In this document: one piece after another, positions 1 to 42,328 of the stretch
How positions within the stretch are numbered: the stretch's first letter is position 1
How the letters are laid out: every line of letters starts with the position of its first letter
Virus record (IMG/VR): IMGVR_UViG_3300047496_000268
Span: 1 to 42,328 of that record
DNA length: 42,328 bases
Direction: 5' to 3' (one strand)
Source of the DNA: a virus
Notes under the pieces: generated by a model
What the model saw: the letters and a program-made list of their open reading frames with translations, nothing else
Database searches by the model: none
Told to the model about the DNA's origin: nothing
Made by a program: the position numbers and the translations under genes

Positions 1-127
1 GGTGCCAGGTTCATTCCCGGTCAACAACTTCATTCAGATCAACACCAACGATGGTCAGAACATCACCGGCATTTCCGAGGTTTTGGATAACCTGATAATC
101 TTTAAAGATGAATCGGTTTGGATTCTT
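1..127. repeat. Terminal direct repeat, left copy (circular join)
   Basis: These 127 bases are identical to 42202-42328. A repeat of exactly 127 bp at contig ends is the usual mark of a circular assembly graph built with k=127. One reading frame runs across the join without interruption. It is therefore most likely an overlap artefact rather than a packaged terminal repeat, although a circularly permuted or cos-ended virion molecule remains possible. Confidence 0.95.
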
Positions 128-1204
128 ACAGGAGAGCCACTGGGAGCCGGGAACACTACGACTATTGGTAACCTCCAGCTCCGGCAAGCTAACTCTCCTG
201 TTGGTTGTAGTGCATTCCGGACAATTGCCAAGGTTGAGCAAACACTCTTCTTTATGCACCACTCCGGAATTTATGCCCTTCAGAACTACTCAGTCCAGCT
301 AATCAGCCCGTTCCTGCAAACTACCTTCCAGAACTTTATGAACCCTGGATTCATTAGTCTATCTTGGGGTATTTTCAACTCTTTGGAGAACAAATACATT
401 GTTGGTTATCCAAGTGCTGCTGCCACAACGCCGGATTCGGCTATCTGCTATGATGTGCGCTCAAAACAGTACTCTTTGTGGGATCACATTCCCGGCGGAT
501 GCGCGGTTAACTACAAGTTCTCCGGGCTTCTCGAAACTATCTGCCTTGGCGACCCAACTCAAGGAAACATTTACCAGCTTCTTCAGGGTTACGCTGACAT
601 CTTTGGCGATAACGGTACCGCTACCGGTGGTAGTTCGACAACCCTTGTGGACACTAGCAAGAGCTGGACATCCGGCGTTGCTATAGACGCGCGCGTGAAG
701 ATTATCGGAGGTGCCGGAACTGGGGCTACTGGTATTGTTACCGCGAACACTTCCAACACCCTGACTATTGCTTGGTCTGGCGGAACACCTGGAGCCGGAA
801 GTGTTTATTCTATCGGTTGGTATAACTCCTACTGGAAGACTAAAACCTTTGACTTTGATATGACCGGCTACACTAAAAAGTACCGCTTCTTCAACCTGTT
901 CCTAGATGCCGAGCCGTATCCAATTAAGTTTGGCTATGCCTTTGATTTCGCTCCGCTAGCCTACCAGAAACCTTTGAACCTGACATCCGGAGCTCTGACA
1001 TGGAACCCTGCGCTTCTATGGGGTCCATCAACCGGCAACTGGGGTACTTACGCTTCCGAGTTTGCTCAAGCTAACATTGGCGGAACTGGTCGGTACTGCC
1101 AATTCATGTTCGGTAACGACCTAGCCAACCAGCCTTGGCGAGCTATTAAGTACTCGATTTCTTATAAGCTTAAAAAAGAGCGACCTCAGATTGTGACTGC
1201 ATAA
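2..1204 (+). CDS. Tail tubular/nozzle-like protein, C-terminal 400 residues (starts at 41630)
   Basis: This frame has no real start here. It continues the gene that begins at ATG 41630, because position 2 equals 42203 in the same frame. The joined protein is 591 residues. It directly follows a 230-residue tubular-A-like protein and is rich in beta structure (repeated GNQLY, WFTRS-like and YxGNGxxY-type segments), which fits the nozzle or tail tubular protein B of short-tailed phages (T7 gp12 type). A Ser/Thr/Gly-rich stretch near 620-790 of the DNA looks like an inserted beta domain. The stop TAA overlaps the next start (TAATG). The role is inferred from order, size and composition. Confidence 0.75.
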   Translation: MPGSFPVNNFIQINTNDGQNITGISEVLDNLIIFKDESVWILTGEPLGAGNTTTIGNLQLRQANSPVGCSAFRTIAKVEQTLFFMHHSGIYALQNYSVQLISPFLQTTFQNFMNPGFISLSWGIFNSLENKYIVGYPSAAATTPDSAICYDVRSKQYSLWDHIPGGCAVNYKFSGLLETICLGDPTQGNIYQLLQGYADIFGDNGTATGGSSTTLVDTSKSWTSGVAIDARVKIIGGAGTGATGIVTANTSNTLTIAWSGGTPGAGSVYSIGWYNSYWKTKTFDFDMTGYTKKYRFFNLFLDAEPYPIKFGYAFDFAPLAYQKPLNLTSGALTWNPALLWGPSTGNWGTYASEFAQANIGGTGRYCQFMFGNDLANQPWRAIKYSISYKLKKERPQIVTA

Positions 1205-1665
1205 TGGGACGATTAGATGAAGTCGTAGACATGACTGGCAAAATGAGCCAGATGGACTTAAATGGGCAAAACATCTCCCAGATTATTGACGAGCTGAACC
1301 GAAACTCTGACCAGTTGGATGCTATCGCTAACACCTTGAATATCGTAGGTAGAGGCTCGCTTTCAGGAACTTGGAACGGGGTTGGAGGTATTAACTCTGG
1401 ACTTACGTTAACGACCACTCACGGACTGGCTTTCGCGCCTATCTGGATTGGTTTTTATACGCGCTCTGACATTCCAGGGCAGTATTTTACGGTGCCAAAC
1501 TGGGAGTACGATAACGCCGGTAGTTTACTGGGTCGAGCCTATGGCTACACGACTTCCACGAATGTAGTCTTTAACTTTGCCCGAACCAACAACGGGGCAG
1601 CCATCAACATTTCTCTTTCTTACTATTTCATTCAGCAACCGGCGCAGGTGCCAACGGGGTCTTAA
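1204..1665 (+). CDS. Virion/tail protein, 153 aa
   Basis: The start overlaps the stop of the nozzle-like gene (TAATG), so translation is probably coupled. The N-terminal 45 residues are helical (DEVVDMTGKMSQ, QIIDELNRNSDQLDAI). The rest is Gly/Asn/Thr-rich beta sequence (GRGSLSGTWNG, LTTTHGLAFAPIWIG) of the kind found in tail fibre heads and tailspike appendages. A short coiled N-terminus followed by a beta head suggests a trimeric appendage. No family is recognised with certainty. Confidence 0.75.
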   Translation: MGRLDEVVDMTGKMSQMDLNGQNISQIIDELNRNSDQLDAIANTLNIVGRGSLSGTWNGVGGINSGLTLTTTHGLAFAPIWIGFYTRSDIPGQYFTVPNWEYDNAGSLLGRAYGYTTSTNVVFNFARTNNGAAINISLSYYFIQQPAQVPTGS

Positions 1666-1666
1666 T

Positions 1667-2116
1667 ATGTCTCAGCAACTTGACTCAACCGTATATGATT
1701 TGGATACTCCTGCCGGGCAACGGAAGGCTCTTCAAGATATTATTGACCAGCAGAATGAAATCTATGACCGTTCGCAGAGCCAAATTTCCTACCAGGTAAT
1801 AGCTTACGCCCACTTAGTAGTTGATCTAATCAACGGCTCTCCAACAGGGGTATACAAGGCTACCTATGTTCATGGACAAGGCTTTCCTCCCTTGACGCTA
1901 CCTTATCTGATTGTTGCCGGTCCGAACACCTGGGCTCCCAACGGCTACGTTGAAACTAACTTCGCTCCCGGTGGTCTGGTTAACGACTATGCCTATTTTA
2001 CCTGCGATGCCCAGAACGTCTATTTCAACGTTTTCGCCCGCAACCTCGGCGGTTTCTTCGCTACCACCCACTGGGAAGGTGGCATCTATATTTTTAACCT
2101 CCCCTTGAATATATGA
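1667..2116 (+). CDS. Putative tail appendage protein, 149 aa
   Basis: ATG 1667 (MSQQLDSTVYDL) is chosen because it follows the previous stop by one base; the frame is open upstream to 1577 but that part overlaps the preceding gene. Residues 10-50 are helical (AGQRKALQDIIDQQNEIY). The C-terminal 100 residues are aromatic-rich beta sequence (YFTCDAQNVYFNVFARN). It shares the helix-then-beta layout of its upstream neighbour and may be a diverged paralogue. Function is inferred from position only. Confidence 0.7.
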   Translation: MSQQLDSTVYDLDTPAGQRKALQDIIDQQNEIYDRSQSQISYQVIAYAHLVVDLINGSPTGVYKATYVHGQGFPPLTLPYLIVAGPNTWAPNGYVETNFAPGGLVNDYAYFTCDAQNVYFNVFARNLGGFFATTHWEGGIYIFNLPLNI

Positions 2117-2153
2117 TTGTTGTAAAGCATAATAAGCATAAAGGAATAAAACT

Positions 2154-3014
2154 ATGGCATTAGTAGTACCAAACCCCACAGTACCAACCAACGGACAGGC
2201 GCTCGATGCGTCTCCGCTACTCGCCAATCTTAACGCTGTCTACCAAGCCATCCAGAGCTTTGATGCCGGTCAAATCCAGGCAGGAACTTTGGTGGCAGCA
2301 GCCTTCAACGCTGCGATCAACCCGAACACTCTCTTGAACGAGACTACGGCTCCGTTTGTGAAGAACGGTACCTGTGTCTGGAGCACCGTATCTGGTCTAA
2401 ACGTAGGTATGACCTCTGGTATCATCTACGTGAACGGTATTCGCGTCACTGTTAACTCAGTTGCTTCCCAGGCAATGGCAGCCTCAAAAGACACCTATAT
2501 TGATATTGACGTAAACGGCAACATCACTTATAACGCCGTAACTAACGGCGCTGCTTCTCCAGCCCTAACTGCTAACTCAGTCCGGGTAGCTAAAATTGTC
2601 TCTGGTGCCTCCACTATTACTTCTATCACTCAAAGTGGTGTTGACTCCTTACTTAACTTGATTGATTCTCACCAGCCAGCTCTACTATCTCTAGCTAACC
2701 AGCTATTTACTGACACTAACACGGGTGGTGCAGCCGGAACTAGAAATTATCTTAATCTCGGTGGTTTCAAATTTGTTTGGGGACTAACTAACCAGCAAAC
2801 AATGATTGCTAACGCTAACCTTTCATTCAACTTGACATGGGGGATAACTTTTACTGCTGCACCATTGCTCATGGCTATACCATATATTCCAGCCGACAAC
2901 CGAATGACCGCCGTTGTTAACAGCGCTCCTACGACAACTACGGGAGTTGCTTTGATCCAGAGTAACGGTGGTGCTGGAACCGTGCAATGTATGTGGATAG
3001 CGATAGGAGTTTAG
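2154..3014 (+). CDS. Tail fibre / receptor-binding-like protein, 286 aa
   Basis: An AAGGA ribosome site lies 10 bases before ATG 2154. Residues 1-60 (TNGQALDASPLLANLNAVYQ) resemble the helical start of many tail fibres. The middle (GLNVGMTSGIIYVNGIRVTV, TYIDIDVNGNITYNAV) is a regular Gly/Asn/Val beta pattern typical of fibre shafts. The C-terminal 100 residues may be a head domain (ANLSFNLTWGITFTAAPLLM). The gene sits between tail and ejection genes, as expected for a host-recognition protein. The exact receptor role cannot be read from sequence. Confidence 0.7.
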   Translation: MALVVPNPTVPTNGQALDASPLLANLNAVYQAIQSFDAGQIQAGTLVAAAFNAAINPNTLLNETTAPFVKNGTCVWSTVSGLNVGMTSGIIYVNGIRVTVNSVASQAMAASKDTYIDIDVNGNITYNAVTNGAASPALTANSVRVAKIVSGASTITSITQSGVDSLLNLIDSHQPALLSLANQLFTDTNTGGAAGTRNYLNLGGFKFVWGLTNQQTMIANANLSFNLTWGITFTAAPLLMAIPYIPADNRMTAVVNSAPTTTTGVALIQSNGGAGTVQCMWIAIGV

Positions 3015-3015
3015 T

Positions 3016-3852
3016 ATGCCCCCATCAATGTCAGCCTATCAGCAAGCAGCCACAAGCATCTACGAACCTCAGAAACAAGCTGAGAGCATTGCTCTTGGTG
3101 CTACGCGCGATACCACAAAGAATGCCCTGGAAGCTCAAAAAGGGCAGGTTAACACTACCTACCAGGATGCCATTGACCAGCTTACAAACTCAGTTCAGGA
3201 TCAAACCGGGCAGATTAACCAGCTTTACTCACAGCGCCTTGGCGGAAACTTCTCTGGGCTTCAGGGCAACGATATGGGCAAGATGTTCTCCCGCGCTAAC
3301 CAGCAACAGGGGATTATTGAACAGACTCGCGCCAACAAACTGAACGAAATCACTACTGGCGAGACTAATGCCGACATCAGTTACGGTGCCGGAATCGCTG
3401 CTCTTACACCGAAGTACCAGAGCCTTGAGACTCAGTATGCCAACGATGCCTACGGAGCAGCCGTTAAAGATTTCAATGACCAGCAGTACAAGCAGCAACA
3501 GCTTCAGCTATCTTACGCTCGGCTTAATCAGTCAGCCTACAATTCAGCAGCTTCCAACGCTTCTAAACTGTCTGCTCAGTTTAAGGCTACCGGCAAACTC
3601 AATCAGAACACTGGTAAGAATGATACATCCCAGGGATACTCATTCACCGGACCCAACGGCAAACCCGTTAATATGGCTGAATATATTTCGGGAGCTGGCA
3701 TGGGCGGGCAGGACATTATTGACCTGCTACAAAACGGTTCAAGTTATGACCGGAACGTTGCTAGCAAGGTCGCCAAAGCTAACCCTCAGAATGACAGCCA
3801 ACTTATTGCTGCCATCAAGAAAGCCGACTCTGGTAGGTATTATGGGTTTTAG
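3016..3852 (+). CDS. Putative internal virion (ejection) protein, 278 aa
   Basis: The start lies one base after the previous stop. The sequence is Gln/Ala/Asn-rich and almost entirely helical (YQQAATSIYEPQKQAES, YANDAYGAAVKDFNDQQYKQ). No cysteine, membrane segment or enzyme motif is visible. A helical, Gln-rich protein before a very long protein is the usual arrangement of podovirus ejection proteins. Two bases separate it from the next gene. Confidence 0.65.
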   Translation: MPPSMSAYQQAATSIYEPQKQAESIALGATRDTTKNALEAQKGQVNTTYQDAIDQLTNSVQDQTGQINQLYSQRLGGNFSGLQGNDMGKMFSRANQQQGIIEQTRANKLNEITTGETNADISYGAGIAALTPKYQSLETQYANDAYGAAVKDFNDQQYKQQQLQLSYARLNQSAYNSAASNASKLSAQFKATGKLNQNTGKNDTSQGYSFTGPNGKPVNMAEYISGAGMGGQDIIDLLQNGSSYDRNVASKVAKANPQNDSQLIAAIKKADSGRYYGF

Positions 3853-3854
3853 CT

Positions 3855-6800
3855 ATGGCAGGATATAACTTCTCGGCAAACCCGATAGATGCTGCGCCTC
3901 CAGCAGCTCCAGCTCAACCAAAAGCTGCGTCACCGCCTCCTGCGGGTCCTACGAACTTTTGGGGGCGTATTGCTCAGGTCGGTATCGGCAAAGTCAATGC
4001 CCTAAATGCTTACCGGGCAGTCTCAAACTCTGGTCCGGCTGTTAACTCGAACAATAACCCGCTTAAAACTGCTGCCAAAGATACCGGCAAAGTTACCAAT
4101 GCCGTTGGTAAATTCCTTTTCAAAGGTACAGCGAAATTAGCTAACCAAGGTCTCCAAGAAGGCAAGCAGGTAGTTGATACAGCCAAGATGGAAGCTGCCT
4201 CTCATACGAACAATCCTACCGCTTTTTCTAATGCTAATAAGCAGTCTCAGCAGGACTATAAGGGCTTCAACAAAAACAAGGGCGGTCTATTTAACGCTGG
4301 TACTGCCACCTCCGAAGCCGAAGCCAAAAAAGGTGACCTAAAAACAGGGGTAAAAGATATTGGTGGAGCAACTCTTGAATCTGCCGGTGAGCTGATCCCA
4401 TTAGCCAAGTTTGGAGAGGCTGCCAAGGTCTATAAACTAGGCGAAGGAGTGGTGGAAGCTTCGCATGGAGCGATGCGCCAAATCGCTGAAAATACTGTCC
4501 TTGGCGCTCTATCTGGAGCAGCCGGTAATACTGGAGCTAACCTACTTCAGAATGGTAAAATTGATCTAAAAAACACCGCGAAAGGTGCTCTTACCGGCGG
4601 GATCATTGGCGGTGGTTCTACGGCTCTAGCCAAAGGATTTGGTGTTTTGCATGGTGTATTTAAGGACGGTCCAGTTGCAGCTATCCAGAAGATGACTGGC
4701 AAAACTGGAGCAATGTCTGGCGATCTACCGAAAGCTGGCATGACAGACGTACTAAGCGAAAAAGCTGCGAGCGAGGCTTCGAATGCTGGCAAAATTACAG
4801 TTAAGGGCGCGGAAGATACCGGAACTTCAATCCACGTTGCTACTCCTGTTAAAATGTCCAACGATGAGTACGCCCAGCGCTTCAATGCCCTATCCAAGAG
4901 TTACGACAAAGCCTACAAGGGGCTGGAGAAGATGCCATCCGGTAAGCAGAAAATCATGGCTACCGCTATTGATAACCAGCACGTCCAGGCTTTGGAACAG
5001 TTGAACAAAGACTACATTCACGGCACCCTTCCGGGCAAAGCCGTAACTAATGCTGGTCAAAAACTGATGCAAAACAAGGCAACTGGAGTTATCGAAAAGA
5101 CTGCCGGAAAAACTAGCCAAAAAGCCCCTGCCCAGGCTGCTGAAGTTGCTGCTCCAACAGAGACAGCCAGCCTATCTCAGAAGGTCTCACGACCTGCCGG
5201 TGAAAAAGCGCCTCCTGAGCCTCTGGTCAATACCAACAAAGCTCCTTCAACCGGCATTACTTCTAAACTACAGAGTAAAGGTGCTGGTACGCTCAACCCA
5301 GAACTGGGCGCTGCCCGTCAGGGGAACACTGACTTTGCTTCAACTATCCGCCAAATTGCCTCTGGGGATGTACACGCTAATTTCCACGCCAACTCTACAG
5401 CCGACAAATTTGCCGGTCTTTACAACGACTACATTAAGCAGGGCGGATCACACGCCAACTTCATCAAAGACGTTGAATCTGGCAAACTAGGCACTCAGGC
5501 TCATGATTTCTGGACTAATCACTTCAAAGAAATGGGAAGCCAACTTGAAAGTGCTGGCATCCTTAAAAATGGTGCGCGAGACGCTTCATACGTGCCCCGT
5601 ATCGCTAAATTCAGCGAGAAAGGCGGTGGCAGCTCAATGGGCGGTCTTCGCAAGACTGGAGGCTTCGCTAAAGGTCGTGCCCAGCTAGAATCAGGCACTT
5701 TGGGTGAGCCAGGTTCCGACCTGTACAAAACACACGGTGAGTACAAAGCTGCTGTGGAATCTCAGGGTGGTAAGGTTGCCGACAACCCAGTTGAAATTAT
5801 GCGCCAATCTACCGCTACCCGTTTGAAAGCCATCAACCACGCTGAGGGGCTTGCCCAACTGGATAAGACTGCTATGCGCGATGGTCGAGCTGCTACAATC
5901 ACCTTCTCCCAGGATCACGGTCTGCCTCCTGGCTACCGGGATTACAACACCTCTTTGATTCCTGGTCGGGCTGTCCACCCTGAAGCCGTTAAGGGTGTAG
6001 AAGCTCTAGTAAAGACTCCTGGTGGGAACGAAATTGAGCGAAGTCTATCAAAATATAACTCTACCGCTAAGCGATTGGTTACCCTAAACGGATTGGTTCA
6101 CGGCAAAAACTTTGCTCTAGCTTCTATCCGTGAGCAGGGGCTTCGAGGAACAGCTACCGCTTTCAAAAACTACGCTGAGCAGGACGTTAACCGAGCCATT
6201 GAGCACGGCTTTGTTCCTTCGCGCGCCGGAATGACAAACATCTTTGATGAAGCCAACAATGGCAAAGGGGCACTTGGAAAATCTACTTCTGTTTTGGGCA
6301 AACTGTACGACAAAAGCCAGAAGGCTCTGTTTGAAGGCTTTGGTGACAAACTGGGGATGAACACTTACCTGCACGTTGAAAAGAATCTTTTGAAGCAAGG
6401 GCTTTCACAAGACGAGGCTGGTAAGATCGCTGCCGACACCGCCAACCGGGTTATTTTCTCCCAGCGAGCCACTGAAACATCGGCTGCCCTAAAGGAAGCC
6501 TCACGGGTTGCCTTCTTCGCTGGTAAATTCTTTCAGTCTACAATGGCTATCGGCACTAAAATCACCGGGGCAGGGAAGAACAATATCCTGTCTGATGCTG
6601 CTCAAAAAGCTGAACAACGCCAGGCTGCCAAAGCTTTTGCTCGCGGATTTACCTACTTATTTGGTGCTGCTCAAGCAATGAACTACGCTACCACCGGACA
6701 TTCAACCTTCCAGAACAAAGACTCAAAACTGAGCCCGGTTTTCTACGTGGATAAAAAGACCGGTAAAGAGTACCACATCACCAACTTCTACGGTCAGATT

Positions 6801-7622
6801 GGTGAGCTTTTGAACATCGCTAATCCAAAGACAGTTATCAACAAATTGTCTCCTGGAGCTCAGGAACTTTCACGGATTATTAGTAATACTGACCCCTATA
6901 AAGGTACCCAGGTCCGCGATAAAAATGCTTCCGGTCCGCGCCAGCTAGTCCAGGTCTTCATGAACGCTTTGGAGAACGCTGCTACACCGCTAGGCTTTCA
7001 GACATCTACTCTTAACCAAACCTTCGGTAAGGGTGCCCAGCCGGGTACTGTATCAGGGGCGAAATTACTCGGTTATGGAACTTCCACCAAAGATCAGAAC
7101 CGGCTTGAAAAAGAAGTTGACGCTAAATACTCCGCTACTCTTCCGCAAGGGCACGGGGCTTCTCAGGACGCGTCTCTAATGAAAGCTGAAGCTGCTGCCC
7201 GGCAGGACATTAAGCAGGGCAAAACAGATTCACCGGCGCTTAAGCAAGTCAAGTCTTCGATGAGTGATGCTGCCTATAAGAAATTCGTTAAAGGCGGGGC
7301 GGTTTCAGATACCCAGCGCCACTTCGATAGTCTGCCAACCGAACAAAAACTTCAGCTTATTGACAAGTACTCACCGGAGCAATTGAAAGAACTAGACCTG
7401 TCCGGTGTCGCAAAATCTCTAGTCTCTTCTTCTGCCAAGACCTCTGTTCAGTCACTTGAAAGCAAAGGTTATACCCCAGAGAAAATTCAACAGTTACTTC
7501 AGAAGGCTGGGTACAACCCAAGCCAGTTGCAACAGATTAAGCTAGAGGCAAAGCGTCAGCAGTCGCAAGCCGAGCGCCAGGGTCGGTACCAACCGAAGTG
7601 GCAAAATCCGTTGCTGAAGTAG
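3855..7622 (+). CDS. Large internal virion / ejection protein, 1255 aa
   Basis: This is the longest gene of the genome. Residues 1-40 are Ala/Pro-rich and disordered. Residues about 195-270 contain Gly/Ala-rich hydrophobic stretches (LGALSGAAGNTGANLL, GALTGGIIGGGSTALAKG) that could insert into a membrane during DNA ejection. Much of the rest is helical, with a Lys/Gln-rich C-terminus (residues 1190-1255). Length, position after tail genes and before lysis genes, and the helical neighbour support an ejection protein like T7 gp15/gp16 or P22 gp16/gp20. No lytic transglycosylase motif was identified with confidence. Confidence 0.7.
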   Translation: MAGYNFSANPIDAAPPAAPAQPKAASPPPAGPTNFWGRIAQVGIGKVNALNAYRAVSNSGPAVNSNNNPLKTAAKDTGKVTNAVGKFLFKGTAKLANQGLQEGKQVVDTAKMEAASHTNNPTAFSNANKQSQQDYKGFNKNKGGLFNAGTATSEAEAKKGDLKTGVKDIGGATLESAGELIPLAKFGEAAKVYKLGEGVVEASHGAMRQIAENTVLGALSGAAGNTGANLLQNGKIDLKNTAKGALTGGIIGGGSTALAKGFGVLHGVFKDGPVAAIQKMTGKTGAMSGDLPKAGMTDVLSEKAASEASNAGKITVKGAEDTGTSIHVATPVKMSNDEYAQRFNALSKSYDKAYKGLEKMPSGKQKIMATAIDNQHVQALEQLNKDYIHGTLPGKAVTNAGQKLMQNKATGVIEKTAGKTSQKAPAQAAEVAAPTETASLSQKVSRPAGEKAPPEPLVNTNKAPSTGITSKLQSKGAGTLNPELGAARQGNTDFASTIRQIASGDVHANFHANSTADKFAGLYNDYIKQGGSHANFIKDVESGKLGTQAHDFWTNHFKEMGSQLESAGILKNGARDASYVPRIAKFSEKGGGSSMGGLRKTGGFAKGRAQLESGTLGEPGSDLYKTHGEYKAAVESQGGKVADNPVEIMRQSTATRLKAINHAEGLAQLDKTAMRDGRAATITFSQDHGLPPGYRDYNTSLIPGRAVHPEAVKGVEALVKTPGGNEIERSLSKYNSTAKRLVTLNGLVHGKNFALASIREQGLRGTATAFKNYAEQDVNRAIEHGFVPSRAGMTNIFDEANNGKGALGKSTSVLGKLYDKSQKALFEGFGDKLGMNTYLHVEKNLLKQGLSQDEAGKIAADTANRVIFSQRATETSAALKEASRVAFFAGKFFQSTMAIGTKITGAGKNNILSDAAQKAEQRQAAKAFARGFTYLFGAAQAMNYATTGHSTFQNKDSKLSPVFYVDKKTGKEYHITNFYGQIGELLNIANPKTVINKLSPGAQELSRIISNTDPYKGTQVRDKNASGPRQLVQVFMNALENAATPLGFQTSTLNQTFGKGAQPGTVSGAKLLGYGTSTKDQNRLEKEVDAKYSATLPQGHGASQDASLMKAEAAARQDIKQGKTDSPALKQVKSSMSDAAYKKFVKGGAVSDTQRHFDSLPTEQKLQLIDKYSPEQLKELDLSGVAKSLVSSSAKTSVQSLESKGYTPEKIQQLLQKAGYNPSQLQQIKLEAKRQQSQAERQGRYQPKWQNPLLK

Positions 7623-7657
7623 TAGAATTGTACTAGAGTAAACATAAGGAGGAAGAC

Positions 7658-7972
7658 ATGGCAAAATTAACTGCTAAAGCTCGTAAGGCTGTCCCCAAGA
7701 GCGAATTTGGTCTACCGGGCGAGAAAAAGTACCCGATGCCAGACCGTGCCCACGCTGCTAACGCGAAAGCTCGCGCCACTCAGCAAGAAGAAAAAGGCAA
7801 TCTTAGCCCTGGTGCTAAGGCTAAAATTGACTCAAAGGCTAACAAGATTTTGAAGTCAAAAAAGACCAACACCCGGTCTATGACCCCGTCAAAGGTCAAA
7901 CAAACTGCTGCTCGCATCACCTCACGTCTCTCTGCCAAAAGTAAGAGAAAAACTGAAGTAGGATTCGACTGA
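7658..7972 (+). CDS. Small basic protein, 104 aa
   Basis: An AAGGAGG ribosome site precedes ATG 7658. The protein is highly basic (Lys/Arg/Ala-rich, for example SKANKILKSKKTNTRS and SRLSAKSKRKTE) and lacks hydrophobic stretches. It resembles in composition the basic 97-residue protein at 37967 between portal and scaffold. Binding to nucleic acid in the virion is an inference from charge alone. Confidence 0.7.
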   Translation: MAKLTAKARKAVPKSEFGLPGEKKYPMPDRAHAANAKARATQQEEKGNLSPGAKAKIDSKANKILKSKKTNTRSMTPSKVKQTAARITSRLSAKSKRKTEVGFD

Positions 7973-7976
7973 TACT

Positions 7977-8462
7977 ATGGGGGTGAGCCTACATAAAAAA
8001 CATCCAAATTTATTCAGGATGATACTGCTCGTAGCGGTATCTAACCTGACTATTGCTAGTTTTGTAGCACTCGATTCTCCCAAGGCTTCAATTAGTTTTA
8101 CGAGAATTCTTAGTATTGGTCTTGTCCATCACCCTATTTTCTGGGTAACTCTTTTTACTGTATCTGGCATTCTTTTGTTACTGGGGTCGTTTGGATGCAA
8201 TAAATATATGTTCGCCCGCATTGGTCTGGTTATGAGTGCTGGGATAGGCAGCTTTTTAGCTCTTGGTTTTTGGCTATCTTACTTTTCCGGCAATGTAGTG
8301 GGGGTTAGTGCGCCAGTCATTTGGACATTTTACACTTTCGTTTGTATTATCAATTCCAGCGAACCTACCGTAAATCCGCTATCAGCTACCCTACAACAGA
8401 ATATTCATACCACTTTGCAGGATGAGACACATACGAACGGAGTGAACAATGTCAGTGTTTGA
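7977..8462 (+). CDS. Integral membrane protein, four predicted TM helices, 161 aa
   Basis: Four hydrophobic segments are visible at about residues 13-33, 45-70, 77-100 and 105-125, with a short basic N-terminus (SLHKKHPNLF) and a polar C-terminus. It lies four bases after the basic protein and overlaps the next gene by 14 bases. Its place before the lysozyme suggests a lysis or holin-related role, but a superinfection-exclusion role would look the same. No family is recognised. Confidence 0.7.
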   Translation: MGVSLHKKHPNLFRMILLVAVSNLTIASFVALDSPKASISFTRILSIGLVHHPIFWVTLFTVSGILLLLGSFGCNKYMFARIGLVMSAGIGSFLALGFWLSYFSGNVVGVSAPVIWTFYTFVCIINSSEPTVNPLSATLQQNIHTTLQDETHTNGVNNVSV

Positions 8463-8874
8463 CCCGACCCCTATCATTGTGGCTACTGTAAGTGCTGCCG
8501 GTGCGGTTGGCGCTGCCTATTATGCTTTCCGTTCTGGACAGAAAACTACCAAAAAAATTGAAACTATGCCTACTGATTTGGTTAAGGAGTTCGGGCGCTT
8601 AAATCCTGGTGTTGATACGGTTGAAAAGGTTATCGAACTGCTATACGCTGAAATTACTCGTTTGTCCGAGGAGAAAGAGAAATCTGAAAAGGCTTATGCC
8701 GAAAAGATTAAGCAATTGAATGAGAAGGTGGACAAACTGTTATCAGAGAAGCAAGAACTACTGGATGAAATTTCCAAGATGAAAACCGCACTAGACCAGC
8801 AGAGGCGTAAATTAACTTACCTCGAAACTCGTATTAAAAAGTCCCTTGGCACACCGGAAGTGGACAAAGAATAA
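8449..8874 (+). CDS. Membrane-anchored coiled-coil protein, 141 aa
   Basis: Residues 7-27 form one membrane segment (PIIVATVSAAGAVGAAYYAF). Residues 45-135 are a long charged coiled coil (SEEKEKSEKAYAEKIKQLNE, LLSEKQELLDEISKMKT). The gene overlaps the four-TM protein by 14 bases. An anchor plus rod fits a lysis accessory protein linking membrane and wall, but that is inference. An intrinsic terminator follows. Confidence 0.7.
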   Translation: MSVFDPTPIIVATVSAAGAVGAAYYAFRSGQKTTKKIETMPTDLVKEFGRLNPGVDTVEKVIELLYAEITRLSEEKEKSEKAYAEKIKQLNEKVDKLLSEKQELLDEISKMKTALDQQRRKLTYLETRIKKSLGTPEVDKE

Positions 8875-8896
8875 TTGCTTATGCTACATTTAAATA

Positions 8897-8934
8897 AACA
8901 ACGCCAAGATTTCACCGTCCGGGCGTTGTTTTTT
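8897..8934 (+). terminator. Intrinsic terminator after the coiled-coil gene
   Basis: The stem AACAACGCC/GGCGTTGTT (8897-8905 with 8922-8930) is followed by a run of T to 8934. It separates the tail/ejection transcription unit from the lysis genes, which have their own promoter 5 bases further on. Confidence 0.9.
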
Positions 8935-8938
8935 CATA

Positions 8939-8966
8939 TTGCTAGAGGTTGTTCTTGTGCTATAAT
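8939..8966 (+). promoter_or_regulatory. Candidate lysis promoter
   Basis: TTGCTA (8939-8944), a 16-base spacer and a perfect TATAAT (8961-8966) lie directly after the terminator. The same TTGC plus 16-bp layout occurs twice before the late operon at 31646 and 31697. The start point would fall near 8973, leaving a leader that includes the AGGGAGG ribosome site of the next gene. Confidence 0.7.
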
Positions 8967-8989
8967 ACCGGCATTAACAGGGAGGTTAT

Positions 8990-9199
8990 ATGAATCTATC
9001 AGGATTAGCCGGGCGCATTGCCTACGCAGTTCTAGCAGGGGTCGTAGCATTTTTAGTAGTCTTCATCATCGGAGCTATTGTGGCTCATTTTGAAGCAGCC
9101 ATTGGAAGCAAACTCGAAGCTTTCTCTCCGTTAATCGGACTTCTAGTAGGTCTGGTTTACTTCTTCGCTCGACCTAACTCAGTACCGCCAGTAGTTTAA
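8990..9199 (+). CDS. Holin-like protein, two TM helices, 69 aa
   Basis: An AGGGAGG site precedes ATG 8990. Two hydrophobic helices (residues 10-34 and 47-63) are joined by a short charged turn (HFEAAIGSKLEAF). Small size, two TM helices, its own promoter and position two genes before the lysozyme are all typical of a phage holin. Holins share little sequence, so the call rests on topology and context. Confidence 0.7.
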   Translation: MNLSGLAGRIAYAVLAGVVAFLVVFIIGAIVAHFEAAIGSKLEAFSPLIGLLVGLVYFFARPNSVPPVV

Positions 9200-9201
9200 C
9201 T

Positions 9202-9480
9202 ATGTTGCATTTCTTCCGTCACCTGACGGGATTGGATAACCCTAGTGGAAACTGGTATTTATTTTGGTCTGGCTTTGGTGGAGAACTAAGTCTTTTGGGT
9301 GGAATTGCCGTTTTATATAAGCGCCTGAATTGCCACGTATCAGGTTGCTGGAGGTTAGGTTTGCATCACGTGGATGGTACCCCATATACTACTTGCAGAA
9401 AACATCATCCCGCGCTACCATATAAAAAGATTAGCGCAATGCACATTAGCAAAGCACATAAGAAATCTAAGGAGAAGTAG
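9202..9480 (+). CDS. Small membrane-associated protein with a conserved Cys/His motif, 92 aa
   Basis: A hydrophobic segment (YLFWSGFGGELSLLGGIAVL, residues 18-37) precedes the motif CHVSGCWRLGLHHVDG followed by TTCRKHHP (residues 46-69). From memory, similar C..GC...G.....G.....C..HHP proteins occur near lysis genes of actinobacteriophages, and the Cys/His set could bind zinc. It sits two bases after the holin-like gene and two bases before the lysozyme. A role in lysis is inferred from context. Confidence 0.7.
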   Translation: MLHFFRHLTGLDNPSGNWYLFWSGFGGELSLLGGIAVLYKRLNCHVSGCWRLGLHHVDGTPYTTCRKHHPALPYKKISAMHISKAHKKSKEK

Positions 9481-9482
9481 TC

Positions 9483-10619
9483 ATGGCACATATGTTTGGG
9501 ATTGACACAAGCCACTGGAAAGCCGACCTTAACGAGGCTGCGGTTAACATTGATTTTATCTATACAAAAGCAACCGAGGGTAACTACTACGTGGATGATG
9601 CCTGTGATGGCAAAGTCCAGCAAGCCATTTCTCTTGGCAAAAAATGGGGCGTTTATCACTTCGCCACAAACAAGTTAACTGATCCGATTACTGAAGCTGA
9701 TTACTTCGTAGATAACTGCCAGGGCTACATTGGTCATGGTATTTTGATGCTCGACAACGAGCACTACGTTGACAAAAACGGCAACCTTTTGAACGACCCA
9801 CATGATGTGGCTTGGGCAAAGGCTTGGCTGGATCACGTGTACGCTCGAACTGGCGTTAAGCCAATCATTTACATGAGCGAATCAGTAGTTAATGAAGCTG
9901 ACTGGTCAAGCGTTATTGACGCTGATTATGGCTTCTGGAAGGCTGCTTACCCGCTTAACTCAGCTCCGATCCACAACTATCAGATTGACCTTAGCCTAGA
10001 CGATAACACTCCTTGGGGTGCTGTTGGCAACATTGGCTGGCAGTTTACTTCTAGCGGTTATTTGGATGGTTACGGTGGCAATTTGGACTGCAACGTCTTC
10101 TACGGAGATGGCGGAACTTGGGATGCCTACGCTGCTGTTCATGGCGCTGCACCGGCACCAACTCCTCCTCCAGCAGACCCAACGCCCCCTACCCCACCGG
10201 CTGACCCTACGCCTCCACCTGCCGATACTCCCCCGACTCCACCCGACCCTGGTACGGTGATTCCACCAACACCACCGGCTGATCCGGGAACTGGTCCGGT
10301 CATTAACGACCCGCTTCCACCTACTCCGCAGCCAAAACCTCCGGTTCCTACAACTCCAGGTGAAGTGGACGGTCAGGTATCCGTAGACCTCAACGCTCTG
10401 GAAGCGCTATTAGAAAAAATCCGAGCCTTCAAGCCCGGTGTTAAAACTAGCGAATTCTGGCAAGTGGCAGTCGTGAACGTAACTACCTTCATTGAAGGGG
10501 TCGTTAAAAACCACGTACTAGCTGTGCGCGTAACGGCTTTGATTGTGATCGGGGTTTTGACCCTGGCTTACGTCTGGAGCCGGACACACGTGAAGAAAGC
10601 AATCGCCCAAACATCTTAA
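9483..10619 (+). CDS. Endolysin: GH25 muramidase with Pro-rich linker and C-terminal TM segment, 378 aa
   Basis: Residues 5-210 form a glycoside hydrolase family 25 domain. The N-terminal catalytic-site motif GIDTSHW and the D-x-E motif LMLDNEHY (about residue 89) are both visible, as are the family's IYTKATEG and GVYHFA segments. This predicts cleavage of the MurNAc-GlcNAc bond of peptidoglycan. Residues 218-300 are a Pro/Thr/Asp repeat linker. Residues about 305-330 are helical. Residues 342-362 (RVTALIVIGVLTLAYVWSRT) form a membrane segment near the C-terminus, which is unusual for an endolysin and suggests tethering. GGAGA lies before the start and a terminator follows. Confidence 0.92.
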   Translation: MAHMFGIDTSHWKADLNEAAVNIDFIYTKATEGNYYVDDACDGKVQQAISLGKKWGVYHFATNKLTDPITEADYFVDNCQGYIGHGILMLDNEHYVDKNGNLLNDPHDVAWAKAWLDHVYARTGVKPIIYMSESVVNEADWSSVIDADYGFWKAAYPLNSAPIHNYQIDLSLDDNTPWGAVGNIGWQFTSSGYLDGYGGNLDCNVFYGDGGTWDAYAAVHGAAPAPTPPPADPTPPTPPADPTPPPADTPPTPPDPGTVIPPTPPADPGTGPVINDPLPPTPQPKPPVPTTPGEVDGQVSVDLNALEALLEKIRAFKPGVKTSEFWQVAVVNVTTFIEGVVKNHVLAVRVTALIVIGVLTLAYVWSRTHVKKAIAQTS

Positions 10620-10645
10620 TAGGCATGTCTTCATAAAAGAGTTTA

Positions 10646-10671
10646 AAGCCGTCCAATGCGGACGGTTTTTT
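10646..10671 (+). terminator. Intrinsic terminator ending the late operon
   Basis: The stem CCGTCC/GGACGG with a five-base loop is followed by seven T residues. It lies between the lysozyme and the converging early operon A, and may also slow transcription arriving from the other strand. Confidence 0.92.
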
Positions 10672-10672
10672 A

Positions 10673-11167
10673 CTACCACCAGCCATAGTCTAGCTCGTGT
10701 TGCCAGACCTCTGCCCAGCTTCTACCACCTGTTTTATTCGCTTGGAACCAGGCTATCTGACAAGCCGGTTCGCCACCACAAGCAGCGCGTAGTGGCGCTC
10801 CAGGGCAAGCTTGGAGCAAACCGAAGCATCCGCCAGGGTTAGTGGCACAGCTTCTTCCACCTGATTCAAAGGCAACGACTTTATCTAAGTAATAGTCGCC
10901 TGAAACATAACCAGTAACGCATCCTGAGTCCGTAGGAGCCGGTGTAGGTGCTGGAGCGGGCTCTGGAACAGGAACGGGTTGAATTTCAGGCAGAGGAGCT
11001 GCTGTGAGCTCAGCGATAGGCTTAACCAGTTTAAGTTGCTGGTGTGTGGGCACGCTGGTACCAGCCTCGGTAGGCTTGTTCGGTGGTAGGGGTTCGGAGA
11101 AAACAGGGATACAGATGAATGATGCTGCAAGTACGGAAGCAATTATTGGTTGGATAATGCGTTTCAT
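10673..11167 (-). CDS. Secreted lysozyme/transglycosylase-like protein, 164 aa
   Basis: Residues 1-26 form a signal peptide (MKRIIQPIIASVLAASFICI). A Pro/Ala-rich linker follows to about residue 80. The C-terminal 70 residues contain FESGGRSCATNPGGCFGLLQ, then CPG, CGGEPACQIAWF and a final aromatic DYGWW. An ESGG motif followed by a G-L-Q segment is the pattern of small lysozyme-fold domains, with the Glu as candidate catalytic acid; the Cys residues may form disulphides. It is the last gene of early operon A, far from the late endolysin, so it may alter the wall early or act in virion entry. Confidence 0.65.
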   Translation of the reverse strand: MKRIIQPIIASVLAASFICIPVFSEPLPPNKPTEAGTSVPTHQQLKLVKPIAELTAAPLPEIQPVPVPEPAPAPTPAPTDSGCVTGYVSGDYYLDKVVAFESGGRSCATNPGGCFGLLQACPGAPLRAACGGEPACQIAWFQANKTGGRSWAEVWQHELDYGWW

Positions 11168-11232
11168 AATCAGAGCTGGTCGCTGGCAGAAGTGCTCTAT
11201 TTGTCCTTTCTTGAGTGACAGGCTTTAGCCTA

Positions 11233-11736
11233 CTAAAATGGTAGTGCTTCGTCAACGTTGACAGGCAATTCCCAGTGTGCTAGGTCTGGGTGAGCCAAAA
11301 GCTCTTCTCTTTTGCGAGTGTACATAGTTGTCATATCGTCAAGTTCAGATATTGTGAATTTTACAGCCTTATGACGTTTCTGGCGGAGCTCTTCAATGAC
11401 TTCGCGTCCATAATTTTTCTCCATAAACACGAAGTATTCTACGTAGGCTCCGCCTCTGCCCATATTACAGCCGTAGCATTGAGCGTGGCAGTTACGCTCA
11501 TCAAAGAGAAGACTGTTCCCTCTCCCGGCGATGAAGTGTCCAGCTTGTAAGCCTCCAACTCCGCTTAGCGGATAAGGTCTGCCACAAGTGACGCAACTTC
11601 CCTGTTCGAGGTTGCCGGTGGTCTTCAGACAATCCCTGGTTCGAATATATAGGGAAAACGCCGTCCAGGTCTTTTTCTTGTGGGCGGATAGTGATCCCTT
11701 GACCGCCCGTGACCATGTGCTCCTTTTTTTTGCCAT
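11233..11736 (-). CDS. ninG: NinG/Rap-like HNH-type recombination endonuclease, 167 aa
   Basis: The pattern CVTCGRPYP, then QAGHFIAGRGNSLLF, then NCHAQCYGCNMGRGGAYVEY (residues 45-100) matches the lambda NinG (Rap) family, in which two Cys pairs bind zinc and an Asn/His-containing segment forms the active site of a branched-DNA endonuclease. Length is close to the usual 200 residues. A membrane-protein frame overlaps its first 235 bases across a run of eight A. In lambda this protein assists recombination, which fits the SSB-like and nuclease genes upstream in the same operon. Confidence 0.82.
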   Translation of the reverse strand: MAKKRSTWSRAVKGSLSAHKKKTWTAFSLYIRTRDCLKTTGNLEQGSCVTCGRPYPLSGVGGLQAGHFIAGRGNSLLFDERNCHAQCYGCNMGRGGAYVEYFVFMEKNYGREVIEELRQKRHKAVKFTISELDDMTTMYTRKREELLAHPDLAHWELPVNVDEALPF

Positions 11737-11854
11737 ACAGCCACCTTACCATGTCGTTAAATATCAGAAGTATTCCGGGTATTGCTAGAGCCCAAATGAC
11801 CCACAAATCTCTTAAAATCTCTCCTGCAAACTGTAGTGTTGTCATGGTTTGCAT
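11501..11854 (-). CDS. Small membrane protein overlapping ninG
   Basis: ATG 11854 has an AAAGGTGG ribosome site. Residues 10-33 form one membrane helix (LRDLWVIWALAIPGILLIFN). The frame then enters the NinG frame near 11736 and stays open to 11501, an overlap of 235 bases that looks non-coding in this frame. The overlap begins at a run of eight A, so slippage could fuse the TM segment to NinG, or the true product may be short with a long unused tail. Confidence 0.4.
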   Translation of the reverse strand: MQTMTTLQFAGEILRDLWVIWALAIPGILLIFNDMVRWLYGKKKEHMVTGGQGITIRPQEKDLDGVFPIYSNQGLSEDHRQPRTGKLRHLWQTLSAKRSWRLTSWTLHRREREQSSL

Positions 11855-11948
11855 GATGCCACCTTTCAAGTGCCGGTAGCTATCCGGCGAGGGTGGAGCC
11901 CTTGGAGATCGCGAGTCTTTTTCAGCACCACCACTGTATTTTAGGTTA

Positions 11949-12461
11949 TTATTTGTCTATTTCAAGTGTAACCCGAACTTTATCGCGGTACAAGTTGAAA
12001 CTGCTAAAGGTTGCCCTTGTGTGAGTGTCATCCTGATCCACGATTTCTACGCCTAAAGCCGTGAAGCTATGGGGCGCAACCTCGTTCAGACCTTCGTCAA
12101 TTATGAAGACTGATTTGAAGTTTCGCTGCTGCAAATAGGCAGCAATCGTCCGGATATGCTCATCGTCTCTGGCTTCCATAATTAGCTTTTTGTAGAGCTT
12201 GCCTTTATACCATTTGCCAAGCATCTCTACGTTACTAATTCGGAAAGCTTCTACGGCAGCGTGAGCAGCCTGAGCAGCTAATTTACCGGTTGTCATCCCC
12301 AGGCTTTTGTTCACGAAGATGTACATCGCTGTTCGGGGTAGGGGCTCCGGTGGAGTTGCCGGACCGGGTGGCTGGGTTCTTGCCAAGGACTCTACGACTC
12401 CACTTAACGCGGGCATATTTGCCAGCGCGCTTTCCTTTGGTGTCTCGGTGTCGTTCTTCAT
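11949..12461 (-). CDS. Pth2-type peptidyl-tRNA hydrolase, 170 aa
   Basis: From residue 46 on (MYIFVNKSLGMTTGKLAAQA) the protein follows the Pth2 family, known mainly from archaea and eukaryotes: G-K-L-A-A-Q-A-A-H-A-A motif, a WYKGKLYKKLIMEA strand and an IIDEGLNEVAPHSFTALGV segment in place of the family's D-A-G-x-T block. Pth2 cleaves peptidyl-tRNA to recycle tRNA. The N-terminal 45 residues are Pro-rich and unrelated. The start at 12461 has an AAAGGA site; ATG 12326 would give only the domain. Linkage with about 29 tRNA genes makes tRNA recycling during infection plausible. Confidence 0.82.
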   Translation of the reverse strand: MKNDTETPKESALANMPALSGVVESLARTQPPGPATPPEPLPRTAMYIFVNKSLGMTTGKLAAQAAHAAVEAFRISNVEMLGKWYKGKLYKKLIMEARDDEHIRTIAAYLQQRNFKSVFIIDEGLNEVAPHSFTALGVEIVDQDDTHTRATFSSFNLYRDKVRVTLEIDK

Positions 12462-12585
12462 ATGCTTTTTTGTTCCTTTCTACGAAATTATTACGTTCCT
12501 CTAAAGTGTATTTACCGACCAGTATCAGCGTGTCACCGACTTTGGCGTAACGCTTGCCCTCTACTTCTACGTACTTAGTTTGCAT
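12283..12585 (-). CDS. Unknown basic protein, 100 aa
   Basis: ATG 12585 is preferred over an upstream TTG because AAAGGAACC lies 8 bases before it. Residues 1-35 are a compact beta-like unit (KYVEVEGKRYAKVGDTLILV). Residues 36-70 are charged helix. The last 58 codons overlap the start of the Pth2 gene in another frame, and that part is low in predicted structure. Function unknown. Confidence 0.6.
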   Translation of the reverse strand: MQTKYVEVEGKRYAKVGDTLILVGKYTLEERNNFVERNKKAYEERHRDTKGKRAGKYARVKWSRRVLGKNPATRSGNSTGAPTPNSDVHLREQKPGDDNR

Positions 12586-12793
12586 AGCCTTGGTTCCTTT
12601 CAAACTCGCGGTGCATTTTACGGATGCGGTGGCGATTATGGTTAGTTGCTAGAGGCGGGTGAAGTGGCTGGATTTGGTGCTTTCCCTCGGCTTCTTCGCG
12701 TTTACGCCTCTCTTGACCGCGCTCCATTGCATCTCGCCGGGTAGCTTTACCCCTAGGATGGAGCCTCCGATAGGCACGGCTGTTAATGTTCAT
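12575..12793 (-). CDS. Unknown Arg/His-rich protein, 72 aa
   Basis: Strongly basic throughout (AYRRLHPRGKATRRDAMERG, NRHRIRKMHREFERN), with no hydrophobic segment. It overlaps the genes on both sides by about ten bases, as in the rest of the operon. RNA or DNA binding is possible from charge only. Confidence 0.6.
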   Translation of the reverse strand: MNINSRAYRRLHPRGKATRRDAMERGQERRKREEAEGKHQIQPLHPPLATNHNRHRIRKMHREFERNQGYAN

Positions 12794-12995
12794 GATCCCT
12801 CCTGACTTTGTGGGTTGCGTACTTAATTTTGAAAATCTTTTGCTCTAAATAGCGGTAAATATGCTTTCGCAACGGAGCCTCGCTGTAGGGCACTAGAAGC
12901 GTGCCGTGCTTGGCGCAAGGTAGTATGATGCCGGTTTCGGGAAAAGGGCAGAAACTATTGCAGCGCATTTTTGGGCAAACTGGTAAATCTTCCAT
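12783..12995 (-). CDS. Small Cys-rich protein, 70 aa
   Basis: Four cysteines fall in the first 28 residues (LPVCPKMRCNSFCPF and LPCAKHG), a spacing that could bind one zinc ion. The C-terminal half is a basic helix. The start is shared with the stop of the kinase gene (TAATG-type overlap), so it is co-translated with it. Function unknown. Confidence 0.65.
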   Translation of the reverse strand: MEDLPVCPKMRCNSFCPFPETGIILPCAKHGTLLVPYSEAPLRKHIYRYLEQKIFKIKYATHKVRRDHEH

Positions 12996-13417
12996 TAGTG
13001 TTCCTCCGCTAAATATCTATCAAACATTTCATGAATCCGCTTGGCTCCCACCGGCTTAAATCTTGTCTGGTCGCGCTGTATGCAGTCTTCAAGCGGGGTG
13101 TCGAAGAAAATCGGTTTGAACTCTACCTGTAAATCTCTGGCTATTTTCTGGTACCGCAGCGCGTGTTTTGGATGCAAATTGGTGTTGTCCACGATCACAT
13201 CAAATCCACCTATCAGCCACTTATGAATCAGATAGTCCTGGATTCTCTTGATCTCCTTCTCGTTGCGTGGAGTCCATTTACCGGCATCAATCATTTCCCG
13301 GAGTTCATCCTGGTTGACGCGCTTCACGTTGGTCTGAGCCAGGACTTCTTTTTTAGCCCAGGTAGTTTTGCCGGAGCCTGGCAAGCCTTTCAGCATCCAG
13401 AGTGTGTTTTTACTCAT
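12995..13417 (-). CDS. P-loop polynucleotide kinase-like protein, 140 aa
   Basis: The P-loop GLPGSGKTTW lies at residues 11-20. It is followed by VNQDELREM, VIVDNTNLHPKH (about residue 77) and the lid segment DCIQRDQTRF, then RYL near the end. This order matches the 5'-kinase domain of T4 polynucleotide kinase and related AAA_33 proteins, which move the ATP gamma-phosphate to a 5'-OH end. The 3'-phosphatase domain that is fused to it in T4 is absent, but an HAD protein is encoded at 23633. RNA repair is an inference. Confidence 0.82.
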   Translation of the reverse strand: MSKNTLWMLKGLPGSGKTTWAKKEVLAQTNVKRVNQDELREMIDAGKWTPRNEKEIKRIQDYLIHKWLIGGFDVIVDNTNLHPKHALRYQKIARDLQVEFKPIFFDTPLEDCIQRDQTRFKPVGAKRIHEMFDRYLAEEH

Positions 13418-13676
13418 TGAGAGCTACTGCCCCTTTCTGCCAGCGATTCAATGGAACCACTAGCTTTTTTTCGCCACCCAGCATTCTGATGAAGCCGTAT
13501 TTTACCGCGTCTTCCCTGCTGATTACGTAAGTTTGCTCTGGCGTTATGAACTCTATTAGCCGGGTATCTATCGGCATTTCGTCTAGGTTGACAGTCCAAG
13601 CGCCCCCAGCCATACGGAGCTTTTGGCTCTCGTCTTCGCGCTTGGTGTAAATGCCGTTCTTGTAGGTGCCGTGCAT
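13410..13676 (-). CDS. Unknown protein, 88 aa
   Basis: The start overlaps the upstream stop (TAATG at 13676) and its end overlaps the kinase start. The protein is a mix of charged and aromatic residues (WTVNLDEMPIDTRLIEF, YVISREDAVKYGFIRMLGG) with no known motif or membrane segment. Gene density and coupling support that it is real. Confidence 0.65.
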   Translation of the reverse strand: MHGTYKNGIYTKREDESQKLRMAGGAWTVNLDEMPIDTRLIEFITPEQTYVISREDAVKYGFIRMLGGEKKLVVPLNRWQKGAVALNE

Positions 13677-14017
13677 TAGGTCAGAATCTTTCCACCTGGA
13701 TCATGTGAAGGCAGCCCACCGGGTTTGTTGGGCATCATAGCAGCCGGTACGATTTTTTGTTCCTCTCCGACTAGGTGCCATACGCCCTCGCCTTCGTTGC
13801 TGATGAATGAAGTTACATAACGCTGGCAGTCTCCAGCCGTCATTGAGTCGCCGTCTTTTTTAACCATAAAGTGCAGGTTAAGCCCAGATTTGGTTAGCGG
13901 GTCGGTAACAGCCCAGATTGTGACTGCGTTGTCCTGAAGCCCCATAGTGAGCAACCGGACACAATTGTAAATATGAATTGAACCTTTATCGTCAGCTTGA
14001 TGTTTAGTTATTTTCAT
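13676..14017 (-). CDS. Unknown protein, 113 aa
   Basis: ATG 14017 has GGAGG six bases upstream, and overlaps the preceding gene's stop by 14 bases. The sequence (IHIYNCVRLLTMGLQDNAVT, GLNLHFMVKKDGDSMTAGDC) looks like a small alpha/beta fold. No motif was recognised. Confidence 0.7.
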   Translation of the reverse strand: MKITKHQADDKGSIHIYNCVRLLTMGLQDNAVTIWAVTDPLTKSGLNLHFMVKKDGDSMTAGDCQRYVTSFISNEGEGVWHLVGEEQKIVPAAMMPNKPGGLPSHDPGGKILT

Positions 14018-14522
14018 CACCGTCCTCCTTAGTTAATGGCGGTAACAGATTGGATTCAGGCATAGTGCCAGAACCGATGGCTTTGTAGTAACCGCCTTTA
14101 AATTTATCCCAAAGCCGTCCAAAACCGCCCCGGTTATCGCCGATCTGCAAATGAGCCATAAATTCTTCAGCAAACTCGACCAGCCCAGTATCAATGGCTT
14201 CAAACTTGGATTTCAGGTACCAGTATAGAAGCCGGTAGTACTGGTTGAGTGACCGGTTATCGGTGTAAACGTTCGGCACCATAATGCGAACCGGAATCAT
14301 GCCACTGGTACCATCGGGGAGTTGAACCAGCTTTTGAAAAACTAAAATGATAGCAATAGTCCCGTCTTCTAGGCTCAATCCAGAACGCTCAGCAGTCTCT
14401 TTAGAGATGTTAGTAAACTGGACATCGTTGATGTCGCGGTCACTGAGCATTTTAACGATTTGCCCCTGGGTTGTTCCCCAAGGAACTGATGTATCTCTAT
14501 AACTCTTCATTGGAGTTTTCAC
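14004..14522 (-). CDS. Unknown protein, 173 aa, GTG start
   Basis: GTG 14522 is chosen because GGAGG lies exactly six bases before it; ATG 14510 (MKSYRDTSVPWG) has poor spacing. Residues 5-30 (TSVPWGTTQGQIVKMLSDRD) and the strand AIILVFQKLVQL are the most regular parts. The C-terminus is acidic. It lies among recombination and repair genes but shows no catalytic motif I can name. Confidence 0.68.
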   Translation of the reverse strand: MKTPMKSYRDTSVPWGTTQGQIVKMLSDRDINDVQFTNISKETAERSGLSLEDGTIAIILVFQKLVQLPDGTSGMIPVRIMVPNVYTDNRSLNQYYRLLYWYLKSKFEAIDTGLVEFAEEFMAHLQIGDNRGGFGRLWDKFKGGYYKAIGSGTMPESNLLPPLTKEDGDENN

Positions 14523-14703
14523 CACTTGCCTCCTGATTCTTACGCCGTTTACTCTCGCTAATCTTACGCTTGGTCTCGGCGGAATGCTTGCGACCCAGGC
14601 TCTTTTTTCCACCACGAGCTCCAACGGTTGCAAAATGCTCGGCACCGTATTTATCGCGCTTAGTGGCAACGCCTTTAGCTGCGCCTTCTTTGCTACCCGC
14701 CAT
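14497..14703 (-). CDS. Small protein with NUMOD3-like motif, 68 aa
   Basis: The segment GRKHSAETKRKISESKRRK (residues 38-56) matches the NUMOD3 pattern, a DNA-binding helix common in phage homing nucleases. The N-terminal part (GAAKGVATKRDKYGAEHFAT) resembles KGG-type repeats. No nuclease domain is attached, so it may be a free DNA-binding module. Confidence 0.6.
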   Translation of the reverse strand: MAGSKEGAAKGVATKRDKYGAEHFATVGARGGKKSLGRKHSAETKRKISESKRRKNQEASGENSNEEL

Positions 14704-14875
14704 TTGGAAGCTCCCCTCGATGAATAGTTTTACCCTTCATCTTCTGGGCAGTCGCGATCAATTCGAGTCGCTGAGCCAATGGAGCGCGAGCATAGGCGCG
14801 CTTAAACTCACGCCAACCACGCTTGTTGTCTGGTGCGAAAATTTTACGAAATAGCTTTGACTTTCTTGCGTTCAT
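14693..14875 (-). CDS. Small basic protein, 60 aa
   Basis: ATG 14875 (MNARKSKLFRKIF) has AAAGGG five bases before it and is preferred over the open frame to 14905. The protein is a charged helix (GWREFKRAYARAPLAQRLEL). It overlaps the next genes at both ends. Function unknown. Confidence 0.6.
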   Translation of the reverse strand: MNARKSKLFRKIFAPDNKRGWREFKRAYARAPLAQRLELIATAQKMKGKTIHRGELPNGG

Positions 14876-15020
14876 GAGTGCCCTTTCTGAGCTTTGCCTG
14901 TTCATTCCGAAGTGCTACGCGAATATCATAGCGGTGCTCTTTACTGCCGGGTGCCGGGACTTGTCCGTGCAAACCCTTTTTCCGGCGTTTCCAGTAGAGT
15001 TTTTTATCGAACTCTGGCAT
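14844..15020 (-). CDS. Small basic protein, 58 aa
   Basis: ATG 15020 overlaps the upstream stop (TAATG) and AAAGG lies upstream. The 58 residues start MPEFDKKLYWKRRKKG and stay basic to the end. Tight coupling to the gene before it and a well-placed ribosome site support it, though it is short. Function unknown. Confidence 0.55.
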   Translation of the reverse strand: MPEFDKKLYWKRRKKGLHGQVPAPGSKEHRYDIRVALRNEQAKLRKGTHERKKVKAIS

Positions 15021-15253
15021 TACAAACCTTTCAACATTTCCTGGACTTCTTCGGGGTCATACCAGTGGATATGATTCTGCTCGGTGCCATCGTCATTAGC
15101 TAGTTTATAGCCAACGCCAATTCGGGGTTCGTCCTCGCTATCCACGATCCAAACCTGCCCTACGTGTCCGCGTGCTGCCATAGCTTCGCGAATATCAGCC
15201 GGAACAAAGCCTTTATTGAATGTGTCCTGTAACTTAATCTTTGCGTCTTGCAT
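15020..15253 (-). CDS. Unknown protein, 77 aa
   Basis: A GGAGG site lies before ATG 15253. The sequence FVPADIREAMAARGHVGQVW followed by EPRIGVGYKLANDDG suggests a small alpha/beta fold with an acidic C-terminus. No recognised family. Confidence 0.65.
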   Translation of the reverse strand: MQDAKIKLQDTFNKGFVPADIREAMAARGHVGQVWIVDSEDEPRIGVGYKLANDDGTEQNHIHWYDPEEVQEMLKGL

Positions 15254-15263
15254 CTCTGCCTCC

Positions 15264-15638
15264 TTATATATTAGTGCTGGTAGCTTCTCGCGTTAAGTGA
15301 TTTATCCGGCTCTGGATAACTCCGACCTGCTTCCAGGCTGAGCTAACCAGACGGCTCAGATACACGATTTGCCCCTTAGTTTCGCCTAAATCCATCTTAG
15401 CACGTGCTTCGGCTGGTGTAGGCTTCATTTTTTCGTCAAGCATATACTTTTTGAGTGCCCGGCTGAGGTTAATCTCATAGTCTTTTTCGTACTCTGCCAG
15501 GGCTTCCTCGACAGCGCCGGTGTACTGGGAAAGTCGCATCATCTGTTCGGACATGAAGACCGGATTAGCCACTCCGGTTTTGCTCCGGAGCTCTTTCTCG
15601 GCATCGAACATACCCTTTAGGGCGACTTCAAGTTCCAT
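15264..15638 (-). CDS. Helical protein of unknown function, 124 aa
   Basis: ATG 15638 is taken as start, since GAGG lies six bases upstream and it overlaps the preceding stop by 11 bases. It is almost all helix with heptad-like charge (LEVALKGMFDAEKELRSKTG, AVEEALAEYEKDYEINLSRA). A structural or oligomeric helper role is possible; nothing more can be said. Confidence 0.65.
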   Translation of the reverse strand: MELEVALKGMFDAEKELRSKTGVANPVFMSEQMMRLSQYTGAVEEALAEYEKDYEINLSRALKKYMLDEKMKPTPAEARAKMDLGETKGQIVYLSRLVSSAWKQVGVIQSRINHLTREATSTNI

Positions 15639-15855
15639 TGACTTCCTCGACCTCCCGGAGCGTAAATTTGAACTTATAGGTGCTCGTGACCGCATCAGCA
15701 GTTACTAGCTTTTTAGCCTTGGCTTCTGCGTCCCACGTGCTGAATTTGGGGAGCGTGATTATCAGGCTAAAACTTTCGTCTCCACCTGGATCATTGCAAC
15801 TATATCGTTTGTGCACAGTGTAAACATATCTGAAATGGGTATCTTTTTTTCTCAT
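15628..15855 (-). CDS. Unknown protein, 75 aa
   Basis: A short alpha/beta protein (FRYVYTVHKRYSCNDPGG, SLIITLPKFSTWDAEAKAKK) between two overlapping genes. No motif was recognised; support comes from the coupled operon. Confidence 0.65.
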   Translation of the reverse strand: MRKKDTHFRYVYTVHKRYSCNDPGGDESFSLIITLPKFSTWDAEAKAKKLVTADAVTSTYKFKFTLREVEEVNGT

Positions 15856-16058
15856 GCCGTCCTCCGCTTATTAGATTTTCTCTCTTCCTCGCGCCAGCGT
15901 TCCCAGTCAGCAACAATATGCTGGATGTTTCGCTCTTCGGTTTTACCCTTCTCGTTGGTAAAGAAATACACAGGGTGTGCAGAAAGCTGTGGTTTAAGGT
16001 TGTTGGTTTGACAATACCAGGCGAGAGCTTTGTCCTGGTTAGGAGTTCTGCTACTCAT
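15852..16058 (-). CDS. Unknown protein, 68 aa
   Basis: ATG 16058 has GGGAG six bases upstream and is preferred over the open frame to 16118, which would overlap the SSB-like gene. The protein has two aromatic patches (KALAWYCQTNNL, HPVYFFTNEKGK) and a basic C-terminal helix (ADWERWREEERKSNKRR). Confidence 0.65.
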   Translation of the reverse strand: MSSRTPNQDKALAWYCQTNNLKPQLSAHPVYFFTNEKGKTEERNIQHIVADWERWREEERKSNKRRTA

Positions 16059-16068
16059 GAATGGCTCC

Positions 16069-16638
16069 CTAGAACGGGATGTCGTCAAGATTGATTGGTT
16101 CATCGCCAATGTCCTCAATAACTACATCGTCAGATTTAGGCGCACTTGTTGGCTCTGGAGCGTCATCTGCTTGATCTTCGCTTGGTGGCAATTCGGCACC
16201 GGCATTTACTTCGCTCAAACGCATAGCGTTCGGGTTATTTTTCTGGATTTTTTCAGCCAGATCAAAGCCGTTAGCCACGATGTCTTTTACGATCTGGGCT
16301 GGCAAATCACCAGGTGTACCGATAGGAGTAATCGTGTAGCGAATCTCCTTACCCTGCTTGCCGTTGGTGGTGATTTTAAGGTCAACCTTTCTAACGTCTC
16401 CGCCAAAGTCTGGATCGGAGTTAATTTCTTGGAACCTCTGGGCAAAGCCCGGACCCTTGTTAAGGATTTGAAGCTGTTTCAAGTCCAGGTTGTAGATCGC
16501 GAACGCGTACCGGGTGTTACCGTACTGGTCGTTGTAGACCATCGGGTCGCGGGTCAGCACTCGAATTTTGCAGGGAAAGTCTTTCAACCATAGCCCGCTA
16601 CTAAATGTTGCTCCGCTTAAAGCGTCTGTTTCAGCCAT
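16069..16638 (-). CDS. Single-stranded DNA-binding protein-like, 189 aa
   Basis: Residues 1-125 are a beta-rich body (KIRVLTRDPMVYNDQYGNTR, YAFAIYNLDLKQLQIL). Residues 145-189 are an acidic, disordered tail ending in NLDDIPF. A D-D-I-P-F tip is the protein-docking signature of bacterial SSB, so a role coating single-stranded DNA and recruiting partners is likely. Residues that would contact DNA were not assigned. It lies three genes from the PD-(D/E)XK nuclease, suggesting a recombination or replication module. Confidence 0.72.
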   Translation of the reverse strand: MAETDALSGATFSSGLWLKDFPCKIRVLTRDPMVYNDQYGNTRYAFAIYNLDLKQLQILNKGPGFAQRFQEINSDPDFGGDVRKVDLKITTNGKQGKEIRYTITPIGTPGDLPAQIVKDIVANGFDLAEKIQKNNPNAMRLSEVNAGAELPPSEDQADDAPEPTSAPKSDDVVIEDIGDEPINLDDIPF

Positions 16639-16825
16639 TTTTTGCTCCTTCTAAAATTATTGACTTAAATGTTTTCATATATTCACTCTCTGGTTCGATT
16701 AGGTCTAGTGTAGCCTTTAATCGTTCTTGGACAATTGGCTCGTCTCCCACAAGCGGATACAGGCTTTCTATATAGCAAGTAGCACTTCGTTTGCCATCCG
16801 AAACTGTTATTGAGTATTTAATCAC
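16631..16825 (-). CDS. Unknown protein, 64 aa
   Basis: A small protein starting MIKYSITVSDGKRSATCYIE with an acidic helix at its end. It overlaps both neighbours by four to eight bases. Function unknown; it may partner the SSB-like protein. Confidence 0.62.
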   Translation of the reverse strand: MIKYSITVSDGKRSATCYIESLYPLVGDEPIVQERLKATLDLIEPESEYMKTFKSIILEGAKNG

Positions 16826-17013
16826 GCTCCCTCCTTCTCCGCCAGTTCAGCCTGGCTAATTATATTCAGGACTCTAACGATTATGCTACCATCGTCTGCC
16901 TTGAGTTGCTCCCAGGTTACATCCTCTTTGGCTGCTTCGAGCGCCTGGATGAACTCGTAGGCACTCTGAGGGCTACCGTAAGTCAGTGTGATGGGTAAGT
17001 CAAACTCGGTCAT
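16822..17013 (-). CDS. Unknown protein, 63 aa
   Basis: Starts MTEFDLPITLTYGSPQSAYE and overlaps the nuclease gene end by four bases (ATGA). Acidic, with one hydrophobic strand at residues 45-54. No recognised motif. Confidence 0.62.
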   Translation of the reverse strand: MTEFDLPITLTYGSPQSAYEFIQALEAAKEDVTWEQLKADDGSIIVRVLNIISQAELAEKEGA

Positions 17014-18044
17014 TTCTCCTCCGGTACGACATCTGCGTATTTAACTTTCATTTCTTCGATTAGAGCTTCTGCTCCAGGATAGAATGCGTAGCACTCCACT
17101 AAAGTCTGCGCGTTCACCTTGCCGTCAATAGGCTTGCCCTCCTTAATTTTCTTAACGATATTCGACAAACGAAGTGCAGCGCTCTGGGCTGGTTTAGCGA
17201 ACTTATCCGGGTAGCTGAAGCCGTAGTCAGTTAGGTAGTTGGAATACTCGACCTTCCAGTTTTTGCTAAACTTCTCTTTTTTAGGGTCCCAAGCCAGCAA
17301 AGGTTCTTTGAGCTGTTTCCGAACGTCCTTGGCTTCCATAGCCAGGACTTCAGCCATCCGCGCAATGTCGTCCTGGTAGAGTTTATCCCACTTTTTACTG
17401 CGAGGTCGAATGATCCATTCCGTGATTCGGAAGTCATCACGCGACACATAAACCAGGAGTGTTGGGCGCTTAGTGTTTTTGGCATAGTGGAATGCCTGGA
17501 GCGCGTGGTGAACGTTTGGAGCTTCGCGGTACCGGTCAAACATTGTGCCCGCACAAGACTTTATTTCAACGTTGACGAGCTTAAGCCCTTTTGGGTACTT
17601 TTCGCGAAGCTGGGCGATCACAGACTCAGCCACAAGACTGAAGCTTTCCGGCAAGTCCCGCAGCCGAGCTGGGGTTATTTGGCGGATCGTACCGCCAGCC
17701 GTAAAGTCAGCTTTGCCAGTCACTTTGAGTGCACCGTCCGAATACTCAATGCGATGTTGGCTGGACTTTAAAATATGAGCCCGCGCTAAAATCTGCTGTA
17801 CAATCCATTCCGCTAAGTTACCGCCCTCAAACTTACGCCGTGAGCGCAAATTAGGTGGCGTGGTGGGCTTTCTGCCCTTCATGCGCCAGTATCTATCGTA
17901 ATAGGAACCACCGAGCTCTGAAGCCCATATATGGTTACGTGGCTCATACGCGTCCCGGCGGTTCTTTTGCAGAGCGCCGTTCCACATACCAGTTAAGGTC
18001 CAATCTTTATCTACGCCCCTTGTAGGGGCTGTTTGTTCGGTCAT
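17010..18044 (-). CDS. PD-(D/E)XK exonuclease (RecB/Cas4-like), 344 aa
   Basis: Residues about 70-200 carry the nuclease core: FEGGNLAEWIVQQILARA, then KVTGKADFTAGG (the Asp), then LVNVEIKSCAGT (the E-x-K pair), then NVHHALQAFHYAK (the Q-x-x-x-Y-type helix). This order fits PDDEXK_1 phage exonucleases that resect double-stranded DNA ends for annealing. It is the first gene of early operon A, with a strong promoter 36 bases upstream. No annealing protein is recognised, though the SSB-like neighbour could assist. Confidence 0.82.
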   Translation of the reverse strand: MTEQTAPTRGVDKDWTLTGMWNGALQKNRRDAYEPRNHIWASELGGSYYDRYWRMKGRKPTTPPNLRSRRKFEGGNLAEWIVQQILARAHILKSSQHRIEYSDGALKVTGKADFTAGGTIRQITPARLRDLPESFSLVAESVIAQLREKYPKGLKLVNVEIKSCAGTMFDRYREAPNVHHALQAFHYAKNTKRPTLLVYVSRDDFRITEWIIRPRSKKWDKLYQDDIARMAEVLAMEAKDVRKQLKEPLLAWDPKKEKFSKNWKVEYSNYLTDYGFSYPDKFAKPAQSAALRLSNIVKKIKEGKPIDGKVNAQTLVECYAFYPGAEALIEEMKVKYADVVPEEK

Positions 18045-18079
18045 AAATGATTACTCCTAATCGTTATTTGACTGTCCCC

Positions 18080-18122
18080 AGTCTAGCACACATCAGCACA
18101 ATAGTCAATACTTCAGCACAAT
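18080..18122 (-). promoter_or_regulatory. Early operon A promoter with tandem operator
   Basis: On the minus strand TTGACT (18103-18108) and TAGACT (18080-18085) are 17 bases apart. The spacer begins ATTGTGCTGATGT. A second ATTGTGCTGA copy lies 20 bases upstream (18113-18122), two helical turns away on the same face. The same sequence with one change sits in the promoter of early operon B at 28598-28607, so both operons probably answer to one regulator. Confidence 0.75.
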
Positions 18123-18160
18123 AATTCCACCTATTTCTTTTATCACCCCTTAAGCTTAAA

Positions 18161-18382
18161 ATGGAATTTGTGGAAAAAAATCCTGATGAACGAATTTTAA
18201 GTGCCGAGGAGATGGATGTAGCCAAGCATTTTTGCCTGGAAGCCCTAGCCTTCAGCGTCCGAGAGAAACAACTGGAGCGTGATGCTGCGATTGATCTGTT
18301 GGCTGAGTGGTTCCCGGATGATAGAGTAGCCGTTGCTAGCCTATATAGGCGCATCGCCTCTGGAAGCGGACAAAAAGCTTGA
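18161..18382 (+). CDS. Unknown acidic helical protein, 73 aa
   Basis: Begins ATG 18161 with no clear ribosome site. The sequence is helical and amphipathic (SAEEMDVAKHFCLEALAFSV, RDAAIDLLAEWFPDD), convincing as protein although it is divergent from operon A. Its stop overlaps the -35 box of the next promoter. Function unknown. Confidence 0.55.
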   Translation: MEFVEKNPDERILSAEEMDVAKHFCLEALAFSVREKQLERDAAIDLLAEWFPDDRVAVASLYRRIASGSGQKA

Positions 18383-18408
18383 CAACCAAATTAACTTAAG
18401 CTTATAGT
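18379..18408 (+). promoter_or_regulatory. Promoter for the redoxin/structured RNA region
   Basis: TTGACA (18379-18384), an 18-base spacer and TATAGT (18403-18408). The 18-bp spacing equals that of the two tRNA-array promoters at 20108 and 21457. The predicted start is near 18415. Immediately downstream the 11-mer TATGACGTGAT occurs twice (18422-18432 and 18478-18488). Confidence 0.7.
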
Positions 18409-18450
18409 TCTAAGCACTATTTATGACGTGATAATCATAAATACAAAGGC

Positions 18451-18476
18451 AAAGAAAAACGCCACTAGGCGTGGCG
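18451..18476 (-). terminator. Intrinsic terminator, minus strand
   Basis: On the minus strand the stem CGCCAC/GTGGCG with a five-base loop is followed by TTTTTCTTT. It would stop transcripts coming leftwards from the 19857-20084 gene and insulate early operon A. On the plus strand the hairpin lacks a T run. Confidence 0.65.
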
Positions 18477-18487
18477 CTATGACGTGA

Positions 18488-18497
18488 TGTATATACA
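18488..18497. promoter_or_regulatory. Isolated TGTATATACA site
   Basis: One exact copy of the palindrome that is clustered at 28.7-30.4 kb. It lies about 75 bases downstream of the TATAGT promoter and directly after the second TATGACGTGAT repeat, where a bound protein could act as a roadblock. Confidence 0.5.
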
Positions 18498-18594
18498 CTA
18501 TCACCAGTAGCAAATCTTTGTCAATACCCAAAGCTTAAATTCCGGACGGGTTAAGAACCGGAAGCCACCGAAACCTCATGAAGGGAACGGAAAT

Positions 18595-18671
18595 AGGGCA
18601 AGCACGGCGGACGCGCCACTAGCTGAAAGATTAGACAGGACGGTGACTAACCTTCCAGCTTGCTTATGCCT
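18595..18671 (+). ncRNA. Candidate structured RNA (three-way junction)
   Basis: The 477 bases from 18383 to 18859 hold no gene. Within them an outer helix (AAGCA with TGCTT, extended by GGC/GCC) encloses a GGCG-GACG-CGCC tetraloop hairpin. It also encloses a longer arm with AGCTG/CAGCT, AAG/CTT and TTAG/CTAA helices separated by two A-C mismatches. No reading frame fits. It may be a leader of the redoxin gene or a free RNA; no known family was recognised. Confidence 0.5.
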
Positions 18672-18797
18672 CGAACATTAACAATTCAGGTTTTTCTGTC
18701 TCGCGGTCTTTCCAACACAAAGCACCACCTATTCCTATTCAGCTAAACAAAAATAGGGTAAAATTACGAGCAGACAAACCTGAGTTAGTAACTAGCT

Positions 18798-18832
18798 CGC
18801 CAGGTAGCGGTGCCCACCCCCTCTACTTGGCG
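18798..18832 (+). promoter_or_regulatory. Leader hairpin before the redoxin gene
   Basis: CGCCAGGTAG pairs with CTACTTGGCG (10 bp, one G-U) around a 15-base C-rich loop. The loop edge CCCTC is complementary to part of the downstream ribosome site GGAGGG, so a pseudoknot could mask it. Confidence 0.5.
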
Positions 18833-18859
18833 AAGTGGTTATTAGCAAAGGAGGGTCTC

Positions 18860-19105
18860 ATGCAAATCACTATCTTCACAACAAACACTTGCGCTTACTG
18901 CGCGATGGTTAAAAAATATCTGGATCACAAAAATCTAAAATACGAAGTCATAAATTTGGACGACCATCCGGAACGAAACCAGGAAGCTTTTGATATTTCT
19001 GGTGGAGCTATGACAGTACCAATTACAATCATCCGGCGTGACCAAGCCGAGCCAAAAGTCGTGGTTGGTTGGCAGATAGGTCAGTTAGCAGCAGCTATCG
19101 CGTAA
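18860..19105 (+). CDS. Glutaredoxin/NrdH-like redoxin, 81 aa
   Basis: ATG 18860 follows GGAGG with normal spacing. The N-terminus MQITIFTTNTCAYCAMVKKY contains the redox motif C-A-Y-C at residues 11-14, and AMTVPITII has the cis-proline TVP of the thioredoxin fold. Length matches NrdH/glutaredoxin (75-85 residues). Such phage proteins usually supply electrons to ribonucleotide reductase, but no reductase gene is seen here, so the host enzyme would be the partner. Confidence 0.88.
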   Translation: MQITIFTTNTCAYCAMVKKYLDHKNLKYEVINLDDHPERNQEAFDISGGAMTVPITIIRRDQAEPKVVVGWQIGQLAAAIA

Positions 19106-19113
19106 GGGCTCTC

Positions 19114-19184
19114 CCCTGCCCTCGCATGGGTGTCGCTTGAAAATGGGTTTGACACCTTAGCCAAAATATGACGGAAGAGCAGGG
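19114..19184 (+). other. Nested inverted repeats after the redoxin gene
   Basis: CCCTGC (19114-19119) pairs with GCAGGG (19179-19184), enclosing GGTGTC/GACACC (19129-19134 with 19151-19156). No T run follows, so it is not a standard terminator. The rest of 19106-19273 has no gene; a 12-mer GGGAAGTGGTAA occurs twice in it. Confidence 0.4.
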
Positions 19185-19273
19185 AAGTGGTAACTACCTC
19201 TGTTATGTGTTGTAATAATTATTTAGCTGTTTTTGGGCTTGAGGGAACCGGGGAAGTGGTAAAATAGAGCTAT

Positions 19274-19348
19274 GGGGATGCCAGGTTTGATGCCTCTGAG
19301 TCTACAAAGCTTACGCAGACGTGGGTTCGATTCCCACCATCTCCACCA
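19274..19348 (+). tRNA. tRNA-like element with tmRNA-like ends
   Basis: GGGGATG pairs with CATCTCC, followed by ACCA, and the T arm GTGGG-TTCGATT-CCCAC is canonical. The rest is not: the D arm lacks the GG pair and the middle gives a weak arm whose loop CTACAAA would read ACA. The two ends closely resemble those of tmRNA (GGGGxTG and ACGTGGG...CTCCACCA), but there is no room for a tag reading frame. It may be a degenerate tRNA or a minimal tmRNA acceptor mimic. Confidence 0.45.
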
Positions 19349-19362
19349 TTTAGATTTCGGAG

Positions 19363-19368
19363 TATAAT
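19363..19368 (+). promoter_or_regulatory. -10 box of a leaderless gene
   Basis: A perfect TATAAT lies six bases before ATG 19375, so the transcript probably begins at the start codon. The -35 region is poor. Confidence 0.55.
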
Positions 19369-19374
19369 GTGCTT

Positions 19375-19734
19375 ATGAATAGCTCAGTACAACCGCCAAG
19401 CCTTGAACAACTTTTGTACTTGATACCTGCCTACCTGGACGATCCAGACGGACGGGTGTTTTTGCATTTGCAGCCTTGGCATGACCGGCGCGGTTGGAAT
19501 GCTTTTTATGGCGCGGTAGACGAATTCGGCATGGGTGTTCATCCATTCTTCCGGGCGGACGGCAAGAACCCGGTGGAAGCTTTATTAAACTTAAACGGTA
19601 TGCTGAAAATGGCAAACTGGAGTTTGGAGCCTGACCCAAATGGGCAAGTGGAAGAAGAATCGCGGGAACCAAAAACGCTGGGCGAAGAGACACCTGATAA
19701 ACCAGCACGGGGCGATCTGCCAAGTATTGGGTAA
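19375..19734 (+). CDS. Unknown protein, 119 aa, probably leaderless
   Basis: ATG 19375 is placed exactly where transcription should start from the TATAAT at 19363. Residues 1-85 look folded (EQLLYLIPAYLDDPDGRVFL, WNAFYGAVDEFGMGVHPFFR). The last 30 residues are acidic and overlap the HNH gene in another frame. No recognised family. Confidence 0.65.
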   Translation: MNSSVQPPSLEQLLYLIPAYLDDPDGRVFLHLQPWHDRRGWNAFYGAVDEFGMGVHPFFRADGKNPVEALLNLNGMLKMANWSLEPDPNGQVEEESREPKTLGEETPDKPARGDLPSIG

Positions 19735-19897
19735 CCACCCGATTGATAAAATGCACGACATCACACTAGACCACGTAGTGCCCAAAGCACACGGGGGTTC
19801 TGATTTATTAGACAATTTGCAGTTGGCTTGCTATAAGCATAACCACGAAAAGGATTCTATGACGCAGGAGGAATTTCTGGAATTTCAGGAGCTATAG
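19640..19897 (+). CDS. Small HNH endonuclease, 85 aa
   Basis: The motif LDHVVPKAHGGSDLLDNLQL then ACYKHNHEK (residues 43-70) is a full HNH core: D-H, N, and the final H-N. It is one of three HNH-type genes in the genome. The N-terminus is basic (MGKWKKNRGNQKRWAKRH). Its position beside the tRNA arrays suggests either homing or a role in DNA processing; phage HNH proteins near tRNA genes are common. Confidence 0.82.
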   Translation: MGKWKKNRGNQKRWAKRHLINQHGAICQVLGNHPIDKMHDITLDHVVPKAHGGSDLLDNLQLACYKHNHEKDSMTQEEFLEFQEL

Positions 19898-20084
19898 GGA
19901 AGGGGATCACTTCGGCTTGGAGGGGCATCTGTCCGCTTTGTTGGTACATAACTGTTTCTAAAAAAGCTAGGTCGCCGATCAGTCGGGCTTCTTTCTCAGC
20001 CAGGTAACTGTGCATTGCCTCAACCTCTGGCTGAGTTAAGCGCTCCACGTTGAATTTGATCCCATCTATGCGTCTCGTAGTCAT
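19857..20084 (-). CDS. Unknown protein, 75 aa
   Basis: ATG 20084 (MTTRRIDGIKFNVERLTQPE) is preferred over the open frame to 20120, which would run into the -35 box of the tRNA array promoter; AAGGAGT lies 12 bases before it. Residues 1-50 are charged helix; the end is Pro-rich (PFPIAPEIPEIPPAS). It overlaps the HNH gene end on the other strand. Confidence 0.55.
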   Translation of the reverse strand: MTTRRIDGIKFNVERLTQPEVEAMHSYLAEKEARLIGDLAFLETVMYQQSGQMPLQAEVIPFPIAPEIPEIPPAS

Positions 20085-20107
20085 AAGCACTACTGTACTC
20101 CTTGGAT

Positions 20108-20137
20108 TTGACAAGCGCAAATACTTTGTGCTAGGGT
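20108..20137 (+). promoter_or_regulatory. Promoter of tRNA array 1
   Basis: TTGACA (20108-20113), an 18-base spacer ending TGC, then TAGGGT (20132-20137) and AAAAT. The promoter of array 2 at 21457 has the same -35, the same spacing and the same TGCTAGGGTA -10 region. The start codon of leader peptide 1 is seven bases past the -10 box, so the RNA is probably leaderless. Confidence 0.72.
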
Positions 20138-20143
20138 AAAATC

Positions 20144-20212
20144 ATGACAACTATATGCCAGAACCCGGTCAACCGCAAACACGATAATATCGTGTCGGTT
20201 CTTGGTGCATAA
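20144..20212 (+). CDS. Leader peptide 1 (tRNA array 1 attenuator), 22 aa
   Basis: ATG to TAA with no ribosome site, starting at the predicted transcription start. Residues 4-17 read ICQNPVNRKHDNIV. Every one of these amino acids has its tRNA in the array just downstream, and ten of that array's eleven isotypes are represented (only Trp is missing). Codon region CCAGAACC pairs with GGTTCTTGG further on in the ORF, a possible protector hairpin. The 3' end pairs with the terminator arm. The composition and structure indicate a classic attenuator leader whose translation is the signal. Confidence 0.72.
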   Translation: MTTICQNPVNRKHDNIVSVLGA

Positions 20213-20274
20213 GTTGTAGCACATTTTAAGAAGCAACAAGCATCAATGAACCGCCAACCACAGGCGGTTTTTTT
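20196..20274 (+). promoter_or_regulatory. Antiterminator/terminator switch 1
   Basis: Leader segment CGGTTC (20196-20201) pairs with GAACCG (20248-20253), extended by GGTGC/GCATC (20204-20208 with 20240-20244) and GTTG/CAAC. The partner GAACCG is also the 5' arm of the terminator AACCGCC/GGCGGTT (20249-20255 with 20263-20269), which is followed by seven T. The two folds exclude each other. A ribosome at the leader stop covers the first segment and favours termination. Confidence 0.72.
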
Positions 20275-20350
20275 GTACCTAGCGCCCAGTCTTTGGTGGG
20301 AGACGGCGTAGACAGCATACGGTTAAAGGCTCCGTACCGGCTAGGTTTTT

Positions 20351-20425
20351 AAGAGATTAGTGTCAATGGCAGCACGGCGGATTCCAAACCCGCAAGCGAG
20401 AGTTCAAATCTTTCATCTCTTGCCA
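20351..20425 (+). tRNA. tRNA-Trp (CCA)
   Basis: Acceptor AAGAGAT/ATCTCTT with G73 and encoded CCA. The anticodon loop TTCCAAA reads CCA and the T loop TTCAAAT is canonical. First tRNA of array 1. The stretch 20275-20350 before it has weak hairpins but no gene. Confidence 0.88.
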
Positions 20426-20428
20426 CGT

Positions 20429-20506
20429 CAGGGTATAGCTCACGTTTAGCAGAGCGCTGGGTTTGGGACTCAGAGGCAGGGGGGGCAGCACCTCCTACCC
20501 TGACCA
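20429..20506 (+). tRNA. tRNA-Pro (TGG)
   Basis: Acceptor CAGGGTA/TACCCTG, A73, CCA. Stem CTGGG/CTCAG with loop TTTGGGA reads TGG. The T stem GGGGG/CCTCC closes a loop GGCAGCA that lacks the usual TTC. Confidence 0.85.
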
Positions 20507-20511
20507 GATAA

Positions 20512-20585
20512 CGGGATATAGCTCAATAGTAGAGCACACGCCTGATACGCGTGTGACCAAGGGGCAGAACCTTGTATCCCCACCA
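20512..20585 (+). tRNA. tRNA-Ile (GAT)
   Basis: Stem CACGC/GCGTG with loop CTGATAC reads GAT. T stem CAAGG/CCTTG has the unusual loop GGCAGAA. Acceptor CGGGATA/TATCCCC leaves a C-C mismatch at 1-72. CCA is encoded. Confidence 0.82.
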
Positions 20586-20588
20586 AGT

Positions 20589-20663
20589 GGACCCGTAGCT
20601 CAGAGGCAGAGCATCCGCCTTTTAAGCGGAACGGCGAGATTTCGAAATTCTCTGGGTCCTCCA
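20589..20663 (+). tRNA. tRNA-Lys (TTT)
   Basis: Acceptor GGACCCG/TGGGTCC, T73, CCA. Stem TCCGC/GCGGA with loop CTTTTAA reads TTT. T loop TTCGAAA. Confidence 0.92.
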
Positions 20664-20666
20664 TAA

Positions 20667-20739
20667 CCGCGTGTAGCTCAGTGGTTAGAGCGCCCCGCTT
20701 TGGGCGGGGAGGTCGGTGGTTCGAATCCACCCTCGCGGG
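20667..20739 (+). tRNA. tRNA-Gln (TTG), CCA not encoded
   Basis: Acceptor CCGCGTG/CTCGCGG with G73 followed by CTA rather than CCA. Stem CCCCG/CGGGG with loop CTTTGGG reads TTG. A shifted reading would give TGG (Pro), but it breaks the stem; Gln also agrees with the Gln codon in leader peptide 1. T arm GGTGG-TTCGAAT-CCACC is canonical. Confidence 0.72.
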
Positions 20740-20743
20740 CTAT

Positions 20744-20817
20744 CGGCAATTAGCTCAATGGGAGAGCGCTCGTCTTATATGCGAGTGACGACAGATCGAA
20801 ACTGTCATTGCCCACCA
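20744..20817 (+). tRNA. tRNA-Ile (TAT)
   Basis: Stem CTCGT/GCGAG with loop CTTATAT reads TAT, for the rare Ile codon ATA that occurs in leader peptide 1. T arm GACAG-ATCGAAA-CTGTC. Acceptor CGGCAAT/ATTGCCC has a C-C mismatch at 1-72. CCA is encoded. Confidence 0.82.
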
Positions 20818-20893
20818 GCCCGGCTAGCTCAACGGCTAGAGCGTCTATCTTACACGTAGAGGGTTGTAGGTTCGAATCCTACGCTGGGTACCA
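20818..20893 (+). tRNA. tRNA-Val (TAC)
   Basis: Starts on the base after the previous CCA. Acceptor GCCCGGC/GCTGGGT, A73, CCA. Stem TCTAT/GTAGA with loop CTTACAC reads TAC. T arm GTAGG-TTCGAAT-CCTAC. Confidence 0.92.
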
Positions 20894-20897
20894 ATTT

Positions 20898-20972
20898 ACT
20901 TCGCTAGGCTAACGGATAAACCTTTTGGCTTCGAACCAAACATTGCCCGTTCGAATCGGGCGCGGGGTACCA
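20898..20972 (+). tRNA. tRNA-Arg (TCG)
   Basis: Acceptor ACTTCGC/GCGGGGT, A73, CCA. Stem TTTGG/CCAAA with loop CTTCGAA reads TCG. T arm GCCCG-TTCGAAT-CGGGC. Confidence 0.9.
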
Positions 20973-20984
20973 ATTTAACATTTT

Positions 20985-21064
20985 GTGGAGAACGAAGAAG
21001 AAGTAGACGATTCGCCGTCCTGTGAAGACGGAGGAAGCCAGCGCGCGTCTGGTCGTTCACCCCA
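20985..21064 (+). tRNA. tRNA-His (GTG), degenerate ends
   Basis: Stem CCGTC/GACGG with loop CTGTGAA reads GTG, and the 3' end CCCCA gives the C73 expected for His. The acceptor pairs over only about five bases (GTGGA with TTCAC), the D arm is poorly formed and the T loop is CGCGCGT. It is probably a real but divergent tRNA. Confidence 0.6.
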
Positions 21065-21069
21065 GGTAT

Positions 21070-21144
21070 GCTGTTGTAGCTCAAGAGCAGAGCACTCCCC
21101 TGTCACGGGAGAGGTTGCGGTGGCGGAATCCGTCAGCAGCGCCA
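21070..21144 (+). tRNA. tRNA-Asp (GTC)
   Basis: Acceptor GCTGTTG/CAGCAGC, G73, CCA. Stem CTCCC/GGGAG with loop CTGTCAC reads GTC. The T loop GGCGGAA is non-canonical. Confidence 0.87.
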
Positions 21145-21149
21145 AATAA

Positions 21150-21223
21150 TCTTTGATAGTTTAGTGGTAAAACGCCTCCCTGTTAAGGAGTTGTCCCAGG
21201 TTCGAGCCCTGGTCGAAGAGCCA
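21150..21223 (+). tRNA. tRNA-Asn (GTT)
   Basis: Acceptor TCTTTGA/TCGAAGA, G73, CCA. Loop CTGTTAA reads GTT. T arm CCAGG-TTCGAGC-CCTGG. Confidence 0.92.
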
Positions 21224-21227
21224 AGAT

Positions 21228-21302
21228 GGAACGTTGGCTGAGTGGTAAAAGCTTTCGATTGCAAACCGAAGAACACTGGTTCGACTCCAGTACGTTCCTC
21301 CA
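21228..21302 (+). tRNA. tRNA-Cys (GCA)
   Basis: Acceptor GGAACGT/ACGTTCC, T73 as usual for Cys, CCA. Loop TTGCAAA reads GCA. T arm ACTGG-TTCGACT-CCAGT. Confidence 0.93.
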
Positions 21303-21305
21303 TAA

Positions 21306-21376
21306 ACCTCCGTCCTAGGACAGGTGAAAGGTGTTCTAAGCCTTAATGTAGGGTTCGACTCCTTACGGGGGTACCA
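21306..21376 (+). tRNA. tRNA-Arg (TCT)
   Basis: Acceptor ACCTCCG/CGGGGGT, A73, CCA. Stem AAGGT/GCCTT with loop GTTCTAA reads TCT. The D arm is short (CCT/AGG). T arm TAGGG-TTCGACT-CCTTA. Confidence 0.85.
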
Positions 21377-21377
21377 A

Positions 21378-21454
21378 GGGCTCATAGCTCAGCCGGTCAG
21401 AGCATCTGCCTCTTAAGCAGGATGTCCTGGGTTCGAACCCCAGTGAGCCCTCCA
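21378..21454 (+). tRNA. tRNA-Lys (CTT)
   Basis: Acceptor GGGCTCA/TGAGCCC, T73, CCA. Loop CTCTTAA reads CTT. T arm CTGGG-TTCGAAC-CCCAG. Last tRNA of array 1; the next promoter starts two bases later, with no terminator between. Confidence 0.95.
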
Positions 21455-21456
21455 AT

Positions 21457-21486
21457 TTGACAAACTAATTAGCACTATGCTAGGGT
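21457..21486 (+). promoter_or_regulatory. Promoter of tRNA array 2
   Basis: TTGACA (21457-21462), an 18-base spacer ending in TGC, then TAGGGT (21481-21486) and AGAA. It matches the array 1 promoter in both boxes and spacing. The leader ATG lies nine bases after the -10 box, so there is almost no untranslated leader. Confidence 0.72.
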
Positions 21487-21495
21487 AGAAAAGTT

Positions 21496-21555
21496 ATGAG
21501 TAACTACGAGCAACAGACAGAAGCCGGTACCACCCTCCACGAGGTTTCTTCTTAG
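21496..21555 (+). CDS. Leader peptide 2 (tRNA array 2 attenuator), 19 aa
   Basis: The peptide reads MSNYEQQTEAGTTLHEVSS. Its core EQQTEAGTT uses only Glu, Gln, Thr, Ala and Gly, the isotypes of the array downstream. Both Gln codons (CAA, CAG) and both Glu codons (GAG, GAA) appear, matching the four separate Gln and Glu tRNAs of that array (TTG, CTG, CTC, TTC). Segment AGAAGCC inside the ORF can pair with GGTTTCT near its end, a possible protector. No ribosome site is visible. Confidence 0.75.
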   Translation: MSNYEQQTEAGTTLHEVSS

Positions 21556-21614
21556 CACCCGTACATAACCACCCAAATAGAAGAAGAGACCTCGGCGAGC
21601 ACCGAGGTTTTTTT
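21540..21614 (+). promoter_or_regulatory. Antiterminator/terminator switch 2
   Basis: The last codons of leader 2, CGAGGTTTCTTCTT (21540-21553), pair with AAGAAGAGACCTCG (21581-21594) over 14 continuous pairs with one G-U. The second strand contains the 5' arm of the terminator ACCTCGG/CCGAGGT (21589-21595 with 21602-21608), followed by a T run to 21614. The two structures are mutually exclusive, the defining feature of an attenuator. Confidence 0.8.
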
Positions 21615-21628
21615 GTACCTTTCAATCT

Positions 21629-21704
21629 GGCGGATTAGTTCACCTGGCTAAAATAACTCCCTTGTAACGAGTAGCACTCGGTTCGAGTCCGAGATTCGCC
21701 TCCA
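21629..21704 (+). tRNA. tRNA-Thr (TGT)
   Basis: Acceptor GGCGGAT/ATTCGCC, T73, CCA. Loop CTTGTAA reads TGT. T arm CTCGG-TTCGAGT-CCGAG. First tRNA of array 2. Confidence 0.9.
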
Positions 21705-21709
21705 AATAT

Positions 21710-21783
21710 GCGTGTGTATGCTAGTGGTAAACTGCTTTCCTTCCAAGTAAGCGCTCTCGGTTCGATTCCGAGTACACGCACCA
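21710..21783 (+). tRNA. tRNA-Gly (TCC)
   Basis: Acceptor GCGTGTG/TACACGC, A73, CCA. Loop CTTCCAA reads TCC; the anticodon stem has one T-T mismatch. T arm CTCGG-TTCGATT-CCGAG. Confidence 0.88.
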
Positions 21784-21786
21784 AAC

Positions 21787-21861
21787 GGGGATATAGTTAA
21801 ATGGCTATAACAATTCTTTTGCAAGGAGTAGTTCTGAGTTCGATTCTCAGTGTTTCCACCA
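21787..21861 (+). tRNA. tRNA-Ala (TGC)
   Basis: Acceptor GGGGATA/TGTTTCC contains several G-U pairs; A73, CCA. Loop TTTGCAA reads TGC. T arm CTGAG-TTCGATT-CTCAG. Confidence 0.88.
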
Positions 21862-21862
21862 A

Positions 21863-21937
21863 CGCCCATTCAGCTAATGGCTAGGCTCACTGTTTTTCAG
21901 ACAGTAAAAGAGGGATCGAAACCCTCATGGGTGACCA
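21863..21937 (+). tRNA. tRNA-Glu (TTC)
   Basis: Acceptor CGCCCAT/ATGGGTG, A73, CCA. Stem ACTGT/ACAGT with loop TTTTCAG reads TTC. T arm GAGGG-ATCGAAA-CCCTC. Confidence 0.9.
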
Positions 21938-22011
21938 CAACGCAGGGACAGATAGCAAGTCGCTGCCCTCTCAAGGCGGAATATCGGGAGCGTAACCCGA
22001 TGCGTTGACCA
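21938..22011 (+). tRNA. tRNA-Glu (CTC)
   Basis: Directly abuts the previous tRNA. Acceptor CAACGCA/TGCGTTG, A73, CCA. Loop CTCTCAA reads CTC. T stem TCGGG/CCCGA with loop AGCGTAA, which lacks the TTC. Confidence 0.85.
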
Positions 22012-22014
22012 TAA

Positions 22015-22091
22015 TGGTTCGTAGACAAATTGGTAAAGTCGCCTGGCTTTGACCCAGGAGCCTGTAGGTTCGAAGCCTACCGAGCCAGCCA
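22015..22091 (+). tRNA. tRNA-Gln (TTG)
   Basis: Acceptor TGGTTCG/CGAGCCA, G73, CCA. Stem CCTGG/CCAGG with loop CTTTGAC reads TTG. T arm GTAGG-TTCGAAG-CCTAC. Confidence 0.93.
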
Positions 22092-22094
22092 TAG

Positions 22095-22169
22095 TGAGGA
22101 GTCGTCTAATCGGTAGGACGCTGGTCTCTGACTCCAGTAATCAAGGTTCGAACCCTTGCACCTCAGCCA
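22095..22169 (+). tRNA. tRNA-Gln (CTG)
   Basis: Acceptor TGAGGAG/CACCTCA with one A-A mismatch, G73, CCA. Loop CTCTGAC reads CTG. T arm CAAGG-TTCGAAC-CCTTG. Confidence 0.88.
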
Positions 22170-22188
22170 AATTTTTGATAATCTAGGT

Positions 22189-22288
22189 GGGTAACATCTT
22201 AATGTAGCAACCATAAGAGCGTGATACTCTCTCGCGAATAGGGTGATAGCCACAAGCATGATGTTGCCACGATTTAACATCACCCTAT
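22189..22288 (+). ncRNA. Structured element / degenerate tRNA-Ile-like sequence
   Basis: GATGTT at 22260-22265 can pair with AACATC upstream (22189-22194), giving a tRNA-like acceptor with G73-CCA and a GAT anticodon loop but no proper T arm. It can also pair with AACATC at 22276-22281. A perfect 10-bp inverted repeat ATAGGGTGAT/ATCACCCTAT (22239-22288) spans the second option. It may be a decayed tRNA or an alternative-fold RNA before leader peptide 3. Confidence 0.4.
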
Positions 22289-22290
22289 AT

Positions 22291-22365
22291 AGCGGATTTG
22301 AGTTCCAGTGAACTCATCGGTCTCATACGCCGACAAGACGGGGGCAGCACCCGTATCCGCAACCA
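22291..22365 (+). tRNA. tRNA-Met (CAT)
   Basis: Stem TCGGT/GCCGA with loop CTCATAC reads CAT. D arm GAGT/ACTC. T stem ACGGG/CCCGT with loop GGCAGCA. Acceptor AGCGGAT/ATCCGCA has an A-A mismatch at 1-72, which recalls the unpaired 1-72 of bacterial initiators; initiator or elongator cannot be decided. CCA is encoded. Confidence 0.82.
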
Positions 22366-22395
22366 AGTTAGATGTAGTTTAAGAAGGTGTACACA

Positions 22396-22455
22396 ATGAC
22401 AAAGCGATTATCGTTTTCAAGTTTGTATCTCTCCCTGGAAAGCGGAGCTTCTTAA
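22396..22455 (+). CDS. Leader peptide 3 (tRNA array 3 attenuator), 19 aa
   Basis: The peptide reads MTKRLSFSSLYLSLESGAS. Its core LSFSSLYLSL uses only Leu, Ser, Phe and Tyr, exactly the four isotypes of array 3. Leu codons TTA, TTG, CTC and CTG cover the TAA, CAA and TAG anticodons; Ser codons come from both the TCN and AGY families, matching the TGA and GCT tRNAs. GAAGGTG upstream may serve as a ribosome site. No clear promoter is seen just before it, so it may be read from array 2. Confidence 0.75.
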   Translation: MTKRLSFSSLYLSLESGAS

Positions 22456-22511
22456 AAGTACCTTATTTGTTCCTTTAGACTAAAGAAGCTCCCAACCGTA
22501 GGGAGCTTTTT
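22444..22511 (+). promoter_or_regulatory. Antiterminator/terminator switch 3
   Basis: The end of leader 3, GGAGCTTCTT (22444-22453), pairs perfectly over 10 bp with AAGAAGCTCC (22483-22492). That second strand holds most of the 5' arm of the terminator AAGCTCCC/GGGAGCTT (22486-22493 with 22501-22508), followed by T residues. Same arrangement as switches 1 and 2. Confidence 0.8.
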
Positions 22512-22515
22512 ATAT

Positions 22516-22589
22516 GTCTTTGTAGCTCAACAGTAGAGCAACCGGTTGAAGCCCGGCGCGAGAGGGTGCGACTCCTTCCGAAGACACCA
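22516..22589 (+). tRNA. tRNA-Phe (GAA)
   Basis: Acceptor GTCTTTG/CGAAGAC, A73, CCA. Loop TTGAAGC reads GAA; the first pair of the anticodon stem is A-C. T loop TGCGACT. First tRNA of array 3. Confidence 0.87.
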
Positions 22590-22592
22590 TAT

Positions 22593-22677
22593 GGCGCGGT
22601 ATACCTCTAAGGACGGGGGGCTGTCTGTAAAACAGTCGTCATTGACTGGCTAGGATCGTTACCTAGGCGCGTCACCA
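22593..22677 (+). tRNA. tRNA-Tyr (GTA)
   Basis: Stem GCTGT/ACAGT with loop CTGTAAA reads GTA. A variable arm GTC-ATT-GAC gives the class II form expected for Tyr. T arm CTAGG-ATCGTTA-CCTAG. Acceptor GGCGCGG/GCGCGTC has a mismatch at 7-66; A73, CCA. Confidence 0.85.
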
Positions 22678-22680
22678 TAA

Positions 22681-22763
22681 GCTCGTATGGCGAAATTGGC
22701 ATACGCGGGGGCATCAAAAGCCCCTCCTTCGGGGTGTAGGTTCGAGTCCTACTACGAGTACCA
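22681..22763 (+). tRNA. tRNA-Leu (CAA)
   Basis: Acceptor GCTCGTA/TACGAGT, A73, CCA. Stem GGGGC/GCCCC with loop ATCAAAA reads CAA. Long variable arm CCTTCGGG. T arm GTAGG-TTCGAGT-CCTAC. Confidence 0.93.
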
Positions 22764-22764
22764 A

Positions 22765-22850
22765 GCAGATGTGGTGGAACGGTATACACAGTTGCCTTAG
22801 AAGCAGCCGTCCTTAGTGGCTTGAGAGTTCGAATCTCTCCATCTGTACCA
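22765..22850 (+). tRNA. tRNA-Leu (TAG)
   Basis: Acceptor GCAGATG/CATCTGT, A73, CCA. Stem GTTGC/GCAGC with loop CTTAGAA reads TAG. Long variable arm. T arm GAGAG-TTCGAAT-CTCTC. Confidence 0.92.
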
Positions 22851-22853
22851 TAA

Positions 22854-22929
22854 GCGGTCATAGCCGAACGGCATAGGCAAGGAGCTTAAACCTCCAAATT
22901 TGATGGTTCGAATCCATCTGACCGTACCA
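22854..22929 (+). tRNA. tRNA-Leu (TAA), short variable arm
   Basis: Acceptor GCGGTCA/TGACCGT, A73, CCA. Loop CTTAAAC reads TAA. The variable region is only about five bases, unlike normal class II Leu tRNAs. T arm GATGG-TTCGAAT-CCATC. Leucine identity relies on the anticodon and on TTA in leader peptide 3. Confidence 0.82.
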
Positions 22930-22932
22930 TGT

Positions 22933-23020
22933 GGAAGGACAAGCCAATTGGCGATGGCAGCAATTTTGAAAATTGCCGAGTGTAACAGCCTTGAGGGTTC
23001 GACTCCGTCTCCTTCCGCCA
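22933..23020 (+). tRNA. tRNA-Ser (TGA)
   Basis: Acceptor GGAAGGA/TCCTTCC, G73, CCA. Stem GCAAT/ATTGC with loop TTTGAAA reads TGA. Long variable arm. T loop TTCGACT. Confidence 0.92.
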
Positions 23021-23023
23021 CGT

Positions 23024-23110
23024 GGAAGATAAACTGTACAGGGTACAGGCGCGCCCGCTAAGCGTAGCGAACTTAACCGGTTTGGGTTTCGATTACTCTG
23101 TCTTCCGCCA
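23024..23110 (+). tRNA. tRNA-Ser (GCT), C33
   Basis: Acceptor GGAAGAT/GTCTTCC, G73, CCA, D arm CTG/CAG and a long variable region. The loop CCGCTAA reads GCT but has C at position 33 instead of the nearly universal T. Last tRNA; no terminator is visible before the converging minus-strand operon. Confidence 0.75.
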
Positions 23111-23111
23111 T

Positions 23112-23633
23112 TTAGAAATTTTCAACCCTGTTAGTCAAACTAAGCTCTTCTGCCGGGGTGAGCTCCTGGACTTGTGTATGGTCAATTTGGTGCAACGGCA
23201 CCACAAAGGTCATCATCACGTAGTTATCGTTCTCGCTCAGTAGGCGGTAGCTGGGTATTTTGCTATAGTAGCCTTCCCACTTCCGGCGCGGAACTGATTT
23301 TTTAACCCACCGAGCTGCGATAGCGTCACTGTATTGGTACTCGCCAGGTGTACCATCCGGTTTGGTGAAGGATAGTTTCTTGCCTGGAACATAGATGGGC
23401 TCTTTGAATGCCTGGCTCGCACCTTCCAGCAGTTTTTGGTCGGTGTACATTTGGTCTGACTCTCGGAAATCTTTTATGTCTTTGACAATGATACTGCGCG
23501 TGGGCGTAGTGATAGCTCCTTCTTGCTTGGCGATCAGGTTTTGGATGTGTTGAATTTTGGCAGGGTCGGGCTTAACTTTGATGATTTCACCAGAGTAGAG
23601 CTCAATGTGCCAATACAATTGCGGGTCTTCCAT
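23112..23633 (-). CDS. Unknown protein, 173 aa
   Basis: Last gene of early operon B; its start overlaps the stop of the HAD gene. Mixed alpha/beta (YWHIELYSGEIIKVKPDPAK, AITTPTRSIIVKDIKDFRES) with an acidic C-terminus. It faces the tRNA arrays tail to tail with a one-base gap. No family recognised. Confidence 0.7.
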   Translation of the reverse strand: MEDPQLYWHIELYSGEIIKVKPDPAKIQHIQNLIAKQEGAITTPTRSIIVKDIKDFRESDQMYTDQKLLEGASQAFKEPIYVPGKKLSFTKPDGTPGEYQYSDAIAARWVKKSVPRRKWEGYYSKIPSYRLLSENDNYVMMTFVVPLHQIDHTQVQELTPAEELSLTNRVENF

Positions 23634-23953
23634 TATTTCTCCCTTACGATTAGGTTGAAGTCAGCCAGCGCGAAGCTTTGCTGGTCATCTATGGCGATCT
23701 GGGGTACGCCACAAACCCAAGTATCTTTGTCAATTTTGGAGGCAGGGAAGCAACGCTCTATGCCAAACAGGTTCATGTAGTGCTCGGCGTAGGCTTTGCC
23801 ACCGCCAGACCAAATCATCACCCGGACGTTTTTAAAGGTAGCCAGTGTGTTTGCCAATTCCACTATGCGCTGGTTCGGATCATTGCAGGTAGGCTTGCAA
23901 TTACAGCGTAGTGTGCCGTCTACATCAATTGCTATCAGGATGTTGCGCTTCAT
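23633..23953 (-). CDS. HAD-family phosphatase-like protein, 106 aa
   Basis: ATG 23953 (MKRNILIAIDVDGTLRCNCK) follows AGGAGG six bases upstream. Motif I is D-V-D-G-T at residues 9-13, the nucleophile region of HAD phosphatases. VRVMIWSGGGKAYAEHY supplies motif II and AIDDQQSFAL the acidic motif. The small size and W-S-G-G-G recall the 3'-phosphatase half of T4 polynucleotide kinase, whose kinase half is matched by 12995-13417. The substrate is unproven. Confidence 0.78.
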   Translation of the reverse strand: MKRNILIAIDVDGTLRCNCKPTCNDPNQRIVELANTLATFKNVRVMIWSGGGKAYAEHYMNLFGIERCFPASKIDKDTWVCGVPQIAIDDQQSFALADFNLIVREK

Positions 23954-24128
23954 CAACCACCTCCTCAAAGTAAGCTCTAAAATCTTCACCAATTTTAACT
24001 AGCTCGCCAAAAGTCAGCGTTATAGTTGGGGTACTTTCTATGAACGGCAACGCAGCGTGATTTGGCTCTGCCGAAAAAACCTCTCCCGCCTTGTGGTGGA
24101 CTAGATCGCGTAATAGTTTTAATCTCAT
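23925..24128 (-). CDS. Unknown protein, 67 aa
   Basis: Starts MRLKLLRDLVHHKAGEVFSA; the C-terminus is acidic. It overlaps the HAD gene start by 29 bases and the HNH gene stop by four. The N-terminal LVHHKAGEVF segment resembles small phage proteins of unknown role. Confidence 0.65.
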   Translation of the reverse strand: MRLKLLRDLVHHKAGEVFSAEPNHAALPFIESTPTITLTFGELVKIGEDFRAYFEEVVDEAQHPDSN

Positions 24129-24415
24129 CTTCGTCTCCTTCCTAAAATCTTTCTACCCCGAAGGGTTTTTAATGTTCCGTGTGTACCTCTGGCGCGCTCT
24201 TCATTGCACCAAGCGTGCGAAGGGCGCAGGTTTGAAAAGTCTTTCGCGTACTCTGGGTACAGTTCTACCGGCGCAACGTGGTCTAAGGTCATTATAGTCG
24301 TGTGCACGGGCAATTTGCATATCCAGCAAATGTAATTCCCGTTAGCGTCCGGTGGGTTTTCAACTTTCCAGCGTTTCTTCAGCTTGCTAAAGTTAGCCGG
24401 ACGCTTGCTACTCAT
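24125..24415 (-). CDS. HNH endonuclease-like protein, 96 aa
   Basis: ATG 24415 (MSSKRPANFSKL) is chosen because the longer frame to 24508 lies inside the next gene. ICWICKLPV supplies a Cys pair, TLDHVAPVELYPEYAKDFSN the D-H and Asn, and SHAWCNEERARG the final Cys-Asn, together an HNH core. The basic end (TLRGRKILGRRRR) may bind DNA. It differs from the HNH gene at 19640. Confidence 0.75.
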   Translation of the reverse strand: MSSKRPANFSKLKKRWKVENPPDANGNYICWICKLPVHTTIMTLDHVAPVELYPEYAKDFSNLRPSHAWCNEERARGTHGTLKTLRGRKILGRRRR

Positions 24416-24746
24416 CTTGGTGTGTACAGCTCCCGTCCGAGCAGTCGTGGTGTAGCCAACAAGTGGTTTGCCCGTCATCCTTGCCTCGGTTAGTACACCG
24501 GCAGTCATCCAGCTCTACCCAATTTTTATCAAAGTGGGCTTTATCGTCATAGGGGATGAAAATGTACGGCATAAACGGAATGTCGGGCGCTTTACCGGCA
24601 TAGTCTTGTCTGCCAACTTTGATAGAGGTAGAACTCAGAAAAACGTTAGCGTAAATTTTCTCGTCTTCTGGTTCCACGTGTACCTCGTAGCGGTTGCCGG
24701 TCAGCAATCCCATTGATCCGTTGGTGCCTATGAATTTGTAAATCAT
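24408..24746 (-). CDS. Unknown Cys/His-rich protein, 112 aa
   Basis: ATG 24746 follows GGAG and overlaps the upstream stop; the open frame to 24917 is not used. Residues 1-30 are a small beta unit (MIYKFIGTNGSMGLLTGNRY). The C-terminal DDCRCTNRGKDDGQTTCWLH and HDCSDGSCTH are Cys/His-rich and may bind zinc. Confidence 0.65.
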   Translation of the reverse strand: MIYKFIGTNGSMGLLTGNRYEVHVEPEDEKIYANVFLSSTSIKVGRQDYAGKAPDIPFMPYIFIPYDDKAHFDKNWVELDDCRCTNRGKDDGQTTCWLHHDCSDGSCTHQDE

Positions 24747-25024
24747 AGCTCTTCTCCAAGTTGTTGAACCAGCTCCATTGTGAACTGCTCTAGGATGAGT
24801 TTGACCTCTTTGGGCAGATCGGTGTTGATGTAGGTTTGGTAGGTGTCGCGGATCATGTCGGCAGTCTGGTGGCTGAAGAAGGTTAATTGTTTGCCGATTT
24901 TCACACAGTTTGGGCACCAGATTTTAGCCAGCCCTTCAGCACCTTCGGGTGGCGTAAACATCCGTCCGCGTATCGAATCTTCACCTACAATACAAAATGT
25001 GCTTTTACAACGTACTTCGCTCAT
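24743..25024 (-). CDS. Unknown protein with Cys pairs, 93 aa
   Basis: RCKSTFC near the start and WCPNC at residues 36-40 could form one zinc site. The C-terminal half is helix (DMIRDTYQTYINTDLPKEVK). Four-base overlaps with both neighbours show coupling. Function unknown. Confidence 0.67.
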   Translation of the reverse strand: MSEVRCKSTFCIVGEDSIRGRMFTPPEGAEGLAKIWCPNCVKIGKQLTFFSHQTADMIRDTYQTYINTDLPKEVKLILEQFTMELVQQLGEEL

Positions 25025-25482
25025 AGGTCTATCATCACATTCTCGGATTTAGTTTGCAAAAACTTTACGACTTGCGGTAGTTTCTCTTCCAATTGAGCAA
25101 CGTTATTGACGGACGGCGCAAACTTATCTCCGGTGGCGTTAGCCAGGGCATTGATGAGCTTGACCACTTCCGGAGCCTGGTATTTCACGTGCAACCTTTT
25201 GGCTGCAAATCTGTCCCACTTGCTGGATTTTGTAGTGCCAAAAGCTTCAGAGAATGCGTCTACGATGCTTTGGATGTTCGGGTCGCGTGGGTCTCGCTTG
25301 TAACCATCAACCTGCTCCAGCGCCTTAAAAACAGGCTCCAGGCGCTTTCTAGCGTCATAGATACGTTGCTTTGAGACTTCAAACTTAGCCATAATGTCTT
25401 CGTCTGTCAGTCCGGCATCGTCTACGAGCACCAGGAACACGTCAAAGTTATGATATTGCTTGGCGTAGTCTAGGAACTTCAT
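25021..25482 (-). CDS. Replication initiation/helicase-loader-like protein, 153 aa
   Basis: Residues 20-50 form a winged-helix-like HTH (DAGLTDEDIMAKFEVSKQRI). Residues 65-150 follow the pattern of the C-terminal domain of phage O/DnaD-type replication proteins: a helix with DAFSEAFG, KWDRFAAKRLHVKY, VVKLINALANATGDKFAPSV and a final LEEKLPQVVKFL. In that group this part recruits the host helicase. It is the only replication candidate in the genome. The match is by eye and needs profile search. Confidence 0.6.
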   Translation of the reverse strand: MKFLDYAKQYHNFDVFLVLVDDAGLTDEDIMAKFEVSKQRIYDARKRLEPVFKALEQVDGYKRDPRDPNIQSIVDAFSEAFGTTKSSKWDRFAAKRLHVKYQAPEVVKLINALANATGDKFAPSVNNVAQLEEKLPQVVKFLQTKSENVMIDL

Positions 25483-25705
25483 GATTCTCCTCTCTTAAAC
25501 TGTTTAAATACTGCCTCCCGCGTGGCGTGAGCTCGGCGCGGAATATAGGCGCTCTAGGGTCTTGGTCGTCATTGAACGTGAGCGTTATACAGTCAGGTCG
25601 CAAATCTTTAAACTTCCGCAACCACCGCGCGTCATTGGTATCGTAAACGCTAGCGCCTAACTCAACTGTTTCTAAAACTCTGATTACTCCTGTGATTTTT
25701 CTCAT
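25448..25705 (-). CDS. Unknown protein, 85 aa
   Basis: ATG 25705 is preferred over TTG 25711. Residues MRKITGVIRVLETVEL then TPRGRQYLNSLREE near the end suggest a winged-helix-like small domain. The end overlaps the replication-like gene by 35 bases. Confidence 0.62.
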   Translation of the reverse strand: MRKITGVIRVLETVELGASVYDTNDARWLRKFKDLRPDCITLTFNDDQDPRAPIFRAELTPRGRQYLNSLREENHEVPRLRQAIS

Positions 25706-25908
25706 TTCCAAACCCTAGTTATGATTGTTAATAGTACACTGAGTATGAACGCCAGCGCAAACACATCAATAAAATACTGAAATGCTGGGCTCCGGCTTGA
25801 CACAAACTGTTGTGCTTGGCTCGGCGCGTTAGTCTTTGGCTTTTGCATTTTTTTAACCCTCTTTTTAAAGTTCTTTTTTATAGTCTGTAGCTTGTCGCGG
25901 ATGTTCAT
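25702..25908 (-). CDS. Small basic protein with C-terminal TM segment, 68 aa
   Basis: ATG 25908 overlaps the preceding TGA (ATGA). Residues 1-25 are Lys-rich (DKLQTIKKNFKKRVKKMQKP). Residues 43-65 form a membrane helix (AFQYFIDVFALAFILSVLLT). Probably tail-anchored with its basic part in the cytoplasm. Function unknown. Confidence 0.65.
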   Translation of the reverse strand: MNIRDKLQTIKKNFKKRVKKMQKPKTNAPSQAQQFVSSRSPAFQYFIDVFALAFILSVLLTIITRVWK

Positions 25909-26045
25909 AGTGCACACTCCCGCCACTTATCGCCCGCGCTCCAGCCTATGATTTCGCAATTGTGTTTGTAGATGGCGACACCCACATTCATACCGATTAC
26001 GAAAGCCAGGAACAGCGCAGAGGCTATGATTATATTCTTAAGCAT
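25905..26045 (-). CDS. Small membrane protein, 46 aa
   Basis: ATG 26045 follows the frequent AAGGAGTAATC ribosome site. Residues 3-25 are one membrane helix (KNIIIASALFLAFVIGMNVG). The C-terminus includes Cys and Trp (NCEIIGWSAGDKWREC). Its TGA overlaps the next ATG. Not detectable by length-limited gene finding. Confidence 0.62.
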   Translation of the reverse strand: MLKNIIIASALFLAFVIGMNVGVAIYKHNCEIIGWSAGDKWRECAL

Positions 26046-26087
26046 TGATTACTCCTTAATGCTGGGAAACCCCTATTTTTACGTTGG

Positions 26088-26237
26088 TTAGAACTTGTCT
26101 CCGAAATCTCCCTCCTTCCACTCTTCGCTAAATAAATCTGGTGAGTTGCGGAACACGTAAGGCTCCAGCAACGCGCCAATCAGTAAGCCGATCAAAACAG
26201 CAGATATGAGCGACAGCGCAAACATAGTATTTATCAT
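26088..26237 (-). CDS. Small membrane protein, 49 aa
   Basis: ATG 26237 overlaps the upstream stop and has TAGGAGTAACG before it. Residues 4-27 form a membrane helix (MFALSLISAVLIGLLIGALL), followed by an acidic tail (DLFSEEWKEGDFGDKF). Function unknown. Confidence 0.62.
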   Translation of the reverse strand: MINTMFALSLISAVLIGLLIGALLEPYVFRNSPDLFSEEWKEGDFGDKF

Positions 26238-26467
26238 CGCGTTACTCCTAGCTTAATCATATCTGTTAAATTACCATTTTCTATATCTTCATCTAGGGCG
26301 CGGACTTCCGTGTACAGTCGCGGAATAACCCGCGAGCGTTTGGCATCCAGGCGCTCCAGCCGTCCTTCTATCATCTTAGTGAAGTGGTGAAAGCCATCCC
26401 ACCAGCCAGCCCATTTAAAGCCGTCAGTTGGCTCTAGGTCTTGATAGTGTGCTTTGGGGTGCTTCAT
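26234..26467 (-). CDS. Unknown protein, 77 aa
   Basis: ATG 26467 overlaps the upstream stop (TAATG). WAGWWDGFHHFTKMIEGRLE is an unusual aromatic helix; the rest is charged. Overlaps the next gene by four bases. No family recognised. Confidence 0.65.
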   Translation of the reverse strand: MKHPKAHYQDLEPTDGFKWAGWWDGFHHFTKMIEGRLERLDAKRSRVIPRLYTEVRALDEDIENGNLTDMIKLGVTR

Positions 26468-26808
26468 TAGAACCACTCCAGTCTGATGAAGTCATTTTCT
26501 GGGTCTGAGGTATCTAGTACCTCTTGCCAAAAATCGGCAACCTCTTTGTTGGTGTAGCGGTTATCCCTGCTCTCAAGTTTAAAATACTTATTGATACCGT
26601 TAGGCGCGAGCTTGCGTAGCTTATCTACGTAGGCTTGAACCGGCTCCCTGGTCAACTCATAGCTTTCTGTTTCGCCATCGTCCCACTCAGGATAAGCATC
26701 ATCAAATTCATTATGAACCATCTTAGCCAGGTTGTCGGTTTTGTAGCTAAAGCTTCCAGTCCCATATTCAACCTGATATTTTTTAAGTACGTGTAATCTA
26801 TAGCCCAT
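26467..26808 (-). CDS. Unknown acidic protein, 113 aa
   Basis: Starts MGYRLHVLKKYQVEYGTGSF; aromatic and acidic throughout (NEFDDAYPEWDDGETESYEL). Strong acidity could mean DNA mimicry, as in some anti-restriction proteins, but there is no recognised match and this is only a suggestion. Confidence 0.67.
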   Translation of the reverse strand: MGYRLHVLKKYQVEYGTGSFSYKTDNLAKMVHNEFDDAYPEWDDGETESYELTREPVQAYVDKLRKLAPNGINKYFKLESRDNRYTNKEVADFWQEVLDTSDPENDFIRLEWF

Positions 26809-26956
26809 TGTCTTCCAGCTCCTTTTCTAGTTCGCTTAGTAATTTTGTAAAATCTTCAACCACAAAACCAGGATGCGTTTTAACCATTTTTTCTACAGTG
26901 TGGTGGCTGTAATAGTGGATGAGATTTTGTATATTCTCTTTAAGTTCTGCGCTCAT
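26798..26956 (-). CDS. Small helical protein, 52 aa
   Basis: ATG 26956 has GAGG-AAGAGG upstream. Two helices (ELKENIQNLIHYYSHHTVEK, FVVEDFTKLLSELEKELED). Function unknown. Confidence 0.58.
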   Translation of the reverse strand: MSAELKENIQNLIHYYSHHTVEKMVKTHPGFVVEDFTKLLSELEKELEDNGL

Positions 26957-26957
26957 T

Positions 26958-27182
26958 TTAAGCCTCTTCCTCTCTGATGAACTGCTTGCATTCTTCAACG
27001 CTTTCAAAACTTTGTATCACCCAATTGTCTTCACCGATTACGGAGTACCAAGCTTCATCATCGTTATTTTGATAGCCGATACCTTCAACCGGCTTATCTG
27101 TTTGTAAATCGCCATCGCGGTCTAGTTCAAAAAACACTGTTCGCTGAAAGTTGGCTAGTATCCTGTATCCCTTATATTTCAT
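26958..27182 (-). CDS. Unknown protein, 74 aa
   Basis: Starts MKYKGYRILANFQRTVFFEL, a small beta unit, followed by DNWVIQSFESVEECKQFIRE, which resembles the end of small phage proteins that fold as a beta sheet plus helix. One base separates it from the next gene. Function unknown. Confidence 0.65.
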   Translation of the reverse strand: MKYKGYRILANFQRTVFFELDRDGDLQTDKPVEGIGYQNNDDEAWYSVIGEDNWVIQSFESVEECKQFIREEEA

Positions 27183-27231
27183 TGCTTTACCTCTGTTAAT
27201 TTGCTATTATAGAACCATAGAACTTTAACAA

Positions 27232-27513
27232 TTATTCTTGATGTGTGCGCTCCCAGGCGTGTTGCCTTACGTGTTTTGGCAGGTCATCCCAGCCGATAGA
27301 CTGTCCCAGGTGAGTGAGCCGGTTATGTTCATCCGGTTCAGCAAGGACATCACCAAACTGGCTGAACCCTTGCGGGTCTGTTGGGTTGTCGCTTAAGCCC
27401 AGCGCCATAAAATAGCGCTTCCGGTCAATTCCGCTTGTGTGAGCGTAGTCTGTAACCACTGTGTAGCGGTCTAGCGTTTTACCGCCGTTATCGTAAACTC
27501 CGATTATTTTCAT
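27232..27513 (-). CDS. Unknown protein, 93 aa
   Basis: AAGGAGG precedes ATG 27513. An N-terminal beta hairpin (MKIIGVYDNGGKTLDRYTVV) is followed by YFMALGLSDNPTDPQGFSQF and a short helix (HVRQHAWERTHQE). It looks like a conserved small phage protein, but no function is known to me. Confidence 0.67.
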   Translation of the reverse strand: MKIIGVYDNGGKTLDRYTVVTDYAHTSGIDRKRYFMALGLSDNPTDPQGFSQFGDVLAEPDEHNRLTHLGQSIGWDDLPKHVRQHAWERTHQE

Positions 27514-27522
27514 ATTGCCTCC

Positions 27523-27554
27523 TTGACAAGTTGATCGCGGTTGATGTTCTAATA
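27523..27554 (+). promoter_or_regulatory. 32-bp promoter-like repeat, copy 1
   Basis: TTGACAA-N3-GATCGC-N2-TTGATGTTCTAATA, identical at 27 of 32 positions to 28679-28710. TTGACA and TCTAAT are 19 bases apart. On the plus strand it points into the antisense of the 27558-27869 gene. Confidence 0.5.
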
Positions 27555-27557
27555 TGT

Positions 27558-27869
27558 TTATCGCAAATACCTTACGTGCGGGTGATATTGAGTAGTGTTA
27601 AGGCTCTCCAAGCCTTGCCGTTCACTCAACACGTTACCGCGAGCGTGATTAGCGGGCTTTTGCCAACTGGCGGGCATAAATATGTCGCCGGTGCTCAGGT
27701 CAATAAAGGCAACCACTGAGCCTTCACGCGTTACCTTCGCGTATTTTTTGCCCTGGCGGACTTCAATGCGCGGGTTGGCGTTATTGGGAAAATTCTTAGT
27801 CATATAGTCATCGTATAGGCGTTGCCATTCGCTTACGAACTGGTCAATTGCCTGGTTTATGTCGCTCAT
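27558..27869 (-). CDS. Unknown protein, 103 aa
   Basis: AAGGAGTAATC precedes ATG 27869. Residues 1-35 are helical (DINQAIDQFVSEWQRLYDDY). Residues 40-75 form a beta unit (IEVRQGKKYAKVTREGSVVA, then FIDLSTGDIFMPASW) that resembles small phage modules with a G-x-K-Y-x-K-V core. Function unknown. Confidence 0.67.
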   Translation of the reverse strand: MSDINQAIDQFVSEWQRLYDDYMTKNFPNNANPRIEVRQGKKYAKVTREGSVVAFIDLSTGDIFMPASWQKPANHARGNVLSERQGLESLNTTQYHPHVRYLR

Positions 27870-27882
27870 AGGTGATTACTCC

Positions 27883-27957
27883 TTAAATGTTGAACTGCTT
27901 AAATTTATATGCGAGAAATGATTTCCGGCGTTTGAGGGCGCGAAGTTTCTTAAGCAT
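27883..27957 (-). CDS. Possible basic micropeptide, 24 aa
   Basis: ATG 27957 has GGAG ten bases upstream and overlaps the stop of the previous gene. The peptide begins MLKKLRALKRRKSFLAYKFK and is very basic. It could be a real micropeptide or chance. Confidence 0.35.
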   Translation of the reverse strand: MLKKLRALKRRKSFLAYKFKQFNI

Positions 27958-28132
27958 CGGCTTCAAACTCCTCTATCATATAGTCAATTTCGTTAGCCAG
28001 CGCGTCAGTGGTAAATGTAGCCTCCACGTTATGCAGTACTTCCGAAATGCGCTCTTCGCTTACGGATATTCCGTAGTCTTTGAGCCGACCAGCAACTTTG
28101 TCGCGGTCTTCTTGTTCCCAAGTGATTTTCAT
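27950..28132 (-). CDS. Unknown acidic protein, 60 aa
   Basis: ATG 28132 (MKITWEQEDRDKVAGRLKDY) directly follows GGGGGAAGA and is preferred over the open frame to 28186. Helical and acidic, ending EIDYMIEEFEADA. Function unknown. Confidence 0.65.
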   Translation of the reverse strand: MKITWEQEDRDKVAGRLKDYGISVSEERISEVLHNVEATFTTDALANEIDYMIEEFEADA

Positions 28133-28140
28133 TCTTCCCC

Positions 28141-28272
28141 CTAAGCGTATAGGCAGTATAGAAAGCCGAGTATCAGAACTGCCCAAAAAAAGCTGTTCAT
28201 CAAATCTTCTTTAAACTGTTGCCGTTTCGCTTGCCTCTTAAAATTGATGTGTGTTCCTACTTTGCAGACCAT
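28141..28272 (-). CDS. Small membrane protein, 43 aa; first gene of early operon B
   Basis: ATG 28272 follows AGGGGAAC. The N-terminus is basic (FKRQAKRQQFKEDLMN); residues 26-43 form a membrane helix (SFFWAVLILGFLYCLYA). It lies at the end of a 310-base structured leader. Confidence 0.58.
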   Translation of the reverse strand: MVCKVGTHINFKRQAKRQQFKEDLMNSFFWAVLILGFLYCLYA

Positions 28273-28306
28273 TTTGTGTTCCCCTTTTTATTTTATCCAG
28301 TCCGGT

Positions 28307-28534
28307 TAAGTAGCTAACTGGTGCAAGCACCCGCCTTTGTTTGTGGCTTATATAGGGTGCTTGCGCTGTCTGTTTCAATTCACCGGAGCCGTTAGGACTT
28401 ATTCCGGACTGTCTATTGCAACAGCCAGTAAGCTACTTAGTGAGTTAAGGTACAGGATTATAGACTTGCTATCGGCTTCTAAATACTTTACTTAATAGCT
28501 GAGCGAGCGTATAATGTAGATAGTACCTTAACTC
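28307..28534. ncRNA. Large nested inverted repeats in the leader of early operon B
   Basis: There is no gene in 28273-28776. The outer helix TAAGTAGCT-A-ACTGG pairs with CCAGT-A-AGCTACTTA (28307-28321 with 28425-28439). Inside lie GCAAGCACCC/GGGTGCTTGC (28323-28332 with 28355-28364) and a second arm with CTGT/ACAG, CAAT/ATTG and CCGGA/TCCGG. Next to it, GAGTTAAGGTAC and GTACCTTAACTC (28442-28453, 28523-28534) form a perfect 12-bp repeat. The operon B promoter would transcribe all of it as a leader; an origin or a stable RNA are alternatives. Confidence 0.6.
28496..28524 (+). promoter_or_regulatory. Possible rightward promoter inside the inverted repeat
   Basis: On the plus strand TTTACT and a perfect TATAAT are separated by 17 bases, within the loop of the 12-bp inverted repeat. 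Its transcript would run toward the HTH gene and oppose the operon B promoter. Confidence 0.4.
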
Positions 28535-28589
28535 TTTGGAATGGTTTGTAATGTGCGGGTCAATCGCTTTGTTTGATTAACCTAGCTAC

Positions 28590-28618
28590 AGTGTACACCA
28601 GCACAATAAAAAAGTCAA
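28590..28618 (-). promoter_or_regulatory. Early operon B promoter
   Basis: On the minus strand TTGACT (28613-28618) and TACACT (28590-28595) are 17 bases apart. The spacer contains ATTGTGCTGG (28598-28607), one base different from the two operator copies in the early operon A promoter. The predicted start near 28583 gives a leader of about 310 bases. Confidence 0.75.
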
Positions 28619-28678
28619 TACCTTTAGACTATTTATTTATACTAACACCTCTAAGACTGTGCATAACTGTATATACAT

Positions 28679-28710
28679 TTGACAACCGGATCGCCTTTGA
28701 TGTTCTAATA
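28679..28710 (+). promoter_or_regulatory. 32-bp promoter-like repeat, copy 2
   Basis: Second copy of the element at 27523. It directly abuts a TGTATATACA site (28668-28677) and points at the HTH gene, so it may be a second promoter for it. Confidence 0.55.
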
Positions 28711-28740
28711 GTGAACTCAAAAACGCCAAAACCCACCCTA

Positions 28741-28769
28741 TTGCCATATGTATATACAGAGGCTATACT
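28741..28769 (+). promoter_or_regulatory. Promoter of the HTH gene with operator in the spacer
   Basis: TTGCCA (28741-28746), a 17-base spacer and TATACT (28764-28769). The spacer contains TGTATATACA (28749-28758). ATG 28777 lies seven bases after the -10 box, so the transcript is probably leaderless. This is the arrangement of a self-regulating repressor gene. Confidence 0.75.
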
Positions 28770-28776
28770 GCCATTT

Positions 28777-29307
28777 ATGGTAATGACAGCCGATGTAGCA
28801 AAAAAATCACGCGGACAGCAACTTAAAGTCGCCGAGCGCAATGTACTTATTAGCAAGCTCATAGACTACCTTTGCGAAGGCTATGCTAGTACTAACTCAC
28901 TAGCTAAGAAGCTCAGAGTTTCCCGCGCCACAATAGAGGCATACAGACCCCTGGCGGATGAAATAATCGCCAAGACAAAACTAGACCGCAATGTAGTTCG
29001 TAATCTCCAAGTACGTAGAACATACGAGTTAATAGAAATGCTGATGGATGATTTACGAAGCTCAAAAAGCGTGAAAGACCGCGCGAGCATTTACGGCTCA
29101 ATTTATAAGTTTTCCAGTCATCTAGCGTTAATAACAGGGTTAAATGTTGAAACTCACGTCAATGTAGACCCCTCAAAACTGGTTATTATTCGCTCAAGAA
29201 AGCCATCAAAAGGCAATAAAACAGTTATAGAGGCTGATGAGCCCGCAATGCGCGACAGCGTCAATACGTTACCTGTTATTAGTGATGAAGGCGGGTTAGT
29301 TCACTAG
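28777..29307 (+). CDS. HTH DNA-binding protein (regulator or small-terminase-like), 176 aa
   Basis: ATG 28777 is chosen from the leaderless promoter; the open frame to 28573 runs through promoter sequences. Residues 20-50 contain an HTH (YASTNSLAKKLRVSRATIEA). Residues 60-110 are helical (YELIEMLMDDLRSSKSVKDR), then SSHLALITGLNVETHVNVDP. The HTH, helical core and G-L-N-V-E-T end resemble small terminase subunits, and none lies beside the large terminase. However, its own promoter and that of the next operon are covered by TGTATATACA palindromes, which fits a repressor. Both roles are possible. Confidence 0.7.
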   Translation: MVMTADVAKKSRGQQLKVAERNVLISKLIDYLCEGYASTNSLAKKLRVSRATIEAYRPLADEIIAKTKLDRNVVRNLQVRRTYELIEMLMDDLRSSKSVKDRASIYGSIYKFSSHLALITGLNVETHVNVDPSKLVIIRSRKPSKGNKTVIEADEPAMRDSVNTLPVISDEGGLVH

Positions 29308-29881
29308 CCTAGTCTTTTGTATATACAAGTGTCAGAAATCACGGCATTATACACCACTCGCTTAAGCTTGTATATACAGTTATACCCCTGTTAGCACTAT
29401 ATTAAGCCTCAAAAACGAGCCACGTAGAGCCGTTCTAAGGCGTTTTGTATATACAATATGACTATACATACCACTTGCTTGTATATACAACAGTCGCACA
29501 AGGTATATTCTCAGACGTGCTGACTAGGGGTGGAGCGTGTCGCATTGTATATACATAGTGGCATACGCTACATATGGTGTGTATCAATTGGAGCCATAAG
29601 GATTTATCATCATCATTAAATGATAGGCATTGGCTAAGGCGGGGGTGTTTTCAATTGGGTTCCCCAACCCCGTGCCCGCAGTCCCGTTCCATCAAACCTA
29701 GCACGAACGTTTGAGCGTGACTGAATCGTTTGCCTCACAATGCGAGAGACCTGCCTTTGAACCCTTTGTATATACAAATGAAATGGATCACAAAAAATTG
29801 GGGGGTAAGCCAAAATCCGACTTGTATATACAAAAAGAATTACTTATAATGTATATACAAACTAATTGATTAGGAGTAATC
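29308..29881. other. Gene-free control region
   Basis: No convincing reading frame. It holds seven or more TGTATATACA sites in two groups (29318-29555 and 29767-29859). Between them is an AT-rich tract with TTATCATCATCATT and TAAATGATAG, followed by a G/C-rich stretch. Iterated sites next to an AT-rich tract is the usual form of a replication origin, but operators or packaging sites are equally possible. Confidence 0.55.
29822..29850 (+). promoter_or_regulatory. Promoter covered by two palindromes
   Basis: TTGTAT (29822-29827) and TATAAT (29845-29850) are 17 bases apart. One TGTATATACA site overlaps the -35 (29823-29832) and another begins at the last base of the -10 (29850-29859), so a bound protein would block it. 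It drives the 29882-30805 genes. Confidence 0.7.
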
Positions 29882-30091
29882 ATGACTGAAGAACAAATCA
29901 AAGAACTACAAGCTTGGCAGGACGAAGACTTCGGACTGTTCATGCACCGGCTGGCTCAAACCCACGACCAGAATGGTTATAAAAAGGGATCATTCCTAAG
30001 TTTGATGTGGCTGCTTTGGAGAATCCACTCTAAGGCGAAGAAATACGATATGGGCACACTGATGCAGATCAAGCTAGGGAAAGAGCTGTGA
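29882..30091 (+). CDS. Unknown protein, 69 aa
   Basis: AGGAGTAATC precedes ATG 29882. Helical and charged (TEEQIKELQAWQDEDFGLFM) with a Lys-rich end. First gene under the palindrome-covered promoter, so it is a candidate for an early or lysogeny-related function, but no family is known to me. Confidence 0.67.
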   Translation: MTEEQIKELQAWQDEDFGLFMHRLAQTHDQNGYKKGSFLSLMWLLWRIHSKAKKYDMGTLMQIKLGKEL

Positions 30092-30333
30092 AGCGCCTGT
30101 GGGAGGCTCTGATGCTGGTTTATGCCATCCCTCTGCTGGTTATTATCGGCATCGTTTGGCTGATAGCCACGCCGGTCTATTTCGTAATGAGGCATTGGAC
30201 CTGCTGGCGGATTGGGCATTGCTGGCATTTTGATAGCGATTCGTTGGTCGGTCACTGGATTCGCTGTGGACGCTGCAATAAATTGGATGAGTACGTTCCC
30301 GGAGCTCACGAGCCGAAAGGTTATCATGCCTAA
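30088..30333 (+). CDS. Membrane protein with Cys-rich C-terminus, 81 aa
   Basis: Starts with GTG 30088 overlapping the previous stop (GTGA). Residues 8-32 form a membrane helix (MLVYAIPLLVIIGIVWLIAT). WTCWRIGHCWHF and WIRCGRCNKL contain two Cys pairs that may form a zinc ribbon on the cytoplasmic side. Function unknown. Confidence 0.62.
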   Translation: MKRLWEALMLVYAIPLLVIIGIVWLIATPVYFVMRHWTCWRIGHCWHFDSDSLVGHWIRCGRCNKLDEYVPGAHEPKGYHA

Positions 30334-30646
30334 GAAATATCTTTTGTATATACATAACTCGGACCGGTTCGACACTCTAAATGAACGCGGGCAGAAGTCC
30401 AACCTGGTGAACGACTTGCTCGATAAGCATTGGTTGAACATAGAGCAGGTGGCTAAACTGCCCAAATCTAAAAAGCCTTTGAAGGAAGTTGATCCTATTT
30501 TGATTGACCCTAAGCCAAAGGTCATCAAAACTCCAGCCGAGGCAAGCAAAGCAGCCAATGTTGAGACTTGTCCACACGGCTATGCCAAGGGTAACTGTAA
30601 GAAAGCCGATTGCAATAAAAAGTTCGCAGCCTTACAATCCGCGTAG
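30326..30646 (+). CDS. Unknown protein with C-terminal Cys motif, 106 aa
   Basis: ATG 30326 (MPKKYLLYIHNSDRFDTLNE) overlaps the previous gene and has AAAGG upstream. A Lys-rich middle and CPHGYAKGNCKKADC near the end, a likely zinc site, are visible. A TGTATATACA site lies within its first codons, where a bound protein could block elongation. Confidence 0.65.
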   Translation: MPKKYLLYIHNSDRFDTLNERGQKSNLVNDLLDKHWLNIEQVAKLPKSKKPLKEVDPILIDPKPKVIKTPAEASKAANVETCPHGYAKGNCKKADCNKKFAALQSA

Positions 30647-30673
30647 TGATACAATACTAGGTTGGAGAGCAGG

Positions 30674-30805
30674 ATGGTGAGCGTAAATGATGTCATAATC
30701 GCAGAGCTGGGCATAATTATAATTGCAGATGCCTATACTGCCTACAATGCTTGGAAGCATCGCGGGCTAAAGAAATACCCCCGGAAACTCAATCACTTCC
30801 ACTAA
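30674..30805 (+). CDS. Small protein, 43 aa
   Basis: GGAG precedes ATG 30674. MVSVNDVIIAELGIIIIADA is hydrophobic and may be membrane bound; the end is basic (WKHRGLKKYPRKLNHFH). A terminator follows at once. Confidence 0.55.
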   Translation: MVSVNDVIIAELGIIIIADAYTAYNAWKHRGLKKYPRKLNHFH

Positions 30806-30836
30806 AAAAGACCCCCGAAATGGAGGTCTTTTCTTT
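30806..30836. terminator. Bidirectional intrinsic terminator
   Basis: AAAAGACC pairs with GGTCTTTT, with A residues on the left and T residues on the right. It ends the 29882-30805 unit and the converging 30848 gene. Confidence 0.88.
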
Positions 30837-30847
30837 ATGCCGAAACT

Positions 30848-31495
30848 TTAAGAAGTCTGGCTTTGGTCAGGCTGGCTTGTTGCCTGGTCGGGATTTACAT
30901 ACCCGCCATTGTCTGCCTTTTTGAGACCAAGACGATCAGCTACCCAGTCCTGGGCAGTCTCAACGTGCGCGATTAGCTTCGCGTAGTCGTAACCGCTAAG
31001 CAGTCGGGCTGCTCGAACCTTAAAGGCTTCAAGGTCGTTAAGAACTTGAGCTAGGCTCTGGTTGATTTGCACCTGGTCAGGTACTACGCCGTGAGGCAGA
31101 GGACCGACTGTTGCTGCGTTCTGCGGAGTTGTTGAAGCTTCCGGTGGAACTGGTGCAGCCTTATCCTTTACGGTACCGGGCTTTTGAGTTGCGCCACCCT
31201 TACGAGCTGCTGCTTTGGCAGGAGCCTTAGCTTCTGTAGCGCCTGGTACGCTTTCAGAACCTTGGCTTGGAGTTGTTGGCTGAGCTGGTGCGTTAGCCTC
31301 ATCCTCTGCTGGTGCAGCCGGAGCAGATGGAGAATTCTGAGTGCTTGGAGCAGAATCAGGATTCGTGTCTGGAGCTGCTGGATCAGCGCTGCCGTTAGTT
31401 GATGTTGGTGCAGATGTTGTATCTGCTGGAGCGCCTTGATCGGCTGCCTTTTGGTCGGCTGCTGGATCAACTGGCGGTGTTACTTGCTCTGCCAT
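30848..31495 (-). CDS. Pro/Ala-rich protein of unknown role, 215 aa
   Basis: AAGGAGG precedes ATG 31495. Residues 1-135 are low-complexity Pro/Ala/Thr/Ser sequence. Residues 140-200 are a folded helical part (QINQSLAQVLNDLEAFKVRA, YDYAKLIAHVETAQDWVADR). It stands alone on the minus strand between control and late regions. The folded end recalls small phage proteins encoded near virion genes; function unknown. Confidence 0.68.
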   Translation of the reverse strand: MAEQVTPPVDPAADQKAADQGAPADTTSAPTSTNGSADPAAPDTNPDSAPSTQNSPSAPAAPAEDEANAPAQPTTPSQGSESVPGATEAKAPAKAAARKGGATQKPGTVKDKAAPVPPEASTTPQNAATVGPLPHGVVPDQVQINQSLAQVLNDLEAFKVRAARLLSGYDYAKLIAHVETAQDWVADRLGLKKADNGGYVNPDQATSQPDQSQTS

Positions 31496-31528
31496 TATAA
31501 CCTCCTTAGTTATTTAGCTTACAAAATC

Positions 31529-31534
31529 ATTATA
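31529..31534 (-). promoter_or_regulatory. Possible promoter (-10) of the 30848 gene
   Basis: A perfect TATAAT on the minus strand 34 bases before the start codon; the -35 region is weak. Confidence 0.4.
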
Positions 31535-31567
31535 CCGCAAGCATTTTAACATTCCAGTGGAAATATA

Positions 31568-31656
31568 AACAGCCCACCCGTGAAGGTGAGCTGTAGGAGT
31601 AATCACGCAAGGGTTTGCATAGGCTAATCTCGCAATAAAGCCTATTTGCTTGCACC
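31568..31656. other. Two hairpins between divergent promoters
   Basis: The gene-free stretch 31496-31756 contains CAGC-C-CACC/GGTG-A-G-C-T-G near 31571-31593. It also contains a nested arm built of GCAA/TTGC, GCA/TGC and TAGGCT/AGCCTA (31608-31653). AGGAGTAATC occurs between them without a following start codon. They may regulate the late transcript or mark a processing site. Confidence 0.4.
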
Positions 31657-31732
31657 CGAAATTGTACTATACTGAGCCTAAATAAGCAATAGTTGTTTGC
31701 AAATTGCTTACGGATGCGTATAGTAATAATAT
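31646..31732 (+). promoter_or_regulatory. Tandem late promoters
   Basis: TTGCTT-16-TATACT (31646-31673) and TTGCAA-16-TATAGT (31697-31724), with an alternative TTGCTT-17-TAATAT (31704-31732). They precede the late operon starting at 31757. Confidence 0.65.
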
Positions 31733-31756
31733 AAGGTCAAACTTTAAGGAGATAAC

Positions 31757-32149
31757 ATGGCATCATCACCATCAACAGTAAACAACCCAGGGCAGGGTCA
31801 GTCAGGCGATTTCGCCTACAAGTCATACCGAACTGGTATTGACGGTTCAGTCGCAGCAGCCACTACCAACGTAGGCGACTGGGGATACTTTTCAACAACC
31901 GCAGCAGCTACCAACGTTGTTAAGACCGGCGCTGGTCAGCTTGGTACCCTTTTGGTGCTTGGTGGTACTATCGGTGCTATCACCATCTTCGACAACACCG
32001 CAGCTTCAGGAGCTTTGATCGCAGCAGCCTTCACTCCAGCAGCCCTAGCCGGTGGTGGACCTGGTGCCTACGTCTTCAACGTAGCCTTCAGTGTCGGTTT
32101 GACAATCGTTACTGCTGCTGCCACTGTCTACACAGTAATGTACCGATAG
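31757..32149 (+). CDS. Small beta-rich virion protein, 130 aa
   Basis: AAGGAGATAAC precedes ATG 31757. Ala/Thr/Gly-rich beta sequence (GTLLVLGGTIGAITIFDNTA, AYVFNVAFSVGLTIVTAAAT) without enzyme motifs. It is the first late gene and resembles in style the 140-residue protein next to it. A capsid decoration or fibre protein is likely. Confidence 0.68.
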   Translation: MASSPSTVNNPGQGQSGDFAYKSYRTGIDGSVAAATTNVGDWGYFSTTAAATNVVKTGAGQLGTLLVLGGTIGAITIFDNTAASGALIAAAFTPAALAGGGPGAYVFNVAFSVGLTIVTAAATVYTVMYR

Positions 32150-32161
32150 TTGGGAGCTCTT

Positions 32162-32227
32162 ATGGCGAAACCGCCAATTCAAAACTCAGTCAATGTACAC
32201 ATAAACGTAAATACGAACGGAAATTAG
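32162..32227 (+). CDS. Possible micropeptide, 21 aa
   Basis: GGGAG precedes ATG 32162 and the stop lies one base before the next gene's ATG. The peptide ends in alternating polar and hydrophobic residues (SVNVHINVNTNGN). Short, so uncertain. Confidence 0.4.
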   Translation: MAKPPIQNSVNVHINVNTNGN

Positions 32228-32228
32228 T

Positions 32229-32651
32229 ATGGCAGGACTTGGACCCAACACCCCTTCGCAGTCTGATCTTGAGTATCAGTACTTCTTAGATTTGCCTCCA
32301 GGTGGTGTAGGCGTTCAAAACGCTTCTGGTAACGTTGCTGCAACTGCTACTACCGCAACGCTGCCAGGTGTAGCCGGTAAAACGACTTATATCACGGGGT
32401 TTGACATCACCGGAGCTGGTGCAACAGCCGGTTCCGCAATACTGATAACCGTGACTGGTGTGGCGGGGGGTACGCTGACCTACGTACTTGACGTGCCAAC
32501 CGGAGCTACCGCAGCAATGGCTCCTTACCAGGTGCGTTTCCCGTACCCACTTCCAGCCTCAGCCGTGAACACTCCTATCGTGGTAAACGTGCCAAGCTTT
32601 GGAGCCGGTAACACAAACGCAGCAGTAGTAGCCTACGGATTCCAGATTTAA
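32229..32651 (+). CDS. Small beta-rich virion protein, 140 aa
   Basis: Gly/Ala/Thr-rich strands (GNVAATATTATLPGVAGKTT, YITGFDITGAGATAGSAILI, then VPSFGAGNTNAAVVAYGFQI) look like a jelly-roll or Ig-like fold. The ending resembles head-fibre and decoration proteins of other phages. It probably decorates the capsid. Confidence 0.7.
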   Translation: MAGLGPNTPSQSDLEYQYFLDLPPGGVGVQNASGNVAATATTATLPGVAGKTTYITGFDITGAGATAGSAILITVTGVAGGTLTYVLDVPTGATAAMAPYQVRFPYPLPASAVNTPIVVNVPSFGAGNTNAAVVAYGFQI

Positions 32652-32666
32652 ACAAGGAGGGCAGCT

Positions 32667-34184
32667 ATGGAATATGAGCTGTTCCCCAAACAGGACGCTT
32701 TCGTTTTTGATGAGCACCGATTCTCCGGATATGGAGGTGGGTTCGGTAACGGGAAGACCCTGGCGGGGGCAATCAAAACTTTTAACCACTGTATGCAGAA
32801 AGATGCCTTCTTCCTGGTGGGGCGAAGACACGCTACCGACCTTGAAGACTCCACCCAGCGCGACTTTCTAAATCTTTTCGGGCAAATGGGCAAGTTCAGC
32901 CCTAAAAACAAATCCTTTAAGTTCTACATGGACGGGCAACCCCATTCGGAGGTTATTTTCCGCCACCTAGACGATCTCCAATCGCTAACCAATATGAACC
33001 TATCCGGCTTTTGGATTGACCAGGCTGAGGAAGTATCTGAAGATGCCTTTGACTTCTTGGTGGGTCGTATCCGGCGACCCACCAAACATCGCGAAGGCTT
33101 TATCACGTTCAACATGAACGGGCACGACTGGATTTGGAGACGCTTCTTAAAGAAAATCGGCAAAGACGGCAAGCCATTGCCTAACGCCAGCGATTTTTAT
33201 CTAGTAACTGCTTCCACGCTCGAAAATAAAGAGAACCTGCCCGAAGACTACGTTAAAGGTTTGCTATCTCAACCTCGCGAGTACGTGAAGCGCTTTGTGT
33301 ACGGCTCGTTTGATGTGTTTGCGGGTCAGATTTTTGACGAGTTTAACCCCTCGGTTCATGTTTTGCAGCATCCATTCCAGATTCCTAACACCTGGGAACG
33401 CTTCCGGGCGATAGATCATGGTCAGAACAACCCGACAGCTTGTTTGTGGTTTGCCGTAGATTTTGATGGCAACATTTACGTCTACCAGGAGTACTACCAG
33501 GAAAAAGATGTCGTCTCCCACCACGTCCAAATGATTAACCAGCTATCGCAAATCCGCAACACGGACGGCAAAATTCTTCAGGACCTTTATTCCTACACTG
33601 TTATTGACCCGTCTACCCACGCCAAAACCAAAGAGAAAGATGGCTACCGCTTCTCGGTTGCTGATGAGTACTTGGATGCCGGTATTGCTACCATTGCAGC
33701 CCAGAATGACGTTTTAGCCGGTATCAACCGCGTTAAAGAGTTCATGAAGATTGATCCAGAGCGCTATCACCCGTTCTTAAAAGACCCGGATGGCGAGCCA
33801 TTTAGAGGTGCTCCAAGGGTTTTCATCTTCCCGAACTGCGTTAACTTGATTGAAGAAATCGGGCAGTACAAGTGGAAGAGCTATTCCGGAACCGCAGTCA
33901 GCGGGGCTGACAAAGACGAAATCAAAGAAGCTCCGGTTAAACGCAAAGACCACGCGGTGGACTGCTTGCGCTATGGGATTATGAGCCGACCACAAACTCC
34001 GAACCATTTGCAGTCTATTGAGCCTTGGGTATTTCAGCATCCATTGGAGCTTGCCCGGCGCGCCCAAGCCCTCGGAATGACGGTGGATGATTTGCTGGTG
34101 TCGCGGTACAATAGAACCAATATCCGCCATTCAGGTTCCGGCATTAAGCACACTGACGGGTTGAAAAACAATGTGCAACAGTAA
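32667..34184 (+). CDS. terL: Terminase large subunit, 505 aa
   Basis: Walker A GGFGNGKT at residues 24-31; Walker B with catalytic Glu in NLSGFWIDQAEEV (about residues 111-123). The C-terminal RNase H-like nuclease shows FRAIDHGQNNPTA (about 244), YTVIDPSTHA (about 311) and DHAVDCLRYG (about 427). The enzyme packages DNA into the procapsid through the portal and cuts it. No small subunit is adjacent, unlike most phages; the HTH protein at 28777 is a candidate. Confidence 0.95.
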   Translation: MEYELFPKQDAFVFDEHRFSGYGGGFGNGKTLAGAIKTFNHCMQKDAFFLVGRRHATDLEDSTQRDFLNLFGQMGKFSPKNKSFKFYMDGQPHSEVIFRHLDDLQSLTNMNLSGFWIDQAEEVSEDAFDFLVGRIRRPTKHREGFITFNMNGHDWIWRRFLKKIGKDGKPLPNASDFYLVTASTLENKENLPEDYVKGLLSQPREYVKRFVYGSFDVFAGQIFDEFNPSVHVLQHPFQIPNTWERFRAIDHGQNNPTACLWFAVDFDGNIYVYQEYYQEKDVVSHHVQMINQLSQIRNTDGKILQDLYSYTVIDPSTHAKTKEKDGYRFSVADEYLDAGIATIAAQNDVLAGINRVKEFMKIDPERYHPFLKDPDGEPFRGAPRVFIFPNCVNLIEEIGQYKWKSYSGTAVSGADKDEIKEAPVKRKDHAVDCLRYGIMSRPQTPNHLQSIEPWVFQHPLELARRAQALGMTVDDLLVSRYNRTNIRHSGSGIKHTDGLKNNVQQ

Positions 34185-34217
34185 AAATTGTTGTATGATA
34201 AGCACTAGAGGTACATC

Positions 34218-34535
34218 ATGGCTTTAAAAGATTCGTTCTTGGACAAAGAAAAAGTAGACGAGCTCAACGCTAAAATCTATGAGCAGGGGTATATTGACCG
34301 AGCCGATTTGATGAACTTCCTCACCTACATTGATACCTCAGACGGTAAACTTATCGTTGGAGAGGTTAAAGGCTGGCTCCAAGGGCTCCATGATGACCCC
34401 AAATACGACAAGATTGTCTTTCCGAAAGGCGATATTGAAGCTATTTTGGGTGACCTGGACTCCTTCGGGAAAGTTTCAACTGAGACGATTCTGCAATTTA
34501 AAGAGGAGTCTAACAAGACTTTACCAATCACATGA
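34218..34535 (+). CDS. Unknown protein, 105 aa
   Basis: Acidic and helical (LDKEKVDELNAKIYEQGYID, FPKGDIEAILGDLDSFGKVS). It lies between terminase and portal; its stop overlaps the next start (ATGA). A packaging or head role is inferred from position. Confidence 0.72.
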   Translation: MALKDSFLDKEKVDELNAKIYEQGYIDRADLMNFLTYIDTSDGKLIVGEVKGWLQGLHDDPKYDKIVFPKGDIEAILGDLDSFGKVSTETILQFKEESNKTLPIT

Positions 34536-34849
34536 TAATAGTTTTAACCATCTTCATGATCCTGACCTTTTTCCTACTGCTGGCTATGGGAGTCGGGGCT
34601 TTCTTGGCTTGGCAGAAGATTTCAGTCTTCCTAACTTGGAATACCCGGTATCAAGAGGCTGATTATGAGCAAACCATCACTCGTCCGAAGAACCTGCATC
34701 CTACGCTTCCGGCTAAGAAAACCGTCAAAAGAGGGCGTGAAATCACCCCTGTTGCTGATTTGGTAGACCTAGGCGATATGCCCTTTGAGGATGCGTTCAG
34801 CGCTGTCTCTGCCATTGGCGAGGGCAACGTTGGGGAGGTTAAATCATAA
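34532..34849 (+). CDS. Membrane protein, one TM helix, 105 aa
   Basis: Residues 2-32 are strongly hydrophobic (IIVLTIFMILTFFLLLAMGV). The rest is polar, with Lys-rich KKTVKRGREITPV and an acidic end. Overlaps both neighbours. A membrane protein between terminase and portal is uncommon. Function unknown. Confidence 0.68.
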   Translation: MIIVLTIFMILTFFLLLAMGVGAFLAWQKISVFLTWNTRYQEADYEQTITRPKNLHPTLPAKKTVKRGREITPVADLVDLGDMPFEDAFSAVSAIGEGNVGEVKS

Positions 34850-37455
34850 TGGCTGTTAGAGACCGAATCCGAAAATTGACCAAGCCCGAACTGGCTGCTG
34901 AATTAGAGGCGGAAGAGAAAATCATTGAGGAAACCAATAAGATTTGGAAGTATCTTAAAGAGTCCCGCAGACGGACTGAGTTCAACTGGTTCATTAACGA
35001 CACCTACTACAATAATAATCAGTTCTTGAAGTACAACACTGGCGCTCGCCGGGTGCAGACCATTTCGTCTGAAAAGATGAACGACAAAGTCATCATCAAT
35101 AAGGTTAAGCAGCAGGTTCGGGGCATCGTGAACTTCCTGAACGCTGAACACCCAGACATTGGCATCCGACCTGGCGACCAAGCTGATAATGCTTACCTGC
35201 GGGCTAAAAAAGAGAAGCACCTTTGCGATTACTGGTATCGCCACTTGGAAATGAACCGGGTTGCTAAAACAACTTCTTTGGACGGCGCTAAGTACGGTTG
35301 GGGCTGTGTCAAAATCCTTTGGAACAATGATGCTCTGGCTCCAACTACGCCGTTTACTAAAGACGATGGTTCTACCGAGAATTACACCTACGGTGAGGTC
35401 ATGGTAGCCCGATGTGATCCGTTTGAAATCTATCCAGACCCAATGGCATCTGTTAAAGGTGATATGCGCTACATTGTACACGCGCCGGTTCGAACTATCG
35501 CTGAGCTAAAATCTAACCCGCTTTACAAAAACACCGACAAGCTGACTCCAGATACTCGACTGGCTGCCTCACAAATGAAGCAGTCTGAGCTTCGATTGGC
35601 TATCTCGAACGCCAACACCTTCAGCCTTGGACAATCAAACGGCATGGATACAGTCGTAGTGCTGGAAATGTTCCGCAAGCTGTTTGTTGACGGCGAGTGG
35701 CAGGTTTGGGTAACTACCCGGACTGAAGAGGGCATTCTGCTTCGCCACGAAAAGTGGATTTGCGATGAGTTTCCATTTGAGTTCTTCCAGACTGACGTTG
35801 CCGGTATGCTTATGGACTCTAAGGGTGTTATTCACGACATCCGGGAGCCAAACCGAGCTCTTAACGAGATGGTTTCCCAGGTTCACGAAACTGCCCGGAT
35901 TATGGGCAAGCTTAACTGGCTGATGCCACGTGGCTCAAACGTGAACGTAATTACAGATGAGACTGGGCAATTTATTGAGTATGACGTAACTCCAGGCGGT
36001 GCTCCGCGCCAGGCTGACGCTATTAACCTGCCGAGCTATATCATGCAGCACATCGGGCAGTTGGCAGCTTTCATTGAAGACATTTCCGGGATGCACGCCT
36101 CATTTAACGGGCGCGCTCCATTCGCCCAGGCTTCCGGCGACTTAGTAGAAGAGCTGTCTGCCGGTGACCAAAACAACCTGACAATGATGCGAGACAACTA
36201 TGATGACTTCTTTGTCTCTACCTTTAAACTAATGCTTAAGACCGCCAAGTTGTACTACAAATCTACTCGTGAATTCCCAAGTTCCAAGACTGACGAGTTC
36301 GGCGAAGTGGCTTGGCTGGCTATCAAACCAGAGGAAATCTCTACGCGGGATGATTTGGTTATCTCTACCGGTACTGCGATGCCTTACTCAATTGCTCAGA
36401 AGCAGCAGATGTACATGAACCTCTGGAAAGAAAAGGCGATTACTGATCCAGCGCTTCTATTCAAACTGCTTGAAATGCCTGACATTGATGCAGCGATGGG
36501 TGATGATGAGCCAGATATTGAGCGCCAGCTTAACGAGCTTCGAACTATCATGAAAGGCAAGCCAGCCCCCGATCCTGAAATCTTTGAGAACCACGCCGTT
36601 CACATCCAGACTATTGATAAGTTTGGTCGTGGCGCGCGTTGGGCTAAATTGACTGACCAGCAGAAGCAATATGTTCGCGACCATCGCCAGAAGCACATCG
36701 AGTTTACTATCCAGTTGGCTCAGATTAGCGCTGCCCAGCAGGTTGAACCTATCAAGCGAAGCGAGACTCTAATGCTTCGAATGAACAAGATGAGCGATAC
36801 TACACCTATCGAGCGCACACAGCTTCTAAGCAAGTTCGGTATTAACTCTGACGCTGCTGAAATCCAGCTCCGAGGCGGTTTGTACATCCAAGACCCAGCC
36901 CAGGCTGAAATGCAAGCCCAGAATGAAGACATCGAAATGATGGATATGCGAGCTGTACAAGTCAGCTTTGGTGATAACCACATCGTCCATTTGCAGACTC
37001 ACGGTCCGGTTATGGACCAACTGCTGGCAGCTCAGAAAGCCGGTCAGCCGGTTAGCGCCACTATTCTCAAGCTCTTCCAGGAGCACATTAAGGATCACGT
37101 CCAGGCTATGCAAGCTACTCAAGTTGCGCCGGGATTGGTTCCAAACGACCAAATTTCAATGCCTAACCAGCCAAACTTGAGCGATACAGGTCCTCCGGGT
37201 CAAATGCCTCAAGGTGACACTAATATGGATGAACAGGAAGCTAAGCGCCAGAAAGCCCAAGGGCAACAGGCACCTATAGCTAAACCGGCTCCAAAGACTG
37301 TTGCACCTGGCACTCCGCCCGGTCCTAATCCTGCACCGCCACCAGCACCCGGTCCAAAACTTGCACCCAAAAAGAAAGTAGTGCAGAATAAGACCAGCGC
37401 AAATAAATTAACTAAGGGAGGAACACCTAATGGCAAGCGCAAGCAAAAGCAATAA
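34849..37455 (+). CDS. Portal protein, 868 aa
   Basis: Starts with coiled helix (ELAAELEAEEKIIEETNKIW), then FNWFINDTYYNNNQFLKY, DGAKYGWGCVKILWNN and RCDPFEIYPDPMAS, segments typical of podovirus portal proteins of the P22 size class. The C-terminal 100 residues are Pro/Gln-rich and disordered. The portal forms the dodecameric ring at one capsid vertex and binds terminase, which lies three genes upstream. It overlaps the next gene by 26 bases. Confidence 0.88.
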   Translation: MAVRDRIRKLTKPELAAELEAEEKIIEETNKIWKYLKESRRRTEFNWFINDTYYNNNQFLKYNTGARRVQTISSEKMNDKVIINKVKQQVRGIVNFLNAEHPDIGIRPGDQADNAYLRAKKEKHLCDYWYRHLEMNRVAKTTSLDGAKYGWGCVKILWNNDALAPTTPFTKDDGSTENYTYGEVMVARCDPFEIYPDPMASVKGDMRYIVHAPVRTIAELKSNPLYKNTDKLTPDTRLAASQMKQSELRLAISNANTFSLGQSNGMDTVVVLEMFRKLFVDGEWQVWVTTRTEEGILLRHEKWICDEFPFEFFQTDVAGMLMDSKGVIHDIREPNRALNEMVSQVHETARIMGKLNWLMPRGSNVNVITDETGQFIEYDVTPGGAPRQADAINLPSYIMQHIGQLAAFIEDISGMHASFNGRAPFAQASGDLVEELSAGDQNNLTMMRDNYDDFFVSTFKLMLKTAKLYYKSTREFPSSKTDEFGEVAWLAIKPEEISTRDDLVISTGTAMPYSIAQKQQMYMNLWKEKAITDPALLFKLLEMPDIDAAMGDDEPDIERQLNELRTIMKGKPAPDPEIFENHAVHIQTIDKFGRGARWAKLTDQQKQYVRDHRQKHIEFTIQLAQISAAQQVEPIKRSETLMLRMNKMSDTTPIERTQLLSKFGINSDAAEIQLRGGLYIQDPAQAEMQAQNEDIEMMDMRAVQVSFGDNHIVHLQTHGPVMDQLLAAQKAGQPVSATILKLFQEHIKDHVQAMQATQVAPGLVPNDQISMPNQPNLSDTGPPGQMPQGDTNMDEQEAKRQKAQGQQAPIAKPAPKTVAPGTPPGPNPAPPPAPGPKLAPKKKVVQNKTSANKLTKGGTPNGKRKQKQ

Positions 37456-37945
37456 GGCTGAAAAGCCAAAAGATCAGGGCACACAAGCCCCTGATACAAC
37501 TACGAGCCCGGTGGAACCCGTACAGGCTTCTACTTCTGCTCCAACGGCTCCCACGCCACCTGAAGAAAACGATAGTAACCCGGCTCTAGTCGAAGCTCTT
37601 AAGCGAGCTGAAGAGGCAGAGGCTCGTGCTGCTGAAGCCGAGAAATCTGCTGAAGAGGCAAACGCTAAGGTCGCTGAAGCGGAAGCAGCCCGAAAAGCTG
37701 CCGAAGCTGCATCTAGCCAGACTGTAGCTGCTGCTGAGATCGCCGGACCAACTGCCCCACAAGACCAGCTTTATGACAAAGACGGCAACGAACTTTGTTG
37801 GAACTGCGTTAATCACGGAAAGACTAGCCAACTTGATGCTGCTGGTACGTGTGAAGTTTGTGGTTTTCATAAGGATAAGTTGTATAATGGCAATGTAGAG
37901 GCTCAAAAGGCTAACGAGCGCGCTCTAGCCGGACAGCAGCTTTAA
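37430..37945 (+). CDS. Coiled-coil protein with zinc-ribbon-like end, 171 aa
   Basis: AAGGGAGG precedes ATG 37430, inside the end of the portal gene. Residues 1-50 are disordered. Residues 52-105 are a long Ala/Glu coiled coil (LVEALKRAEEAEARAAEAEK). ELCWNCVNHG and GTCEVCGFHKD form two C-x-x-C pairs about 18 residues apart, a likely zinc ribbon. A head-assembly role is inferred from position. Confidence 0.72.
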   Translation: MASASKSNKAEKPKDQGTQAPDTTTSPVEPVQASTSAPTAPTPPEENDSNPALVEALKRAEEAEARAAEAEKSAEEANAKVAEAEAARKAAEAASSQTVAAAEIAGPTAPQDQLYDKDGNELCWNCVNHGKTSQLDAAGTCEVCGFHKDKLYNGNVEAQKANERALAGQQL

Positions 37946-37966
37946 AGTAAATAAGGAGGAAAAGCG

Positions 37967-38260
37967 ATGGCTTTACCAGCAAAACCAGTACGAAAAGCAG
38001 CTAGAACTGGCAACGATAATCTAGCTCGTCCAACATCAAAAAGTGTTCCCGGTAAGAGTGCTTACCCACGCAAGGCTTCTAGCCGAGCACAGGCTAGCAA
38101 GTCTACCTATGTTCGTAAGAGTGCCGGTATTTCACCAGCTACTCACAACATTCAGCGCACAGCCGGTGACGCTAGCCAACCCCACAACAACCCAGGACGC
38201 GGTACGATGCCTGGAAGTCGTGGTCGAAAAGTTAGCAAACTCGGTGGAGGTGTTGACTGA
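37967..38260 (+). CDS. Small basic virion-region protein, 97 aa
   Basis: AAGGAGG precedes ATG 37967. Lys/Arg/Ser-rich and disordered (AKPVRKAARTGNDNLARP, SSRAQASKSTYVRKSAG). Similar in charge to the 7658 protein. It may be packaged with the DNA. Confidence 0.68.
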   Translation: MALPAKPVRKAARTGNDNLARPTSKSVPGKSAYPRKASSRAQASKSTYVRKSAGISPATHNIQRTAGDASQPHNNPGRGTMPGSRGRKVSKLGGGVD

Positions 38261-38327
38261 TCCCATTGTTCTAGTGTATATATATTGTTAATGAGGGCAT
38301 TCCTCTTTAAAAAATGCAGGAGTTAAT

Positions 38328-39047
38328 ATGCCACCAGGCACAAACCCCGGCGACAACCCTGTCCCGCCAGCAGGAAACCCGCAGCCACCGGCTGCACCAC
38401 CGGCAGAGCCACCAGCTCCGCCAACCCCACCAGCAACGCCTCCGGGAAATGAACCCGATACCAATCCAGGCGGTCAACCACCAGCAATGGTGCCAAGTGA
38501 CAGGCTACGTGAGGAGACTGAAAAGCGCCGACAGGCAGAGGAAGAGAACGCTCGATTACAAGCGGAGCTCGAATCGCGACCAGCCGTAACGCCACAAGTC
38601 AACGAGGATGACGACCTCGACCCCGAAGTAGAGGATTTGATCCGCAAAGGGGCAAAGAAGCTCGGATTAGTCAGCCAGCAAGAATTGGATGCTATACAGA
38701 CTAACGCTCAGGTGCGTCAGGATGTAGCAGCTCTGGAGGCAACTCCACCAGTTCCAGGCATTCCATACGACCACAAGGCTGTTATGGCATATGCCGAAGC
38801 CAACAACTTGCCTATCACATCTAAGGCAGCTCTACAGGCAGCCTACAAGGAGATGAACTGGGATAAGATTGTTGAGGCAGAACGCAACCGCGCGATTGAC
38901 GGCTACAAGGCTGGCAATGGCGGAGGAGCCGAGAAGCCCGGTTCAGGCGGGGCTACACCCCCAAGTGAGCCAGATGTTACTGGTCGGAATCCGAAGGAAC
39001 GGATCAAGAGCCGAATCGGATTGGCTCGCCAGAAACTCAATACATAG
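38328..39047 (+). CDS. Capsid scaffolding protein, 239 aa
   Basis: Residues 1-55 are Pro-rich. Residues 58-90 form a coiled coil (RLREETEKRRQAEEENARLQ), followed by an acidic helix (EDDDLDPEVEDLIRKGAKKL) and a basic C-terminus (RIKSRIGLARQKLNT). A helical protein with basic C-terminal helix directly before the capsid gene is the standard scaffold layout. AGGAG precedes the start. Confidence 0.82.
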   Translation: MPPGTNPGDNPVPPAGNPQPPAAPPAEPPAPPTPPATPPGNEPDTNPGGQPPAMVPSDRLREETEKRRQAEEENARLQAELESRPAVTPQVNEDDDLDPEVEDLIRKGAKKLGLVSQQELDAIQTNAQVRQDVAALEATPPVPGIPYDHKAVMAYAEANNLPITSKAALQAAYKEMNWDKIVEAERNRAIDGYKAGNGGGAEKPGSGGATPPSEPDVTGRNPKERIKSRIGLARQKLNT

Positions 39048-39071
39048 TTACATTTCAATATCAGTAAACGG

Positions 39072-39106
39072 ACGGTGAATCCCCTTTTTGGTGGTTCACC
39101 GTTTTT
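39072..39106 (+). terminator. Intrinsic terminator between scaffold and capsid genes
   Basis: ACGGTGAA pairs with TTCACCGT (39072-39079 with 39095-39102), followed by T residues. It stands inside the late operon just before the capsid gene, so it probably acts partially or protects a processed RNA end. Confidence 0.78.
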
Positions 39107-39126
39107 AATAGAAAAGGAAACTTCTC

Positions 39127-40395
39127 ATGGCACAAGCTTCTGAGTCAACAGTCTCAGCCATCCTGAAGGAAGTTTATCCTGGAGCTATCGAAGACGAGCT
39201 TAACAACGAAATTGCGTTGTGGGCTATCCTGGACAAGGAAAAAGTCACTCTCGATGGTCAAGGTCAGCACGTGGTTCGTCCATTCCGTGTTAACCGCAAC
39301 CAGGGTATGGGTGCCCGAAACGACACCGATCTACTTCCTTTGCCTGGTAACCAGCAGTTGACAAACGCTAAGATTAACATGAGCTCTAACTACCTAGTTG
39401 GGCAGATTACTGGTCGTGTTATTCGAACCTCCTACGGGAGTGACGCAGCTTTCGAGAACGCCCTGGAAGAGGAAATTCGCTTCTCTCTAACAGACGTTCC
39501 TAACGAAATTGGTCGTCAGCTCTTCAACGGAGCAGGACAGCTTACTACTACTAACGGAACAGTTACGTCTTCAACCTCAGTGGTTGTAAACAACACTCAG
39601 TACCTAGCAGTTGGTATGTATGTCGAGTTTTGGACAACCGTAACCAACCAGACTACTAACGATGCCGGTCTTCCAACCGGTCAGACTGGTACTCTGATTA
39701 CTGCGGTTAACAACGCTACCAACACTATCACCGTGACTACAGCGCAAGCTTCAATCACATCAGGTGCTACTGTTGCGCGTGCCCAGAACAACACTTCAGC
39801 TACAGCAACTAAGGAATTGGTTGGTCTTGACACCATCATTGATGACAACACCGACTACCCAGGTTTGGCTTACTTCACAGTAAACCGCGCCACATTCCCA
39901 GTACTGTACGGTAACCGCTTTAACGCTGCTGGCTCTCTTTCAGAGAACCTAATGCAGCAAGCCTTCGATGCTGCTCGTCAGATCGGTGGTGGAATCATTG
40001 ACTTAATCATCTGTGATTACGCTACTCGCCGAACTTACAGCAACTTGCTGGCTTCTCTAAAGCGATACCCAGTTGAGGGCATTAACGCTCCTCAGTTCGC
40101 TGGAGGTTTGGATGTCTCACAAGACCTTCGAACACAAATGGGTGAAGGTTTGAGCTTCTCCGGTGCTGCAATGATTCCATCTCGACAGGCTCCGCCTAAG
40201 AAGATGTGGATGCTAGACACCGACAGCTTCAAGCTCTTCCAGCAAAGCGAAATCGAATGGGTAATGAACGGGGATTCAATTCTCCACCCGCTATTGGTAA
40301 ACAGCCAGGACGCGTACAAGTTCAGCCTGTACTACGATGCTCAGCTTTACTGCGAAGCACCTAACCGAAACGCCAAAGTTGTCAACACATTCTAA
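39127..40395 (+). CDS. Major capsid protein, 422 aa
   Basis: AAAGGAAA precedes ATG 39127. The sequence (LKEVYPGAIEDELNNEIALW near the start, NEIGRQLFNGAGQLTTTNGT, then LDTIIDDNTDYPGLAYFTVN) has the alternating strand and helix pattern of HK97-fold capsid proteins, including an insertion-like Thr/Asn-rich region at residues 135-230. Position after the scaffold and strong codon regularity support it. The fold call is by analogy. Confidence 0.88.
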   Translation: MAQASESTVSAILKEVYPGAIEDELNNEIALWAILDKEKVTLDGQGQHVVRPFRVNRNQGMGARNDTDLLPLPGNQQLTNAKINMSSNYLVGQITGRVIRTSYGSDAAFENALEEEIRFSLTDVPNEIGRQLFNGAGQLTTTNGTVTSSTSVVVNNTQYLAVGMYVEFWTTVTNQTTNDAGLPTGQTGTLITAVNNATNTITVTTAQASITSGATVARAQNNTSATATKELVGLDTIIDDNTDYPGLAYFTVNRATFPVLYGNRFNAAGSLSENLMQQAFDAARQIGGGIIDLIICDYATRRTYSNLLASLKRYPVEGINAPQFAGGLDVSQDLRTQMGEGLSFSGAAMIPSRQAPPKKMWMLDTDSFKLFQQSEIEWVMNGDSILHPLLVNSQDAYKFSLYYDAQLYCEAPNRNAKVVNTF

Positions 40396-40420
40396 GATAA
40401 CTCGCTAGTGTTTTGCCGAA

Positions 40421-40453
40421 CTACCTTCTATAATGAGAGTTATTAGAGGGTAG
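40421..40453 (+). other. Hairpin after the capsid gene
   Basis: CTACC/GGTAG, TCT/AGA and ATAA/TTAT form a long interrupted stem. No T run follows, so it may be an RNA-stabilising or processing hairpin that sets high capsid expression. Confidence 0.5.
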
Positions 40454-40469
40454 CGGGGAGAACACATAT

Positions 40470-40928
40470 ATGAGCAGCATAATCCAGGTCAAGCAAGCAG
40501 TTCCAGGAGCAGCAGAAGCGCAAGCGATTATGTCAAAGCTCCGCAGCGTTGGCATTCACGATGTCCAGCTCTTTCATGATGACCGGATTGTACCTCATGG
40601 GATGTGGGCAGTCGTACAGGTCCAGAAGCACGTTTCCAGCCTGATTCTGCCGTCTAGTTACAAAGAAGCCCAGCCTTACATTCTGTGGTGGATAAAGACC
40701 AATGACGGGCACTTTCGGGTGCCGAACGACCAGGACTTGCACGACATTGTGGTTATCGTCCAGAACGGGCGCAAACAGTGGGAAGACGACCCTACCGGCG
40801 AGAAAATGGCTCGTAGGCTGGACGAACAGTCTGCCGAGAAAGACCGCAAGCACCGGGAAGCTTTTAAACAGAAGATTAAGGACATTGCTCCCGATATGAA
40901 GCGAGCTGTCCGGAAGGAACTTGGATAA
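40470..40928 (+). CDS. Unknown head-region protein, 152 aa
   Basis: GGGGAG precedes ATG 40470. Residues 5-85 form an alpha/beta fold (VKQAVPGAAEAQAIMSKLRS, WAVVQVQKHVSSLILPSSYK); the end is a charged helix. It lies between capsid and tubular proteins, so a head-completion role is possible. Stop overlaps the next start (TAATG). Confidence 0.72.
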   Translation: MSSIIQVKQAVPGAAEAQAIMSKLRSVGIHDVQLFHDDRIVPHGMWAVVQVQKHVSSLILPSSYKEAQPYILWWIKTNDGHFRVPNDQDLHDIVVIVQNGRKQWEDDPTGEKMARRLDEQSAEKDRKHREAFKQKIKDIAPDMKRAVRKELG

Positions 40929-41620
40929 TGGCTAATACCGTAATTTTCCCGACTTTGGCTCAAATCCGGCAACGGGTCCGCTTCTATATTGACGAACCTA
41001 CTCAAGCCAACTTTACTGACTCAGACCTGAACTGGGCTATTAACGATGCCCAGCAAGAGGTAGCTACCGAAATCTCAATGGTAGACGAGCGCTACTTTGT
41101 TGCCACCGCGCCGACAGTTATAACGACTGTAGCCGGGCAAGCTGCTTATCCTTTGGCTACCGATTTCTGGAAGCTGATTCGCCTGGAGGATGTGAACACC
41201 GGGCTTCAGCTCAAACTATCCAACTTTTCTGACGATAATAACTTCTATAATAGCGGTCTGGTACCACCATTGGTACAGGGCAACTCGGTTGGATATACAC
41301 CATCCATAGTGGGCAACTCGCTTATGCTACGCCCCACGCCCTTTTCAGCCGGTACAACCATGCAGTACTGGTACGTTCCAGTTTTGCCCTCAATGCAGTT
41401 GGATACTGATGTTTCGGTGATGCCTCCGCAGTTTATTGACCTTCTAGCCATCCAAGCTGGCATTGATGCCAAGATCAAGGACGAAGATGACACAGCAGCT
41501 TTGGAGCGCAAGTACTCACGCCGATTCAACCAATTAGTCCGGGGTACGCGAGATAGGCAGCAGCAAAATCCTAAAGGTGTAACGAGAGTATCAGACATAA
41601 ACTCTGGTTTCGTACTATAA
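40928..41620 (+). CDS. Tail adaptor / tubular protein A-like, 230 aa
   Basis: Residues 1-45 (FPTLAQIRQRVRFYIDEPTQ, FTDSDLNWAINDAQQEVATE) have the helical pattern that opens many podovirus adaptor proteins, in which a short L-x-x-x-R-x-x-L-D helix packs on the portal. The middle is beta (AAYPLATDFWKLIRLEDVNT) and the end is helical and basic. Length is close to T7 gp11 (196) and P22 gp4-type adaptors. Confidence 0.8.
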   Translation: MANTVIFPTLAQIRQRVRFYIDEPTQANFTDSDLNWAINDAQQEVATEISMVDERYFVATAPTVITTVAGQAAYPLATDFWKLIRLEDVNTGLQLKLSNFSDDNNFYNSGLVPPLVQGNSVGYTPSIVGNSLMLRPTPFSAGTTMQYWYVPVLPSMQLDTDVSVMPPQFIDLLAIQAGIDAKIKDEDDTAALERKYSRRFNQLVRGTRDRQQQNPKGVTRVSDINSGFVL

Positions 41621-41629
41621 GGAGTTCCC

Positions 41630-42328
41630 ATGCCTGTCAGACGCTCCACTAACCTCTCCCGCCCGCAGAGAAACGCGCCTCGTATGAAACTCGATTACGA
41701 GATTCCGTACTTTGACGGGATTGATACGACTAGCGACCCCGCTAGCTCTGCTCCTGATGGCATGAGCGAAGAGTCCAGCCCGGACTGCCTTAACGTTGTT
41801 TTCGATATAGTTCAGTCCTGCCAGACGCGCAAGGGCTACAATAAACTGCTCACCAGCAAGCTTTCGAGTTTTGTAGGTGGAATGTACCCACTCTATCAGT
41901 CAAACGGTACCAAACAGCTTGTATATGGCTCAAACAACCAATTGTTCAAGTACAACAACGCCGGTGGTTCAACTGCCCTGACCGGGACTCCGGCTACTTT
42001 CACGGCTAACCAACAGTGGTCATTTGATGAGCTTTTGGATAATATGTACGGAGCCAACGGGGTAGACCCACTAATTGTCTACAATGGCTCAAACTACTCT
42101 ATCGCCAATGCTGCGATTACTGCCCAGTACATCAAAATCCACAAGAACCGGGTTTATGCTGCCAACAAAAACAGTTCGACCCTGTACTTTAGTGATGCCG
42201 GGGTGCCAGGTTCATTCCCGGTCAACAACTTCATTCAGATCAACACCAACGATGGTCAGAACATCACCGGCATTTCCGAGGTTTTGGATAACCTGATAAT
42301 CTTTAAAGATGAATCGGTTTGGATTCTT
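41630..42328 (+). CDS. Tail tubular/nozzle-like protein, N-terminal part (continues at position 2)
   Basis: GGAG precedes ATG 41630. The frame stays open to the contig end and continues at position 2 in phase, giving 591 residues in total. The beginning (RMKLDYEIPYFDGIDTTSDP, CLNVVFDIVQSCQTRKGYNK) is characteristic of podovirus proteins with a beta-propeller-like body: short strands with Y-x-x-G-x-x-Q-L-F and N-G-S-N-Y repeats. Confidence 0.78.
   Translation, partial: MPVRRSTNLSRPQRNAPRMKLDYEIPYFDGIDTTSDPASSAPDGMSEESSPDCLNVVFDIVQSCQTRKGYNKLLTSKLSSFVGGMYPLYQSNGTKQLVYGSNNQLFKYNNAGGSTALTGTPATFTANQQWSFDELLDNMYGANGVDPLIVYNGSNYSIANAAITAQYIKIHKNRVYAANKNSSTLYFSDAGVPGSFPVNNFIQINTNDGQNITGISEVLDNLIIFKDESVWIL
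42202..42328. repeat. Terminal direct repeat, right copy
   Basis: Identical to 1-127; see the left copy. Removing it gives a circle of 42,201 bp. Confidence 0.95.

Follow-up and report, generated by a model that had tools for sequence, protein, structure and literature searches.

Leader peptides matched in isotype to the tRNA arrays that follow them in phage genomes, and their putative role as ribosome-mediated transcription attenuators

The isotype match between short leader peptides and the tRNA arrays downstream of them was confirmed in the DNA analyzed in the present study and extends to many unrelated phages. The window, i.e., the whole stretch that was analyzed (42,328 nucleotides), corresponds to positions 1-42,328 of IMG/VR record IMGVR_UViG_3300047496_000268, a virus of bacteria. 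We consider it very probable that each array is controlled by a ribosome-mediated transcription attenuator that senses how well the tRNAs of that array are supplied, with translation, stalling, read-through, and the shortage signal being inferred. It also appears likely that phages hold a general class of multi-isotype tRNA-set sensors, which switch on only the array able to repair the shortage and probably answer host tRNA cleavage or exhaustion.

Three leader-array units in one phage genome

A short ORF, an intrinsic terminator, and a tRNA array follow each other in this order in three units (Table 1). An earlier note on this DNA had described three such successions, all of which were found at the positions it gave. 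It had also claimed that the core of each peptide contained no isotype from outside its own array, and this was borne out: the longest runs of own-set residues were 14, 9, and 10 in leaders 1, 2, and 3, respectively, versus 1-2 with the sets of the other arrays, and permutations of the isotype labels never equaled the observed runs (0/200,000). Residues of the own array accounted for 15/21, 10/18, and 12/18 of the three peptides, whereas the other arrays accounted for 2-5. When all window ORFs of 12-40 aa on both strands were examined (4,461 ORF x set tests), every leader was the top-scoring ORF for its own set. Leader 1 has no Trp codon although array 1 includes Trp.

Table 1. Features of the three leader-array units (positions in the window)
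Feature	Position	Strand	Description
Promoter 1	20108..20138	+	TTGACA-N16-GCTAGGGTA, exact pattern match
Leader peptide 1	20144..20212	+	MTTICQNPVNRKHDNIVSVLGA; core, codons 4-17
Antiterminator 1, 5' strand	20196..20208	+	CGGTTCTTGGTGC, within the end of ORF 1
Antiterminator 1, 3' strand	20240..20253	+	GCATCAATGAACCG, overlapping the 5' arm of terminator 1
Intrinsic terminator 1	20248..20274	+	GAACCGCC..GGCGGTTTTTTT
tRNA array 1	20351..21454	+	Trp, Pro, Ile(GAT), Lys(TTT), Gln(TTG), Ile(TAT), Val, Arg(TCG), His (by eye), Asp, Asn, Cys, Arg(TCT), Lys(CTT)
Promoter 2	21457..21487	+	TTGACA-N16-GCTAGGGTA, exact pattern match
Leader peptide 2	21496..21555	+	MSNYEQQTEAGTTLHEVSS; core, codons 5-13
Antiterminator 2, 5' strand	21540..21553	+	CGAGGTTTCTTCTT, at the end of ORF 2
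Antiterminator 2, 3' strand	21581..21594	+	AAGAAGAGACCTCG
Intrinsic terminator 2	21589..21615	+	ACCTCGG..CCGAGGTTTTTTT
tRNA array 2	21629..22368	+	Thr, Gly, Ala, Glu(TTC), Glu(CTC, by eye), Gln(TTG), Gln(CTG), Met (by eye, 22299-22368)
Shine-Dalgarno of leader 3	22381..22387	+	Sequence AAGAAGG
Leader peptide 3	22396..22455	+	MTKRLSFSSLYLSLESGAS; core, codons 5-14
Antiterminator 3, 5' strand	22444..22453	+	GGAGCTTCTT, at the end of ORF 3
Intrinsic terminator 3	22483..22511	+	AAGAAGCTCCC..GGGAGCTTTTT; the 3' strand of the antiterminator consists of its first ten bases
tRNA array 3	22516..23112	+	Phe, Tyr (by eye), Leu(CAA), Leu(TAG), Leu(TAA), Ser(TGA), Ser(GCT, by eye)

Five cloverleafs (His, Met, Tyr, Glu(CTC), and Ser(GCT)) were recognized by eye and called by neither ARAGORN nor Rfam, and Arg(TCT) of array 1 scored 23.9 bits, under the Rfam cut-off of 29. 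With tool-called tRNAs only, the runs were 9, 9, and 6, and their sum was not reached in any of 200,000 label permutations.

The promoter pattern has only two exact matches in the window. The spacing between promoter and ATG at leaders 1 and 2 is typical of leaderless mRNA, and leader 3 has a Shine-Dalgarno sequence. Transcription from promoter 1 is inferred to start at or near the ATG, giving a leaderless leader mRNA. The two promoters, the Shine-Dalgarno sequence, and the antiterminators of all three units are additions to the earlier note.

The terminase relatives of the window (62-81% identity) have no tRNAs; therefore, its clade offers no comparison for conservation of the leaders. A 44% terminase relative (L027) has an array; however, the contig stops before the array starts. 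Searches with the promoter pattern followed by a leaderless ATG matched other phages, none with an array at the match, and none of the 25 loci obtained by adding a T7 run had arrays. A host search of bacterial genomes against the terminase alignment returned no match.

Leaders in other phages

The earlier note had proposed a permutation test in related phages of whether leader composition predicts the downstream isotypes. Phage loci were selected by a terminator-like T-run near tRNAs, blind to composition and with the window excluded, which yielded 30 non-redundant leaders. The outcome was decisive with regard to the association: the run statistic of the 30 leaders was 134.2, versus a permuted mean of 22.9 (sd 7.9) and a maximum of 75.0 in 20,000 permutations. 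In a subset of 25 leaders, the statistic was 96.7 in frame versus 11.6 and 7.1 in the other two frames. The same T-run/tRNA pattern in bacteria gave one candidate among 120 loci with 704 tRNAs, and this single candidate had no peptide-array match.

Since the loci were picked by a T-run near tRNAs, the prevalence of this design cannot be estimated from the survey. It is not universal because a scan found no matching leader in T4, T5, KVP40, CR3, Arash, MD18, phiEa21-4, Luma, DLP6, Wakanda, or BcoS-136. KVP40 has a weak candidate leader, which was not counted.

The leaders are also observed in cultured isolates, namely, phiCbK, Rogue, Colossus, Brevundimonas phages, and Cellulophaga phi4:1, and one leader is conserved across 43 Caulobacter/Brevundimonas phage records. 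In phiCbK gp083, annotated as a hypothetical protein, 41/44 residues come from its own array set (binomial 2e-12), and 42/44 residues of the Rogue leader lie within the array set (binomial 1e-13). Besides gp083, phiCbK carries the MSKTYRQFV leader. A tblastn search with gp083 gave no matches, probably due to the low-complexity filter.

The predicted switch and competing explanations

A ribosome-mediated transcription attenuator has a short ORF that precedes the regulated genes and carries signals for the start of translation, cognate regulatory codons in that ORF, an intrinsic terminator between leader and genes, and an antiterminator that is exclusive with the terminator, exposed by a stall, and masked when a ribosome sits at the leader end. 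The first feature is present as judged by sequence signals alone, without translation data; the cognate codons are present, and the terminator occurs in all three units. In all three units, the last part of the ORF pairs with the 5' arm of the terminator that follows it, forming an antiterminator that satisfies the last requirement in predicted folds.

Equilibrium folding with a masked ribosome was tried first, and the transcript was then folded only up to the terminator loop. The former gave the expected switch for leaders 2 and 3 of the window as well as for some others, but not for GC-rich ones. In several GC-rich leaders, equilibrium folding alone favors the terminator, and the argument there consequently depends on co-transcriptional order. 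The predicted antiterminator probabilities of the three window leaders were 0.67, 0.86, and 0.89 (mean over core stalls) versus 0.42, 0.29, and 0.44 with the ribosome at the stop codon. Across ribosome-masking folds, the probability was higher with the ribosome in the core than at the stop in 16/20 leaders (p=1.7e-4), and antiterminator pairing was stronger than with shuffled ORF ends (mean z -2.6; n=18 composition-selected leaders). The Caulobacter Phe/Val/Ile/Gln leader is an exception, with an antiterminator located mid-ORF and reopened by a ribosome at the stop.

The proposed mechanism is as follows. A ribosome would begin the leader ORF while the leader is still being transcribed. If the core tRNAs are all plentiful, it would reach the antiterminator strand and the stop codon and mask that strand; the terminator would then fold, and transcription would end ahead of the array. 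When even one tRNA of the set is scarce, the ribosome would pause within the core, leaving the antiterminator strand to pair with the 5' arm of the terminator. The polymerase could then enter the array encoding the missing tRNA. Since any single scarce tRNA would trigger the pause, the leader would act as an OR gate over the set, and the array output would replenish the scarce tRNA in a negative feedback loop. The earlier note had inferred attenuation from the codons alone; the antiterminators overlapping the ORF ends support that reading and complete the anatomy. Read-through remains an inference, with no expression, ribosome-profiling, or reporter data.

The same attenuator may instead respond to amino acid shortage through uncharged tRNA, with the tRNA genes being part of a starvation response. 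The anatomy is the same as that of the amino acid attenuators of the trp, his, and leu operons. Moreover, codon-anticodon matches numbered 134/170 versus 124.4 predicted by synonymous usage (z 2.2); as this is only slightly above expectation, the match is mainly at the amino acid level. However, that weak bias toward the encoded anticodons is itself a point against a nutrient signal. A missing amino acid is not relieved by extra tRNA, and leaders mixing up to 16 isotypes (L134/L183) suit a sensor of tRNA sets better than a nutrient sensor. We regard an amino acid signal as unlikely and infer that the natural signal is tRNA abundance.

Little weight is given to a post-transcriptional action, in which the stalled ribosome guards or exposes RNase sites, for example, and alters tRNA processing instead of termination. 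If tRNA maturation were coupled to translation, the same composition signal would arise; however, in all cases an intrinsic terminator lies a few dozen bases past the stop, together with an antiterminator exclusive with it.

Short ORFs are common, and some terminator-bearing arrays (e.g., L236, L249, and L157) lack a composition match, as would be seen if terminators merely insulated the arrays or fixed a read-through level and the ORFs arose by chance. As a general account, this is refuted by the permutation and reading-frame tests, and we give it almost no credence; the antiterminators are tied to the ORF ends, and substitutions are confined to array isotypes. In the Caulobacter phage comparison, 16/17 replaced residues remained in the array set, while single-base changes would give only 48%. 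It is equally hard to sustain that the peptides, such as gp083, function as small proteins of unusual composition, with a secondary likeness to the array: some carry a hypothetical-protein annotation (AFU86915, XTP78787), but peptides of different phages share only membership of the array isotype set and no sequence, and Caulobacter phages tolerate chemically radical changes (K/S/T, P/L/S, and T/H) within the set.

Relation to known regulators and significance

The trp, his, and leu operons use leader codons for the regulated amino acid. The phage leaders resemble the trpL, hisL, leuL, thrL, and ilvL attenuators in having a short ORF with regulatory codons, an overlapping antiterminator, and an intrinsic terminator, with a stall leading to read-through. 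In contrast, they are found in phage genomes, control tRNA genes rather than biosynthetic enzymes, and sample 4 to 16 isotypes rather than one to three amino acids. They do not belong to the amino acid biosynthesis sub-class, in which the genes under control serve to produce the amino acid or its synthetase. As in T-box riboswitches, tRNA status would control a terminator/antiterminator switch; however, the targets are tRNA genes, and sensing would rely on a translating ribosome rather than on direct tRNA binding. An Rfam scan at the leaders detected no T-box covariance model match and no convincing match to other known RNA families, and the leaders are not placed in the T-box class.

The presence of tRNA genes in phages has been explained in different ways over fifty years of debate, mainly by codon compensation and by escape from anticodon nucleases. 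Phage tRNAs have been described as a means of evading both anticodon nucleases and tRNA-targeting retrons (PMC10264068, PMC11555353); in those systems, as proposed here, the phage replaces tRNAs removed by the host during infection. These studies concern tRNA supply and, for SP15, a strong promoter, and a term search of both did not find attenuation or a leader peptide. The same loci were annotated in phiCbK-like genomes with tRNAs and predicted rho-independent terminators (PMC3556154); neither a leader peptide nor attenuation was recognized there, and gp083 was given as hypothetical. A full-text literature search found no previous report of leader-peptide attenuation of phage tRNA arrays, in agreement with the earlier note, which knew of none.

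A likely benefit, inferred with less certainty, is the replacement of tRNAs that are lost to anticodon nucleases of the host or run out late in infection. The proposed attenuators would bring non-coding RNA genes and the simultaneous sensing of many tRNAs within the reach of ribosome-mediated attenuation, would explain hypothetical proteins such as phiCbK gp083 as leaders, and would provide natural parts for tRNA-level biosensors. The role of phage tRNAs would become directly testable in the laboratory systems phiCbK/Caulobacter and phi4:1/Cellulophaga. If our interpretation is correct, the attenuators reveal the signal to which these phages respond, namely, a shortage of the tRNAs that they encode.

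Leader peptides of the window

The composition of each leader peptide matched the tRNA array downstream of it. The earlier note had described three short ORFs, each with a core limited to the isotypes of its own array. All three ORFs were present, and the longest own-array isotype runs were 14, 9, and 10 for leaders 1–3, versus 1–2 for the other arrays. None of 200,000 isotype-label permutations reached the run sum, with or without the tRNAs recognized by eye (cloverleafs lacking an ARAGORN or Rfam call). Each leader was the top-scoring ORF for its own isotype set among all short ORFs of the window, and reading the leader DNA in either alternative frame gave no isotype match. Exact TTGACA-N16-GCTAGGGTA promoters occur only twice in the window, upstream of leaders 1 and 2, the ATGs of which are at the transcript start expected from promoter position. 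Leader 3 has a Shine-Dalgarno sequence and lies downstream of the final tRNA-like element in array 2.

Leaders, antiterminators (ORF end paired with the terminator 5' arm), and tRNA arrays
Feature	Position	Strand	Peptide or core	Array
Leader 1	20144-20212	+	MTTICQNPVNRKHDNIVSVLGA	
Leader 2	21496-21555	+	MSNYEQQTEAGTTLHEVSS	
Leader 3	22396-22455	+	MTKRLSFSSLYLSLESGAS	
Antiterminator 1	20196-20208 with 20240-20253	+		
Antiterminator 2	21540-21553 with 21581-21594	+		
Antiterminator 3	22444-22453 with 22483-22492	+		
Three tRNA arrays	20.1-23.1 kb	+		
Cellulophaga phage phi4:1			IQRLHLQELEQP	P,E,Q,H,L,L,R..
Cellulophaga phage phi4:1			NYCTYNNSNWSFSY	Y,S,N,W,F
Caulobacter phages			MSKTYRQFVRQIQVVRNIRAG..	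F,V,I,I,V,Q,Q
phiCbK gp083 (AFU86915)	L311:1708-1845		MFALSHNSLSTKAASPASLSLAPLATATKPSTKPTTSASHSTDHL	P,K,L,A,S
L134/L142/L183			MKNCSKHNINRMISQINGCYQTVAFWAKGK..	F,K,W,R,C,I,V,N,Y,G,A,M,H,T,Q + by-eye Ser
L134/L142/L183			..EDDLLED..	E,D,M,L
L281			FDFAFFAAEED	F,E,D,A
L269			LSLLTSLSTC	S,T,C,H,T,L
L194			NTTNSSTAPVN	T,N,P,S,S
L166			HGTWFMG	W,F,H,T,M,G
642-kb uncultured phage, first			RSRSS	R,S,R
642-kb uncultured phage, second			NKHKHF	F,H,F,K,K,K

The window is a virus record of 42,328 bases. Since its nearest relatives are circularly permuted relative to it, the window is probably the complete genome of a small tailed phage, whose large terminase is of the Terminase_3 family and whose adaptor is SU10-type. 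Its tRNAs called with ARAGORN and Rfam cover 17 amino acids. Rfam did not call the by-eye His, Met, Tyr, second Glu, and second Ser tRNAs; if these are real, the repertoire is approximately 29 tRNAs for all 20 amino acids. These apparent tRNAs occupy 20351-23112 of a 42-kb phage, and relatives with a 62–81% identical terminase have none. A 75-nt tmRNA-like RNA at 19274-19348 (Rfam RF00023, 53.1 bits, cut-off 47) has a G3-U70 pair and a tmRNA-type 3' end without a tag ORF; ARAGORN called it tRNA-Cys(aca). A small ORF adjoining the arrays (19640-19897) appears HNH endonuclease-like by eye. The interval separating Gln(CTG) from the Met-like tRNA (22173-22295) contains inverted repeats (ATAGGGTGAT/ATCACCCTAT and GTGGGTAACATC/GATGTTGCCAC) and is unexplained.

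Predicted terminator–antiterminator switch

In all three window leaders, the ORF end base-pairs with the terminator's 5' arm. Transcripts were folded up to the terminator loop with the ribosome footprint masked at each codon in turn. For stalls over most of the core, the antiterminator probability was 0.7–0.9 (leader 1), 0.9 (leader 2), and 0.9–1.0 (leader 3), versus 0.1–0.4, 0.2–0.3, and 0.4, respectively, past the core. The predicted switch point falls where the isotype run stops, so that the array-matching codons are those at which a stalled ribosome would permit polymerase passage. The Caulobacter Phe/Val/Ile/Gln leader is an exception; its antiterminator lies mid-ORF, and, therefore, a ribosome at the stop codon would leave it unmasked. 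Between terminator 1 and tRNA-Trp (20277-20349), a second hairpin (CCTAGC..GCTAGG) followed by TTTTT may be an additional terminator or a degenerate tRNA.

Leaders in other phages

IMG/VR contigs were scanned for a T-run shortly upstream of tRNAs, a criterion that takes no account of peptide composition. Leaders were selected on structure alone (an ATG, 12–45 aa, a stop codon 18–45 nt upstream of a stem with 8 or more pairs, and the best antiterminator), and with isolates added and the window excluded, 30 non-redundant leaders were obtained. The association between leader composition and downstream isotypes, for which the earlier note had proposed a permutation test, was found: the run statistic was 134.2, whereas 20,000 permutations gave a mean of 22.9 (sd 7.9) and a maximum of 75.0. 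For the first 25 leaders, the statistic was 96.7 in frame versus 11.6 and 7.1 in shifted frames. Codon-anticodon matches (134/170 versus a synonymous expectation of 124.4) were only slightly in excess. The scan found no matching leader in T4, T5, or several further phages rich in tRNAs, and bacterial genomes searched for the same T6-tRNA-tRNA pattern (120 loci, 704 tRNAs) yielded one structural candidate and no matches. The family MLN(I/V/D)..LPGNTGTALEDTP.. of L244, L258, L259, and L211 has very strong antiterminators before Gly, Glu, and Leu (Ala, Asp) tRNAs; some tRNAs may be missing from the lists for these loci.

Among cultured phages, 43 records contain relatives of the MSKTYRQFVRQIQVVRNIRAG.. 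leader, RB23 and Brevundimonas phages among them, and a separate version is present in Colossus. RB23, Kikimora, and Colossus have Asn in the array and 1–3 Asn in the leader. The phiCbK protein gp083, annotated as a hypothetical protein, is very probably the leader peptide of the Pro/Lys/Leu/Ala/Ser array downstream; T and H tRNAs occur in its relatives' version. Of its 44 residues, 41 belong to the set P,T,K,L,H,A,S, and 16 of 17 replacements among five such phages stayed inside this set, whereas 48% of single-base replacements would do so. In this comparison, isotype membership stays constant while the peptide sequence drifts. A third phiCbK leader candidate, MTHLLTRYEREATGLDTTTA (L311:249-311), precedes Glu-Asp tRNAs and an annotated terminator.

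Proposed regulation of the arrays

The simplest account, without read-through data, is that the arrays are under ribosome-mediated transcription attenuation. The earlier note knew of no report of this for phage tRNA arrays; our full-text literature search, which did not cover subscription journals, likewise found none, and the papers on phage tRNAs or phiCbK examined did not mention it. The mechanism class is classical; as far as we can tell, what is new is the target, the input from multiple tRNAs, and the carriers. A short supply of any tRNA in the set would stall the leader ribosome, and this stall would switch on the array supplying the scarce tRNA. We infer that the signal is the tRNA rather than the amino acid because added tRNA is no remedy for a lack of amino acid and a leader may contain up to 16 isotypes. 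Phage tRNAs counter host anticodon nucleases (PMC10264068, PMC11555353). These nucleases would be a natural trigger of the attenuator, and the depletion of host tRNAs during infection would be another.

Follow-up and report, generated by a model that had tools for sequence, protein, structure and literature searches.

Closest described systems

The ribbon-helix-helix (RHH) protein RelB of Escherichia coli recognises the half-site TTGTAATTACAA in relO (PMC2812701); it is one half of a toxin-antitoxin pair and acts on a single operator composed of two half-sites. The repressor of mycobacteriophage L5 is an HTH-containing monomer that binds asymmetric 13-mer stoperators, more than 20 of which are found genome-wide, oriented with transcription (PMC9283540). 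The locus described here lies in a virus contig (IMG/VR record IMGVR_UViG_3300047496_000268), and the whole stretch of 42,328 nucleotides that was analysed is referred to as the window. Since the record carries a 127-bp terminal repeat, the assembly is probably closed and about 42.2 kb long. A ten-base palindrome, TGTATATACA, is repeated in the window, and comparison with other viral sequences makes it likely, in our judgement, that its copies are the operators of a small DNA-binding phage protein encoded at positions 30326-30646.

The likeness to RelB would consist in a small autoregulator acting at its own promoter on short AT-rich palindromes with TTGTA/TACAA ends. Indeed, the RelB operator word differs from the consensus of the window, TTGTATATACAA, in its centre only. 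The window departs from the RelB arrangement in having up to 12 dispersed sites, one of them inside a gene, and in their location in the terminase region. Moreover, the adjacent toxin gene that characterises type II toxin-antitoxin systems (RelB/BrnA) was not found: the two operon products that were scanned, those of 29882 and 30326, had no PHROG or Pfam match, and the next genes in several other members of the family are terminase genes. With L5, the locus would share a single phage regulator that acts on many sites, both in promoters and in intergenic positions. The initial annotation had likened the repeats to stoperators, but in the form of true palindromes. By the features compared, the locus is not an L5-type stoperator system: the sites of the window are palindromic instead of asymmetric and, with 11 of 12 clustered within 1.7 kb, they are not dispersed over the genome.

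The word also shares letters with the centre of the consensus LexA site, a resemblance that we take to be superficial. A reading of the repeats as SOS boxes was rejected, as CTGT-N8-ACAG has one unrelated match in the window (28409) and coincides with none of the 12 sites. Literature searches with TTGTATATACAA and TGTATATACA returned unrelated matches only, among them an E. faecalis Phd-Doc oligonucleotide.

Number and placement of the repeats

The window contains 12 exact copies of TGTATATACA, which start at positions 18488, 28668, 28749, 29318, 29369, 29446, 29480, 29546, 29767, 29823, 29850 and 30345. Eleven of these lie inside 28668-30354, confirming the earlier count of eleven copies in 1.7 kb plus one at 18488. 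The claim that this number is far above chance was likewise borne out, since dinucleotide-preserving shuffles of the window yielded 0.02 copies on average and never as many as 12. Under uniform placement, the chance of finding 11 of 12 sites within 1,687 bp is about 5e-15. When one mismatch was allowed, just 2 extra sites appeared in 42 kb versus 0.76 expected, and the word is therefore preserved with almost no degenerate copies. All 12 sites are perfect palindromes, and at 5 of them the flanks lengthen the palindrome to 12-14 bp, with TTGTATATACAA as the consensus. The spacing within the cluster is irregular (81, 569, 51, 77, 34, 66, 221, 56, 27 and 495 bp).

As previously claimed, some sites are located in promoters, others in a gene-free region and one within a gene. 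The gene-free stretch spans 29308-29881, is AT-richer and marks the switch in gene direction. The description of the cluster as lying around an HTH gene (28777-29307, + strand) holds in so far as two of the 11 clustered sites are on the 5' side of this gene; the other nine are all on its 3' side, toward and into the operon that includes the 30326 gene. The first candidate operator of the cluster (28668-28677) is immediately 5' of a TTGACA-like element, and the second (28749-28758) lies in the spacer of the putative promoter of the HTH gene, TTGCCA-17-TATACT (28741-28769, + strand), with the ATG 7 bp past the -10 hexamer. In the gene-free region, candidate operators are located directly past the stop codon of the HTH gene (29318-29327), over the -35 hexamer of a leftward promoter-like TATACA-17-TATAAT (29369-29378), at 29446-29455, at 29480-29489 where the site abuts a conserved block starting with GTCGCACAA, at 29546-29555, and at 29767-29776 in the form of a 14-bp palindrome.

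The operon at 29882-30646 is preceded by the predicted promoter TTGTAT-17-TATAAT (29822-29859, + strand), written more fully as TTGTAT-17-TATAATGTATATACA. Two candidate operators cover it, one over the -35 hexamer (29823-29832) and the other over the -10 hexamer and +1 (29850-29859), and this layout is also found in front of the corresponding genes of L217, L131 and G001. The promoters of the HTH gene and of the operon were assigned from the sequence and a hexamer scan, which for several sites taken alone is near chance. On the + strand, the operon encodes a 69-aa ORF (29882-30091) without PHROG or Pfam match, an 81-aa ORF (30088-30333) whose translation suggests a possible membrane protein, and, as the third gene, the 30326 gene. 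The latter has no TGTATATACA at its own start codon; a candidate operator lies within it, at +19 from the ATG (30345-30354), in the codons for L-Y-I-H.

The distant candidate operator (18488-18497) overlaps the -10/+1 region of a putative leftward promoter, TTGACA-16-GATAGT (TTGACA at 18524-18519, GATAGT at 18502-18497), that runs into a terminator-like hairpin. Within 18450-18524 this promoter is followed at once by a GC-rich hairpin and a T run, and its transcript would therefore be just a few tens of bases long. In addition, a direct repeat, TTGACAA-N3-GATCGC-N2-TTGATGTTCTAATA, is present twice only in the window, at 27523-27554 and at 28679-28710, the second copy adjoining the candidate operator at 28668.

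Co-occurrence of the repeats with a small gene family

Viral contigs were scanned for paired copies of TGTATATACA on the basis of DNA alone, which retrieved, among others, L131 and L132 with the peptides MPKKYLLYIH and MAKKYLLYIH. A second scan of viral contigs with all codons for KKYLLYIH gave 29 stretches; the real genes among them and the 30326 gene of the window together make eight (the other seven being in L131, L132, L136, L217, L226, L356 and L360). TGTATATACA was present beside or in the gene in 8 out of 8 real members, five of the seven outside the window being retrievable via TGTATATACA itself, and in none of the 21 spurious non-gene matches. L356 and L360 were found by the peptide pattern alone and were thus not selected for the repeat.

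The sites also keep to fixed positions relative to the ATG, namely -9, -10 or -11 and +19, and often near -26 and -45 too. The sites at -9 to -11 lie at the start codon and cover the -10 box in L131, L132, L136, L217, L226 and L360, and in L356 the site is at -33. Candidate operators in the gene's own promoter are thus found across the family, including the operon promoter of the window at 29822-29859. The cleanest layout is that of L217, where TTGACA is followed by 17 bp containing TTGTATATACAA and then by TATAATGTATATACATG. The site at +19 is written as the codons TTG TAT ATA CAY; it is exact in seven of the eight family genes, and TAT ATA is invariant in all eight. Just before it, the codons for K3, K4 and Y5 show synonymous variation. 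The probability of such codon conservation is about 1e-8 with uniform codons and 1e-16 with the codon use of the window, values that are weakened by the shared ancestry of the genes. The fixed TAT ATA beside varying codons for K, K and Y indicates that the DNA is conserved and not the peptide alone, and the conservation of LYIH is partly forced by the operator itself. On this sequence evidence, the repeats track the 30326-type gene, not the HTH gene.

The product of the 30326 gene (106 aa, + strand) was proposed as the binder on account of this co-occurrence. It combines an RHH-like N-terminus with a Cys/His tail (CPHGYAKGNCKKADC), follows the pattern MPKKYLLYIH...KSxLVNxLL...CxxG...C...C and reads MPKKYLLYIHNSD...CPHGYAKGNC. 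Searches of Pfam, PHROGs and PDB with the family gave no match, and a search of a phage collection gave matches at chance level only. An AlphaFold model with a pLDDT of 57 shows an extended segment (residues 1-11) and two helices (12-17 and 21-43), and Foldseek found no match for it. The first of these helices, helix A, would fall short of its counterpart in classical RHH proteins by about two turns. Two further loci of the same type near terminase genes, L125 and L031, encode proteins with the same Cys/His tail that resemble RHH proteins: their PDB profile search gave only two matches, both RHH and both sub-significant (E 0.07 and 0.18), and the match of L125 to Pfam RHH_1 had an E-value of 0.03. 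L031 was recovered by the family HMM (E 9e-4), and hhalign of the family against L125 and L031 aligned the Cys/His tail alone. As this support is sub-significant and the alignment is restricted to the tail, RHH is our best guess for the fold of the 30326 family.

BrnA/CopG-type RHH genes adjoin paired TTGTATATACAA in the unrelated viral loci L024 (BrnA, Pfam E 1e-18), L168 (RHH_1) and L021 (DUF6290); the 30326 family differs from these in having no Pfam match and in its Cys/His tail. When Pfam was run on 10 array-near proteins, RHH-type domains scored above the cut-off in these three only, and the idea that the arrays always go with RHH genes was dropped. In L171 (9134-9415), four copies of TGTATATACA lie within or beside a small gene whose product (NSRAIYIPK...) appears AbrB-like by eye, without Pfam support.

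The terminase neighbourhood

Matches to PHROGs and Pfam place the family gene 3' of a small terminase gene in L131 and L356 (PHROG), L226 (Pfam Sf6_terminase, E 4e-36) and, weakly, L360, with a large terminase gene on the 3' side of the family gene. The large terminase subunits (TerL) of the family loci are from different lineages, some being just 24-25% identical to the TerL of the window. As judged from these matches, several packaging lineages that are unrelated to each other have the family gene between the genes for the small subunit (TerS) and TerL. Among the listed viral loci with paired TGTATATACA, 31 have a detectable TerL, and in 20 of these the sites are 0-2.6 kb 5' of TerL, as compared to 8.5 expected; some of the TerL query sequences were themselves taken from the family, and kinship was ignored in this count. 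The literature searches that were made found no paper joining RHH proteins with terminase.

Three noncoding elements of the gene-free region are conserved. The motif CCCCTGTTA/TAACAGGGG (29385-29393) occurs 12 times in family loci versus 1.1 expected, and the motif starting with GTCGCACAA (29493-29516), which is dyad-like in an alignment of relatives, occurs 9 times versus 1.1 expected. The third is a GC-rich block, AAGGCGGGGGTGTTTT...CCTAGCACGAACG (29636-29710), seen in an alignment of five relatives. By its position, this block is a candidate packaging (cos-like) element. Divergent phages also have TAACAGGGG, the GTCGCACAA motif and the GC-rich block, which ends in CCTAG, in the interval from TerS to TerL, and all three are candidate packaging elements.

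Other arrays in this neighbourhood deserve mention. L022, a contig of 60% GC, has eight copies of TGTATATACA at 2738-2918, mostly 19-22 bp apart and 5' of a TerL. In the apparently related L192, L198 and L207, paired TGTATATACA is found 5' of a WYL-domain gene, the domain being assigned by a Pfam run in L192, about 1.3-2.5 kb before TerL. The WYL protein is possibly another regulator that uses the word.

A changed word beside a changed protein

Of the relatives in which the gene-free region is conserved, G001 is the closest, and it has a repeated word of its own, GTACNGTAC, concentrated at 13380-13760. This word overlaps a promoter, TTGACC-16-TATAATGTACGGT-ATG (also given as TTGACC-16-TATAATGTACGGTATG), in front of a small gene whose product is MPQVTVFIRDID...CVHGNIKGKC with the N-terminal strand QVTVFIRD. 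Its position and the shared tail suggest that this protein is likely the ortholog of the 30326 protein. The QVTVFIRD strand is thereby paired with GTACNGTAC in the same promoter slots that TGTATATACA occupies elsewhere. A changed strand together with a changed word, seen in this one relative, is what would be expected if strand and operator co-evolve. In G004 and G005 the small gene is absent from the DNA examined and there is no comparable strong repeat.

In G017 (L112), this place is taken by a third version without homology to the others (7967-8245), where the word ACCGTATCA/TGATACGGT is repeated ten times over TTGACA-17-TATAAT and within the next gene. The product of this gene reads MTDTVKNDTVDDTVKCLNCGKKL...FCSDACK, and the repeated word encodes its D-T-V repeats. 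Long Ser-Pro-Ser repeat proteins are encoded in the relatives L007 (6350-8300) and L005 (7480-8210); that of L007 immediately precedes TerL, a position taken by other genes in the window.

Which protein binds the palindrome

The initial annotation regarded the HTH protein at 28777 as the obvious binder, with repression or immunity as a possible function. This protein is encoded among the sites, two of which flank its promoter, and its structure model contains an HTH. However, its homologues in G001, G017, G004 and G005 (58%, 48%, 39% and 39% identity, respectively) all belong to phages from which TGTATATACA is absent, and the repeats therefore do not track the HTH gene. Seven array-bearing phages show the reverse, since tblastn detected no homologue of 28777 in their fetched DNA and their arrays lie beside another protein. 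Furthermore, no integrase or lysogeny genes were found among the proteins scanned. The proposed comparison with related phages thus revealed that the repeats are not conserved in close relatives, and on this distribution 28777 was discarded as the binder; its nomination is probably wrong, and we regard a repressor or immunity role at the palindromes as improbable. What stood is the broader proposal of a phage regulator that recognises a specific sequence and whose palindromic operators cover promoters and also occur in the gene-free region and within a gene. The 28777 protein is more likely a small terminase subunit than a regulator, a label inferred from its position in the slot where the seven other array-bearing phages have their small terminase gene. 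Its model, in which a long helical hairpin comes after the HTH, shows the general build of such a subunit. Foldseek gave no significant match for the model (Sf6 TerS at E ~1, which is chance level), hhalign against other TerS proteins was negative, the PHROG terminase matches of its homologues reached E ~0.1 only, and a search of the phage collection with 28777 gave no match.

Terminase itself, either TerS or TerL, could recognise the palindromes as marks of the packaging site, given that unrelated lineages have arrays in the interval from TerS to TerL and that these adjoin conserved noncoding blocks that may be cos or pac elements. We consider this a weak rival, with little chance of being right, as TGTATATACA is missing from relatives in which the conserved blocks are present and the TerS and TerL proteins are related, and as copies of the word occupy promoter cores and the +19 position in the small gene, which the word tracks across different TerS families. 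The array might instead be a replication origin with iterons or a partition centromere, with the small protein or a different factor as its binder, both functions having been suggested earlier. Its place in an AT-richer gene-free region at the switch in gene direction would suit this, and RHH partition proteins likewise autoregulate from repeat arrays. Yet the spacing of 27-569 bp lacks the regular helical spacing of iterons, no Rep, ParA or ParM was found among the proteins scanned, and the sites at the -10/start codon and in the gene are conserved, unlike those of a free array; an origin or centromere is thus very unlikely. Finally, a host regulator that recognises TTGTATATACAA, for example of the GntR type, might bind the sites, as paired TTGTATATACAA is present in many bacterial chromosomes (Flavobacterium, Colwellia, Bacillaceae). 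Such paired sites mean that other regulators probably use the word, and therefore that the word alone does not name its binder. Against a host protein speak the strict link to the KKYLLYIH gene, the locking of the sites to the coordinates of this gene and the joint change of word and protein in G001, and we would be surprised if this explanation proved correct.

Proposed regulation by the 30326 protein

Our best reading is that the 30326 protein is an RHH-like autoregulator that controls the terminase and late region, the fold and the repression being inferred. It would act as an RHH-like dimer, with the N-terminal strand KKYLLYIH reading the palindrome. Upon accumulation, the protein would block its own promoter and that of the small terminase gene, and thereby time and limit the expression of the packaging and late region. 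The sites in the gene-free region and within the gene may raise the local concentration of the protein or add cooperativity, or they may act as roadblocks to transcription. The overlap of sites with promoter cores would be the anatomy of negative autoregulation combined with repression of the neighbouring terminase gene.

The family may further represent an undescribed type of autoregulator in which the codons for the strand that reads the DNA contain an operator of the same protein, tying specificity to the word, and which forms a module between TerS and TerL of unrelated phages with a word that shifts along with the strand. We put this forward tentatively, as a possibility that we would not yet bet on. 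The timing of terminase and late genes is usually ascribed to activators, antitermination or a dedicated polymerase. If the proposal is true, a small self-limiting regulator between TerS and TerL would be a separate and recurring solution to late-gene timing. The uncatalogued 30326 family would gain a predicted target sequence, and the operator in the N-terminal codons would offer a clean system for joint specificity changes of a regulator and its site.

Other genes in the window

ARAGORN identified 21 clustered tRNA genes at 19274-23020, of which the one at 19274 (anticodon ACA) is called a tmRNA by Rfam. The window also encodes a peptidyl-tRNA hydrolase, PTH2, at 11949-12461 and a polynucleotide kinase at 12995-13417.
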